Source of the DNA: Bacillota bacterium
Lineage (GTDB): Bacteria > Bacillota > UBA4882 > UBA10575
Reading direction: 5' to 3'
Assembly (NCBI GenBank): GCA_012838955.1
Contig: DUOH01000039.1
Location: 1-48,696, forward strand
DNA length: 48,696 nucleotides
The notes below the pieces were generated by a model. That model made no database searches, had not been told where the DNA came from, and worked only from the letters and a program-made list of their open reading frames with translations. Both the position numbers and the translations under genes were made by a program. Shown here in pieces: positions 1 to 48,696 of this stretch; the first letter of the stretch is position 1, and the number at the start of each line of letters is the position of its first letter.

Positions 1-750
1 AGCACCCTGCGGCCCTTGTGGCCCAGTAGCGCCTTGCGGTCCCTGCGGACCAGTGGCTCCGGTGGCACCAGTAACGCCTTGCGGTCCCTGCGGACCAGTG
101 GCTCCGGTGGCACCAGTAGCGCCTTGTGGTCCCTGCGGACCAGTGGCTCCGGTGGCACCAGTAGCGCCTTGTGGTCCTTGTGGTCCGGTAGCGCCGGTAG
201 CACCCTGCGGCCCTTGTGGCCCAGTAGCGCCTTGCGGTCCTTGTGGTCCGGTAGCCCCAGTAGCTCCGGTGGCACCAGTAGCGCCTTGCGGTCCCTGTGG
301 TCCGGTAGCCCCAGTAGCACCCTGCGGCCCTGTTGCTCCGGTTGCTCCGGTTGCCCCACGGGGTCCGGTAGGTCCGGTAGCGCCCGTGACCCCGGTAGCA
401 CCTTGTGGTCCGGTCGGACCGGTCGGTCCTGTTGCTCCGGTGGGGCCTACCACCCTAATGGGGATTCTCAGTAGGATTTGCTGAATCCGATTGATGAATA
501 ATAAGATAGGAATAATTTCATGACATAGATCTGGGCAGTTCAATAATTGAGCGACCAGTTTATCAAAGATTACTCCCAATACATTGAGGACGCATAAGAT
601 ATTGCCTTTCTCCAGACATTCTTTGGCCAAGTTTATATCACGTAATAGAACATCTTGCAAATCTTTTGGTATTTTTGCTTCTAATATTAACTCACGAAGT
701 TTTCGTAAGAGCCCATCCAGATCAGGAGTTTTCGGTGAGTCAAAATTCAC
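1..750 (-). CDS. Collagen-like repeat protein, C-terminus beyond window edge
   Basis: The minus strand is open from a GTG at 750 to the window edge (250 codons, no stop). A strong ribosome binding site (GGGAGGTGG) lies 6 bases before the GTG. Residues 1-101 form a non-repetitive, Leu/Ile-rich, probably helical domain with four Cys. From residue 102 every third residue is Gly in G-X-Y triplets, mainly GPT, GAT and GPQ, for about 49 triplets to the edge. This is the pattern of bacterial collagen-like proteins such as the exosporium filament protein BclA of Bacillus, but the BclA N-terminal targeting motif is not seen. A surface or spore-surface role is inferred from the family and from the neighbouring DUF3794 gene. 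The long plus-strand frames over the same bases are by-products of the repeat. Confidence 0.88.
51..185. repeat. Three tandem 45-bp units in the collagen-like gene
   Basis: Units at 51-95, 96-140 and 141-185 are near-identical, differing at a few positions. Each encodes five G-X-Y triplets (15 residues) on the minus strand. Shorter degenerate 9- and 18-bp versions continue to about 430. Copy number is likely to vary by slippage between strains. Confidence 0.85.
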
Positions 751-861
751 AAATATCCACCTCCCTTACGGATTTATTATATTGAGGCTACGGTAAAAAC
801 GAGATACGGCAAAAGACATTTTAGTAACTATCTATTCTGTTGTGATCAAAGATATAAAAGA

Positions 862-889
862 AAAGGGCTGTCTGGTGTAACAGCCCTTT
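862..889 (-). terminator. Intrinsic terminator after the DUF3794 gene
   Basis: A 9-bp perfect stem (AAAGGGCTG / CAGCCCTTT) encloses a 10-base loop. On the minus strand it is followed by a T-rich tract (TCTTTTA). It lies about 85 bases past the stop at 975 and separates that gene from the collagen-like gene. Confidence 0.75.
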
Positions 890-974
890 AGTAAGCGCCA
901 GATTTGAATTTGGGATTTGACAACTTTTAAAAGAGACGGACTTGCATTTTGGTTGTAGAAGTCTTATTCCCCAT

Positions 975-1520
975 TCAGCAGCAATTAGAGTGCAAATTGG
1001 CCTTAATTACCCTAGAGGTGCGGACAGTTGGATAGTAGCCGGCATTTGTGATAACCTCTATTTGTGTCCATTTTACAATTTTTATTTGGATCTGCACGTT
1101 GATGATTTGCCGTAGGCAACCGGGGATACATTTATTGGTTGGAGTCAAGGCATAGTCGACATCAATATGGACTAGTTCATTATGGATCTTTGTCCGGGGT
1201 GTGGGTTCAAGACCGGGTGTTTTCAGGATCAAAGTGAATGGCACGTCTTCTTCCAGATGGCGTAGTCTATTTTTGGGATCAACATAAAAGATTTCCTTTC
1301 GAATAATGCCTTTCTTTATAACCTTATTGCGGAAAAGATGATCAGTTGAGTTTAATAGTTTTGCCTTAATACGGTCAATCTTTATCGCATTAATACAAGT
1401 GGAATTCTCAATAACGGCCTGACCGGTACCTTCACCAATCACTTTCAAAGCATTAATCTTCTGTTTTTGGACTGGAATACACTCACTGTAAGCCATAGAG
1501 TTATCGGTCACGATCAACAT
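975..1520 (-). CDS. DUF3794 (SPOCS) domain protein, probable spore coat or envelope protein
   Basis: 181 residues, ATG start at 1520 with a purine-rich binding site (AAGGGGGG). The C-terminal half has the pattern of the DUF3794/SPOCS domain found in SipL and other clostridial spore proteins: a segment ending in HIDVDYALTP, then a run of alternating beta-strand residues (VQIQIKIVKW) and a VITNAG segment. There is only one such domain and no LysM domain, so it is not SipL itself. Single-domain members are common in clostridial spore formers and are thought to act in the spore coat. It is monocistronic, flanked by terminators at 862-889 and 1681-1700. The family call is from pattern memory; its partner is unknown. 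Confidence 0.72.
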   Translation of the reverse strand: MLIVTDNSMAYSECIPVQKQKINALKVIGEGTGQAVIENSTCINAIKIDRIKAKLLNSTDHLFRNKVIKKGIIRKEIFYVDPKNRLRHLEEDVPFTLILKTPGLEPTPRTKIHNELVHIDVDYALTPTNKCIPGCLRQIINVQIQIKIVKWTQIEVITNAGYYPTVRTSRVIKANLHSNCC

Positions 1521-1680
1521 TAATCCCCCCTTGGAGTTTACCTAATTGTATTTTATTGCTTTGTTTTAAGACGGTAACCTGCATTATGAATAAAATGTTA
1601 CTGATTATGAAGACTTACATATGATTGGCATAATTATTAGAGACATCTTATTTATAGTCTTAATAATTTATAATAAAAAA

Positions 1681-1700
1681 CAACCACCTACTGGTGGTTG
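1681..1700 (-). terminator. Intrinsic terminator after yneA
   Basis: The perfect 8-bp stem CAACCACC/GGTGGTTG has a 4-base loop and is followed on the minus strand by TTTTTTATTATAA. It lies about 40 bases beyond the stop of the LysM gene. Confidence 0.85.
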
Positions 1701-1738
1701 ATTCACAAAAAACGGCTAATCATTGATTAAGTAAAATA

Positions 1739-2044
1739 TTATTTTGGGACCGCCAGGATCTGACCTGGATAAATTGTCGGGTCCGTAAGCTGATTGACTT
1801 CTCTAAGCTGAGCCACGGTTAGCCGGGGATCTTGGTTTGGTAAGTAACGGCAAGCAATGGTCCATAGAGTATCGCCTTCGGCAACTGTCACTTGCTTATA
1901 GTATTCTCCTCCACTCTGGCACGGGAAAGCTGAGATTGTTAGTAATATGTAAAGCAAAATGGATAGATAGAACAAGATCGTGATGGTCAGTAAGGACTGT
2001 AGTGGATTCCATTTAATTCTGGTTTTTCCAATCATAAAGGTCAT
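1739..2044 (-). CDS. yneA: YneA-like SOS cell-division inhibitor with LysM domain
   Basis: 101 residues from the ATG at 2044, which has GAGGTGG six bases upstream. An in-frame TTG at 2074 overlaps a LexA box and is an unlikely start. One membrane span (about residues 17-37, Leu/Ile-rich) is followed by an extracytoplasmic LysM domain of about 50 residues (VAEGDTLWTIACRYLP ... YPGQILAVPK). In Bacillus, YneA is a small membrane-anchored LysM protein, divergent from lexA and induced by DNA damage to delay septation. The architecture, divergent position and LexA boxes match that. Function is inferred from family and context, not from residue-level identity. Confidence 0.82.
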   Translation of the reverse strand: MTFMIGKTRIKWNPLQSLLTITILFYLSILLYILLTISAFPCQSGGEYYKQVTVAEGDTLWTIACRYLPNQDPRLTVAQLREVNQLTDPTIYPGQILAVPK

Positions 2045-2071
2045 CCTTGTCCACCTCGCTTGTTTAAACTC

Positions 2072-2085
2072 CAAACATTCGTTCG
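2072..2085. promoter_or_regulatory. LexA box 1
   Basis: CAAACATTCGTTCG fits the Gram-positive LexA operator CGAAC-N4-GTTCG with one mismatch. It covers the expected yneA transcription start, just downstream of the -10 element. Confidence 0.75.
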
Positions 2086-2090
2086 CTCAT

Positions 2091-2119
2091 ATTATATACG
2101 AACAAATGTTTGTTGTCAA
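2091..2119 (-). promoter_or_regulatory. yneA promoter, consensus sigma-A
   Basis: On the minus strand TTGACA (2119-2114) and TATAAT (2096-2091) are both perfect consensus, 17 bases apart. A LexA box occupies most of the spacer, so repression should be tight and the derepressed promoter strong. Confidence 0.9.
2099..2112. promoter_or_regulatory. LexA box 2
   Basis: CGAACAAATGTTTG matches CGAAC-N4-GTTYG. It sits inside the -35/-10 spacer of the yneA promoter. Confidence 0.88.
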
Positions 2120-2127
2120 TAGCAAAT

Positions 2128-2141
2128 CGAACAACTGTTTG
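2128..2141. promoter_or_regulatory. LexA box 3
   Basis: CGAACAACTGTTTG matches CGAAC-N4-GTTYG. It touches the -35 of the proposed lexA promoter and lies just upstream of the yneA -35, so it may serve both directions and provide lexA autoregulation. Confidence 0.85.
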
Positions 2142-2167
2142 CAAAAGTTGGTATACTGTGGTATACT
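2139..2167 (+). promoter_or_regulatory. Putative lexA promoter
   Basis: TTGCAA (2139-2144) and TATACT (2162-2167) are 17 bases apart on the plus strand, beside LexA box 3. It implies a leader of roughly 240 bases before the lexA ATG. GTATAC occurs twice, at 2151-2156 and 2161-2166. A promoter nearer the gene cannot be excluded. Confidence 0.55.
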
Positions 2168-2231
2168 TTATTTAAAATCTATATCTTGCTCAAGTAGGAG
2201 TAAGATAGACCCTTCTTTGCCTTCTGTTATG

Positions 2232-2281
2232 TTACTCTTTTCCAGCTATGGATTTTGACCGCTCAGTTAGGAAAAGAGTAA
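2232..2281. repeat. Perfect 12-bp inverted repeat in the lexA leader
   Basis: TTACTCTTTTCC at 2232-2243 is perfectly complementary to 2270-2281, with a 26-base loop. No U-run follows on the plus strand, so it is not a standard terminator. It would form a stable hairpin in the long lexA leader, or it may be a protein site. Confidence 0.6.
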
Positions 2282-2414
2282 AAGAATTATATTATATATA
2301 TGTATATATGCGCTGAACTTATAAACTATGACTGATGACGATTTTTGTGGCGCACATTGAGTTATAGTTGGCCCCGGATTATTTAAAAATAAAAAGATAA
2401 GGAGGCGTCGCAGT

Positions 2415-3032
2415 ATGGACGACCTCACAAACAGGCAACGGGAAATTCTCAACTTCATCTGTGAGGAAATTCAAAAGAAGGGGTACCCCCCATCCGTTCG
2501 GGAGATTGGCGAGGCGGTAGGCCTAAGTTCCAGTTCCACGGTGCACGCACATTTGGAAAAATTACAAGAACTGGGCTACATCAGACGGGATCCTACCAAA
2601 CCAAGGACCATCGAGGTACTACGACCGACAACGGAGAATAGTTTCAACCTGAACATTACTCCGATCCCAATAGTCGGCAGGGTGACGGCAGGCGAACCGA
2701 TTCTGGCTGTAGAAAATATTGATGACTATTTCCCTTTACCCAGAGATTTTACTTCGTATGAGGATTTATATATGTTAAGAGTAAAGGGTGACAGTATGAT
2801 TGAAGCCGGGATCTTCGACGGAGATATGGTCATTGTTCATAAAACGCCCTTTGCCAAGAATGGTGACATTGTCGTAGCCTTACTGGATGAGGGTGAGGCT
2901 ACGGTGAAACGCTTCTATCGTGAGGCCGATGGTAGGGTTCGTCTGCAACCGGAAAATCCGGCCTTTCAACCAATCTATCCTACACAGATTTCAATTCTCG
3001 GTGAAGTAATCGGTTTGGTGAGAAAGTTTTAG
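2415..3032 (+). CDS. lexA: LexA repressor, SOS regulator
   Basis: 205 residues, usual length, ATG at 2415 with AAGGAGG upstream. The winged helix-turn-helix DNA-binding domain spans residues 1-70 ([15 protein letters not shown] is the recognition region). The S24 peptidase domain spans about 80-205. The Ala92-Gly93 self-cleavage site lies in VTAGEP, the nucleophile is Ser127 in GDSM, and the general base is Lys165 in ATVKRF. All residues needed for RecA-stimulated self-cleavage are present. It represses the divergent yneA and probably itself through the boxes at 2072-2141. A terminator follows the gene. Confidence 0.98.
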
Positions 3033-3079
3033 TCCGGTTTCGAGGGGTAGAAGCTTTCTACAAGCTTTTTAAGAGAGAA

Positions 3080-3105
3080 ACCGCCTGCCACTAAGCGCAG
3101 GCGGT
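3080..3105 (+). terminator. Intrinsic terminator after lexA
   Basis: ACCGCCTGC pairs with GCAGGCGGT across an 8-base loop, followed by AATTTTCTT. The minus strand also has a T-containing tract after the stem (TTTCTCTC), so it may work in both directions for the convergent gene ending at 3148. Confidence 0.8.
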
Positions 3106-3147
3106 AATTTTCTTCTGTGGTCACCCGTCTTGCTAGAATTCACATAC

Positions 3148-3531
3148 TTACATTCTTTGCTGAGAGAGTTCGGTGGCGAAGTTTAATGCCGAATGTCCGG
3201 AACGGGCGGATCGTAATTGGATGGGGCCCACCCCCAGGATCTGAAAGAATAATTCAAGAGCTTGCTCTCGTCCTTTATACTCAGGCAGATTCATTGTCTC
3301 ATCTATGGTAGGAAGGCTTTCATATGTGTGAAAAGCATAAACGCACGCATTTTCCACGCCGGAGTCCTTGATGATCTCAATCAACCTTTTATACTCGGTC
3401 CGGCGCGCCTCTGCGTGCGTTCGCCAAAAAGCGGGGTCAGGAGTTAATTCACTTGATAGAAGATCCTGCTTCGCTAGGCCTTTAAACCTCTTTAAGGCCT
3501 TAATCAGGTCTTCACTGTTTACCTGTACCAT
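3148..3531 (-). CDS. Hypothetical protein, 127 residues
   Basis: Not recognised. ATG at 3531 with a clear AAGGAGG binding site. It is soluble and mostly helical by composition, with no signal peptide, membrane span or Cys cluster. The first 60 residues are charged (KALKRFKGLAK, EARRTEYKRLIEIIK). The gene is convergent with lexA. The strong ribosome binding site and lack of overlap support a real gene. Confidence 0.6.
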   Translation of the reverse strand: MVQVNSEDLIKALKRFKGLAKQDLLSSELTPDPAFWRTHAEARRTEYKRLIEIIKDSGVENACVYAFHTYESLPTIDETMNLPEYKGREQALELFFQILGVGPIQLRSARSGHSALNFATELSQQRM

Positions 3532-3724
3532 GGCGCATTCCTCCTTAATGTTAATTATATATTAATATTCGGTAAAAAATCCTCACCTCCTCTTTTTTCT
3601 TTCTTCTGTTGTCTGCCAAAAAACTATCTTCATGCAGATGGAGACAGGTTATTAGGCTACGAAAATAAGATTAAGGGGAAAAGGCCATGTTCTCCAATGG
3701 TTTTCTTTATTCAAGTCTGCTGAC

Positions 3725-3949
3725 TTAGGACTCATTCCGAAAAGATGACAAGTCGAATATATAATACGTCTGGTTGTCAAATTTCAATCTATAGCAGGTA
3801 CAGGGGTAACCTTCCTCGTTAAACTCACCGACCAGTTCCGCTTCACCGGCCAGGATCTTCTCTCTAATTAAGGCATCCGTTAATTCTCCGGAGCCTTCGG
3901 GGGTGGGGACAACCTTTTTTTTGCCGGGGAAAGGTATGACTTTACCCAA
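3725..3949 (-). CDS. Small hypothetical protein downstream of mgtC
   Basis: About 74 residues from a TTG at 3949 preceded by AGAGGAGGAG. A longer frame reaches a GTG at 4000 but has no good binding site and would overlap the MgtC-family gene. The N-terminus reads GKVIPFPGKKK, a pattern seen in many small unclassified clostridial proteins. The rest is acidic, with a beta-rich end (TCYRLKFDNQTYYIFDL). It is probably cotranscribed with the gene upstream. Function unknown. Confidence 0.55.
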   Translation of the reverse strand: MGKVIPFPGKKKVVPTPEGSGELTDALIREKILAGEAELVGEFNEEGYPCTCYRLKFDNQTYYIFDLSSFRNES

Positions 3950-3990
3950 CTCAACTCCTCCTCTTTGAATCCTCGAATCCGTTTTACCCC

Positions 3991-4647
3991 TCAACGCCAC
4001 TTGACATTGATCATACCCGGTAGTGATGTTAATTCTTCTAAAATCTTTTCTTTAGGAATATTATGTCCTTTAAGATACACAGTAATCAAAGCTTTTTCAG
4101 TTTTTTCGTCAATATTTAAATCTACATCCTTGACGTTTATGCCTCTTTCCGCAAAGACTTTACAGAAAGCCGCCAATTGGCCGGGTCTATCTTCCATGAT
4201 GGCCCGTACTTTTGTGTACTTGGTGTCGATATATTTCTTTTCTACATTATTCAGGAAGACCAGGGTAAAAACAGAGACTATGGTGGTGGCTATCCCTCCC
4301 AAATAAAAACCGCTACCGATGGCCAAACCGATTCCCGCTACTACCCATAGAGTGGCGGCTGTGGTTAAACCGCGAATGGACACCCCCTCCCGCAGGATGG
4401 TGCCTGCCCCTAAAAACCCGATTCCACTGACCACTTGAGCCGCCAACCGCGCCGGATCCCGCGCTGACGAACCAGGAAAGGCGTAGATGGAAATCAACAT
4501 AATCAAACATGATCCCAAGGCCACTAGGGTGTGAGTTCTTAATCCCGCCGGCCGGCCATGGGATTCTCTTTCCAGCCCGATAAAAGCGCCCATTAAAGCG
4601 GCTAAAACAAGCCTGCCTACTAGAATTAGCTCAATTATGATGATCAC
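3991..4647 (-). CDS. MgtC/SapB family membrane protein with C-terminal ACT-like domain
   Basis: 218 residues. The MgtC/SapB domain covers about residues 1-135: four or five hydrophobic spans, the ALMGAFIGLERE motif and the VSGIGFLGAGTIL signature. The cytoplasmic C-terminus (about 145-218) has an ACT-like pattern (RAIMEDRPGQLAAFCKVFAERGINV). Family members are linked to magnesium homeostasis and to F-ATPase inhibition in intracellular pathogens; in free-living Bacillota the role is unclear. The GTG at 4647 has AAAGG directly against it, which is poor spacing; a non-standard start 9-12 bases downstream would fit the binding site better, so the first residues are uncertain. Confidence 0.85.
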   Translation of the reverse strand: MIIIIELILVGRLVLAALMGAFIGLERESHGRPAGLRTHTLVALGSCLIMLISIYAFPGSSARDPARLAAQVVSGIGFLGAGTILREGVSIRGLTTAATLWVVAGIGLAIGSGFYLGGIATTIVSVFTLVFLNNVEKKYIDTKYTKVRAIMEDRPGQLAAFCKVFAERGINVKDVDLNIDEKTEKALITVYLKGHNIPKEKILEELTSLPGMINVKWR

Positions 4648-4806
4648 CCTTTACAATTCACTATTTACTTTAAGTAGCCAAGTTGTCTTAATGCTTGAAC
4701 TAAATTGTATTCATACTAAATTTTATTTTTCATATGCAAAAATGGTAACCGGAAAAAGGAGATAAAAAAGTCTTCTCCAGTGTTTGTTGATGAGAAGCGC
4801 TGCTCT

Positions 4807-5184
4807 CTAGGAGTCTGTTAAGTTGGTTGAACGGCAATGGGGACATCTGGTGGCTTCCCAATCAACAGTTTCATGACACCTTAGACACTCCCGCTTCACT
4901 GAGTTACGGCAGAATGGACAGAAAGCCAAGATGGAATGGATCCGTTTCTTACAGTGCGGACAGGCAGTTAAGGGTCCTTTGGGGCGGGAAAACAAATAGA
5001 CTCCCATCAGGAGGAGGAGGATTAAGAGACTGCTGACTATACCGGATCCAAAAAAGACCGTGGCCGGTAGAATTGTCCACATTAACCAGTTAAAATCTCT
5101 CGCTCGAGCGTCTTTGTAGATAAAAAAGCCTGTAACAACTGCTAAGACTAAGTTGATGATTAAGTTTATCAGATTGGGATTCAT
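4807..5184 (-). CDS. Membrane protein with double zinc ribbon
   Basis: 125 residues from the ATG at 5184 (AAAGGAG nine bases upstream). The open frame extends to 5262 without start signals. Two membrane spans (about residues 5-23 and 35-60) are joined by a short charged loop. The cytoplasmic C-terminus holds four CxxC knuckles (CPHC, CPFC, CLRC, CPHC), which is a double zinc-ribbon pattern. No enzymatic motif is visible; such proteins are often annotated as zinc-ribbon domain proteins of unknown function. It stands alone. Confidence 0.7.
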   Translation of the reverse strand: MNPNLINLIINLVLAVVTGFFIYKDARARDFNWLMWTILPATVFFGSGIVSSLLILLLLMGVYLFSRPKGPLTACPHCKKRIHSILAFCPFCRNSVKRECLRCHETVDWEATRCPHCRSTNLTDS

Positions 5185-5387
5185 ATCTTCAACTCCTTTG
5201 TTTGGTATACCCATCATATTAGGTATGAAGCTATATTTCAGTTTGCCGTCAATGCTCGGCAACTCTTCCTAGTCAGTTTAGGCTGAAATATTCTGTTATG
5301 GCAAGAGTATGCGTGTTACTTGCTTATATATTCATTTGTTTCCCTTTATATTCATTGTCATCGTCATCGACTCTGAACCTTTTTTTG

Positions 5388-6662
5388 CTATACGCGTGGG
5401 AGTAGACTTTCATTCTTCAGCTTAGTCAGGATGATCCCCAACGCCAATTTAGCGTGGAGGTACGAGAGAGCGCCCTGGATAAATAGGCTATAGGGCGGCT
5501 TCAATGGGGCGTCCGCGCTCAGTTCGCTTGTAGCGCCAGCGATAAAGGTACCGGCCGCCATGATTACTTTACTACTGTAGCCGGGCATGTCTCCGGGTTC
5601 AGGCTGTAGATAACTCTCTACGGGAGACACTTCCTGAATGATCCGGCATAAGGAGATTAACCGTTCTGGATCGGCAAGATCAATCCGTTGAATAACATCG
5701 GATCTTTGGTCCGTGGGAGCGGGGAGCACCGGAAAACCATATTCCTGAAAAACTCGGGCGAACAAGACGGCTGCCTTTACCATCTCCGTGACCCGGTGGG
5801 GCGCATCAAAGAGTCCTTGGAAAAACAAGCGGAGGTTGGTCAGGGAAGGCCCTACTTCGCCACCTAACCCGGGAGCGTATAGCCGAGCGGCGACCAGATC
5901 AACCAAGTCTTTTCTACCCACTATGTATCCGCCAGCGGGCGCCACTCCTCCACCGGGATTTTTTATTAAAGAACCTGCGATCAGATCAGCGCCGACAGTG
6001 GTAGGTTCTTCCGCTTCGGTGAATTCTCCGTAACAGTTATCAACGAAAAGCACAGGCCGGTGTGTGGCGGGGATTTCCTGTTTGATAGCGGAAAAGGCCT
6101 GAGCGAGCTGAGAAATACTGATGGCCGGGCGCGTTTCATAACCGCAGGAACGCTGAAAGGCCACGATTTTTGTACGCGGAGTGATCTTCTGAATTAGAGA
6201 GGTTAGATCAATCCGCCCGTCTTTTTGAAGAGGAGTGAATGATGCTTCGATCCCAAACTCGCTCAGGTTTCCCCGAGCCGCTCCTTCCAACCCTACAATG
6301 GTACGGAGGGTATCATAGGGCAGACCGGTGGCAAATAAAACTTCATCACCGGGACGGAGGATTCCCGACAGGCAACAGTTGATGGCGTGCGTGCCGGAGG
6401 CAATCTGCTGTCTGACCAGCGCGCTTTCTCCGTCAAATACTGTGGCGAAGACCTGTTCCAAGGTTTCCCTGCCCAGATCGTTGTAACCATATCCGGTGGA
6501 GGTTGTAAAATGATGGGTTCCCACTCTCGCTTCTTTAAAGGCGGAAAGCACTTTAGCTTGGTTAAGCAGACCGATCTCTTCGATTTGCCGGAAGGTTCCG
6601 GAGACAGCGGCTTCCGCTTCTTCAATTATTCTACGGCAATCAGCATCAATCTCTGCGTACAT
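5388..6662 (-). CDS. ynbB: YnbB-like PLP enzyme (methionine gamma-lyase / aluminium resistance family)
   Basis: 424 residues, full family length. It is a fold-type I PLP enzyme: the cofactor Lys is K234 in GSLIKNPGGG, preceded by the Asp-bearing strand LFVDNCYGEF; the ASGTHAI segment contacts the phosphate. In B. subtilis ynbB also lies near hfq and miaA, so synteny agrees. Members are annotated as methionine gamma-lyase or aluminium resistance protein, but the physiological substrate is not settled. The start is 6 bases after the pheA stop, so it is probably cotranscribed with pheA. Confidence 0.9.
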   Translation of the reverse strand: MYAEIDADCRRIIEEAEAAVSGTFRQIEEIGLLNQAKVLSAFKEARVGTHHFTTSTGYGYNDLGRETLEQVFATVFDGESALVRQQIASGTHAINCCLSGILRPGDEVLFATGLPYDTLRTIVGLEGAARGNLSEFGIEASFTPLQKDGRIDLTSLIQKITPRTKIVAFQRSCGYETRPAISISQLAQAFSAIKQEIPATHRPVLFVDNCYGEFTEAEEPTTVGADLIAGSLIKNPGGGVAPAGGYIVGRKDLVDLVAARLYAPGLGGEVGPSLTNLRLFFQGLFDAPHRVTEMVKAAVLFARVFQEYGFPVLPAPTDQRSDVIQRIDLADPERLISLCRIIQEVSPVESYLQPEPGDMPGYSSKVIMAAGTFIAGATSELSADAPLKPPYSLFIQGALSYLHAKLALGIILTKLKNESLLPRV

Positions 6663-6667
6663 GGTTG

Positions 6668-7522
6668 TTATAACTTCCTTTCCCTGTGGGGATAACTACC
6701 TAAGACTTTTTTCCAGCCTTCCGTTTCTCTGACTACCTGTTCAATCTGGAGAAAGGCCTTTTTTAGGCCGGGATCGGATTTATGGCCGATCATCTCGAAG
6801 ATCAATACGTATTGTTGCGGCCGGATCTTATAGGGACGTGATTGAATAAAGGTCAGATCAATATCTTCTTCCGCCAGAATGCCGGTGATCTTATGCAACT
6901 GGCCGGGGCGGTTTTCACCAAATCTAACGGCCAGGAGAGTCCGGTCGTTGCCTGTAGGAGGGCTGTCAGTTAAGGCGCAGACAAAAAAACGGGTGACATT
7001 ATTAGGATAATCCGCGAAATTAGCCTTGATAAGCTGAAGACCGTATTCTGCAGCGGTGTGGGGTGAACAAATCGCCGCGCCTTCTTCATCCTCAGTAGCA
7101 TACCGAGCCGCCTCCGCAGTCGATAAAACATGGATCTGGGGGATCTCCGGAAACTCCGTGGCCAATTGACGGGCGCACTGGTTCAAAGCGGATGGATGGG
7201 ACAGAATCTTCCGGATTTTGGCAGGATCTCCGGTCTTACTGGCCAGTACGTGATTGATCTCGACATGCACCTCATCGCAGACTTTGACAAAGTCATGGTA
7301 TTCGATGAGGGTATCAAAGGTTAAGCCGATAATTCCGTCCACCATGTTCTCAGCGGGTAAGACCGCGCGATCAGCCCGGAATGATTCCACCTCCAACAAG
7401 CATTGGTGAATATTGAAGAACTTTATTTCTTCCGGTCTGGCTTGGCCGGTAATTTGTTCCTGGTATAACAGGGCGGCTTCTTCCGAATAAGTGCCTTTTG
7501 GACCTAAGGTGACAATCTTCAC
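6668..7522 (-). CDS. pheA: Prephenate dehydratase (phenylalanine biosynthesis)
   Basis: 284 residues, GTG at 7522 with GGGAGG upstream. The catalytic domain (about 1-185) begins IVTLGPKGTYSEEAAL and includes the TRFFV motif that carries the catalytic Thr. The ACT regulatory domain (about 195-275) has the pattern RPGQLHKI and ESRP-like IQSRPYK, which binds Phe for feedback inhibition. It is monofunctional, with no chorismate mutase domain. The leader carries two terminator-like hairpins and a hairpin close to the ribosome binding site. Confidence 0.95.
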   Translation of the reverse strand: MKIVTLGPKGTYSEEAALLYQEQITGQARPEEIKFFNIHQCLLEVESFRADRAVLPAENMVDGIIGLTFDTLIEYHDFVKVCDEVHVEINHVLASKTGDPAKIRKILSHPSALNQCARQLATEFPEIPQIHVLSTAEAARYATEDEEGAAICSPHTAAEYGLQLIKANFADYPNNVTRFFVCALTDSPPTGNDRTLLAVRFGENRPGQLHKITGILAEEDIDLTFIQSRPYKIRPQQYVLIFEMIGHKSDPGLKKAFLQIEQVVRETEGWKKVLGSYPHRERKL

Positions 7523-7540
7523 TACTGATCCTCCCTTTTG

Positions 7541-7568
7541 GGCAGGAGAAGGGATACTCGATCCTGCC
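7541..7568 (-). promoter_or_regulatory. Hairpin just upstream of the pheA ribosome binding site
   Basis: In the transcript GGCAGGA pairs with TCCTGCC (7 bp, 14-base loop) immediately before the binding site. A competing CTCC/GGAG pairing would cover the binding site. A 16-bp near-perfect direct repeat (7527-7542 and 7560-7575, one mismatch) underlies this. Translational control is an inference. Confidence 0.35.
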
Positions 7569-7590
7569 TTTTGGGTTTATGTGTTGTATG

Positions 7591-7618
7591 AAAAAAGAAG
7601 GACTGCGCCTTCCTTTTT
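7591..7618 (-). terminator. Hairpin with T-run in the pheA leader
   Basis: In the transcript AAAAA(G)GAAGG pairs with CCTTCTTTTTT around a 6-base loop, with one bulged base. The T-run lies in the stem and tail. It may be a second terminator for the hfq operon or an attenuator before pheA; it looks bidirectional. Confidence 0.5.
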
Positions 7619-7666
7619 AGTTAAGGTTGGAACATGATGTGTGTTTGGTTCGGGTGAGGATTTAAA

Positions 7667-7689
7667 AACGGGCCGGTGGCAGGCCCGTT
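7667..7689 (-). terminator. Intrinsic terminator after hfq
   Basis: AACGGGCC/GGCCCGTT forms an 8-bp GC-rich stem with a 7-base loop, followed on the minus strand by TTTAAATC. It lies six bases past the hfq stop. Confidence 0.8.
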
Positions 7690-7694
7690 CTTTA

Positions 7695-7958
7695 TTAAAA
7701 TTGGTCAACTCGAGTATCTTTCGTAGTAGGCTCCCCACTGAACTCCCTGAGCGGACGGGCAGGGATAATCGTTGAAATGGCATGTTTATAAACTAATTCC
7801 GGTTTTCCATCAGCATCAATAATAACGGTGAAATTGTCAAATCCTTTGACAAGACCGCGTATTTGAAAACCGTTTACTAAATATAAAGTCACCGGAACAC
7901 TCTCTTTTCGAACTTGGTTCAAAAAGCCGTCCTGTAGATTTATTACTGGTTTGTTCAA
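7695..7958 (-). CDS. hfq: RNA chaperone Hfq
   Basis: 87 residues, TTG start at 7958 with GGAGGTG upstream. The Sm1 motif ([27 protein letters not shown]) and the Sm2 motif (YKHAISTI) are both intact. It forms a hexameric ring binding U-rich and A-rich RNA. Its position after miaA is the classical order. The tail is short and acidic/polar, as in Gram-positive Hfq. Confidence 0.96.
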
Positions 7959-7976
7959 AGTGTTTCACCTCCATAA

Positions 7977-8957
7977 TTATGATTGGGAAAAATTCCGAGA
8001 CTTTTTCTCTATTTCCTTATTCGACACTTGGTGGATTCTACCTTCAAGATATTTTAAGATTTTTTGGAAAGTCTCTTCCTCCCCTCCTTTTTGCAGAAGG
8101 AACCATTGCTCAACCGGTTCTCTCCGGAACCAAGTCAGTTGTCTCTTGGCATAATGGCGTGTTCTTTTCTTTAAAAGTGCCACGGCATCTTCCAAGCTGG
8201 AGTCTCCGGTCAACACCGGGATAAGTTCTTTATACCCTAATCCTTGCATGGATTGCAGTTCGGGCCCATATCCTTTTTCCAGCAATCCTTGGACTTCCTC
8301 CAACAACCCAGCAGTGAGCATTTTGTCGACCCGGAGTTCGATCCGTTTATATAATTCCTCCCGTTCTCTGGTTATACCAATATAAATGGTATTAGCGGGC
8401 AATTCTGAGGTCCTCGTCTTTTGCTGGTGGGAAAAAGGAATACCTGTCTTGATGTAAACTTCCAAGGCGCGCAGCACCCTTTTTAAGTCGTTGGGGTGTA
8501 TCTTTTCCGCGCTGATCGGATCAACCTTAGCCAACCATTGGTGGAGGGCTTGGTTTCCCTCAGCCGCCGCTTTTTGGCGCAGTTCGTCACGGAGATGCGG
8601 ATCGCCCGGCGGGTCCGGAAAGTCAAAACCACGGGTGACTGCTCTCACATATAAGCCGGTGCCACCGGATAAAAGCGCCGTCAAGTTTTTTTCTTGCAGT
8701 TCAGACAGTTTCCTTTGGTAGTGGGTCTGAAAGTCCGCTACGGTAAAGGCTTCATCCGGACTCACCAGGTCAATCAGGTGATGAGGGATGCCTTTCCGTT
8801 CGTCAAAGGAAGGTTTGGCGGTGCCAATATCCATTCCCTTGTAAATCTGCATTGAGTCGGCAGAGAGAATTTCTCCATTCAATTCGAGAGCCAACCGTAC
8901 CGCCAGGTCGGTCTTGCCCACAGCCGTGGGGCCAACCAGGATAATCAGGGGCGGCAA
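7977..8957 (-). CDS. miaA: tRNA dimethylallyltransferase MiaA
   Basis: 326 residues starting at the TTG at 8957. The binding site GGAGGTGA overlaps the mutL stop, so a GTG at 8966 inside that binding site is an unlikely start. The P-loop is GPTAVGKTDLA, followed by LSADSMQIYKGMDIGTAKP, the substrate-binding region. C-terminal motifs include GLGYKEL and RHYAKRQLTWFRRE. It adds the dimethylallyl group to N6 of A37 in tRNAs that read UNN codons. MiaB, also in this window, acts on the product. Confidence 0.96.
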   Translation of the reverse strand: MPPLIILVGPTAVGKTDLAVRLALELNGEILSADSMQIYKGMDIGTAKPSFDERKGIPHHLIDLVSPDEAFTVADFQTHYQRKLSELQEKNLTALLSGGTGLYVRAVTRGFDFPDPPGDPHLRDELRQKAAAEGNQALHQWLAKVDPISAEKIHPNDLKRVLRALEVYIKTGIPFSHQQKTRTSELPANTIYIGITREREELYKRIELRVDKMLTAGLLEEVQGLLEKGYGPELQSMQGLGYKELIPVLTGDSSLEDAVALLKKRTRHYAKRQLTWFRREPVEQWFLLQKGGEEETFQKILKYLEGRIHQVSNKEIEKKSRNFSQS

Positions 8958-8962
8958 AGGGG

Positions 8963-10819
8963 TCACCTCCGTTTAAAGATCCGCTCGATCTCTTCCTTGC
9001 TTAGGGAGACCATGGTTGGGCGCCCGTGGGGACAAGTCTGCGGCACCTCACTCTGCCATAAAGCAGTAAGTAAGGCCATTGCTTCTTCAGCAGTAATGGC
9101 GTCACCGGCTTTGATCGCCTGCTTGCAGGCGATCATCATTAAGGCCTCTTCCCGGGGAATACTCTTCTTGGCTTTTCCCGTTGCGGTCCATTCTAAAATA
9201 AAATCGGTCAGGATCTCTTGCCCTTTAGAAGCGGGCATCCCTTGCGGTACGGAACGCAGGAGTAAAGTCTGTGCTCCGAATTCTTCTATTTCAAAGCCGA
9301 GTTCCGCCAGGAGCTCTTTGTTCTCTAGAGCCATCGCGCACTGGTCGGCTGAGAATTCCAGTGTGATAGGGGTTAAGAGTAATTGAGCGGAATTGTGTTT
9401 TCCTTCACGTAGTTGATCATAGAGCACCCGTTCATGGGCGGCATGTTGATCAATGATTAATAGTCCGTCTTCTTCTTCCAGCAAGAGGTAGGTACGAAAT
9501 AGATTGAATACTTTCTGTTGACTGATCTCCTCCTGCGGTAAGCCTGGGGAAACAACTTGTTCTTCCCCAGATTGCCCTCTGTTTGGGCTAAGGCCGGTGG
9601 TGTCGGAGACATGAGTCAAGGTCATATGGTCCAAATAACCTGCGGGTAATTCCGTAACTTCGCGGGTTTTCGTTTCTTCCCGGATCAGTCCCGTCAGATC
9701 AAAGCTTCTTTCCCTGGCGACCGTGCCTTCAACCCAGAGCGGCATCTCCGGATGTATTTTAGGTTGGATGGTGTGGCTTATTCTGGAACCGGAGCCCGGC
9801 TCGAATCTGGTAACCCAAGGTGTATTAATCAGTTTATTCTGTAATTGATCGCTGATGATGTGGAGCACTCCCCGGTAAATCTCTTTTTCTTCTCTAAACT
9901 TCACCTCAAGTTTGCTGGGATGCACATTCACGTCCACCAAGTTCGGAGTTAATTCCAATTTGAGCAGGAGAAAGGGAAACCTGGCCACAGGAAGTAAAGT
10001 ACCGTATGCTTTTTCCGCAGCCGAAGAGATTAGTCTGGAACGAAAATAGCGTCCGTTTAAATAAAAGTACTGATGAATCCGGTTTGATTTAGCGATGGTC
10101 GGGCGACCCACAAAACCACTGATCCGCAGCGGCCCGTATTCGCCCTCCACCGGAATGAGTTCTTTGGTGATCGTGGGGTTGAAGATCTGACAAACCGCAG
10201 CATGAAGATTCTGTCCACCGATGGTATTAATCAACTCCATATCTTGATGACAGAGCCGGAAGGAGATCTCTGGATGTCCAAGAACCTGACTGGTGACGAC
10301 CTCCTTGGCTTGGTTCACCTCGGAAGGGATGGTCTTGAGAAATTTGGAGCGGGCTGGTGTATTGAAGAAGATCTCTTCCACCAGAATATTAGTGCCTCTG
10401 GGCATACCTTCCCGTTTGACGGATTTCACCTCTCCGCCGGTGACCGTAATCTTGGTTCCGGGTTTCTCCGTTGAGGTGGAGGTTTTAAGAGTCAGACGGG
10501 AAACTGCGGCAATACTGGGCAGAGCCTCTCCTCGGAAACCCAAGGTCCTGATGGCGGAGAGGTCTTCATAGTTCCTGATCTTGCTGGTAGCATGGGGTTC
10601 CAGGGCCAGCAAGGCATCGTCCTTCTCCATGCCCTCCCCGTCATCAATCACTTGGATCTTCGATCGGCCGCCATTGGTCAAGTAAATCTCGATCTTTTTG
10701 GCTCCGGCGTCAATGGCGTTTTCCACCAGTTCCTTGATGACTGAGGCCGGGCGTTCAATGACTTCACCGGCGGCGATTTGATTGACGGTTAACTCGTCTA
10801 AGAGCCGTACTTTTCCCAA
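8963..10819 (-). CDS. mutL: DNA mismatch repair protein MutL with endonuclease domain
   Basis: 618 residues, TTG at 10819 with CGGAGG upstream. The N-terminal GHKL ATPase has ELVENAIDAGA, DDGEGM and LGFRGEALPSIA. After a variable linker (about 335-425) the C-terminal dimerisation/endonuclease domain holds DQHAAHE, ACKQAIKAGD and CPHGRP, the metal-binding motifs of nicking MutL proteins. The final Glu of the DQHA(X)2E(X)4E motif is Asp here, a conservative change. This fits a methyl-independent mismatch repair system with no MutH. It starts 16 bases after the mutS stop. Confidence 0.97.
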   Translation of the reverse strand: MGKVRLLDELTVNQIAAGEVIERPASVIKELVENAIDAGAKKIEIYLTNGGRSKIQVIDDGEGMEKDDALLALEPHATSKIRNYEDLSAIRTLGFRGEALPSIAAVSRLTLKTSTSTEKPGTKITVTGGEVKSVKREGMPRGTNILVEEIFFNTPARSKFLKTIPSEVNQAKEVVTSQVLGHPEISFRLCHQDMELINTIGGQNLHAAVCQIFNPTITKELIPVEGEYGPLRISGFVGRPTIAKSNRIHQYFYLNGRYFRSRLISSAAEKAYGTLLPVARFPFLLLKLELTPNLVDVNVHPSKLEVKFREEKEIYRGVLHIISDQLQNKLINTPWVTRFEPGSGSRISHTIQPKIHPEMPLWVEGTVARERSFDLTGLIREETKTREVTELPAGYLDHMTLTHVSDTTGLSPNRGQSGEEQVVSPGLPQEEISQQKVFNLFRTYLLLEEEDGLLIIDQHAAHERVLYDQLREGKHNSAQLLLTPITLEFSADQCAMALENKELLAELGFEIEEFGAQTLLLRSVPQGMPASKGQEILTDFILEWTATGKAKKSIPREEALMMIACKQAIKAGDAITAEEAMALLTALWQSEVPQTCPHGRPTMVSLSKEEIERIFKRR

Positions 10820-10834
10820 AGTAAGTTCCTCCGT

Positions 10835-13468
10835 TTATGCTTCTTTTTGCGCTTGATCGCAGGAAAGCTTCTTGATCTTCTCCTGCCATCTGTATAACAA
10901 GTCCAAGGCTTCCCTGGGAGTCATTTCGTCCAATTTTAAGTTTAAAAACTTCTTGTAGAGGGATTCTTCTTCTGATAGAAAGAGAGGCAGCTGGACCAGT
11001 CTGTTTCTCTTCTCCGCCGCTCGTTTAGAGCGTTCTTTCAATCCTTTCTCCTCCAACTCACGAAGGATTTCATTTGCTCTTTGTAATACCTCTTCCGGTA
11101 GTCCGGCCAGGCGGGCGACTTCAATCCCGTAACTTTCGTCACTGCCGCCGGCAATAATTTTTCGTAAAAAAATGATACGGTCTCCGTCCCGGGCCACTGC
11201 GATGTTCAGGTTTTCCACGCCTGGCAAGTGTTCTTCCAAGACGGTTAGTTCATGATAGTGTGTGGCAAAAAGGGTCCGGGCGCCGATCTTCTCAGGATTC
11301 CAGAGATACTCCAAGACAGCCCAGGCTATGCTCAGACCGTCAAAGGTACTGGTGCCTCTTCCTATTTCATCCAGGATTAACAGACTATCATTGGTCGCGT
11401 GGTTCAAAATGTTGGAGAGCTCATTCATCTCCACCATGAAAGTGCTCTGCCCCCCGGCCAGGTCATCCGCTGCCCCCACCCGGGTAAAGATCCGATCGAC
11501 CAAGGCAATCTCAGCCTGATCAGCAGGAACAAAGGAGCCGATCTGAGCCATCAGGACGATGAGGGCCAGTTGCCGCATGTAAGTGGATTTACCGGCCATA
11601 TTGGGACCGGTGATGATCTGTAAACGATGATTTTGTGCATCAATAAAACTGTCATTCGGCACGAATTCTCCGGGCGGCAATACCTTTTCCACCACCGGGT
11701 GCCGTCCGGCAATAATCTTGATTGTCTTATCCGCCTTTGTGGTGAGCCGGGGGCGGACATAGCGGTTTTTCACCGCCACCTCGGCTAAGCTTGAGAAGAA
11801 ATCAAGCTCCGCCAAGACTTCTGCAGTTTTAGTCATCTCCGGTAGTTTATCTAAAACCTGCTCACGCAGTTCTATAAACAATTGATATTCCAAGGCCGTA
11901 CGCTTTTCTTCCGCGCCCAGAATTCGTTCTTCATACTCTTTTAATTCCGGAGTAATATACCGTTCCGCATTGGCCAGAGTCTGTTTTCTGATGTATGAAG
12001 CAGGCACTGCGCTTAGGTTAGCTTTGGTTACTTCCAGGTAATAACCGAAGACCTGATTGAACCCGATTTTTAAAGATTTGATTCCTGTGGCTTCCCTCTC
12101 CTTCTGTTCCAGCTCGGCTAGGTAATTCTTACCTTCCCTGGCCACTGTAATCAGTTGATCCAGTTCCTGGTGGTATCCTTCACGGAAAATATTACCTTCT
12201 TTGATGGTGACGGGGGCATCATCTTGGATTGCTCTTAGTAATAAAGTACAAAGCTCCGGTAAGGTATGGATCGCACCTGCCAGGTCAGCCAGTTCAGCGC
12301 AGTCATCCTTGCTGAGCAGATCTTTTATCTCCGGTAGGAGTTGTAAGGTTCTACCTAAGGTCAACAGCTCCCGGGGATTGACGGAACCGCAGGATAATCT
12401 GGCCAATAATCTCTGCAAATCACAGGTCTTCTTCAGCAGTTGTCGGCAGGCGGTTCGTAACTGATGGTCAACGAAGAAGGCGTTCACTTTCTTCTGCCGC
12501 TCCTCAATCTCGGTCAGTCGTCGTAGAGGTTGTTCGATTCTCTTCTTCAGCAGTCTGCCTCCCATGGCGGTAACTGTGGCATCCAGCACCCACAAGAGCG
12601 AACCATATGCTTTGTTATCCCGTAGGGTACGGACTAGTTCCAGATTCCTGCGGGTGAACAGATCAAGGTTCATATAATCCCCCAGGTGGTAGGTGGAGAG
12701 AGTGGTGATATGCGGCAATTGACTCTTTTGGGTCTGGTTGAAATACTCCAAAAGCGCTCCGGCGGCGCTAACCGCTGCTTCCAAATGTTGACACCCGAAG
12801 CCTTCTAAGGACGTGACCTGGTAATGATCGAGCAAGACTTGTCTGGCCCTTTCCGGGGAAAAATCCCGGTCCGGCCGGGTGGTAATGGGGATGAAGAATC
12901 GATCATGAATCCAGGACAATCTCGTGTTCAAGCACTCCGGTACTAATAATTCTTTAGGCTGCCAATGGTATATTTCATTAACGAGTATGGTCTCGGTGTG
13001 GGCTGGAAATTGCGTTACTGTGAATTCACCGGTGGAGAGATCCGAGACGGCCAAACCGAAAGCGCCATCTAGTAAGGAGACTGACAAAAGGTAGTTATTA
13101 TCCTTCTCCTCCAACATTTGTTCGTCGATTAGGGTGCCGGGGGTGATTACTTTGATCACTTCCCGTTTCACTAAGCCTTTGGCTTTGGCCGGATCCTCAA
13201 CCTGTTCGCAGATGGCTACCTTGTATCCTTTATTAATCAACCGGGAGATATACGAATCGGCGGAGTGCGCCGGTATCCCGCACATAGGAATCCGTTCACC
13301 TTTTCCAGCTTCTCTCGAGGTCAAGACGATCTCCAATACTTCCGAGGCGATCTTCGCGTCCTCCAGAAACATTTCATAGAAATCACCCAAGCGAAATAAG
13401 AGGATTTCTTCCTTATATTGGTCTTTAATTGTTTTATACTGCCGAAGCATGGGAGTTTCTTGCTTCAA
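10835..13468 (-). CDS. mutS: DNA mismatch recognition protein MutS
   Basis: About 877 residues. The N-terminal mismatch-binding domain starts TPMLRQYKTIKDQY and holds the Phe-X-Glu wedge in GDFYEMF. The ATPase core has the Walker A TGPNMAGKSTYMRQ, Walker B LLILDEIGRGTSTFDG and the ATHYHEL switch. The start is uncertain: the TTG at 13468 gives the usual MutS N-terminus and has GGTGAAG upstream; a GTG at 13477 and TTGs further up (to 13495) are also open. First gene of the mutS-mutL-miaA-hfq run. Confidence 0.97.
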   Translation of the reverse strand: MKQETPMLRQYKTIKDQYKEEILLFRLGDFYEMFLEDAKIASEVLEIVLTSREAGKGERIPMCGIPAHSADSYISRLINKGYKVAICEQVEDPAKAKGLVKREVIKVITPGTLIDEQMLEEKDNNYLLSVSLLDGAFGLAVSDLSTGEFTVTQFPAHTETILVNEIYHWQPKELLVPECLNTRLSWIHDRFFIPITTRPDRDFSPERARQVLLDHYQVTSLEGFGCQHLEAAVSAAGALLEYFNQTQKSQLPHITTLSTYHLGDYMNLDLFTRRNLELVRTLRDNKAYGSLLWVLDATVTAMGGRLLKKRIEQPLRRLTEIEERQKKVNAFFVDHQLRTACRQLLKKTCDLQRLLARLSCGSVNPRELLTLGRTLQLLPEIKDLLSKDDCAELADLAGAIHTLPELCTLLLRAIQDDAPVTIKEGNIFREGYHQELDQLITVAREGKNYLAELEQKEREATGIKSLKIGFNQVFGYYLEVTKANLSAVPASYIRKQTLANAERYITPELKEYEERILGAEEKRTALEYQLFIELREQVLDKLPEMTKTAEVLAELDFFSSLAEVAVKNRYVRPRLTTKADKTIKIIAGRHPVVEKVLPPGEFVPNDSFIDAQNHRLQIITGPNMAGKSTYMRQLALIVLMAQIGSFVPADQAEIALVDRIFTRVGAADDLAGGQSTFMVEMNELSNILNHATNDSLLILDEIGRGTSTFDGLSIAWAVLEYLWNPEKIGARTLFATHYHELTVLEEHLPGVENLNIAVARDGDRIIFLRKIIAGGSDESYGIEVARLAGLPEEVLQRANEILRELEEKGLKERSKRAAEKRNRLVQLPLFLSEEESLYKKFLNLKLDEMTPREALDLLYRWQEKIKKLSCDQAQKEA

Positions 13469-13626
13469 GGTCTTCACCGCCAATATTTTACACAAATATT
13501 TGAATTTTTATCCGTTTATTGCCAGCCGGAGGGTATTCTCCTTTTCCAACTGCAACTTTACTTAGCGGACATAGACCATTCCGTACCGGTATGTTCACGA
13601 GTAATTCGGAACTTTTTTAAAACAGG

Positions 13627-15000
13627 CTATTCCACTATCCTTCCTTTGAGCGTATAGGTGAGTCCTTCTTTGATGTATACGGTGATTTCTTTACCGATTA
13701 AGTCCTCCGCCCGCTTGATCCGTGAGTGGGTTGTTGGGTCAAAGAGCACCAGTTTGTTGCCACGGGTACGGCCGCTGTAAATCTCCGGCCGCTTTTCGCT
13801 GGCGCCTTCCACCAAGATCTTTTCTACTTTACCTACCTGGCGAAGGTTGGAAGCCTTGGCTAGGCTGTTAGTCACTTCAATCAACCTATGTAAGCGTTCC
13901 ATCTTCACTTCTTCCTCTACTTGACCGGGTAAAGAGGCGGCTTTGGTTCCGGCCCGGGGGGAATAAGCGAAAGTGAAGGCGCCGTCGTAACCCACCTCCT
14001 GCACCAGGCTGAGGGTGTCCATAAAGTCTGCTTCTTCTTCCCCGGGAAACCCAACAATCAAATCGGTGGTGATTATGATTTCCGGGATGGCCGCTCGTAA
14101 TTTCCGGATCAGATTTAGGTAATGCTCACGTGTGTATTTCCTGTTCATGGCGGTCAGGATCTTGTCGCTGCCTGCCTGAACAGGAAGGTGGATATGCTCA
14201 CAGATCTTCTCTCCCTCCGCCATTTCTTGGATGAGCTTATCCGATAGGTCTTTCGGATGAGAGGTTTGAAAACGAATCCTCGATATACCGTCAATTTTGT
14301 TAATTTTGGCCAGCAGATCGGGGAAGTCCATGCTTTTCGCGGGCGGAAAGTCTAGTCCGTAACTGTTGACATTTTGTCCAAGAAGTGTGACTTCTTTTAC
14401 TCCTTCTTTCGCCAGACGCTCGACCTCAGCCAGGATTTTTTCCGGTCGTCGACTCTTCTCCCTGCCCCGGACATAAGGGACTATACAGTATGTACAAAAG
14501 TTATTACAACCATAGATAATGTTAACCCAGGCTTGATAGGGGTTGTCTCTTCTGGCCGGCAGGTCTTCGGCTCTTTCTCCTTCTGCCCAAACCTCAAAGA
14601 GACGTCCTACTCCAGTCTGCTTGATCTCTTGAATCAGCTCCGGGAGCCGATGTAGATTATGTGTACCGAAGACCAGGTCTATATAGGGGAATTTATCCCG
14701 GATCCGTTCCTGTTGCTCAGCTTGTTGCGCCATACACCCGCAGACGCCGATGATGGTCTCCGGCCGCTGATCTTTGATGGGCTTTAAATTTCCCAAGTGC
14801 CCGTAGAGGCGATTTTCCGCATTCTCCCGTACACAACAGGTGTTGAGGAGGATGAGATCAGCCTCTTCCGGAGCGGAGGCCCGTTCATAGCCGCTCTGCT
14901 CTAAAAGCCCGGACATAACCTCGGAATCATGAACATTCATTTGACAACCGAAAGTTTGAATAAAATACTTCTCTGTGCGCGTGTGCTTTCTGCAATTCAC
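13627..15000 (-). CDS. miaB: tRNA-2-methylthio-N6-dimethylallyladenosine synthase MiaB
   Basis: About 457 residues. UPF0004 N-terminal domain with three cluster Cys (TFGCQMN, NTCCVRENA, GVCGCMAQQ). Radical-SAM CxxxCxxC in GCNNFCTYC, then a C-terminal TRAM domain (VGKVEKILVEG to the end). It carries two 4Fe-4S clusters and methylthiolates i6A37 made by MiaA. A GTG at 15000 has GAGGTG nine bases upstream; a GTG at 15012 is open but is part of that binding site. Confidence 0.96.
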   Translation of the reverse strand: MNCRKHTRTEKYFIQTFGCQMNVHDSEVMSGLLEQSGYERASAPEEADLILLNTCCVRENAENRLYGHLGNLKPIKDQRPETIIGVCGCMAQQAEQQERIRDKFPYIDLVFGTHNLHRLPELIQEIKQTGVGRLFEVWAEGERAEDLPARRDNPYQAWVNIIYGCNNFCTYCIVPYVRGREKSRRPEKILAEVERLAKEGVKEVTLLGQNVNSYGLDFPPAKSMDFPDLLAKINKIDGISRIRFQTSHPKDLSDKLIQEMAEGEKICEHIHLPVQAGSDKILTAMNRKYTREHYLNLIRKLRAAIPEIIITTDLIVGFPGEEEADFMDTLSLVQEVGYDGAFTFAYSPRAGTKAASLPGQVEEEVKMERLHRLIEVTNSLAKASNLRQVGKVEKILVEGASEKRPEIYSGRTRGNKLVLFDPTTHSRIKRAEDLIGKEITVYIKEGLTYTLKGRIVE

Positions 15001-15048
15001 CTGGAAAGACACCTCATTTACAGCATTTTCAAAGTGGACAGCAGTGAA

Positions 15049-15076
15049 GGTATAATGTAGTGGCTCCTGATGTCAA
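15049..15076 (-). promoter_or_regulatory. Possible miaB promoter
   Basis: TTGACA (15076-15071) and TATACC (15054-15049) are 16 bases apart on the minus strand. The -35 is consensus; the -10 is four of six. It begins in the last bases around the ftsY stop and precedes miaB by about 40 bases. Confidence 0.4.
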
Positions 15077-15080
15077 AGGC

Positions 15081-15992
15081 CTAAGAGAAGAGCGCCTCGA
15101 CAAATTCTTCCGCTACAAAAGGTCTGAGGTCCCCCAGCCCTTCGCCAACGCCCACCCAAACAAGGGGCAAACCCAGTTGGGCGCTGATGGCCAGAGTGAT
15201 ACCGCCCTTGGCTGTTCCATCCAGTTTCGTCAGGATAATACCGTCCACTCCGACCGCTTCCTGGAAGGTTTTTGCTTGCGCCAGGGCGTTCTGACCGGTA
15301 GTGGCATCCAGAACCAGTAGGTTTACGAGGTTTCTGCTACCAAGGTTTTGGTGGACGATCCGATGGACTTTTTTCAATTCGGACATCAAGTTTACTTTGG
15401 TGTGTAATCGTCCAGCCGTATCGATGATTACCACATCCGTGCGGCGGGCGTTCGCCGCCGCCATGCCGTCAAAGACTACTGCCCCGGGATCGGCCCCCTC
15501 TTGGTGGTGGATCACATCGATCTGCAATCTCTCCCCCCAGACTTTCAACTGGTCAATGGCGCCGGCGCGGAAGGTATCTCCCGCCACTAAAAGACCGGAC
15601 TTACCTTCTTGTTGATAGAAATCAGCTAGTTTAGCAATGGAAGTGGTCTTCCCCACTCCATTGACGCCAACAACCAAAATTGCCAAAGGAGCCTCTTTTA
15701 ATGCTGCGGGAGGCGGAACGGAGAGGATTTCAATGATGATCTCTTTCAAGTATTCCATAATACCCGCTGTGGATTGAGGCTTTTCCTTCTTGACCCGCTC
15801 TTGTAACTTCTCAATGAGTAGAGTTGCCGTGTCGATTCCTACATCCGCCGAGACTAATACTTCTTCCAATTCTTCATATAACTCCGGACTGATTTGTTGA
15901 TGAAAAGAAAGCACATCTTCCAGACTACCGATGAACCTCTCTTTCGTCTTGGCCAGCCCGGCTTTTAGTCTGCTGAAAATTCCTGCTCCCAT
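15081..15992 (-). CDS. ftsY: Signal recognition particle receptor FtsY
   Basis: 303 residues from the ATG at 15992 (GGAGG five bases upstream); the ATG at 16004 sits just before that binding site. The four-helix N domain (about 10-90) is followed by the G domain with G1 GVNGVGKTT, the DTFRAGA insertion, G3 DTAGR, G4 TKLDGTAKGG and the final GVGEGLGDLRPF. No long acidic A domain is present, as in most Bacillota. It docks SRP-ribosome complexes at the membrane. It lies directly after smc, the common smc-ftsY order; ffh is not in the window. Confidence 0.97.
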   Translation of the reverse strand: MGAGIFSRLKAGLAKTKERFIGSLEDVLSFHQQISPELYEELEEVLVSADVGIDTATLLIEKLQERVKKEKPQSTAGIMEYLKEIIIEILSVPPPAALKEAPLAILVVGVNGVGKTTSIAKLADFYQQEGKSGLLVAGDTFRAGAIDQLKVWGERLQIDVIHHQEGADPGAVVFDGMAAANARRTDVVIIDTAGRLHTKVNLMSELKKVHRIVHQNLGSRNLVNLLVLDATTGQNALAQAKTFQEAVGVDGIILTKLDGTAKGGITLAISAQLGLPLVWVGVGEGLGDLRPFVAEEFVEALFS

Positions 15993-16010
15993 TACTACCT
16001 CCATTAAGTC

Positions 16011-19000
16011 TTAGCTTACCGCTTTTTTCAGATCAAGAGAAATCAATTTGGAAACACCTTTTTCCTCCATGGTCACTCCATATAACGTCCCGACCATCTC
16101 CATTGTTCCCCTTCTGTGTGTAATTACTATGAATTGCAGTTCGTTACTGAACATCTGCAGTAGATCGGAGAACCGTTTGACATTAGCGTCATCCAGGGTA
16201 GCGTCGATCTCGTCCAGCAGGCAGAAGGGGGCCGGCTTTACCTTGAGGATGGCAAATAAGAGTGAGATGGCGGTCATCGCTCTTTCCCCCCCGGAGAGCA
16301 ATGAAAGAGTCTGCAGACGCTTTCCGGGCGGTTGCGCCAAAATCTCAATTCCGGATTCCAACGGGTTATCTTCATCCAGAAGTTTGATATCGGCCTTTCC
16401 GCCGGAGAAAAGCTGCTCGAAGAGGGTGATGAATTCTTTCCTTATCTCCTCGAAGGTTTCAACAAACCGCTTTTTGATGGTCTTTTCAATCTCCATGATT
16501 ACTTTCTCCAAAGAGGCCTTGGCGGAGACTAGATCATCATATTGCTTACTAAGGAAGGACTCTCTCTCTTTTTGCTTTTCATAGTCCTCTATGGCCTGGA
16601 GGTTGACGGGTTCCATCTCCTTGAGCCTGCGTTTTAATTGTTCTATTTCTTTCTTGGCGTTGTCGGGCAGTGGATAATCCGGGTAAACCCCTGTTTGCCA
16701 AGTTTCCCCGTACACCTCGACTAAGTGGGCCTCGATCTTTTCCTGTTCTGCACGGAGCCTGTTGGTTTGTAATTCGAGACGGTGGAGTTCGGCAGTGCGG
16801 GTTCCGCTCAGGCGCCGGATATTCCTTAGTTTCTCTTCTTGCTCAGCAGATTCGTTCAGGTGCGCCTGCCATTTTTCCTTCACTGTTTCCAATTCTTTCT
16901 CCAAGTCCGTCTTTTTGGCCTCACTCACCTCAATGGTCTGCTGCAAAGTTGTTTTTTCCGCCTGCAAACGAGAGATCTCTGCTTCGATCTGGGCCAGTTC
17001 GTTTTGGCGTTTCTCTGTTTCCTTGGTTAGATTCAGTTGAATCAGATCCTGGTCTTTGAGATACTCCGCTTTCCCCATCCATTCCTGCTGGATTCCTGCT
17101 AGTTTAGAGGATAGGGTGGAGAGTTCCCGCAGGTGTTTCTCTTTCTCCGTGAGGAGGTTATTTTCTTCCGCTTCCAAATCTTTGAGGCCAATATTCCGGA
17201 GATCGATGGCTGCTTCCGCTTGGGCAAGCAGCTCTTTTAGATCACTGATGCTGGTCTGTTGCGCCAAGATCTCGCTTTTTATCTTCTCCAGCCCGTCTGC
17301 AAACTGCTTTTGTTGGGCGAGAAGCCGCTCCTCGTTGTTCTTGATCAGCTCTGCCTCCTTACGGAGTGAGTTAACGGCAAAACCAGCCTCTTGCCGCTCG
17401 GCTTTGATCTGCTCCAAAGTCGTGGTTAAAGCGGACAATTTCTCCTGTAGCTTCTTTTCTTCCTGTAGGCCCCGATCCATAAAGGCCAGGAGATCTTGCT
17501 TTTTTTTCTGTAATTCGCTGATGTCCCTCTTTCTGACTAGAGGACCGCTCTGTTTACGCTCCGTCTTTCCACCGGTAATGGCCCCACCCGGAGAGACCAG
17601 ATCACCGTCGAGGGTGACCAGGCGAAATCTTTTCCCCGTTTTTTGGGTGACCGCAACGGCGGCTGATAAATCCGGAGCGATGATCGTATTACCTAGTAGA
17701 TGATAGACGACAGCTTGGTACTTCCGGTCGTAACGAACAGCGTCCGTTGCTGGTTTGCAGCCATGCTGCGCTAATATGTTCCGCACCCCGTCGAGGCGAT
17801 CCGGGGGCTGCTCAATTAGGTTTAAAGGTAAGAAAGTGGCTCTCCCTTGAGAATGTCGTTTTAAAAAATCAATCGCCGCGCGGGCGTACCGGTCGTGGGA
17901 GATAACCAGGTTTTGCAGAGCTGAGCCCAAGGCAGTTTCGAGCGCGATTTCCTTGCCGTATTCAACCTGGATCAAGTCGGCGACCACCCCATGGATCTCC
18001 TCATGAAAGGGCTCCCTGGTGGCTTTGAGCAGAGCTTTAACACCTTGAAAATAGCCTCCATGGTTCTTCTCCAGTTCTTCCAGGAGGGCAATTTTTGACT
18101 CTACTCCCCGTAATCGATTGCGGATCTCTTGGTTCTTCTCTTCTTGATTGGCCAGATAGGCACGGTTCTTTTGCAGTTCGTCCGTAACCTCTGCTTCTTG
18201 TCTCGCCAGGGCGGAGAGGTGATCGTTGATGGCGGTAATCTCAGACTTAATTTTTTCGGCATTTGCTTTTACTTCCGTTAATTCTTTTTGGCAGAGATCC
18301 AACTGGTCCTCTAATTCGAGAGCCCGCTCTTTCTTGTAGTCATTCTGGAGGTTACTTTCATTTACCCCTTGTTTCAGAGTAGAGAGTCTCTCCAGCTCCT
18401 GGGCAAGACCGGCTTTTTCTTCAGCCAGATGGAGACGGATCTCCGCCAAGCGAGTCTCAAAAGCGGAGATTTTTTCTTCCAAAGCCCGGATTTCTGTGGA
18501 AAAACGTTCTTTTTGTTCATTGATTTCTCCCGCTTGTCGACGTAATTCCGCTTTTTTATTCTCCAATTCCAAAAAGCGTGTTCTCTGTTGAGCCAGGAAC
18601 TCCTCTGTCTCTTTTTTGCGCTCTTTGAGGAAACGGTCTCTTTCGTTATAGAGTTTCAGCTCGCCCAGAGCCCGTTCTTTCTGTGTAGCCTGACTCAGCA
18701 AGAGTTTTTGTTTGGCCTCTGTTTCTTCTTCCAAGGCGCCGATTTGTTGTTTTAAGGTAATTACTTCCGCTTCGATCTTCTCTTCTTCCCTCTGCAGGCC
18801 GGTTAATTTCTCTTCGGTTTCTTGCTTTTCCTGCTCCAATCCGGACAAGGCTTCTGCAATCCGGGTCAGCTCGGTATGGTAATAATTAACTTCCAGTCCT
18901 TTGAGTTCTTTTTGAATTCTCAAGTAAACCTTGGCTTCTTCCGCCTGGCGGGAAAGGGGAAGCATCTGGGTACGCAATTCCTGCAAGATATCTTCGATCC

Positions 19001-19568
19001 GGAGCAGGCTATTTTCTGTATCCGTCAATTTTTTAATGGTAATATCCTTTTTATTTTTGTATTTCATGATCCCGGCGGCTTCCTCAAAAACAAACCGGCG
19101 TTCTTCCGGTTTTAAGGAGAGCAGGGAATCGATCTTGCCTTGACTGATGATGGAGTAGGATTCCTTACCAAGACCTGTGTCATAGAACAACTCCTGGATG
19201 TCCCGGAGCCGGACAGGAGTCTTGTTGATTAGGAATTCACTCTCACCAGAGCGGTAAAAACGTCTAGAGATTGCTATTTCTGTAAAGTCCAAGGGGAAAG
19301 TATGGTCGGAATTATCCAGAACCAGGGTAACGTCGGCCATACCCAAGGGTTTTCTGTCTTCGCTCCCGGCAAAAATGATATCTTCCAGTTTAACGCCTCG
19401 CAGGTTTCTTAGGTTATGCTCCCCCATCACCCAGCGGAGGCTATCTACGATATTACTTTTCCCACTACCGTTTGGACCAACAATCGCCGTAATTCCTGGC
19501 TGAAAAGTAAGGACCGTCCGGTCGGCAAATGATTTAAACCCGTGAATTTCCAGACGTTTCAGAAACAA
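16011..19568 (-). CDS. smc: Chromosome partition protein SMC
   Basis: 1185 residues, TTG at 19568 with GGAGGG upstream. Walker A is GPNGSGKSNIVDSLRW in the N-terminal head. Two long coiled-coil arms (about 165-500 and 675-1010) flank the hinge, which lies around residues 515-640 (VADLIQVEYGKEIALETALG) and is followed by VSPGGAITGGK. The C-terminal head has signature LSGGERAMTAIS and Walker B CLLDEIDATLDD. It is the ATPase core of condensin with ScpA and ScpB, which are not in the window. It is separated from rnc, its usual upstream neighbour, by the sigma factor and spoVS genes. Confidence 0.98.
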   Translation of the reverse strand: MFLKRLEIHGFKSFADRTVLTFQPGITAIVGPNGSGKSNIVDSLRWVMGEHNLRNLRGVKLEDIIFAGSEDRKPLGMADVTLVLDNSDHTFPLDFTEIAISRRFYRSGESEFLINKTPVRLRDIQELFYDTGLGKESYSIISQGKIDSLLSLKPEERRFVFEEAAGIMKYKNKKDITIKKLTDTENSLLRIEDILQELRTQMLPLSRQAEEAKVYLRIQKELKGLEVNYYHTELTRIAEALSGLEQEKQETEEKLTGLQREEEKIEAEVITLKQQIGALEEETEAKQKLLLSQATQKERALGELKLYNERDRFLKERKKETEEFLAQQRTRFLELENKKAELRRQAGEINEQKERFSTEIRALEEKISAFETRLAEIRLHLAEEKAGLAQELERLSTLKQGVNESNLQNDYKKERALELEDQLDLCQKELTEVKANAEKIKSEITAINDHLSALARQEAEVTDELQKNRAYLANQEEKNQEIRNRLRGVESKIALLEELEKNHGGYFQGVKALLKATREPFHEEIHGVVADLIQVEYGKEIALETALGSALQNLVISHDRYARAAIDFLKRHSQGRATFLPLNLIEQPPDRLDGVRNILAQHGCKPATDAVRYDRKYQAVVYHLLGNTIIAPDLSAAVAVTQKTGKRFRLVTLDGDLVSPGGAITGGKTERKQSGPLVRKRDISELQKKKQDLLAFMDRGLQEEKKLQEKLSALTTTLEQIKAERQEAGFAVNSLRKEAELIKNNEERLLAQQKQFADGLEKIKSEILAQQTSISDLKELLAQAEAAIDLRNIGLKDLEAEENNLLTEKEKHLRELSTLSSKLAGIQQEWMGKAEYLKDQDLIQLNLTKETEKRQNELAQIEAEISRLQAEKTTLQQTIEVSEAKKTDLEKELETVKEKWQAHLNESAEQEEKLRNIRRLSGTRTAELHRLELQTNRLRAEQEKIEAHLVEVYGETWQTGVYPDYPLPDNAKKEIEQLKRRLKEMEPVNLQAIEDYEKQKERESFLSKQYDDLVSAKASLEKVIMEIEKTIKKRFVETFEEIRKEFITLFEQLFSGGKADIKLLDEDNPLESGIEILAQPPGKRLQTLSLLSGGERAMTAISLLFAILKVKPAPFCLLDEIDATLDDANVKRFSDLLQMFSNELQFIVITHRRGTMEMVGTLYGVTMEEKGVSKLISLDLKKAVS

Positions 19569-19875
19569 ATAAGTCCCTCCTATTCACCGTCGCGTCAGCC
19601 ACACCGTTGGTGTGCAAGTTTTTATGTCATTGGGGATCGAAACTGGCGTGGAATATCGCCCGGCTTTACCGGGAGAAGATGATACGGACGTACCAAAAGA
19701 ATACTGTGTTGAAGTATGTTACGGTCTATTAAGCTATTTCGATCATCGGATGACGCCACTTGCAAACAAAGTTAGCCTTTGGCCGCGTTAGCAACCGGCG
19801 CTTAAATCCGGATCAAATACTGATGATAACTTATATTATTGTACCATAATTCATATAAAAATTCATATAAAAAAA
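19569..19875 (-). other. Long smc leader region, no gene seen
   Basis: About 300 bases without a convincing coding frame. An extended -10 (TGGTACAAT, core at 19843-19838) could start an smc transcript with a leader of about 260 bases. The leader contains short GC stems, including CCCGG/CCGGG and ACACC/GGTGT. I do not match it to a known riboswitch. The direct repeat ATTCATATAAAA occurs twice near 19849-19872. Confidence 0.35.
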
Positions 19876-19896
19876 CACCTCTGGAAAGCAGAGGCG
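19876..19896 (-). terminator. Intrinsic terminator after the sigma factor gene
   Basis: CCTCTG/CAGAGG with a 5-base loop (19878-19894) is followed on the minus strand by TG and seven T residues. It lies about 35 bases past the stop at 19931. Confidence 0.85.
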
Positions 19897-19930
19897 CTTA
19901 TGCTGTTTTGTGGTGCGAATTTGGCTGACT

Positions 19931-20614
19931 TTAGATTACTTTAAGTTTTAGCGAAAGGTCCGTTCTCTTTCTGGTGTTTAAAGGGATCTCAGGGTGCAGA
20001 AGCGACCCATATTCTTTGATGATTTTTTGTAGTTTCAAACGGGCCCTGGTCTTAGCATTATCAACTACTTTGGCCTTTAGCAGTAGTTGCTTTTGGATTT
20101 CAGTAAAAGTAAGGCCCTTTAAGTATAGTAAGGTTACGTTGTATTCAACCTCGGTGAGATGAGCTTTTAGCACTTCCTGGAGGCGATGGAGGGCAAATTT
20201 CTCTACAACCAACTCTTCCGGGTTACAGGAATCATCGTTTAGGTTGTCAAGTAGAATGCGGGATTCTTCGGAATTAACATAGGAGAAGAGCGACGAGGCT
20301 TCTCTGTATAGTCTACGTCTCTTTGCGGAGTGCCGTTTGAGGACATTATAGATCTTGCGTAGGATGCAAATGTAGGCGAAAGTGCTAAACTTTATTTCAA
20401 ATTCCCCATTGAATTCATTGATGGCTTTTAATAAACCGATGAGGCCTTCTTGGATCAGATCTTCATATTCAAGATAATAGCAGTTTTGGTTCTTCACAAT
20501 GTGCTTGACCATTGGTATATATTTGCGCACCAATTCGTCTTTGGCCTGTGGATCGTCTTCTTCTCTGATCTGCTTTAGCAAAAGTAAGTCTTCGTTCTGG
20601 TTGACAATGCTCAT
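19931..20614 (-). CDS. sigH: Sigma-70 family factor, SigH-like (sporulation/stationary phase)
   Basis: 227 residues. Region 2 covers about residues 25-95 (YLEYEDLIQEGLIGLLKAI is region 2.2, then KFSTFAYICILRKI). Region 4 lies about 145-200 (LTEVEYNVTLLYLKGLTFTE). Region 1.1 is absent and region 3 is reduced, as in SigH. The segment SYVNSEES-RILLDNLND-CNPEELV follows the layout of SigH (SLDKP...LLDVI...DPEE). It ends with a basic tail. It is adjacent to spoVS, which has a sigma-H type promoter. It could be the main SigH or a paralogue; the gene symbol is provisional. ATG at 20614 with AAGGGGG about 11 bases upstream. Confidence 0.72.
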   Translation of the reverse strand: MSIVNQNEDLLLLKQIREEDDPQAKDELVRKYIPMVKHIVKNQNCYYLEYEDLIQEGLIGLLKAINEFNGEFEIKFSTFAYICILRKIYNVLKRHSAKRRRLYREASSLFSYVNSEESRILLDNLNDDSCNPEELVVEKFALHRLQEVLKAHLTEVEYNVTLLYLKGLTFTEIQKQLLLKAKVVDNAKTRARLKLQKIIKEYGSLLHPEIPLNTRKRTDLSLKLKVI

Positions 20615-20774
20615 CTACGCAGCGCCCCCTTGACCCATGCATAGTAAAGTATATGGCCAGGTTGTCCAGAATATGATTACTTCTGAGATAGCATGCTCCG
20701 TACCGTCAAAGCCAGCGCTGGTGAGAAGGGGATCTCATAATTATCTTATAATTATAATAGAGAAAATAAAAAAA

Positions 20775-20793
20775 GCTGTCCCCAAGGGACAGC
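20775..20793 (-). terminator. Intrinsic terminator after spoVS
   Basis: GCTGTCCC/GGGACAGC, 8-bp perfect stem with a 3-base loop, followed on the minus strand by seven T residues. It separates spoVS from the sigma gene. Confidence 0.92.
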
Positions 20794-20800
20794 CCGAAGT

Positions 20801-21061
20801 TTATCTGGGTTCAATAATGAATTTAATCGCCGTTCTTTCCTCCCCGTCAATTTGTACTTCAGAAAAGGCGGGAATACAGACGAGGTTAATTCCATTAGGA
20901 GCAACAAATCCTCTGGCAATCGCGATTGCTTTTATAGCTTGATTTACTGCTCCTGCGCCAACCGATTGGATTTCAGCACAGCTTTTTTCTCTAACTACCG
21001 CAGCTAAGGCTCCTGCTACTGACTTGGGATTGGAAGTTGCAGAAACTTTAAGTACTTCCAA
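20801..21061 (-). CDS. spoVS: Stage V sporulation protein S
   Basis: 86 residues from the TTG at 21061, with AAAGGGGG eight bases upstream. This gives the canonical EVLKVSA N-terminus and the usual length; the TTG at 21067 is too close to the binding site. The sequence is highly conserved through the family: SVAGALAAVVRE, GAGAVNQAIKAIAIARGF, DGEERTAIKFIIEPR. SpoVS is an Alba-fold-like protein needed for spore coat assembly and late sporulation in Bacillus. The promoter at 21174-21200 and terminator at 20775-20793 make it monocistronic. Confidence 0.97.
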   Translation of the reverse strand: MEVLKVSATSNPKSVAGALAAVVREKSCAEIQSVGAGAVNQAIKAIAIARGFVAPNGINLVCIPAFSEVQIDGEERTAIKFIIEPR

Positions 21062-21173
21062 AAACAAGACCCCCTTTATATCCGGTTCTAATTCTAAGTA
21101 TAAAGAGAAGAAATTTCATTCAAATCTAACCTATGCCCGGGTTCGGTGTTTTGGTGTTAATAATATGTAAATA

Positions 21174-21200
21174 ATTCCACAATTGAAGATAGATTCCTCC
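21174..21200 (-). promoter_or_regulatory. Sigma-H type promoter of spoVS
   Basis: On the minus strand GGAGGAATC (21200-21192) and GTGGAAT (21180-21174) are 11 bases apart. This matches the sigma-H consensus RnAGGAwWW-N11-12-RnnGAAT in nearly all positions. spoVS is a known sigma-H target in Bacillus, so position and sequence agree. Confidence 0.72.
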
Positions 21201-21234
21201 TTAATTTTTCTTATTTTTAAGTAAAGTAAGAAAA

Positions 21235-21969
21235 TCAGGTTTTTTCTAGACTGAGCAGTCCTTGCTCTGCCGCTTTTTTGGCCGCTTCCTTTTTGCTCGT
21301 TCCCCGGCCGACGCCAATTTTCCGGTCTTTACTGTAAACAGCCATGGTATAAAGGCGTTTATGATCTGGACCTTCCACATTCATCAGTTTATAAGTGGGA
21401 AGTTCCCCATGCTTTTGTTGTAAAACTTCTTGTAACATTGTCTTGGGATCCAGGGGGTTCTCCTCGGTGAGTAAAGCTTCTATATACGGTTGCCAGAGGG
21501 AAATAATAAAATTTCTGGCGTTTTGTAACCCTTTGGCGAGATAAGTAACGGCGATGATTGCCTCCATTGCATCGGCGAGGAGAGATGCCCTTCTTCGCCC
21601 GCCTGTTTTTTCCTCTCCTGTACCCAGATAGAGTAATTCTCCCAGTTTTAAGGAGGCGGCGATCTGAGCCAGAGTCCTGGAGTTCACCAGGGATGAGCGC
21701 CATTTGGATAATTCACCCTCAGTTTTCTGAGGGAATCTGGTATATAAATATTCACTGATCACCAAGGACAATACTGAATCTCCCAGGAATTCCAAGCGTT
21801 CGTTGGATTCTCCGCCTGCTTCATGAATATATGAACGGTGCGTCAAGGATTGCTCCAGTAAAGGCAGGTCTTTTTCTGTGATTCCTGCTTTCTTCGCCAA
21901 GGCGGAGAGGTTCTTGGCAGAGGTTCCATCTTCGTCTAGATGTTTAGGTAAGGATCGTTTTTTCTTCAC
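21235..21969 (-). CDS. rnc: Ribonuclease III
   Basis: 244 residues, GTG at 21969. The catalytic domain has the signature NERLEFLGDSVLSLV with the metal-binding Glu and Asp, and a second acidic site DAMEAIIAV. The C-terminal dsRNA-binding domain (about 170-242) ends with GTSKKEAAKKAAEQGLL. It processes rRNA precursors and other double-stranded RNA. The N-terminal 25 residues are a basic, non-conserved extension. It lies downstream of fabF, as in most Bacillota. Confidence 0.97.
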   Translation of the reverse strand: MKKKRSLPKHLDEDGTSAKNLSALAKKAGITEKDLPLLEQSLTHRSYIHEAGGESNERLEFLGDSVLSLVISEYLYTRFPQKTEGELSKWRSSLVNSRTLAQIAASLKLGELLYLGTGEEKTGGRRRASLLADAMEAIIAVTYLAKGLQNARNFIISLWQPYIEALLTEENPLDPKTMLQEVLQQKHGELPTYKLMNVEGPDHKRLYTMAVYSKDRKIGVGRGTSKKEAAKKAAEQGLLSLEKT

Positions 21970-22316
21970 TTTTTAGACACCCCTAAAGGCTGTACTGCAT
22001 TTATATTCGGTATATCCGGCGGATTTTACATCCTGTCTTGTGGCAAAAGTCTATATTGCGAAACCCTATCGACCCAAAGATTTCGGAGTATAGACTCTCC
22101 TGGACACGCGCAGACCCTGCCCAATGCGTTCTGGTATTGAAGAAAAAAGATTTATCACAGTTCTTTCTTTTCTTGTTGTGACTGCTTGGCGCCGGCGTCT
22201 GACTGAGTATAAACTTCCTCTTCTGGCCCGTCTTTTATGCCGTAAAGCCCTGCGATAAATCTTATAATTCTTGAGTAGCCTGATCATACGACAAAACTAC
22301 TTACTGGCAATACTAC
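21970..22316 (-). other. fabF-rnc intergenic region, no supported gene
   Basis: About 350 bases. One frame at 22066-22287 encodes a very Arg-rich 73-residue peptide starting MIRLLKNYK. It lacks a ribosome binding site and I recognise no family, so I do not call it a gene. No terminator with a clear T-run is seen. Confidence 0.4.
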
Positions 22317-23561
22317 TCACTCAGGTTGATATTTTTGAAGAGCCAAGGTTCCGTTGTGACCGCCAAAGCCGAGGGAGTTGGAGAGAGCTCGAGTAATCTC
22401 TTGCTTTCTGGCTTTGTTCGGCACATAGTCCAGATCACAAGCGGGATCTTCATGTTCATAGTTTATAGTAGGCGGAATGATGCCCCTTTGCAAGGCAAGT
22501 AGCACGGCAACGGCCTCAATTGCGCCGGCTGCTCCCAAAAGGTGCCCGGTCATGGATTTCGTGGAGCTGATGGCTACTTGATAGGCATGTTCCCCAAGGG
22601 CTTTCTTGATGGCGATGGTTTCTAATCGATCATTGGCTTCTGTAGAGGTACCGTGGGCGTTAATGTAATCCACCTCTTCCGGCTGCCATCCGGCATCCTT
22701 GATCGCCTGTCGCATCGCTTCGGCAGCTCCGATCCCCTCAGGATGCGGAGAGGTAATATGATAGGCGTCACCGGTCAAGCCGTATCCGACGATTTCCCCA
22801 TAGATCTTTGCTCCCCTGGCCTTGGCCGCTTCCAGTTCCTCCAGGATAATGGTGGCCGCACCTTCACCCATGACAAAACCGTCGCGTTCCCGGTCAAAAG
22901 GTCTACTGGCTTTGGTGGGATCATCATTACGTTTAGAGAGTGCCCCGGCGGCGGAAAATCCGGCGTAGGAGAGTGCGGTGATCGCTGCCTCCGCTCCCCC
23001 GGTAATCATTACATCGGCATCTCCATATTTGATAATTCTATATGCTTCACCAATCGCGTGTGTGCTGGAAGCACAGGCAGTTACAGCCGCCAGATTCGGT
23101 CCGCGGGCGCCTGTATGAATGGAAACCTGACCGGAGGCCATATCAGCAATCATCATCGGAATAAAAAAAGGGCTGACGCGGTTGGGACCTTTTTCCAACA
23201 ATACTCTGGTCTGGTCTTCAAAGGTCTTCATTCCGCCGATTCCGGAACCGATTAAAACTCCGATTCGGTGCGCATTTTCTTCTGTGATTTTTAAGCCGGA
23301 ATCCTCTAAAGCTTGTTTGGAGGCTGCTACAGCAAACTGAGCAAACCGATCCATTCTGCGGATTTCTTTCTTCTCCAGATACTGCGATGGATCGAAGTCT
23401 TTTACCTCAGCGCCGATTTTTGAGGGGAATTCCGTAGTATCAAAGGAGGTTACTAAAGAGACACCGGATTCTCCATTAATCAGGGAAGACCAGAATGTTT
23501 CGTACTCCAAACCCAGGGCAGATATGACGCCTAGTCCGGTTACGACAACTCGTCTACTCAT
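22317..23561 (-). CDS. fabF: 3-oxoacyl-ACP synthase II FabF
   Basis: 414 residues, ATG with GAGGTGG upstream. The catalytic triad is present: Cys in [13 protein letters not shown], His in HGTSTEAND and His in [11 protein letters not shown]. It condenses malonyl-ACP with acyl-ACP in chain elongation (cytosolic type II fatty acid synthesis). The HGTST segment reads EAND where PLND is usual; this is outside the catalytic residues. It is the last gene of the plsX-fabD-fabG-acpP-fabF run; fabH and fabK, often in this operon, are not here. Confidence 0.97.
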
Positions 23562-23638
23562 CTTGCCACCTCACAAAATATGCATCATAAGTTTCCCCAC
23601 AGGAAGCGGGGTAGAGTGTAATATGGCTGATATTAATA

Positions 23639-23664
23639 GAGTCCCGAGTAAAACCCCGGGACTC
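23639..23664 (-). terminator. Hairpin between acpP and fabF, weak terminator
   Basis: GAGTCCCG/CGGGACTC, 8-bp perfect stem with a 10-base loop. The following minus-strand bases (TATTAAT) are not a strong T-run. It may only reduce read-through or end the abundant acpP transcript. Confidence 0.45.
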
Positions 23665-23685
23665 GCGCGCCACTTAGCATCGGAT

Positions 23686-23922
23686 TTACTGAGCATTTTC
23701 CTTAATGTACTTAATAGCATCTCCTACAGTGGAGATCTTCTCAGCATCCTCATCGGGGATTTCCATATCAAACTCCTCTTCAAGGGCCATAATAAGTTCC
23801 ACAAGATCAAGGGAATCAGCGCCTAGATCATCCACAAAAGATGAACTTTCGGAGACTTCTTCCTCCTCGACGCCCAGCTGATCAACGACTATTTCTTTTA
23901 CTTTTTCGAACAAATTATCCAC
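23686..23922 (-). CDS. acpP: Acyl carrier protein
   Basis: 78 residues from the GTG at 23922, seven bases after AGGAGG; a TTG at 23940 is upstream of that binding site. The phosphopantetheine Ser lies in the invariant [10 protein letters not shown]. The protein is acidic, with the usual four-helix pattern and length. It carries the growing acyl chain for FabD, FabG and FabF, encoded beside it. Confidence 0.97.
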
Positions 23923-23985
23923 CACCTCACCTCCTTCCAATGATTCGTCCCCTGGTTAGAAAGGAAATTACGCGAATTTTTCTTC

Positions 23986-24729
23986 TTAACCTCCCATGAC
24001 CATTCCGCCGTCGACATTCAACACTTGGCCGGTTATGTAGTCGGCGTCATCAGAAACAAGAAAAAGAACGGCTTTGGCCACATGCTCCGGCAAACCGAAT
24101 CGGCCCAGGGGAATCTGTCCTAGAAGATTCTTTCTTGCCTCTTCAGGTAAGACTTCAGTCATTTTTGATTGAATAAAACCGGGAGCAACAGCATTTACCC
24201 GTATTCCTCTGGACCCCAGTTCTTTCGCTATAGATTTGGTAAATGCGATGACTCCAGCTTTTGAAGCGGAATAATTTGCTTGCCCGCTATTTCCAATTTG
24301 ACCGATTACAGAAGCAATATTTACAATCTTCCCGGAGCGCTGTTTGATCATGGTTTTAATGGAAGACTTGGTAAGATTGAAGGTACCTTTGAGGTTAATG
24401 GCAATAACTTTATCCCAATCTTCTTCCGGCATTCTCAGTAAAAGGTTATCCCTGGTAATACCGGCGTTATTCACTAGAATGTCCAATCTGCCAAATTCAT
24501 TCAGCACATATTCAACGGTTGCTTTGGCATCCTCCATCTTCGAAACGTCACCGGTGACAGCGGATACTTCAAAACCTTCGGCTTTAAAATGGGCCATGGT
24601 CTCATGAACCTCCGGCAGAATGTCGGAGAGAACCACTTTTGCTCCGTTGCTCGCTAATTGGTAAGCGATTTCTCGGCCAATACCACGAGCTGCGCCCGTT
24701 ACCAAAGCTACCTGCTGAGATAATTTCAT
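23986..24729 (-). CDS. fabG: 3-oxoacyl-ACP reductase FabG
   Basis: 247 residues, ATG with GGAGG upstream. Short-chain dehydrogenase: cofactor motif TGAARGIGREIA, NNAG at the strand-4 end, and catalytic Ser (NIASVIG), Tyr and Lys in YSASKAG. The C-terminus GQVLNVDGGMVM is typical of FabG. It reduces 3-oxoacyl-ACP with NADPH. It begins five bases after the fabD stop. Confidence 0.96.
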   Translation of the reverse strand: MKLSQQVALVTGAARGIGREIAYQLASNGAKVVLSDILPEVHETMAHFKAEGFEVSAVTGDVSKMEDAKATVEYVLNEFGRLDILVNNAGITRDNLLLRMPEEDWDKVIAINLKGTFNLTKSSIKTMIKQRSGKIVNIASVIGQIGNSGQANYSASKAGVIAFTKSIAKELGSRGIRVNAVAPGFIQSKMTEVLPEEARKNLLGQIPLGRFGLPEHVAKAVLFLVSDDADYITGQVLNVDGGMVMGG

Positions 24730-24733
24730 ATTA

Positions 24734-25666
24734 CTAAACCTCCTTTAAAAATGCAAGAACTTTTTTGAGGTCATCCGCTTCTATGACGTGATGGGTGGTA
24801 ACACCCTTGATTGTCTTTTTGACCAGACCGGTGAGGACCTTTGCCCCTGCCTCCAGATAAAAATCACAACCCAAGCTCGAGAGTTTCCTCAAAGATTCTT
24901 CCCATAGTACTGGGGAATATACTTGTTTCTCCAGTAAAGATGGGAGTTCTTCTGTAGAAGTCACCAGCTCGGCGGTGACATTGGCCACCAGGGGGACGGT
25001 GAGCGGATGAAAAGCAGTCCTGTCCAATTCCACCCGGAGTTGCTTGGCGGCAGGAAGCATCAACGGTGAATGGAAAGCGCCGCTTACCTCCAGCATGATG
25101 GCTCTTCCTTTTTTACTTTCCTTGACGGTATCAGCCAGTTTCCGAACGAGGGGTTTTTCGCCGGAGACTACAATCTGCGCGGGAGAATTATGGTTGGCTA
25201 ACTCGAGAACGCCTTCTTTTTTGAGTTTCCCTACCTCCTCTTGTAAATCGACGATGGGGAAATTTAAGACGGCAACCATTCCTCCTTCCCCCGGAACAGA
25301 GGACATTAGTTCCGCTCTGCGCTTGACGAGTCGTAAAGCATCCTCAAAATCAAGGGCATCTGCAGCCACCAGGGCGGTATACTCACCCAGACTATGACCT
25401 GCCACCCAGGTGGGAGTTACTCCGTTTTCTTTGAGAAGTTGAAAGATTATGTAACTGACTGTTAAGATAGCAGGTTGAGCGATTCTGGTATCAGTCAAGT
25501 CTGCGCTGGGTCCGTCAAAACATAAGCGGCAAAGAGGCATGGCCAAAACCTCTTCAGCCTGATGAAAGAGGTTTTTTGCTGTTGCAGAGGCTTCATATAG
25601 TGAGCGGCCCATTCCCACAAATTGACTTCCTTGACCTGGAAAGAGCATAGCTATTTTCTTTTCTAT
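24734..25666 (-). CDS. fabD: Malonyl-CoA:ACP transacylase FabD, probable AUA start
   Basis: The active-site Ser is in GHSLGEYTALVAA, the Arg region in VKRRAELM, and the His in SGAFHSPLM. The first ATG is at 25648 and gives MLFPGQGSQF, lacking the usual five or six residues before this motif and leaving the binding site about 24 bases away. The same frame upstream reads IEKKIAMLFPGQGS, and its first codon, ATA at 25666, is 6 bases after a strong GAGGAGGAG. No ATG, GTG or TTG exists between the binding site and 25648. I therefore place the start at the ATA (310 residues). It moves malonyl from CoA to ACP. Confidence 0.93.
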   Translation of the reverse strand: MEKKIAMLFPGQGSQFVGMGRSLYEASATAKNLFHQAEEVLAMPLCRLCFDGPSADLTDTRIAQPAILTVSYIIFQLLKENGVTPTWVAGHSLGEYTALVAADALDFEDALRLVKRRAELMSSVPGEGGMVAVLNFPIVDLQEEVGKLKKEGVLELANHNSPAQIVVSGEKPLVRKLADTVKESKKGRAIMLEVSGAFHSPLMLPAAKQLRVELDRTAFHPLTVPLVANVTAELVTSTEELPSLLEKQVYSPVLWEESLRKLSSLGCDFYLEAGAKVLTGLVKKTIKGVTTHHVIEADDLKKVLAFLKEV

Positions 25667-25715
25667 GAAAAACTCCTCCTCACTAGTAAATGCTCATGGC
25701 AAGTAGCATCAATCT

Positions 25716-26717
25716 TCAGGATTTCTTTTGATCTGCCGCAATGAGCTTGTGGATTTTTCCGGTCACATCTTCGTTGATGGCGTTTATCCCGGAGAGAATG
25801 GCGTTCTTGAAAGCTTTGGCATTAGAACTGCCATGGCTGATGATACTGACGCCACGGACGCCGAGCAGAGGAGCTCCGCCGTATTCTGAATAATCCATTC
25901 TGGCTTTTAAGGATTTTAGCCCGGGTTTGATCAGTAAAGCCCCAAGTTTCGTCCGTGTTGTACTGAGCAAGGCCTCTTTCATCAAGCAAAAGAGCGCTGT
26001 GGCAAACCCCTCCGTAAATTTTAGAATGGTATTTCCGACAAAACCATCACAGACTAACACATCACAGGCGCCAAAGGGGATATCTCTACCTTCAATATTA
26101 CCGATGAAATGCAGGGAACTCTCTTTTAGCCGACCGTAGGTGGCCAACGTCAGCCGGTTACCCTTCTCTTCTTCTTCTCCGATATTGAGGAGGCCCACTT
26201 TCGGCCCGGTAATCTTCAAAACGGCTTCCGCATAGATCGAACCCATGATGGCGAATTGTAACAGATCCTCGGGGTCACAATCGGCATTAGCGCCGGCATC
26301 CAGCAGAACCGTGACTCCTTTCACCGTAGGCATGGGGATGGCAATGGCAGGCCTGGAGACTCCCGGGATCCGTCCAAGGGTGAGTAGGGAGGCGGCCATG
26401 GCGGCGCCGGTATTTCCCGCAGAGACGATCGCATCAGCCTCGCCGTCTTTAACTAGGCGGTTGGCCACTACAATCGAGGAGTTGCGTTTTTTCCGCACGG
26501 CAGTAGCCGGAGGCTCATTCATACCGATTGTTTCTTCTGCGTTTACTATGGAAATTAAGTCGGATGGATATTCGAGAGAAGCTAATTCTCTTTTCAGCTC
26601 TTCCTCCCGACCGACCAGTATAACAGGGACACTCCATTCTTTGGCGGCTTCTACAGCGCCTAGAACGGCCTCATGTGGGGCATAGTCTCCACCCATGGCG
26701 TCGACGGCAATTCTCAC
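25716..26717 (-). CDS. plsX: Phosphate acyltransferase PlsX
   Basis: 333 residues, GTG with GGGGGTG eight bases upstream. Begins IAVDAMGGDYAPHEAV, with ASLLTLGRIPGVSRPAIA and a C-terminal EYGGAPLLGVRG, all PlsX landmarks. It makes acyl-phosphate from acyl-ACP for phospholipid synthesis. It is the first gene of the fatty acid run. The regulator FapR, often upstream of plsX, is not here; rpmF and yceD occupy that place. Confidence 0.97.
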   Translation of the reverse strand: MRIAVDAMGGDYAPHEAVLGAVEAAKEWSVPVILVGREEELKRELASLEYPSDLISIVNAEETIGMNEPPATAVRKKRNSSIVVANRLVKDGEADAIVSAGNTGAAMAASLLTLGRIPGVSRPAIAIPMPTVKGVTVLLDAGANADCDPEDLLQFAIMGSIYAEAVLKITGPKVGLLNIGEEEEKGNRLTLATYGRLKESSLHFIGNIEGRDIPFGACDVLVCDGFVGNTILKFTEGFATALFCLMKEALLSTTRTKLGALLIKPGLKSLKARMDYSEYGGAPLLGVRGVSIISHGSSNAKAFKNAILSGINAINEDVTGKIHKLIAADQKKS

Positions 26718-26877
26718 AGTATAACACCCCCATCATTTTCACATAAAAATATAGCAAAAAAACATAAAAAAGTAAAGAAAAAGAAAAGAACCTCAAAATC
26801 ACCCCGTATTCTGGCGTCAAGCACGTCCGGCGCGGGAAAAAGATCAGGCTTTGTCCTGTTGTAGCAGGCATAAAGAA

Positions 26878-26900
26878 AAAAGGTCGTTTCTAGACCTTTT
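26878..26900 (-). terminator. Intrinsic terminator after rpmF
   Basis: AAAAGGTC/GACCTTTT with a 7-base loop, T-run continuing TTC on the minus strand. It separates rpmF from plsX, so plsX needs its own promoter in 26718-26877. Confidence 0.75.
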
Positions 26901-26916
26901 CTCGATGTTTATTTCT

Positions 26917-27102
26917 TTATTTGGCTTCGACAGTCTCCATTACCTGTCTCCCATCATAGTATCCACAGCTTGGGCAGACCCTGTGAGCCAACTTGGGTTC
27001 ATGACAATGGGAACATACAGAGAGAGTCTGCAACCGTAGTTTCCAGTGGGAACGACGCATATTCCGTCTGGTACGAGAATTTTTATTTTTTGGGTTGGCC
27101 AT
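26917..27102 (-). CDS. rpmF: 50S ribosomal protein L32
   Basis: 61 residues from the ATG at 27102, with AAGGAGG upstream; the frame continues to 27120 without a better start. It begins MANPKNKNSRTRRN and has two zinc knuckles, CSHC and CPSC. This is the zinc-containing (C+) form. It overlaps the 3' end of yceD by 20 bases, the widespread yceD-rpmF pairing. Confidence 0.96.
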   Translation of the reverse strand: MANPKNKNSRTRRNMRRSHWKLRLQTLSVCSHCHEPKLAHRVCPSCGYYDGRQVMETVEAK

Positions 27103-27730
27103 CCGAACCACCTCCTTCATTCTTGTTCACTGCGAGGTCCTCGTCTGTGGCAAAATTGAACAATTCACCCAGTTTGGCCAAGCGTGGATCCGGATAATCG
27201 CTCTCACAGTCACAGGTAGTAATATTTAAATTGGCGCCGCATTGAGCGCAAAGGCCTTTACACTCTTCGGCGCAAAGATATTTCATTGGTAAGGTCAAGA
27301 CTACCGAGTCCCAAAGCGTTTCCGCCAAATCAAGCACATCACCGGAAAAATACTGAATTTTTTCATCTTCCACCGTATCTTTCGCTGTCAAGTCACCATT
27401 GGCCCGATGATTCTTGAACGATACCTTAGGCAAGGCTAACGCATTGTCCTTGGACAAATCCTGCTGAGAGGCGAAGATCTGGCTAAACTCAGCGGTAAGA
27501 CGACCGGTATAAGGTTCTAGACACCGATCACAGCAGGTAGTGAACGGACCCTCGGCTTGCCCTGTGACATAATAACCATCATAAGTATGGCTAACCCCGA
27601 TATTAATTACCCAGGGTTCTGGAAACTTAACTCCGCTATAGTCCGGGAGTTTCAGCTCTGTTGTTTGTTGCAGGGTTTGACCGACTTGCTCTTTAATCGG
27701 TGAGATATCAATCTTAAACTCTAAAGGCAT
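27083..27730 (-). CDS. yceD: DUF177 family protein YceD
   Basis: 215 residues, ATG with GAGGTG upstream. The DUF177 pattern includes a CxxC-type pair (CCDRCLEPY), the MKYLCAEECKGLCAQCG segment and PDPRLAKLGEL. These four Cys motifs suggest metal binding. YceD is linked to large-subunit rRNA stability and ribosome assembly; it is coupled to rpmF. A polar tail of about 25 residues extends past the usual end and overlaps rpmF. Confidence 0.92.
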   Translation of the reverse strand: MPLEFKIDISPIKEQVGQTLQQTTELKLPDYSGVKFPEPWVINIGVSHTYDGYYVTGQAEGPFTTCCDRCLEPYTGRLTAEFSQIFASQQDLSKDNALALPKVSFKNHRANGDLTAKDTVEDEKIQYFSGDVLDLAETLWDSVVLTLPMKYLCAEECKGLCAQCGANLNITTCDCESDYPDPRLAKLGELFNFATDEDLAVNKNEGGGSDGQPKK

Positions 27731-27747
27731 CTACTAGTCACCTCTGT

Positions 27748-27776
27748 ATTATAAACGAGGAGTAATACTTTGTCAA
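27748..27776 (-). promoter_or_regulatory. yceD-rpmF promoter, consensus sigma-A
   Basis: TTGACA (27776-27771) and TATAAT (27753-27748) on the minus strand, 17-base spacer, perfect in both boxes. The transcript would start about 10 bases before the yceD binding site. Confidence 0.9.
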
Positions 27777-27868
27777 TTTTTCTTATCTTTTTTCGAGCCG
27801 GACCACATATTTTTTTAGTCTTTGATAAAAAATCTTCAATAGACCTGAGATCGAAAAGGAGAATGAAG

Positions 27869-28105
27869 ATGAAGTATGTTTCTGGACACAAACGGCTACA
27901 GCTTAAGAATGTCCGTGACGGAAGCGGAAAGTTATTCAACTCCCCGTATGACTTAGGTAAACTGGGTGGGCGGATGACCCAGGTCATGGTCCAAGCCGCT
28001 CAAGACTTTTTAGCCCGGGAAATAGAAGAAGAAGTCCGAAAGAATTTCCGGGCTAATCTACATCAACAATCCGGGCAGTACGACTTATATACTGATCCCA
28101 ACTAA
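27869..28105 (+). CDS. Small hypothetical protein, 78 residues
   Basis: Not recognised. ATG at 27869 with AAAGGAG seven bases upstream; an ATG at 27863 lies too close to the binding site, and the frame further upstream has no start signal. Basic N-terminus (HKRLQLKNVRDGSGK) followed by a predicted amphipathic helix (QAAQDFLAREIEEEVRK). No signal peptide. One of two plus-strand genes in the window; it diverges from yceD and overlaps the 3' end of the SLH gene by 21 bases tail to tail. Confidence 0.65.
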   Translation: MKYVSGHKRLQLKNVRDGSGKLFNSPYDLGKLGGRMTQVMVQAAQDFLAREIEEEVRKNFRANLHQQSGQYDLYTDPN

Positions 28106-28786
28106 AATCCCGGCCAAGCCAATTAAGATCATGTATAAGCGGTTATTACTCACTTCTTCCTGAAGAGCCTCAATCTCCTGACTTTGCTCTTCCAGGAGGC
28201 GGGCTTGTGTTTCATACTTCTCTTCCAGCACGGTGATTCTGGCCTTGTCTTTTAGGATCTCTGCCGCAATCTTCGCCACTTCGGCTTGGAGCTTCTTAGC
28301 CTCTCCTGAGAGCAACCGGATATTTGAGGTGGCTTGGGTCTGATCTTCGGCCAAGATCAACTTGGATTCCTCGATCTTTTTTAACCTTTCCTCCAGCGTT
28401 TTTTGTTCCATCGTCAATAGGACAAGTTCGTTCCGAAATTCATTAGAAAGTTTTCTGATTAATTCTACGTCTTGAGGATTGGTCGTCGTGGTTCCTTCCC
28501 CTACCTCAACGAGAATTTTCGAGACCACCATGGCCAAAGTGTACCGGTTGACCGGGGAGTCGCCCTTAAAGGAGCCATCCTCGTAGAGACCCAGATATCC
28601 CTCTTCTACTAATTGATGAACCGCTTGATATGCCCAATGGTTGGGGGGCACATCTTTAATCTCTGTAGTTTTGGCAAAAGACGGGGAGGAAAACAGAAAA
28701 ACACAGAGTAGAACCAGGAAAACAGGGACTGGTATGCCCTTTAACATGCTGGTAAGCATGTTATTGGTCGATTTTAACCGGGACAA
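28085..28786 (-). CDS. SLH-domain coiled-coil protein, membrane-anchored
   Basis: 233 residues from a TTG at 28786 with AAAGGAGGAG upstream, overlapping the preceding gene by 26 bases. Hydrophobic N-terminus (about 18-38) ending SPSFA, a plausible signal peptide. One SLH domain at about 42-93 (DVPPNHWAYQAVHQLVEEG ... NRYTLAMVVSKIL). A long coiled coil spans about 105-212. A hydrophobic span ends the protein (residues 216-233). SLH domains bind secondary cell-wall polymer or peptidoglycan. SLH plus coiled coil is also the N-terminal layout of OmpM-type porins of diderm Bacillota, but no beta-barrel follows. Likely an envelope tether; function unknown. Confidence 0.82.
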   Translation of the reverse strand: MSRLKSTNNMLTSMLKGIPVPVFLVLLCVFLFSSPSFAKTTEIKDVPPNHWAYQAVHQLVEEGYLGLYEDGSFKGDSPVNRYTLAMVVSKILVEVGEGTTTTNPQDVELIRKLSNEFRNELVLLTMEQKTLEERLKKIEESKLILAEDQTQATSNIRLLSGEAKKLQAEVAKIAAEILKDKARITVLEEKYETQARLLEEQSQEIEALQEEVSNNRLYMILIGLAGILVGISI

Positions 28787-30950
28787 TCTCCACTCCTCCT
28801 TTGTTCGTAATTCTTATGCGCAAACCCTCGATGATGTAAACTGGAATACTGCTTTCCTCACTCCAGAGACTCAAATTTTCCACCGTTAATAATCCTTCTC
28901 CAGGATCTTTGCTCAATTGCAAATGGATAGTGGCTAGACTAATCCCGGTGGGCGCCGGGGAATTTCGTTCCCCGCCTACTCCTCTGACCTGTCCTGCTTC
29001 AGGTTTAATCACACCCGGGTTCCAGGCAGTAAAGGAGCGGTCTTCGATAAAGAAGAGGCCTCTGGAGACGCGTACAACATCCATGACTTTGGGGTTGAAA
29101 TTTATGTTAAACCTGGCGCTTTGCAGAGCCGAAAAATGCTCCGCTCTCACTTCCACAGCAAGAAATTCTCCGGGTTTCACGTCATCAGCCAATGGCAACA
29201 GCCTGATCTTGGGCGTCAAGACCGGCAGACGAATGCCGGTGATATAGAGCACGGGTTTTGTGGAGCTAGATGCAAAGCGCACTCCCAAGTAACTACGGAT
29301 CCCCACTCCGTCCGGGATCAAGTGCCAGGTTAATTTATACTCCTCTCCCGGTTTAAGGTTCCCAATATACTTTTGAATTATTTCATTGGGGGCAGGTTTC
29401 AGGCCTTGGCCGATTTGTAGACTGCCGGTTACACCATACGCAATTGATTCTCCGTTGTTTTTAATAATGGCCTCAATCGGATAAGGCATGGGTGTAACCT
29501 TTTCATCAACTACTTTCAACGGCGGCGGAGGGACTACGCTCAGTGTCAATTTGGGCGGTCCGACCACTCTGATACTCCTGCGTACTCTATTTTCCGGGAG
29601 ATTGATGGCGGAAGCTACGATCTCAAATTGGAATAAACCAATAATCTTCCCGGTCGGTTTTACCTCCCAGTACACCTGGGTCATCTCTCCGGGCTTCAGA
29701 TTACCAATGACCGTCTCGGCCGGGCGTTTCCCAACCAGTTCCAATCCGGAAGGAAGCTGAAGGCGAACTCTGGCGCTGACCGCCGGGCCTTCACCGGTAT
29801 TCTCAATATAAGCCATGATCGAGTAAGTCTTATCAGTCTCCCCCAGGGAGATCTCAGCAGGTGAAGTAACACCTAATTGTAAATCGCCAGGCACCACGGT
29901 TACACCGCCCAGTCCATAGTAGAAGACATAGGTCCTGGTGTCCAGGGGCGCCACAGTAACCGGATTCCACATATAAACCGCCGCGCTGTCCAGGTCAAAC
30001 TCACCGATTCGGGTAAAATCACGGTTCGGGACTAGCGGGACATCCCAGTGGGAATCGGCCACACTGCCCCAATTCGTAAAATACAAAACGTCAGGGGGAG
30101 TAGCCTCTCTACCCTGTAAGGTTCCTTGGGCAATCACCCGGGGTTCCCTTAGTGTATCAAAAGCCTGCCAGAATTCGGGCAGCTCTTCTCGTTTAAAGAC
30201 TGTATCCGTGAGAATAGAGGTCTCCGCAATGCGAAAAGGCGCGCCGTCATTCTGGCCAAGCATGGTATCGATCACCGCTCTGATCCCGATTTCGTGGGGT
30301 AGTTCACTCTTGTTCACTACAGAATACTTGATTTTGGCTGTATCAGAAAGGCCGGTGGTGGTACTTTCTACAATGGAGATCTCCTGAGTGACTTCTATGG
30401 CGCCAAAGCGATAGGTAGTAAAGATCGCCTTGGTTTCAGGATTTATGGTGGGAGGGGTGACCAGTTCGCCATAGAGTCCTTTAACACCGGAGCGCTTTTT
30501 GGTTTGTCCACCAAATATGTAATCCGCGCCATCTATCCGAACGGTAGTATAGGAGGTCCAAGGCTTCTCAAAGCCATAGATTAAAGGTTGTTCCTCATCA
30601 CCTATGCGGTAAGGGTCTCCTCCTGTAACCTTCACGCCGAAACGCCCGGTAGCGTCGTTGGAGTTGTTTACGGCAACGGCAATGTAATCATTACTAATCA
30701 CCACGCGGTCCGGAAAAACCTGGGGAACTATGGTCTCCGGGGCTTTCTCCGCAGTAGGTTCCGGGGTGTTCATCGTAATAACAGCGGTATTTCCGGATTT
30801 TTCTTGAGTGAGACTCTTCTTCGCAGACAGGTTGTTTTCAGCCAAAACGCTCGGTAAATTTGAGTCGGCTGTAACTACGGCCAAGATTAAGATAAAGAAT
30901 ATTACCGCGTACCTGTGTGTATGCGCGCGCGTAAGGACTCTTGGGATCAT
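28761..30950 (-). CDS. Large secreted protein with cohesin-like C-terminal domain
   Basis: 729 residues. N-terminal membrane segment or signal (about 14-28). Residues 80-350 form a beta-rich region of unknown family. Residues 360-575 hold two Ig-like repeats with the shared pattern GNLKPGE (positions 417-423 and 530-536), resembling CARDB or NEW3 domains. Residues 580-705 resemble a cohesin fold (VKPGEFLAVEVRA, SARFNINFNPKVMDVV, GISLATIHLQL). No dockerin is seen here. It shares an ATGA overlap with tonB, so the two are translationally coupled. An exported scaffold or binding protein is likely; domain names are from pattern only. Confidence 0.78.
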   Translation of the reverse strand: MIPRVLTRAHTHRYAVIFFILILAVVTADSNLPSVLAENNLSAKKSLTQEKSGNTAVITMNTPEPTAEKAPETIVPQVFPDRVVISNDYIAVAVNNSNDATGRFGVKVTGGDPYRIGDEEQPLIYGFEKPWTSYTTVRIDGADYIFGGQTKKRSGVKGLYGELVTPPTINPETKAIFTTYRFGAIEVTQEISIVESTTTGLSDTAKIKYSVVNKSELPHEIGIRAVIDTMLGQNDGAPFRIAETSILTDTVFKREELPEFWQAFDTLREPRVIAQGTLQGREATPPDVLYFTNWGSVADSHWDVPLVPNRDFTRIGEFDLDSAAVYMWNPVTVAPLDTRTYVFYYGLGGVTVVPGDLQLGVTSPAEISLGETDKTYSIMAYIENTGEGPAVSARVRLQLPSGLELVGKRPAETVIGNLKPGEMTQVYWEVKPTGKIIGLFQFEIVASAINLPENRVRRSIRVVGPPKLTLSVVPPPPLKVVDEKVTPMPYPIEAIIKNNGESIAYGVTGSLQIGQGLKPAPNEIIQKYIGNLKPGEEYKLTWHLIPDGVGIRSYLGVRFASSSTKPVLYITGIRLPVLTPKIRLLPLADDVKPGEFLAVEVRAEHFSALQSARFNINFNPKVMDVVRVSRGLFFIEDRSFTAWNPGVIKPEAGQVRGVGGERNSPAPTGISLATIHLQLSKDPGEGLLTVENLSLWSEESSIPVYIIEGLRIRITNKGGVEIVPVKIDQ

Positions 30951-31741
30951 TCTGAGGTTCCTCCTTCCTCTGGTGAAAGATAGGTGGTCTCTTCCAGAAA
31001 ACGCGGACCCTCTACCTCATCATTGGTAAAACTCAGTTCTACGGATAATTGGTATGGTTTGGGAGCAGGTTTGAACTTCCACAATCTTTTGATGGTCAGC
31101 AGACAATGCTCGTCGAGTTTTATGTGGCCGGAAGACATGATCAGCTCCGGCTCTTTGGCGAGAGTTCCTTCCTCATTTATGAAAATTCTTATTCTGACTA
31201 CTCCTTCGATTCCTTTATTCAACAGATCTTTCGGATAGGAGGTATGATTGACCATCAACATCCCACGGCCGTTCCCCAACGGCGGCAGGGGCGGCGGAGC
31301 CGGTTTAGCAGAAGCCTCCTCCTCCACCTCGGCGGACGCGGCTTCCGGCTCCGGCTTGACCGCTTCTTGTGGGGAAACGGCCGGTTCTTTCTGCTCGGCC
31401 GGTGGAGCCTGACGGGGAGCGGGTTTTTTCTGAGTAACCTCAGTGGGCCGACTTTCTTCTTCGATTTTTGCCTTCGAGGAGATGGTTTTTTCTGTAGCAT
31501 TATTGGAAAGGTCGGTTGTGGCCGCTCTCTCCTCCACCTTTGGCGTTGACGTTGGTTTCCGCTCAATACTCCGGGTGTTTTCTACCTCCACCAAACGGGA
31601 ATAAACTCTGATCACTTGAAGCTCCTTACTGCGCTGACCCCAAGCGCCGTTTGGCAATAACAGCAATAGGGCATGAAGGAGAAGAGCGATCAAGAAAGAG
31701 GTGACAGATCTGAAGTTATCTTTTTGGCGGAGATATCTCAT
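30947..31741 (-). CDS. tonB: TonB-like energy transducer
   Basis: 264 residues. One N-terminal membrane span (about 12-30). A periplasmic linker rich in Pro, Glu, Lys and Ala (about 55-155) ends in PPPLPPL. The TonB C-terminal domain lies at about 165-240 (YPKDLLNKGIEGVVRIRIF ... LTIKRLWKFKP). With ExbB and ExbD upstream, it should couple the proton gradient to a partner beyond the inner membrane. Its binding site GGAGG overlaps the exbD stop. TonB is unusual in Bacillota and expected mainly in lineages with an outer membrane. No TonB-dependent receptor is in the window. Confidence 0.88.
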   Translation of the reverse strand: MRYLRQKDNFRSVTSFLIALLLHALLLLLPNGAWGQRSKELQVIRVYSRLVEVENTRSIERKPTSTPKVEERAATTDLSNNATEKTISSKAKIEEESRPTEVTQKKPAPRQAPPAEQKEPAVSPQEAVKPEPEAASAEVEEEASAKPAPPPLPPLGNGRGMLMVNHTSYPKDLLNKGIEGVVRIRIFINEEGTLAKEPELIMSSGHIKLDEHCLLTIKRLWKFKPAPKPYQLSVELSFTNDEVEGPRFLEETTYLSPEEGGTSE

Positions 31742-31747
31742 GATTAA

Positions 31748-32173
31748 TTAACCTCCCGCATCCGCCTGCAAGCGCTTCTTGGCTTTTTCCACACCTAAAG
31801 CAGGCATGGTCACTCCCGCTGAGGAAATAGCGTCCATTACTTCGATGAGTTTGCCATAGGTTACTTTGGTATCGGCATTGATGACCACCAGCAGATTAGG
31901 ATCATCCGCAACCAAAGGTTGTAAAGTAGTAATTAATCTATGCAAAGAGACGGGTTCCGACCCATAATAGATGCGTCCGTTCTTGTCTATGCTCACTACC
32001 ACCCTGTTCTCTATGGCCGTTCCCTGGCTGGAGCTGGGTAACTCCAGCGGGATCCCGGAGGCCGCGGTCCTGAAGGTAGTAGTAAATAAGAAGAAGAATA
32101 ATAAAAAAAGAGAGATATCTAGCATGGGGATGATATCTACGTTAGGCTTGCGGATCGTACGCTTAAACATCAT
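31748..32173 (-). CDS. exbD: ExbD/TolR family proton channel subunit
   Basis: 141 residues from the ATG at 32173 (GAGGTG six bases upstream), overlapping the exbB end by 11 bases; a TTG/ATG further up at 32194 is less likely. Single membrane span with the essential Asp in IIPMLDISLFLLFFFLF. The periplasmic domain has VVVSIDKNGRIYY and VVINADTKVTYGKLIEVMD, usual for ExbD/TolR. It forms the proton motor with ExbB. Confidence 0.92.
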   Translation of the reverse strand: MMFKRTIRKPNVDIIPMLDISLFLLFFFLFTTTFRTAASGIPLELPSSSQGTAIENRVVVSIDKNGRIYYGSEPVSLHRLITTLQPLVADDPNLLVVINADTKVTYGKLIEVMDAISSAGVTMPALGVEKAKKRLQADAGG

Positions 32174-32786
32174 CGGAAACACCTCTGTTTCCATAATTAT
32201 CCAGAAAGTCTTTGCTGAATAAATTCATCTGTTGCACGCGTCGTTCAATCATACTATTTAACCAATGTATGATGAAGAGGGACGGAATGGCGATCATCAG
32301 ACCGGCGGCAGTGGTGAGCAAGGCTTCGGCGATCCCTTGGCCTAAAGCGGTGGCAGAGGGTAGTCCTTGAGCTGCGGAAAAGATGTTAAAACTTTGAATA
32401 ATCCCATTCACAGTACCAAGTAACCCCAAGAGCGGCGAAGCGGTTACTACTACATCAAGTAAACCGAGACCTCTTTCCATTCGTTTAATCTCCATCTCTC
32501 CGGCTTCTTTTAAGTTACGTTCTAAAACATCTCGCTCTTTCCCAAAGTAAATCATGCCGGATTGAAGCATTCTAGTCACCGGATGATTAATCCTCTGTAA
32601 GTACTGAATGGCGTCTAAAGGGGCTTCTTTTTCCAATAGTCTAAGTACTACGCGTTTGACGTCCTCCAAGTCCGCCCGTTGCGAAAGGAAGAACCAGAGA
32701 CGTTCGATGGTAACGGTAACCACAATGACCGAACATAATATTAGTGGATACATAACAGGTCCGCCGCTCTGAATTAACTGCCGCAT
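32163..32786 (-). CDS. exbB: ExbB/TolQ/MotA family proton channel protein
   Basis: 207 residues, ATG with GAGAGGGG upstream. Three membrane spans: about 9-28, 112-135 and 155-178. The conserved core is LLDVVVTASPLLGLLGTVNGII and then GIAEALLTTAAGLMIAIPS, which hold the channel Thr and Gly residues of the family. The first gene of the exbB-exbD-tonB-secreted protein-SLH run, all coupled by overlaps. Confidence 0.94.
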   Translation of the reverse strand: MRQLIQSGGPVMYPLILCSVIVVTVTIERLWFFLSQRADLEDVKRVVLRLLEKEAPLDAIQYLQRINHPVTRMLQSGMIYFGKERDVLERNLKEAGEMEIKRMERGLGLLDVVVTASPLLGLLGTVNGIIQSFNIFSAAQGLPSATALGQGIAEALLTTAAGLMIAIPSLFIIHWLNSMIERRVQQMNLFSKDFLDNYGNRGVSDDV

Positions 32787-32825
32787 TAAGATATTCCCCT
32801 CTCCGTCAGAATTTTCACCCGTTTT

Positions 32826-32854
32826 GTATTCTATAATACTCTGAATACTGTCAA
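32826..32854 (-). promoter_or_regulatory. Possible exbB promoter with inverted repeat
   Basis: TTGACA (32854-32849) is consensus; the best -10, TAGAAT (32833-32828), is only 15 bases away. GTATTC/GAATAC arms (32826-32831, 32843-32848) form an inverted repeat across the spacer, a candidate operator. It does not match the Fur box. Confidence 0.4.
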
Positions 32855-32922
32855 AAAATCCATAAACATGGAAATACCGGGATTTCTAATCTTCTCTAGA
32901 TTTCGATGGTGGAAGAAAAAAT

Positions 32923-32951
32923 CCTCCCGGAATCGGAAAAGATCAGGGAGG
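32923..32951 (-). terminator. Intrinsic terminator after purD
   Basis: CCTCCC/GGGAGG stem with a 17-base loop, followed on the minus strand by ATTTTTTC. It ends the purine operon about 40 bases past the purD stop. Confidence 0.7.
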
Positions 32952-32992
32952 GAAAAGCTGTAAGTAACCTTATCTTAACAATAACTTGTGGC

Positions 32993-34267
32993 CTATTGAC
33001 GGTTCAGTTCCCGCCACCCAATGTCTTTTCTGTATTGACAGCCGGGAAAGTCAATGATCTCCGCTCCTTGGTAGGCCTTGGCCAAAGCCTGGGGAAGATC
33101 ACGTCCGATCCCGACCAGATTCAAGACTCTACCCCCAGCGGTTTGCCAGCAATCCTTCTCTTTTTTGGTGCCAGCGTGAAAGACCAGGAGATCTTGGATT
33201 TTTGCTGCTTCGGAAAGGCCGGTGATCCTTTGGCCTACTTCATAGGAGCCGGGGTATCCAGCGGAGGCCAGGACCACACAAGCGGCAGAGGCCTCTTTCC
33301 ATTTGAGTTCAACTTGATCCAGGCGGCGCTCAATCACCGCCAAGCAGATGTCAAGTAGGTCATTTTCCAATAAAGGCAAGATAACCTGGGCTTCCGGGTC
33401 ACCAAAGCGGACATTGAACTCAACCACTTTGGGACCATCATCCGTAATCATTAAGCCCACATAGAGCAGGCCGGAATAAGGATGCCCTTCTTTCGCCATT
33501 CCCTCGATTGTGGGTTCCAGGATCGTTTGGCGAACCTCCGTCAATAATTCCGGAGTCAGCAGGGAGGCAGGTGCATAAGCGCCCATTCCGCCGGTATTCG
33601 GCCCTTGATCTCCGGCGAAGGCTCTTTTATGGTCTTGGGCCGGTAGCAGCGGCAAGATGGTGGTTCCATCGGTCACCGCCAAGAGCGATACCTCTTCTCC
33701 ATAGAGAGTCTCCTCAATAACCACTTGTTTTCCGGCGTCGCCATAGATCTTTTCCACCATTAAATCTTTGATCGCCTTCTCCGCCTCAGCCGGGTTGTCA
33801 GCCACTGTCACTCCTTTTCCGGCGGCCAATCCGTCGGCTTTAACCACTAGCGGCCCTGTTTGAGACCGTACATACGATAAGGCGGCTTGCGGGTCGGTGA
33901 AGACCTGAAAACCGGCGGTTGGAATCTGGTATTTAGCCATCACCTCTTTGGCCCGGACTTTACTCGCTTCCAACTGAGCTGCGCCCTTGGAGGGACCAAA
34001 GACCGGTAATCCCCGTTTCGCAAAGAGATCGGTGATCCCCAAAGCAAGATACATTTCCGGGCCGACAATGGTCAGGTCGATCCGTTGCTGCTCCGCCCAA
34101 TCGGCCAAGGCTTCCATACTATTGCCGTCAACTGCCACCGGCTCCGCCAACTCGCGCAGGCCGTCACTACCCGGTGCAACATATATATGCTCTACTTTAG
34201 GACTTTGTTTAATCTTCCAGGCCAAGGCATGTTCACGGCCACCGGAGCCAATGATTAAAACACGCAT
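32993..34267 (-). CDS. purD: Phosphoribosylamine-glycine ligase
   Basis: 424 residues from the ATG at 34267 with GGAGGTG upstream; a longer frame starts at 34294. ATP-grasp enzyme: LIIGSGGREHALAWK at the start, GPLVVKADGLAAGKGV, and HPYSGLLYVGLMI with EFNVRFGDPE, the metal-binding acidic region. It joins glycine to phosphoribosylamine. Last gene of the operon; glyA, at its other end, supplies glycine metabolism. Confidence 0.97.
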   Translation of the reverse strand: MRVLIIGSGGREHALAWKIKQSPKVEHIYVAPGSDGLRELAEPVAVDGNSMEALADWAEQQRIDLTIVGPEMYLALGITDLFAKRGLPVFGPSKGAAQLEASKVRAKEVMAKYQIPTAGFQVFTDPQAALSYVRSQTGPLVVKADGLAAGKGVTVADNPAEAEKAIKDLMVEKIYGDAGKQVVIEETLYGEEVSLLAVTDGTTILPLLPAQDHKRAFAGDQGPNTGGMGAYAPASLLTPELLTEVRQTILEPTIEGMAKEGHPYSGLLYVGLMITDDGPKVVEFNVRFGDPEAQVILPLLENDLLDICLAVIERRLDQVELKWKEASAACVVLASAGYPGSYEVGQRITGLSEAAKIQDLLVFHAGTKKEKDCWQTAGGRVLNLVGIGRDLPQALAKAYQGAEIIDFPGCQYRKDIGWRELNRQ

Positions 34268-34406
34268 TACTTCACCTCCAAGGACTCTTGTCATGACAAG
34301 GTCTTCTCCAAGCTCGGTCTAGTACAAGCTTAGTTTGGTTCAAGTATAATCTGGTCTAGGCTTATTCTTGTTCAAAGCCAGTCTTGTTTAGCTCAGTATA
34401 GTTTCC

Positions 34407-35309
34407 TCAGTCTTCATCCACTCCAGGAAGTTTTTCTCCGGTGAGCAGGTGATACGCTTCCAGGTATTTCTGTCGGGTGTCGGCAATTACCTGGGCAGGC
34501 AAGGATGGGGCCGGTGGGGTGTAATCCCAATTAACCCCGGTCAAATAATCCCGGACATATTGTTTATCGAAACTGGGTTGGCTCTTGCCCGGAGTATACT
34601 GCGCCAGTGGCCAGAACCTTGACGAGTCGGGCGTAAAGATCTCGTCCACCACGATTAATTCTCCGTCCAGGATGGCAAATTCAAATTTGGTGTCCGCAAT
34701 AATGATCCCTGATTCTTCGGCTTTTTGGGCGCCTACTTTAAAGAGGGCCAAGGAAGTCCGGCGCAACTCCTCCGCCAACTCCACGCCGACTGTATTCTCC
34801 AGTTCTTTGTAGGTTATAGGTAGATCATGGCCTTCCTCCGCTTTGGTAGTGGGCGTGAAGATCGGTTCGGGTAATTTTGCGCTTTCCTCCAACCCTGCCG
34901 ACAGTTTGATTCCGTTTACAGTCTCTGATCTTTGGTATTCTTTCCATCCGGAGCCGGTCAGATAACCGCGGACTATGCATTCCACCGGGAGCACCCGGCC
35001 TTTTTTAACCAACATGGATCTACCTTCTAGGACCTGTCGGTGTTTCTGCAGTTCATGAGGGAAAGCGGAAATATCCGTAGAGATCAAGTGGTTGGGAAAG
35101 TCCGCAGCAGTCAGCCTAAACCAAAAGGCGGAGAGGGCCGTTAAGATCTTGCCTTTGTCCGGAATCGGTTCGGCTAATATTACATCAAAAGCGGATAAAC
35201 GATCGGTGGCGACAATTAATAATTCCCGGCCGAGGTCATACACATCACGGACTTTACCCCGGCGCACAGGAAATTCCCGAAGATCGGTGTGAACTACCGC
35301 GTTTGCCAA
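34407..35309 (-). CDS. purC: SAICAR synthase, long form
   Basis: 300 residues, TTG with AGGAGG upstream. Motifs: RRGKVRDVYDLG, ATDRLSAFD, ECIVRGYLTGSGWKEY and DTKFEFA. It is longer than the roughly 240 residues of Bacillus PurC and resembles the approximately 300-residue form of yeast and some bacteria. It ligates aspartate to CAIR. A 139-base gap to purD holds a degenerate direct repeat (GGTCTAG..GCTTA..GTTCAA twice) but no gene. Confidence 0.96.
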   Translation of the reverse strand: MANAVVHTDLREFPVRRGKVRDVYDLGRELLIVATDRLSAFDVILAEPIPDKGKILTALSAFWFRLTAADFPNHLISTDISAFPHELQKHRQVLEGRSMLVKKGRVLPVECIVRGYLTGSGWKEYQRSETVNGIKLSAGLEESAKLPEPIFTPTTKAEEGHDLPITYKELENTVGVELAEELRRTSLALFKVGAQKAEESGIIIADTKFEFAILDGELIVVDEIFTPDSSRFWPLAQYTPGKSQPSFDKQYVRDYLTGVNWDYTPPAPSLPAQVIADTRQKYLEAYHLLTGEKLPGVDED

Positions 35310-35472
35310 TTATCTCATCCTCCTGTCATCAACCTGACACACGGTTATGCCTCATAGGTTAAGTTCAATACCGGAGATTAACAGCGAAAACACTCTTTCG
35401 CCCAACTTTCTTCCCTCCCGCGCTAGAGTACGGGAATGCAATTACGCCGACTGCTCAGAAGCGGACGGGGTC

Positions 35473-35916
35473 TTACTTTAGGGGTTCGGTCTGATCCGGC
35501 GCTAGCATGCAGGTGAAGGTACCTTCGCAAGACACCTCATCACCGATGTAGCATGTTCCTTTGAACTTGCCGGCTCTGGCTCGCAGTTTTACCAGAGAGA
35601 CCTCAATGCGTAACTGGTCACCGGCTAAAGCCGGTTTTCTGAACCGGACTTTTTCAATCCCGGAAAAGTAGGCCAGTTTCCCCTCTTCCCCGGAGAGATC
35701 CAGGATTAAAAAGGCCGCGGTTTGCGCCATCGCTTCTACCTGTAAAACACCTTGCATGGGGTAGAGGCCGCCGAAGTATTCCTGAGAAAAAGGCTCATTC
35801 ACAGTAATGTTCTTAATCGCTACTACGCGTCCTTCATTTAACTCCAGGATGCGGTCGATTAATAAAAACGGGTAACGGTGCGGCAGCACCTTTTTGATCC
35901 CATTGATGTCCAGCAA
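35473..35916 (-). CDS. fabZ: FabZ-family protein lacking the catalytic His
   Basis: 147 residues, TTG with GGAGGAGG upstream. The hot-dog fold is clear: VLPHRYPFLLIDR, INEP-like VNEPFSQ, GVLQVEAMAQ and YFSGIEKVRFRKPALAGDQ. In FabZ enzymes the motif after NEPF reads QGHFPG.P..PGV with the catalytic His. Here it is QEYFGGLYPMQGV, so His is Tyr47 and the prolines and glycines around it differ; the catalytic Glu61 is kept. The gene lies between purH and purC, not with the fab genes at 22-27 kb. Either an inactive or repurposed 3-hydroxyacyl-ACP dehydratase paralogue or a divergent enzyme; the true FabZ may be elsewhere. Confidence 0.85.
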   Translation of the reverse strand: MLDINGIKKVLPHRYPFLLIDRILELNEGRVVAIKNITVNEPFSQEYFGGLYPMQGVLQVEAMAQTAAFLILDLSGEEGKLAYFSGIEKVRFRKPALAGDQLRIEVSLVKLRARAGKFKGTCYIGDEVSCEGTFTCMLAPDQTEPLK

Positions 35917-35934
35917 GGTTACCCTCCTCCTTTT

Positions 35935-37500
35935 TTAATGCTTGAAGTGACGGATATGTGTGAAGACCATGGAAATTCCCGCCTTGTTCGCCGCATCAAT
36001 GGAGTCTTTGTCACGAATTGAGCCTCCGGGCTGGATAATAGCGCGGATTCCAGCTTGCGCGGCTACTTCAACCGTATCGGGCATGGGAAAAAAGGCGTCC
36101 GAAGCCAGATAAGAACCGGCGGCTTTAGCCCCTGCTTGTTCCAGAGCGATCTTGGCCGCGCCTACTCTATTCATTTGTCCGGCGCCGATTCCTACGGTAC
36201 CAAAGTTTTTCGTCACAACAATGGCATTGGACTTGACATGTTTTACTATCTTCCAGGCGAAGCAGAGCTCTTCCAGGTCCTCCGCGGTCGGCTTCACCTC
36301 GGTCACTACTTCCAAATCGGCGTTGTTTAGTTCCAAAGTATCATACTCCTGCACCAGCAGTCCTCCGCGGACCTTCTTGAAGTCCAACAACTTTTCTCCG
36401 GAATTCCTCGGCTTAATCGGCAGTTTCAAGAGGCGCAGGTTCTTTTTTTGAGCGAAGATCTCCAGAGCGGCGGCGGAGAAACCCGGGGCGATAATTACTT
36501 CTAAGAAGAGCTTACTCATGGCTTTCGCAGTTTCTTCATCAATCTCGCGATTGACGGCGATGATTCCGCCAAAGATGGAGATGGGATCACTCTCATAGGC
36601 CTTTTGGTATGCGGCAAAGAGGGTCTCCCCGATCCCAACGCCACAAGGGTTGGTGTGTTTGAGAGCGACCACTGCCGGTTCGCTAAACTCCAATACTGCC
36701 TCTAGAGCGGCGTTACCGTCATTAATATTGTTAAAAGATAATTCCTTTCCTTGCAGCTGTTCGGCTTGGATTAAGCTAATGGCGTCGTCTTCCGCAGGCG
36801 TGATCTCCCGGTAAAAAGCTGCCCGTTGATGAGGGTTTTCCCCATAACGCAGGTCCTGTACTTTATCGAGGGCAAACAGGAATTTCTGGGGAAATTCTCC
36901 GGCCGGGTTGAGGCGCTTTCGGAAATAATCTTGAATCATCAGATCATAAGCGGCGGTATGCTCAAAAGCCTTTCCGGCCAGGCGCAAGGCAAAATCGGTA
37001 GAGACCGCGCCATCATTGGCGGCTAACTCCTGTAACAATAAATCGTAATCGGTCGGATCCACCACCACTGCTACGTATTTATGGTTTTTTGCGGCGGCGC
37101 GGATCATGGTCGGACCGCCGATGTCAATATTCTCAATGGCTTCTTCCCAGGTGACGCCAGGCTTGGCAATGGTTTGCGCAAAGGGATATAAGTTCACGAC
37201 CACCAGATCAATGGGGTCGATCCCCGCCTTGGCTAACTCTTGGTGATGAGCTTCGGTGCGCAGGGCAAGGATCCCGCCATGCACCTTTGGATGGAGTGTT
37301 TTCACTCTACCGTCGAGGATTTCGGGGAAGCCGGTTACTTCCGAAATATAACGAACCGGAACACCCGCTTCCTTAATATAGTTATACGTTCCTCCGGTAG
37401 AGATCAGGTTGATCTCATACTTTTCCAGTCCTTTAACCAGTTCAGTCAGGCCGGTTTTATCGGATACACTAATCAAAGCCTGTCTGATCTTGAACATCAT
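35935..37500 (-). CDS. purH: Bifunctional AICAR transformylase / IMP cyclohydrolase
   Basis: 521 residues, ATG pair with GGGGG upstream. The N-terminal cyclohydrolase domain (about 1-200) begins [15 protein letters not shown] with STGGT and [10 protein letters not shown]. The C-terminal transformylase has [12 protein letters not shown] and [13 protein letters not shown] (Lys-His pair), ending with [14 protein letters not shown] and FTHIRHFKH. It catalyses the last two steps to IMP, using 10-formyl-THF. Confidence 0.98.
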
Positions 37501-37672
37501 TTTACCCCCTTCATTAGTTCCGGTTTGTACCCTAACGCTCTGCGGTCCGGGACTATGCTAGTATTTTCCAGAGTGGTCTTGAATTACGAAATATACTTAA
37601 GTCAGTGTGCCTTGGGCTCTGTTTTACTGGGACTCATCAAAATTTATGAGTTTAACCGCTTTTCTCTTAATC

Positions 37673-38320
37673 TCAGTTAGGTTTAGTTTTTAGACGGGTT
37701 CTCAACCCGTCAACCTCTATCAACTCTTCAGCCAACAATCTTAAAGCCTCCGGATAAATCCTATGTTCCACCTGGAGCACGCGATCGGCCAGACTCTGGG
37801 GAGTATCATCATCCTTCACCGGAACCACTTCCTGGCAAACAATAGGTCCCTGATCCGGCTCGGCCGTGACAATATGCACGGTGGCGCCGGAGTATTTCAC
37901 ACCGGATGCCAAAACTGCCTGATGAACCCTCATCCCGTACAGGCCTTTACCACCAAAGGCCGGAAGTAGGGCAGGATGGATATTCAGGATCCGGTTGGGA
38001 TAGGCCTCCGGTACACAAGGCGCCAGGATGCGTAGAAACCCTGCCAGACAAACCAGATCAACTTCGGTCTCCTGTAGACGTTTCAGGATAGCCCTGGAGA
38101 ATTCCTCGGCAGAAGCAAAATCACGGTGATCAAGGACGATTGCTGGTATACCGGAATCCTCTGCGCGTTTTATGGCGTATACTTCTGGTTTATTACTGAT
38201 CACCAGCGTAATTTCGGCCGGAATTTCACCGCTCCTGGTCGCGTCCAGCAGAGCCTGGAGGTTTGAGCCGCCGCCGGAGACGAGTACAGCTACTTTCTTC
38301 AGGTCTTTCTTCTTCATCAC
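37673..38320 (-). CDS. purN: Phosphoribosylglycinamide formyltransferase
   Basis: 215 residues. Motifs: VLVSGGGSNLQALLD (phosphate loop), CLAGFLRIL, NIHPALLPAFGGKGLYG with the catalytic Asn and His, and EPDQGPIV with the catalytic Asp. Formyl-THF dependent. It ends about 170 bases before purH; that gap contains no gene. Confidence 0.97.
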   Translation of the reverse strand: MMKKKDLKKVAVLVSGGGSNLQALLDATRSGEIPAEITLVISNKPEVYAIKRAEDSGIPAIVLDHRDFASAEEFSRAILKRLQETEVDLVCLAGFLRILAPCVPEAYPNRILNIHPALLPAFGGKGLYGMRVHQAVLASGVKYSGATVHIVTAEPDQGPIVCQEVVPVKDDDTPQSLADRVLQVEHRIYPEALRLLAEELIEVDGLRTRLKTKPN

Positions 38321-38332
38321 TCTGCCCCAACC

Positions 38333-39361
38333 CTATACCAGACTAACCCCGGTTTCACCCGCTGTGATCCGGCCGATCCGGTAGATTTTTTCTCCGGCGG
38401 TGGTCAGGGCTGCTTCAAACTCCGCTTGGTCCTCCGGCGCAACCACACAGACCATGCCGATTCCCATGTTGAAGGTCCGGTACATTTCATCTTCAGGAAC
38501 ATCGCCGATCCCGGCCAGGAGTTTAAAGACAGGAAGCACCGGCCATGAACCTTTATTAATCTCAGCCCGGCAATTTGCCGGAAGGATCCGGGGGATGTTT
38601 TCTATAAAACTTCCGCCTGTTAAGTGGGCTAATCCTTTCACCAGGCCTCTCGCTAAAGCTTGCTTCAACAGCGGGGCGTAGCAGCGGTGAGGCGCCAACA
38701 ATTCTTCCCCGATTGTTCTTCCTAATTCAGGCAGGTATGTATCGACTGTGCCTCGGTACAGGTCAAAAAAGATCTTCCTGGCCAGTGTATATCCGTTCGT
38801 ATGTAATCCGACGGAAGCCAGTCCATAAAGGAGGTCACCCGGGGCAATCGTTGCTTTGGGCAGCAGGTCTTCCTCTTCCACTACCCCGATGATCGTTCCC
38901 ACCAGATCATAATCGCCGGGTGCATAAATTCCGGGCATCTCCGCGGTTTCTCCGCCGATCAGGGCGCATCCCCCCTCACGGCAACCGGCTGCCAAGCCTG
39001 AGACGATCTCCTCCACTACCTCCGGGTCAAGTTTGCCAAGGCCTATATAATCCAGGAAAAACAAGGGTGTGGCCCCTTGCACCAGAATGTCGTTGATACA
39101 ATGACTAACCAGATCATACCCGATGGTGTCGTGTTTACCCATAGCCACGGCAATTTTCAGTTTGGTGCCTACTCCGTCGGTGCTCGCCACCAAGATGGGT
39201 TTCTTGTATTCCGCAGTTGGGAAAGAAAACAATCCGCCGAAGCTACCCAAATCTCCTCTGACCAAAGGCGTATAGGTGGCGCGCACATGAGCCTTCATGC
39301 GGCGGACCGCTTCATTTCCGGCATCAATGTTCACTCCGGAATCCTTATAGTTTAATCCCAT
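38333..39361 (-). CDS. purM: AIR synthase (phosphoribosylformylglycinamidine cyclo-ligase)
   Basis: 342 residues, ATG with GGAGGAG upstream. The start LNYKDSGVNIDAGNEAV, VASTDGVGTKLK and GGETAEMPGIY are family signatures. It closes the imidazole ring with ATP. It overlaps the purF stop by 17 bases, so translation is coupled. Confidence 0.98.
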   Translation of the reverse strand: MGLNYKDSGVNIDAGNEAVRRMKAHVRATYTPLVRGDLGSFGGLFSFPTAEYKKPILVASTDGVGTKLKIAVAMGKHDTIGYDLVSHCINDILVQGATPLFFLDYIGLGKLDPEVVEEIVSGLAAGCREGGCALIGGETAEMPGIYAPGDYDLVGTIIGVVEEEDLLPKATIAPGDLLYGLASVGLHTNGYTLARKIFFDLYRGTVDTYLPELGRTIGEELLAPHRCYAPLLKQALARGLVKGLAHLTGGSFIENIPRILPANCRAEINKGSWPVLPVFKLLAGIGDVPEDEMYRTFNMGIGMVCVVAPEDQAEFEAALTTAGEKIYRIGRITAGETGVSLV

Positions 39362-40802
39362 CGCCCAACTCCTCCTCTTCCAGACATTTTCTCCCCGAAA
39401 TCTTTCTTTCTATTGGAATAGGGTATCTTCCCGTAAAACAGGCGAGGCAATGACCGGCGTCTCCCACGGCTCTAAGCAGTCCCTCCAAGGAGAGATAGGT
39501 GAGGGAATCAGCGCCCAGGTGTTCCCGGATCTCCTCCACTGTATGGTTGGAGGCGATCAACTCCTTACGGGTCGCTGTATCAATCCCATAAAAACAGGGG
39601 TGAGCAATGGGTGGAGCGCTGATACACATATGCACTTCCCTGGCGCCCGCCTCCCTTAGTAGATTGATAATTTTGCCGCTGGTCGTTCCCCGCACAATAG
39701 TGTCGTCAATAATTACGACCCGGCGATCTTTGATCACCGCTTCCACCGGATTCAGCTTAATCCGAACGCCAAGATCCCGTAATTCCTGCCGAGGCTGGAT
39801 AAAAGTCCGGCCGACATAGGTGTTTTTAATAAGACCATTGTCATAAGGAATCCCTGAAGCCTCGGAGAACCCGAGCGCGGTTGAGACTCCGGTATTAGGC
39901 ACAGGGATCACCACATCTGCGGAGTGCTTAAACTCCTTGGCAAGTTCGTAGCCCATTTTTTTCCTGGTCAGATGCACGTTGACTCCATCGATATTACTAT
40001 CGGGACGGGCAAAATAGATATATTCAAAAACACATAGAGCCTTTGACTTTGCTTCTCCGATGCGCCGAATTCTGTATCCGTCATTGTTGATAATTACCAT
40101 CTCACCCGGAGCCAAATCCCGAATAAACTTCGCGCCCAAGGTGGAAAAAGCGCAGCTTTCCGAGGAGATGATATAAGAATTACCCAGTTGACCCAAGCAG
40201 AGTGGCCTGTTTCCATAGGGGTCTCTGATTCCGATCAAGGTATCACGGGACATCATAACCAGGGAATATGAACCTTCCAAGCAGCCGACAGCCTTAACCA
40301 TCGCTTCTTCCAGAGTTTCCTTGCTGTACCGGGCGATCAGGTTCATGATCACCTCAGTGTCGGTGGAAGTTTGAAAGACCGATCCGGCCTCCTCTAACTT
40401 GGTTTGGAGCTCTTTGGTGTTCACCAGATTACCGTTATGGGCAACCGCCAATATTCCTTTGGAACAACGACCCATTAAGGGTTGGGCGTTAGCCAAATAG
40501 TTGGATCCGGTAGTCGAATACCGGACGTGCCCAATCCCGATCCTTCCTTTCAGGTGATGAAGGGTTTCCGGAGAAAACACCTTGGAGACCAGCCCCATGT
40601 CCTTATGAGCCACCATGCGGTGACCGTCGGAGAGTACCATTCCAGCGCTTTCTTGACCCCGGTGTTGTAGGGCATAAAGACCCAGATAGATCACTTCGGA
40701 GACGTTCGTCTCCTGAAGCGGGCTGTGGATACCAAAAACGCCACAGGCCTCCTCCTGCTTATCCTCGAGACTTTCCGTGGGGTACTGATCATCAAAATAC
40801 AT
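39345..40802 (-). CDS. purF: Amidophosphoribosyltransferase
   Basis: About 485 residues from the ATG at 40802 (GGAAGGTGG upstream). A short propeptide (about 19 residues) precedes the N-terminal nucleophile Cys in EEACGVFGIH. The phosphoribosyltransferase loop is VVIIDDTIVRGTTS. Fe-S ligands of the Bacillus type are present, including CLAC near the C-terminus (GHCLACFTG). It transfers Gln amide to PRPP, the committed step. Unlike CarA in this window, its glutaminase residues are intact. Confidence 0.98.
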   Translation of the reverse strand: MYFDDQYPTESLEDKQEEACGVFGIHSPLQETNVSEVIYLGLYALQHRGQESAGMVLSDGHRMVAHKDMGLVSKVFSPETLHHLKGRIGIGHVRYSTTGSNYLANAQPLMGRCSKGILAVAHNGNLVNTKELQTKLEEAGSVFQTSTDTEVIMNLIARYSKETLEEAMVKAVGCLEGSYSLVMMSRDTLIGIRDPYGNRPLCLGQLGNSYIISSESCAFSTLGAKFIRDLAPGEMVIINNDGYRIRRIGEAKSKALCVFEYIYFARPDSNIDGVNVHLTRKKMGYELAKEFKHSADVVIPVPNTGVSTALGFSEASGIPYDNGLIKNTYVGRTFIQPRQELRDLGVRIKLNPVEAVIKDRRVVIIDDTIVRGTTSGKIINLLREAGAREVHMCISAPPIAHPCFYGIDTATRKELIASNHTVEEIREHLGADSLTYLSLEGLLRAVGDAGHCLACFTGRYPIPIERKISGRKCLEEEELGDGIKL

Positions 40803-40860
40803 GATTAACCACCTTCCGGGGTATACTTGCCAATCTTCTTTACATCTGTATTGACGCTCA

Positions 40861-42270
40861 CTACTGGGAACGCAAGCACTCTTCCCACCGGTCACAGATC
40901 AGCTCGGTTTTACGGACGGATAGCCCGATATAGGCTTGGGGATTATTCAAGATCTCCCACTGCTGTTCGGAGAGTTTCTCGAGATAGGTTAAGAGTTCAG
41001 GATCTACATGCTCACGATCGGTGGTGATCAATTGACGAACGGTCTTTCCGGTCTCCTGAGATTTTATGGTCAGCCGACGGACGGCTTCGTGCGCGTCCGG
41101 GTGACCGAAGGAAGCCAAGAGAATATAGAGGGGTTCAGCGATGACATATTCCTGGGTCAGCTCTACATTCTTCATCATTCGCTCTTTATCTACCCTTAAT
41201 TTGCTTAAGACCCGGTTTAGCCTTTCCACCGCGGCCGCAAAAGAGACCACAATCTCCGGGTTAAAGCGGCTGGAGGCCGAGTTGCTCAAGTCCCTTTGGT
41301 GCTCGGAGATCTGATCCAGGTAAACCGTGATCATCCTAGGCATAAAAGCCTTCCACATGCTCTTCACATGCTCAAAATTCCAGGGGTTGCGCTTATGAGG
41401 CATGGTCGAGGAACCAACCTGTGTGGTGGCGAATTCTTCCCCAATCTCAGAGATTTCCGTCCTTTGCAGATGCCGGAAGTCATCGGCCAGGTTGGCTAGG
41501 ACTCCATAAGCGGAGACAATGGCGTGCAGATAGTCGGTGAGGAACTCTGGTTCCACTATTTGGGTGGAATAAGGGGAGGGTTTGATCCCCAACTCCGCGA
41601 GGACCTCTGCTTCAAAAACTTCGGGATCAGAGAAGAAAATAGAACTCGCGTTGTAGGCGCCTACCGCTCCGGCGATCTTCCCCCGCAGATTTTCCGCTGC
41701 TTCTTTAATCTTAAGATACCTGTTGCCCAACCGGCTGACATATTCCGCTACGGCAAAGCCGAAGGTAATGGGGACGGCATGTTGACCGTGGGTTCTTCCC
41801 ATTTGCAGGACATCCTTTTCCCGGCGGGCAATTTTAATCAAGGTTTCCAAGAGCCTTTTTAATCCGGGGAGTACCACTTCGTTGGTGGCCCTGAAAAAAC
41901 GCAGAGCATTCGCGGTGTCCACAATATCCATAGAGGTTGAGGTGAAATGCACAAAGGGTCTGGCCTCCACAGAGACACAGCGTTGAATACAATTGACCAT
42001 TGCCCTGATGTTATGCTTGGTCTTTTCTTCTTCCGCATAGACCTCCTCCGGTCTGATGCTCTGACAGGCCTCATCTACTTCCCGGCTAACACTCTCCGGG
42101 CAGATGCCCCGGCGGGCCAGAATTCTGGTTAAGGCCGCCTCCACCTCCAATTGGGTTTTGATTAAGGCGTTCTCCGAAAAATACTCAGCCAGTTGGTCGA
42201 AGAGTTCTTGGTAAGAAAGGTAATATCTATGATCCAACGGGCTGATGCTTGCAAAGATATCCTTCTCCAT
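40861..42270 (-). CDS. purB: Adenylosuccinate lyase
   Basis: 469 residues from the ATG at 42270 with GGAGG upstream; a GTG at 42282 lies inside the binding region. The fumarase-superfamily signature is SSTMPHKRNP. GRTHGQHAVPITFGF holds the catalytic His. It cleaves SAICAR and adenylosuccinate. Confidence 0.97.
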   Translation of the reverse strand: MEKDIFASISPLDHRYYLSYQELFDQLAEYFSENALIKTQLEVEAALTRILARRGICPESVSREVDEACQSIRPEEVYAEEEKTKHNIRAMVNCIQRCVSVEARPFVHFTSTSMDIVDTANALRFFRATNEVVLPGLKRLLETLIKIARREKDVLQMGRTHGQHAVPITFGFAVAEYVSRLGNRYLKIKEAAENLRGKIAGAVGAYNASSIFFSDPEVFEAEVLAELGIKPSPYSTQIVEPEFLTDYLHAIVSAYGVLANLADDFRHLQRTEISEIGEEFATTQVGSSTMPHKRNPWNFEHVKSMWKAFMPRMITVYLDQISEHQRDLSNSASSRFNPEIVVSFAAAVERLNRVLSKLRVDKERMMKNVELTQEYVIAEPLYILLASFGHPDAHEAVRRLTIKSQETGKTVRQLITTDREHVDPELLTYLEKLSEQQWEILNNPQAYIGLSVRKTELICDRWEECLRSQ

Positions 42271-42359
42271 GTCAACCTCCACCCTAATTTATTCGTCGCT
42301 CATGTAATGAGTCGTTTATAGGCGATTATACAATAAGGCGTTTATAATAATAAACGAAC

Positions 42360-43598
42360 TTATTCATATAGCGGGTATTCAGAACACAACTTTTCTACTC
42401 TGGCTATAATTTCAGCCCTTGAGTTCTCCAAATCGGTAAGGGTCAAGTTGATCAAATCCGCGATCTCCGCCATATCTTCTTCCCGCATTCCCCGGGTGGT
42501 GACGGCCGGGGTTCCGATTCTGAGGCCACTGGTAACAAAGGGGCTTTCCGGATCGAAGGGAATAGTATTCTTATTTGCGGTAATACCGATCTCGTCCAGC
42601 ATTTTTTCAGCCACTTTACCGGTAAGTCCTTTATTCCTCAGGTCGATCAAGATCAGATGGTTGTCCGTTCCGCCGGAAACCAAAGTAAACCCCTTTTTTC
42701 GTAATTCTCCGGCCAGAGCCGTGGCGTTGGCGATAGTCTGTTTCTGATAATTTTTAAACTCAGGCGCCATTGCCTCCTTAAAGCAGATCGCTTTAGCGGC
42801 AATCACATGCATGAGTGGGCCGCCCTGTGTTCCCGGGAAGATGGCCTTATCAACCGCTTTGGCCAATTCTTGTTTACACAAGATCAGCCCGCCTCGCGGA
42901 CCTCTCAAGGTCTTATGAGTGGTGGTGGTGACAAAGTGGGCGTACGGTACTGGACTGGGATGCAATCCAGCAGCCACCAATCCGGCGATATGGGCCATAT
43001 CTACCATAAAATAAGCGCCGACTTCGTCCGCGATCTCTCTGAATTTTTTATAATCGATGATCCTCGGGTAGGCGCTAGCTCCCGCCACAATCATCTTGGG
43101 TTTATGCTCAATAGCCAGTCTTCTTACTTCATCATAGTTGATGTGTTGCGTCTCCGGATCTACTCCATAGGGGATAATCTGAAAATATTTGCCTGATATA
43201 TTGACGGGACTCCCATGGGTTAAGTGGCCACCGTGGGAGAGGTTCATCCCTAAAATAGTATCTCCAGGTTGCAAAACTGCAAAATAAACGGCAGTGTTGG
43301 CCTGGGCGCCGGAATGCGGCTGTACATTAGCGTGTTCAGCTTCGAATAAAGCCTTCGCCCGTTCGATAGCGAGGTTTTCCACGATGTCCACATACTCGCA
43401 GCCCCCATAGTATCGCTTACCGGGATACCCTTCGGCGTATTTATTGGTGAGCGGAGTTCCTAAAGCTTGGATGACAGCTGGACTGACAAAATTCTCAGAG
43501 GCAATCAACTCGATCTTCCTGCGCTGCCTGTCAATTTCCATCTGGATCCCTTTTGCCACTTCCGGGTCGACTTTTGAAATTTCACTCAAATCAAACAT
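42360..43598 (-). CDS. glyA: Serine hydroxymethyltransferase
   Basis: 412 residues, ATG with AAAGGGG upstream. PLP Lys in [14 protein letters not shown]; other landmarks are [14 protein letters not shown] and HSGAQAN. It converts serine and THF to glycine and 5,10-methylene-THF, supplying glycine for PurD and one-carbon units for PurN and PurH. It is the first gene of the purine operon, directly behind the riboswitch. Confidence 0.98.
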
Positions 43599-43748
43599 CT
43601 GGCTACCCCTTTCTTATTCTGTATTTTCTTTTGTTTTAGTGACCACCATACCGCCAGAGCTCTTATTGCACAGCTGATTTACGGACTGTGCATTGAGGTT
43701 CATATGTAGTCTAACACATTCTGGAAGAATAATTAAGAGAAATTAAAA

Positions 43749-43780
43749 GGCGGATAGGTTAAACTAGAAACCTATCCGCC
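43749..43780 (-). terminator. Terminator of the riboswitch expression platform
   Basis: GGCGGATAGGTT/AACCTATCCGCC is a perfect 12-bp stem with an 8-base loop, followed on the minus strand by TTTTAATTT. Its 5' arm starts within the last bases of the aptamer, so ligand binding and terminator formation would compete. Confidence 0.88.
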
Positions 43781-43880
43781 CGGGCTTTTATCCCTCTACG
43801 GTGTAGTACTCTAGAACCCTAAAGTACCTGCGCCACTTGGTCCAGACCCGGATCCGGCGGAACCCTAGGCGCACTTTCTT
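43779..43880 (-). promoter_or_regulatory. ykkC-family riboswitch, probable PRPP class, upstream of glyA
   Basis: The minus-strand leader holds the hallmark ykkC segments: CTAGGGTTCCG (rc of 43858-43868), GGTCTGGACC-N4-GGCGCAGG about 25 bases on, and GGGATAAAAGCCCGGG (rc of 43779-43794). The family binds guanidine, ppGpp, PRPP or nucleotide ligands by subtype. The controlled genes here are glyA-purB-purF and further purine genes that use PRPP, which fits the PRPP subtype (2b); no guanidine exporter or carboxylase is near. No tandem guanine aptamer is seen. The terminator overlapping the 3' end suggests that ligand turns expression on. Confidence 0.85.
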
Positions 43881-43941
43881 TCATAATAGGTATACGTTTA
43901 TGAATAGACAATTTTGTCAACTAAACTTAAGATCACTCTAG

Positions 43942-43971
43942 ATTGTATCAGAAGCTAAGATTTACTGTCAA
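43942..43971 (-). promoter_or_regulatory. Promoter of the riboswitch-purine operon
   Basis: TTGACA (43971-43966) and TACAAT (43947-43942) on the minus strand, 18-base spacer. It is within 60 bases of the purE stop and would give a leader of about 340 bases containing the riboswitch. Confidence 0.72.
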
Positions 43972-44027
43972 TGGATATGTTGTTAAATATGGCTGAATGG
44001 CTTCCAGTTCCTAATCTTATGTAAGTT

Positions 44028-44561
44028 TCAAACTCCGCGTCGACCTAGTTTCTCATGCAAATACTTCTGATACCCGGATTTTGCCAAATCCTTGTTCTTG
44101 GCAGAGAGGTCTTTCTTCATTTTTTGTCGGGCGTTCTTCAACTCTGTTTTGAGGTTGGATTCAGTTAAGGCCAGAATCTGTAGGCTTAAAATAGCGGCGT
44201 TTTTCGCCCCGTTCATCGCCACAGTGGCCACGGGAATACCCGGGGGCATTTGCACCATGGAAAGCAAGGCGTCTTGCCCGGCAAGCGCCGAACCGCTGAT
44301 GGGCACGCCAATCACCGGAAGGATAGTGTGGGAGGCCAAGACCCCCGGTAAATGCGCAGCCATTCCAGCGCCGGCAATAAGTACTTTATAGCCGTTCTCC
44401 TCTGCTGTTTTGGCAAATTCCATGGTTTCCTCTGGGGTGCGATGGGCGGAAAGGATTTTCATAGAGTATTCTACCCCGTATTCTTCCAGGACTTCTGCAG
44501 CTTTTGCCATGACCGGCAAGTCGGAGTCACTGCCCATAATGATACCGATTAGTGGTTTCAT
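44028..44561 (-). CDS. purE: N5-CAIR mutase PurE
   Basis: 177 residues from the ATG at 44561, which gives the usual KPLIGIIMGSDSD start; an ATG at 44573 directly abuts the binding site and overlaps pyrE by 8 bases. Class I PurE: GSDSDLPVM, SAHRTPE with the catalytic His, and AGMAAHLPG. It normally needs PurK, which is not adjacent. It lies at the end of the pyr run and before the riboswitch. Confidence 0.96.
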   Translation of the reverse strand: MKPLIGIIMGSDSDLPVMAKAAEVLEEYGVEYSMKILSAHRTPEETMEFAKTAEENGYKVLIAGAGMAAHLPGVLASHTILPVIGVPISGSALAGQDALLSMVQMPPGIPVATVAMNGAKNAAILSLQILALTESNLKTELKNARQKMKKDLSAKNKDLAKSGYQKYLHEKLGRRGV

Positions 44562-44565
44562 CTTC

Positions 44566-45159
44566 TTATTCATCCTCCAAACACCGGCTTTTTCTGCTTC
44601 CCGGTTTGATGATGGGAAGCCCTTGTTTGCACCAGGGACATTCCGCAGGTTCGTAGGGTTTAATCTCCATACTCAATAATGCCTCTGTTTTGGCCTGGAA
44701 TTTGACCCGGCCGTTGCTACGGTCCACAAAAACCCCAACCCCCCCGATTTTGGCGCCTTTTTCCGTAACTGCTTCGATTACTTCCCGTACAGAACCGCCG
44801 GTGGTGATGACATCTTCTACGACCAACACCTTTTCGTCCGGCTCAATCTCAAATCCCCGTCTGAAAGTCATTTTTCCGTTTTCCCGTTCGGCAAAGACCA
44901 TCCTGGTCCCGAGGATCCTGGCTACTTCATACGCAATTAAAATTCCGCCAATGGCCGGAGCGGCCACTACATCAATCTCATCTCCTTTGAACCTGGAAGC
45001 CAATTCGCGACAGAGGATTTCCGTAAAGCGGGGGTGCTGAAGAACTTTGGCGCATTGCATATACTGATTACTGTGCTTTCCGGAGGTTAAGAGAAAATGT
45101 CCTTCTTGTAAAACGTGGGTTTCTCGAAAAATATCAAGGATCTTCTCGGCGGAGAGCAT
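44566..45159 (-). CDS. pyrE: Orotate phosphoribosyltransferase
   Basis: 197 residues, ATG with GAGGAGG upstream. PRPP-binding loop VLVVEDVITTGGS; FLLTSGKHSNQYMQ near the start. It makes OMP from orotate and PRPP. The C-terminal Cys-containing tail (AECPWCKQG) is a feature of the longer pyrE subfamily. Confidence 0.96.
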   Translation of the reverse strand: MLSAEKILDIFRETHVLQEGHFLLTSGKHSNQYMQCAKVLQHPRFTEILCRELASRFKGDEIDVVAAPAIGGILIAYEVARILGTRMVFAERENGKMTFRRGFEIEPDEKVLVVEDVITTGGSVREVIEAVTEKGAKIGGVGVFVDRSNGRVKFQAKTEALLSMEIKPYEPAECPWCKQGLPIIKPGSRKSRCLEDE

Positions 45160-45200
45160 CTTTATTCCTCCTCTCTTCTACACCTCTTTTTTAAGCGTCT

Positions 45201-45935
45201 TCAGTCCTGCATCTCCTGAACGATGGAGTTGAGGGCGGCCACCGGATCGGGAGCGTCTAAAATCGGACGGCCGATCACCAGAAAATCCGCGCCTTCGGCT
45301 ACGGCTTGTCCCGGTGTTTTATAGCGGGCTTGATCACCGGGGGCCGCCCACGACGGGCGAATCCCAGGCACTACAGTGAGAAAATCTGCTCCGTAGCATT
45401 TTTTTATCTGCTCAACTTCCCATGGAGAGCAGACCACTCCGTCCAACTCGGAGCTTTTGGCCATTCCGGCCAGATGAAGCGTTGCTTCTTCCAGTGGCAG
45501 GGAAATTCGTAATTCATCGTGCAGAACTTCAGGGCTGTGACTGGTTAAGACCGTTACCCCAATGACCCGGGGTGGGCTGATTCGCTCAGTAGCAGCCATC
45601 TTCTTTATTGCGGCGGCCGTGCGTTTCATCATTTCCACTCCACCCAGGGTGTGCAGGTTAATGAGGCCCACACCCAGCCGGGCCAGGACGACCGCTGCCT
45701 TCTGTACTGTATTGGGGATATCATGCAGCTTCAGATCGAGAAAAATGTTAAACCCTTCTTCCCGCAAGAAGGTGATTACTTCCGGACCTTGAGCATAAAA
45801 GAGTTCCATTCCCACTTTGACCCATTTTACATGGGATTTCAATAAAGCGGTCCACTTTTCCAAATCCCGGCGTGTGCTTACATCCAAGGCTACGATGATA
45901 CGCTCCCGCGCGTCGATATGGTTGGCTTTTGTCAT
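45201..45935 (-). CDS. pyrF: Orotidine 5'-phosphate decarboxylase
   Basis: 244 residues, ATG with GAGGTG upstream. Catalytic segment IFLDLKLHDIPNTV (Lys-Asp tetrad), IIVALDVS at the start and VVPGIRPS near the end. Decarboxylates OMP to UMP. It follows pyrD by four bases. Confidence 0.97.
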   Translation of the reverse strand: MTKANHIDARERIIVALDVSTRRDLEKWTALLKSHVKWVKVGMELFYAQGPEVITFLREEGFNIFLDLKLHDIPNTVQKAAVVLARLGVGLINLHTLGGVEMMKRTAAAIKKMAATERISPPRVIGVTVLTSHSPEVLHDELRISLPLEEATLHLAGMAKSSELDGVVCSPWEVEQIKKCYGADFLTVVPGIRPSWAAPGDQARYKTPGQAVAEGADFLVIGRPILDAPDPVAALNSIVQEMQD

Positions 45936-45939
45936 GAGA

Positions 45940-46866
45940 TCACCTCGCTGAAAAATTGTGCGCCACTCCTGTTAACTCGGTAATCTGAGCAACGTCTTCC
46001 TTAACCAGGAACTCTTCCAGTTCTTGCAGGATCCCGACAGGAGCCAGCGGCTGAGTGAAGAGCCCGGTGCCGATCGCCACGGCGGAGGCCCCGGCCATGA
46101 TGAACTCTAAGACATCCCGGGCAGAGGTTACTCCGCCCATTCCGATGATGGGAATCTTGACCGCCTCATATACCTGCCAGACCATTCTCAACGCCACCGG
46201 TTTCACGGCCGGGCCGGATAAGCCGCCGAAGATATTGCCCAAAACCGGACGGCGTTTCTCGAGGTCAATGGCCATCCCCAGTAAGGTATTGATCAGGGTA
46301 ATCGCGTCGGCGCCGGCCTCCTCCACCGCCTTGGCAATTTCTGTAATATCAGTGACATTGGGTGATAACTTCACCCATACCGGCAAGGTGGTATGCTTCT
46401 TGACAACCTCCGTGACCTTGGCCGCGCTTTCCGGATGCACACCAAAGGCCATTCCGCCCTGCCGGACATTGGGACAGGAGATGTTTAACTCTAAAGCGGC
46501 GATCCCTGTTTCCGCCTGCAAAATCTTGGCGATCTCCGCAAATTCTTCCAGAGTGGAACCGGCGATATTGGCAATGACTGTAGTGTCAATTCTGCGTAGG
46601 ACCGGCAACTCTTCGGTGACAAACCGGCGTACGCCGGGGTTCTGCAGACCGATAGCGTTTAGCAGACCGGAAGGGGTCTCGGCTATCCTGGGCGGCGGGT
46701 TCCCTTCCTTCGGCTGTAAGGTTATTCCCTTCACCACAATTCCACCGAGGAGTGAAACATCAAATAATTCGCTGTATTCGCGGGCAAAACCAAAGGTGCC
46801 GGAGGCGGTCAGGAGTGGATTTTTCAGTGTTACCTCACCGATCCGCACCGATAGGTGGTTATTCAT
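45940..46866 (-). CDS. pyrD: Dihydroorotate dehydrogenase B, catalytic subunit
   Basis: 308 residues. Class 1B: GIVVKGITLQPKEGNPPPR, the NISCPNV catalytic-loop Cys, and GMGGVTSARDVLEF near the FMN site. It forms a heterotetramer with PyrK, encoded just upstream with an 8-base overlap, and uses NAD+ as acceptor. Cytosolic. Confidence 0.97.
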   Translation of the reverse strand: MNNHLSVRIGEVTLKNPLLTASGTFGFAREYSELFDVSLLGGIVVKGITLQPKEGNPPPRIAETPSGLLNAIGLQNPGVRRFVTEELPVLRRIDTTVIANIAGSTLEEFAEIAKILQAETGIAALELNISCPNVRQGGMAFGVHPESAAKVTEVVKKHTTLPVWVKLSPNVTDITEIAKAVEEAGADAITLINTLLGMAIDLEKRRPVLGNIFGGLSGPAVKPVALRMVWQVYEAVKIPIIGMGGVTSARDVLEFIMAGASAVAIGTGLFTQPLAPVGILQELEEFLVKEDVAQITELTGVAHNFSAR

Positions 46867-47683
46867 CTAAGATCACCTCATCTGCGGGAAAGACCGGTCC
46901 TTCCCGGCATACCCGTTTATAGCCATGGGTTGTTCTGGTTACACAACCCAGACAGGCCCCAACGCCACAGGCCATCCTTTCTTCCAGGGACAATTCTCCC
47001 GGGATGGCCAGTCTGTTCATTAAGTCTTGCACTGCTTGCAGCATGGGCCGGGGACCACAGGCGTAGTAGAAGTCGGCGCTTTGGGGTTGGACCTTTTCCC
47101 GCAGCAAATCAGTGACCAGTCCGGAACGGCCAATACTCCCGTCTTCCGTCACCAAGTACACCTGGCTTGCCAGATCACGCCACTCCTGGAGAAAGAGTAG
47201 ATCTTGTTTGCTGCGGCCACCATAGAAGAGGATGACCTCCCTTCCTCGCTTGGACAACTCTTCTCCCAGGGCAAATAAGGGAGGCATCCCGATTCCTCCG
47301 GCGATTAACAGTATCCGTCCAGGTTTGCCCGCTGTCTCCTGGGGGAGGGAGAAGCCACGGCCCAAAGGGCCAAGCACCTCCAAGGCATCATTGGCCTTTC
47401 TCCGGCTAAGCCAGGCGGTGCCTTTGCCCACTTTCTTGTAGAGGACCTCCCAGATTTCACGTGCACCAACTTCCGAATCCGCTGCTGTTGTCCGGGGATA
47501 AATTCTGAAGAGGCTGAGCGGACGGGGTAATAAGGGATCGGTCCCGCTTTCCCTGCAGTAGATATGGATAAATTGGCCGGGAAGAGCCGGACTGCTTTGG
47601 ACGACGGGGGTCGAGAGTTTTAAGTGGAAGAATTCTTCCCCCAGACAAGTCTGGTTGATGACCAGGGCCTGGAATTTTACCAT
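46859..47683 (-). CDS. pyrK: Dihydroorotate dehydrogenase B, electron transfer subunit
   Basis: 274 residues. FAD domain (RPLSLFRI), NAD domain (LLIAGGIGMPPLFALGEEL), then the 2Fe-2S site CGVGACLGC with a fourth Cys in RVCREGP. It starts about 40 bases after the carA stop, so carB is not between them, unlike the Bacillus order carA-carB-pyrK. Confidence 0.97.
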   Translation of the reverse strand: MVKFQALVINQTCLGEEFFHLKLSTPVVQSSPALPGQFIHIYCRESGTDPLLPRPLSLFRIYPRTTAADSEVGAREIWEVLYKKVGKGTAWLSRRKANDALEVLGPLGRGFSLPQETAGKPGRILLIAGGIGMPPLFALGEELSKRGREVILFYGGRSKQDLLFLQEWRDLASQVYLVTEDGSIGRSGLVTDLLREKVQPQSADFYYACGPRPMLQAVQDLMNRLAIPGELSLEERMACGVGACLGCVTRTTHGYKRVCREGPVFPADEVILDE

Positions 47684-47722
47684 CTGTGATTCTCCTTCGT
47701 ACTATTCCACGGAAAGCCTGTC

Positions 47723-48696
47723 TTATAATAAACTCAAAAAGTCTGTGAATAAAGGCAAGGAATCAAAAGCGGGAGCGGCTTCCGCACGGTATTGTATGGT
47801 AAAGACCGGCAGTTCTTTATGGCGCAAGCCTTCTACCGTGCCATCGTTGACGTTTCTATGTGTCACTTTTACCATGTCTTTGTTTAAAGACTCTTCTCTA
47901 ATGGCGAAGGTGTGGTTTTGACAGGTAATATGAATTCTGCCGGTGGTCAGATCCCGTACGGGATAATTGGCGCCGTGATGTCCGAATTTCAGTTTATAGG
48001 TGTCGCCACCCAAGGCCAGTCCCACCACTTCATGACCAAGGCCGATTCCGAAGAGGGGGAGTTTACCCAGGAGTTGCCTTACGGTTTCCACCACATAAGG
48101 CACTCGCTTCGGGTCTCCGGGGCCATTGGAAATGAGCAGTCCTCGGTGTTTTGCGGAGAGGATCTCTTCCGCCCGGGTGGAGGCTGGATAGATCGTTACC
48201 GCACAACCGGTTTCTTGCAGAAGTTTACCGATCTTATTCATGGCACCTAAATCCAATATGGCTACACTCGGCCCATTGCCCGGCAGCACAGAAATCTGCT
48301 TGATGGAGGTTTTCTGGACATGATCCTCCTCCCCGAGACCAGGTAAGGCCCTTACCTTTTCTACCAGCTCCGGAAGGGCAACGACGGAGGTGGTCAATAA
48401 ACCCTTCATGCTGCCGGAAGCACGGAGTTTACGGGTTAAGGCTCGGGTATCAATGGAGGCCAAACCCATCAAACCGTATTTTTTCATGAACGCATCCAAG
48501 GTCTCTCTGCTCCGCCAGTTGCTGGGCTGGGTACAAAATTCCCGCACAATCAGACCCCTGGCATAAGGACGCTCGCCTTCAAAATCATCGGGGTTAATGC
48601 CGTAATTACCGATGAGCGGATAAGTCATAGTGATAATTTGTCCACTATAAGAGGGATCCGTCAAAATCTCCTGATACCCGGTGATGCTGGTATTAA
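47723..48696 (-). CDS. carA: Carbamoyl phosphate synthase small subunit, glutaminase-dead, N-terminus beyond edge
   Basis: The frame continues to the window edge; about 324 residues are visible and roughly the first 40 are missing. The N-terminal CarA domain is well kept (TGYQEILTDPSYSGQI, TYPLIGNYG, DTRALTRKLR). The GATase domain keeps NGPGDP and NDGTVEGLRHK. However, the nucleophile motif, normally GICLGHQ, reads GIGLGHE: Cys is Gly (codon 48041-48043) and the Gln-binding Gln is Glu. The catalytic His motif, normally QYHPEASPGP, reads QYRAEAAPA: His is Arg (codon 47786-47788); the Glu remains. Such a protein should not hydrolyse glutamine and may only support an ammonia-dependent synthase. 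carB is not downstream. Confidence 0.93.
   Translation of the reverse strand, partial: NTSITGYQEILTDPSYSGQIITMTYPLIGNYGINPDDFEGERPYARGLIVREFCTQPSNWRSRETLDAFMKKYGLMGLASIDTRALTRKLRASGSMKGLLTTSVVALPELVEKVRALPGLGEEDHVQKTSIKQISVLPGNGPSVAILDLGAMNKIGKLLQETGCAVTIYPASTRAEEILSAKHRGLLISNGPGDPKRVPYVVETVRQLLGKLPLFGIGLGHEVVGLALGGDTYKLKFGHHGANYPVRDLTTGRIHITCQNHTFAIREESLNKDMVKVTHRNVNDGTVEGLRHKELPVFTIQYRAEAAPAFDSLPLFTDFLSLL

Follow-up and report, generated by a model that had tools for sequence, protein, structure and literature searches.

The DNA analysed here, referred to as the window, is the whole of contig C25 (48,696 bp) from a 2.52 Mb draft genome in 67 contigs, estimated to be 98% complete and so missing about 2%. 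The end of the contig truncates a carA gene of the pyr-operon type (47723..48696, minus strand), which encodes the glutaminase subunit of carbamoyl phosphate synthase (CPSase) and has its 5' end cut at the contig edge. The first 32 codons of this gene, together with a strong AGGAGG Shine-Dalgarno sequence, were found at the extreme end of contig C30, where they are preceded by pyrR-pyrP-pyrB-pyrC. The two contigs overlap in frame by 16 bp, and the joined CarA is 354 aa long with no stop and no frameshift.

Downstream of carA, also on the minus strand, lie pyrK (46859..47683), pyrD (45940..46866, assigned from its sequence and operon order), pyrF (45201..45935) and pyrE (44566..45159). Members of the class have the gene order pyrC-carA-carB-pyrK-pyrD. 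The first-pass annotation of this DNA had described the carA-carB-pyrK order as broken, and indeed pyrK directly follows carA here, at the place that carB holds in the pyr operons of the class.

Loss of the catalytic residues of CarA

Residues are numbered throughout as in E. coli CarA, in which glutamine hydrolysis requires both Cys269 and His353 (PMC6245113). In the window CarA the nucleophile Cys269 is replaced by Gly (GGC, 48041..48043), Gln273 by Glu (GAA, 48029..48031), the catalytic His353 by Arg (CGT, 47786..47788) and Pro354 by Ala (GCG, 47783..47785). All four codons lie on the minus strand, each read from its higher to its lower coordinate, and the four replacements are as the first-pass annotation had given them. 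The codon following the last of these is GAA, by which Glu355, the third residue of the triad, is retained; Ser47, Gly241, Gly243 and Asn311 are retained as well. Two further replacements on the same strand are Met for Lys202 (ATG, 48239..48241), a position occupied by Lys in 98% of Cys-type CarAs, and Ala for Gly359 (GCT, 47768..47770), an ammonia-tunnel residue that is changed in the E. coli G359F mutant (PDB 1m6v).

The remainder of the protein is conserved, as had also been claimed. Of the 61 columns in which 58 Cys-type CarAs show full or near invariance, the window CarA keeps 54 and departs at 7, and six of the seven departures are located at the glutaminase site or the ammonia-tunnel exit (hypergeometric p about 0.002, with the site list drawn up after the fact). 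The protein passes the cut-off of the equivalog TIGR01368 (380.6 bits vs. 307.35) and scores 292 bits against E. coli CarA. It is predicted to fold like E. coli CarA (mean pLDDT 86.9; TM 0.9 to 1c30, a C269S mutant). These observations confirm that the window CarA is otherwise intact but lacks the residues for glutamine hydrolysis.

A single carB in the arginine cluster

No second CarA was found in this 98%-complete genome. The further matches belong to other class-I amidotransferases; the Cys is present in those of them that were read (GICLGHQ or GICYGMQ). The sole full-length carB (C24:70312-73458) is located within argC-argJ-argB-argD-carB-argG-argH, a cluster that is contiguous across argD-carB-argG and contains no carA there. 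The carA and carB of this genome are separate genes in separate clusters, not one fused polypeptide. The earlier claim that no carB adjoins carA is correct for the pyr operon, and the genome does possess an intact carB elsewhere. Its product scores 1553.7 bits, has both ATP-grasp sites intact and agrees with the CarBs partnered with Cys-type CarA at all 21 checked positions, which we take to be the catalytic ones. It departs at 15 of 403 near-invariant columns, and in the alignment with Cys-partnered CarBs no substitution specific to ammonia use was identified. PyrB and ArgF are both encoded in the genome, and no match to the carbamate kinase (arcC) model TIGR00746 was found there at E <= 1e-20, thus the CPSase should feed both pathways.

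The window CarA groups with the pyr-type CarAs, on a fairly long branch whose placement is not strongly supported, and the CarB groups with the arg-type CarBs. In the arg clusters used for comparison, G065 has argD-carA-carB-argF-argG, and G085 has argD-carB-argF-argG without carA. The simplest history would be that two ancestral carAB pairs existed and that the pyr carB and the arg carA were then reciprocally lost. Because the CarA is of the pyr type and the CarB of the arg type, we only infer that the two are partners here.

Loss of Cys269 and of carA among relatives

All eight CarAs in the family of the window genome are Cys-less, the seven others all by Cys-to-Gly replacement, and searches of the family's genomes brought up no Cys-type CarA. 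Within the class, 7 of 29 genomes have a Cys-type CarA, all of them in families f4 and f5. A single loss shared by the window CarA and the other Cys-less CarAs of the family was rejected (AU p = 0.0009), and since these CarAs belong to different lineages, the losses are independent. The first-pass annotation had raised the question of whether the loss is clade-wide; it is so in effect, but it did not happen as one event.

Some relatives have gone further and carry carB without carA. These include six other members of the family, G016 of the same order, and G020, G022, G024 and G025 of the same class. In genus g2, the order pyrB-pyrC-carA(C269G)-carB is found in G001, G009 (where the contig ends in carB), G011, G013 and G015. 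In G012 and G014 of this genus carA is gone and the order is pyrB-pyrC-carB, with the carB of G012 beginning within about 100 bp of the pyrC stop. Between sister species in the sister genera of the window genome, dN/dS is 0.14-0.17 for the Cys-less CarAs and 0.07-0.09 for the CarBs that partner them. The values for CarA show that the Cys-less CarAs of the sister genera are still under purifying selection as proteins.

Several other features of these relatives were observed. The CarBs L079-L084 and L087 (from G016, G020, G022, G003, G008, G010 and G025, all without carA) make up a single well-supported lineage separate from the main CarBs; their neighbours include no recognised pyr or arg gene, and all checked catalytic residues are retained. 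Neither carA nor carB was found in G004 and G005 of the same family, which carry arcC, or in G017 of the same class. PyrB/OTC-family proteins and carbamate kinase are present in all three, which may obtain carbamoyl phosphate in another way that needs no glutamine. Searches for AmtB-type ammonium transporters were negative for the window genome and for nearly the whole of its family. Across the class, Amt is present in 6 of the 7 genomes with a Cys-type CarA and in 4 of the 22 without, a scarcity that would suit an ammonium-rich way of life, although kinship confounds the comparison.

Recurrent Cys loss across prokaryotes

In the phylum sample, 19 of 78 CarAs are non-Cys, all of them with Gly. 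On the tree, parsimony needs 10 changes to account for the non-Cys state, and well-supported branches force at least 4 of them. The CarAs of two genomes of the phylum share 67-70% identity with a Syntrophomonadaceae MAG, a similarity that points to Bacillota. A DNA-pattern scan of the GTDB representatives yielded at least 118 loci with a non-Cys CarA; the scan was designed to catch such CarAs, so it indicates the breadth of the phenomenon and not its frequency. The taxa among the matches listed include many gut Clostridia, Bacillaceae, Syntrophomonadaceae, Opitutales, Akkermansia, Alistipes, Treponema and some archaea. Whole-genome searches were performed on 16 of the scan's genomes. Only Cys-less CarAs were found in Oceanobacillus rekensis, Virgibacillus sp. 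MSJ-26, Edaphobacillus lindanitolerans, Bhargavaea cecembensis, three Lederbergia, Kroppenstedtia guangzhouensis and Clostridium mediterraneense, and the isolates in this state include cultured Bacillaceae. An intact CarA copy was found beside the Cys-less one in Acetivibrio mesophilus, Lactobacillus selangorensis, a Clostridioides strain and Anaeromassilibacillus An172.

The pattern of change within these proteins was assessed by comparing 125 non-Cys with 58 Cys-type CarAs. The most relaxed columns include His353, Glu355, Pro358, Asn240, Ser47, Lys202 and Gly359, which belong to the glutaminase pocket and the ammonia-tunnel exit, and most of the other near-invariant columns are unchanged.

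Other searches were less productive. With the window CarA as query, a sequence search of genome contigs found no relative. The short pattern GxGLGH[Q/E], applied over the phylum as a CarA finder, was rejected, as 1 of the 30 loci read was a CarA. This short motif, also found in Cys-less CarA, is carried by ObgE-type GTPases (L106-L135), and motif-only scans are therefore misleading. A separate observation at loci found via Cys-less carA is a CarB fused C-terminally to diaminopimelate epimerase (DapF, PF01678), at L159:1232-5278, L138, L178, L192, L212, L218 (Treponema) and L238 (Anaeromassilibacillus An172). The fusion was present in 7 of 7 long CarB ORFs checked, and ORFs of such size occur at about 25 loci.

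A probable ammonia-dependent CPSase

Judging from gene content and active-site residues, we think it likely that this organism has an ammonia-dependent CPSase whose CarA is non-catalytic, a possibility that the first-pass annotation had put forward. The genome has one CarA, one intact CarB and both consumers of carbamoyl phosphate, and no carbamate kinase was found in it. Its other class-I amidotransferases keep their Cys, and relatives have undergone repeated Cys-to-Gly losses and carA deletions. The genome was also searched for a second intact carA-carB pair accompanied by decay of the window gene, and this was not found.

In the proposed enzyme, the CarB of the arg cluster would use bicarbonate, two ATP and free NH3 to make the carbamoyl phosphate that supplies both PyrB and ArgF. 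The CarA of the pyr operon would no longer hydrolyse glutamine and would be retained as a non-catalytic partner, probably one that contributes to stability, to allosteric communication or to the shaping of ammonia entry. We infer the use of ammonia, the assembly of the window CarA with CarB and the role of CarA from the sequence evidence given above. Synthesis of carbamoyl phosphate from NH3 by CarB alone in vivo has been described for E. coli, though at very high ammonia (Rubino 1986, 1987, as cited in PMC6245113). The ammonia needed by E. coli CPSase is very high and probably unphysiological (PMC6245113), thus the CarB here would need a better affinity for ammonia.

It could be argued that CarB alone uses ammonia and that the window CarA is a leftover heading for loss that no longer serves any purpose. 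In sister species carA has disappeared altogether and the pyr operon still contains carB, genomes with carB but no carA are common in the class, and the window carA itself lacks its operon partner carB and sits on a longish branch. However, the gene has a full-length frame, a strong ribosome-binding site and 54 of 61 near-invariant residues retained, and the Cys-less CarAs of the sister genera are clearly under purifying selection, which makes a CarA without function unlikely in our assessment. There is very little to recommend a CarA that has taken up a regulatory or scaffolding role outside carbamoyl phosphate synthesis: its fold is retained and its gene no longer adjoins carB, as such a role would allow, but carA remains in the pyr operon between pyrC and pyrK, and most of its sequence is conserved like that of CarB-bound CarAs.

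The draft state of the genome invites two more explanations. An intact carA, for example an arg-type partner of carB, might lie in an unassembled part of this 67-contig, 98%-complete draft, in which a contig break falls inside carA. The chance of this appears slim, because the arg cluster is contiguous across argD-carB-argG without carA, the same carA-less cluster is found in G085 of the same phylum, and no genome of the family was found to have a Cys-type CarA. Sequencing or assembly error would be a natural suspicion for a gene at a contig edge in a single draft genome. Several separate codon changes at one site within an intact frame, and the recurrence of this kind of loss in seven other genomes of the family and in at least 118 GTDB loci, render error exceedingly improbable, in agreement with the first-pass annotation.

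An ammonia-dependent CPSase with a retained, non-catalytic CarA is thus the explanation we prefer for this genome. For prokaryotes at large, we lean toward the view that ammonia-dependent CPSases have originated many times by one route. The Cys of CarA would change, most often to Gly; the glutamine pocket and the tunnel would then relax, with selection still preserving CarA in a non-catalytic role; and certain lineages would finally lose carA by deletion, leaving CarB to work alone. Glutamine is held to donate the nitrogen in every type of CPS other than CPS1 (PMC4655335), and its use has been extended from E. coli to all bacterial CPSases (PMC6245113), a rule that this view would overturn. 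No earlier report of a Cys-less bacterial CarA was found in the open literature, subscription journals being mostly outside the search.

Pyrimidine and arginine synthesis both begin with the enzyme at stake. Should Cys-less and CarA-free CPSases prove functional, "glutamine-hydrolyzing" names, the TIGR01368 equivalog and metabolic models would be wrong for many genomes. Natural graded intermediates, sometimes within one genus, would connect the channelled amidotransferase with the ammonia enzyme, a transition that vertebrate CPS1 made as well. Natural enzymes, some of them from cultured Bacillaceae, would likewise allow tests of the long-standing question of how CPS takes up free ammonia.

Comparison with known systems

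Carbamate-kinase-type supply in Pyrococcus and the CPS-less Thermococcus (PMC13260591) resemble the proposed system in providing carbamoyl phosphate without glutamine hydrolysis by CarA. They differ in relying on another enzyme family, whose arcC was not found in the window genome, though it occurs in G004 and G005. The bacterial CarAB (CPS II; E. coli, PDB 1jdb/1bxr) is alike in its two-subunit proteins, fold, intact CarB catalytic residues and pathway. Here, by contrast, CarA has neither Cys269 nor His353, its tunnel residues are altered, and carA and carB lie in different operons and come from different lineages. Mutations of Cys269 and the G359F mutation in E. coli CarA abolish or uncouple glutamine use and leave ammonia-dependent synthesis. 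These laboratory mutants (PDB 1c30, 1m6v) are changed at the same positions as the window CarA, whereas the changes here are natural, affect the sole copy and are recurrent in evolution.

A subunit that is retained after losing its nucleophile is already known as the solution of CPS1. The first-pass annotation had drawn the parallel with the vertebrate enzyme; CPS1 uses free ammonia and has Ser294 at the nucleophile position in human (PMC4655335). Mitochondrial CPS1 (PDB 5dot/5dou) shares with the window CarA an inactive glutaminase-like part in which the nucleophile Cys is replaced and the rest retained. CPS1 is one fused chain, activated by N-acetylglutamate and serving the urea cycle, whereas the putative enzyme described here would consist of two separate bacterial subunits, with Gly in place of Cys, the catalytic His also lost, and a biosynthetic role.
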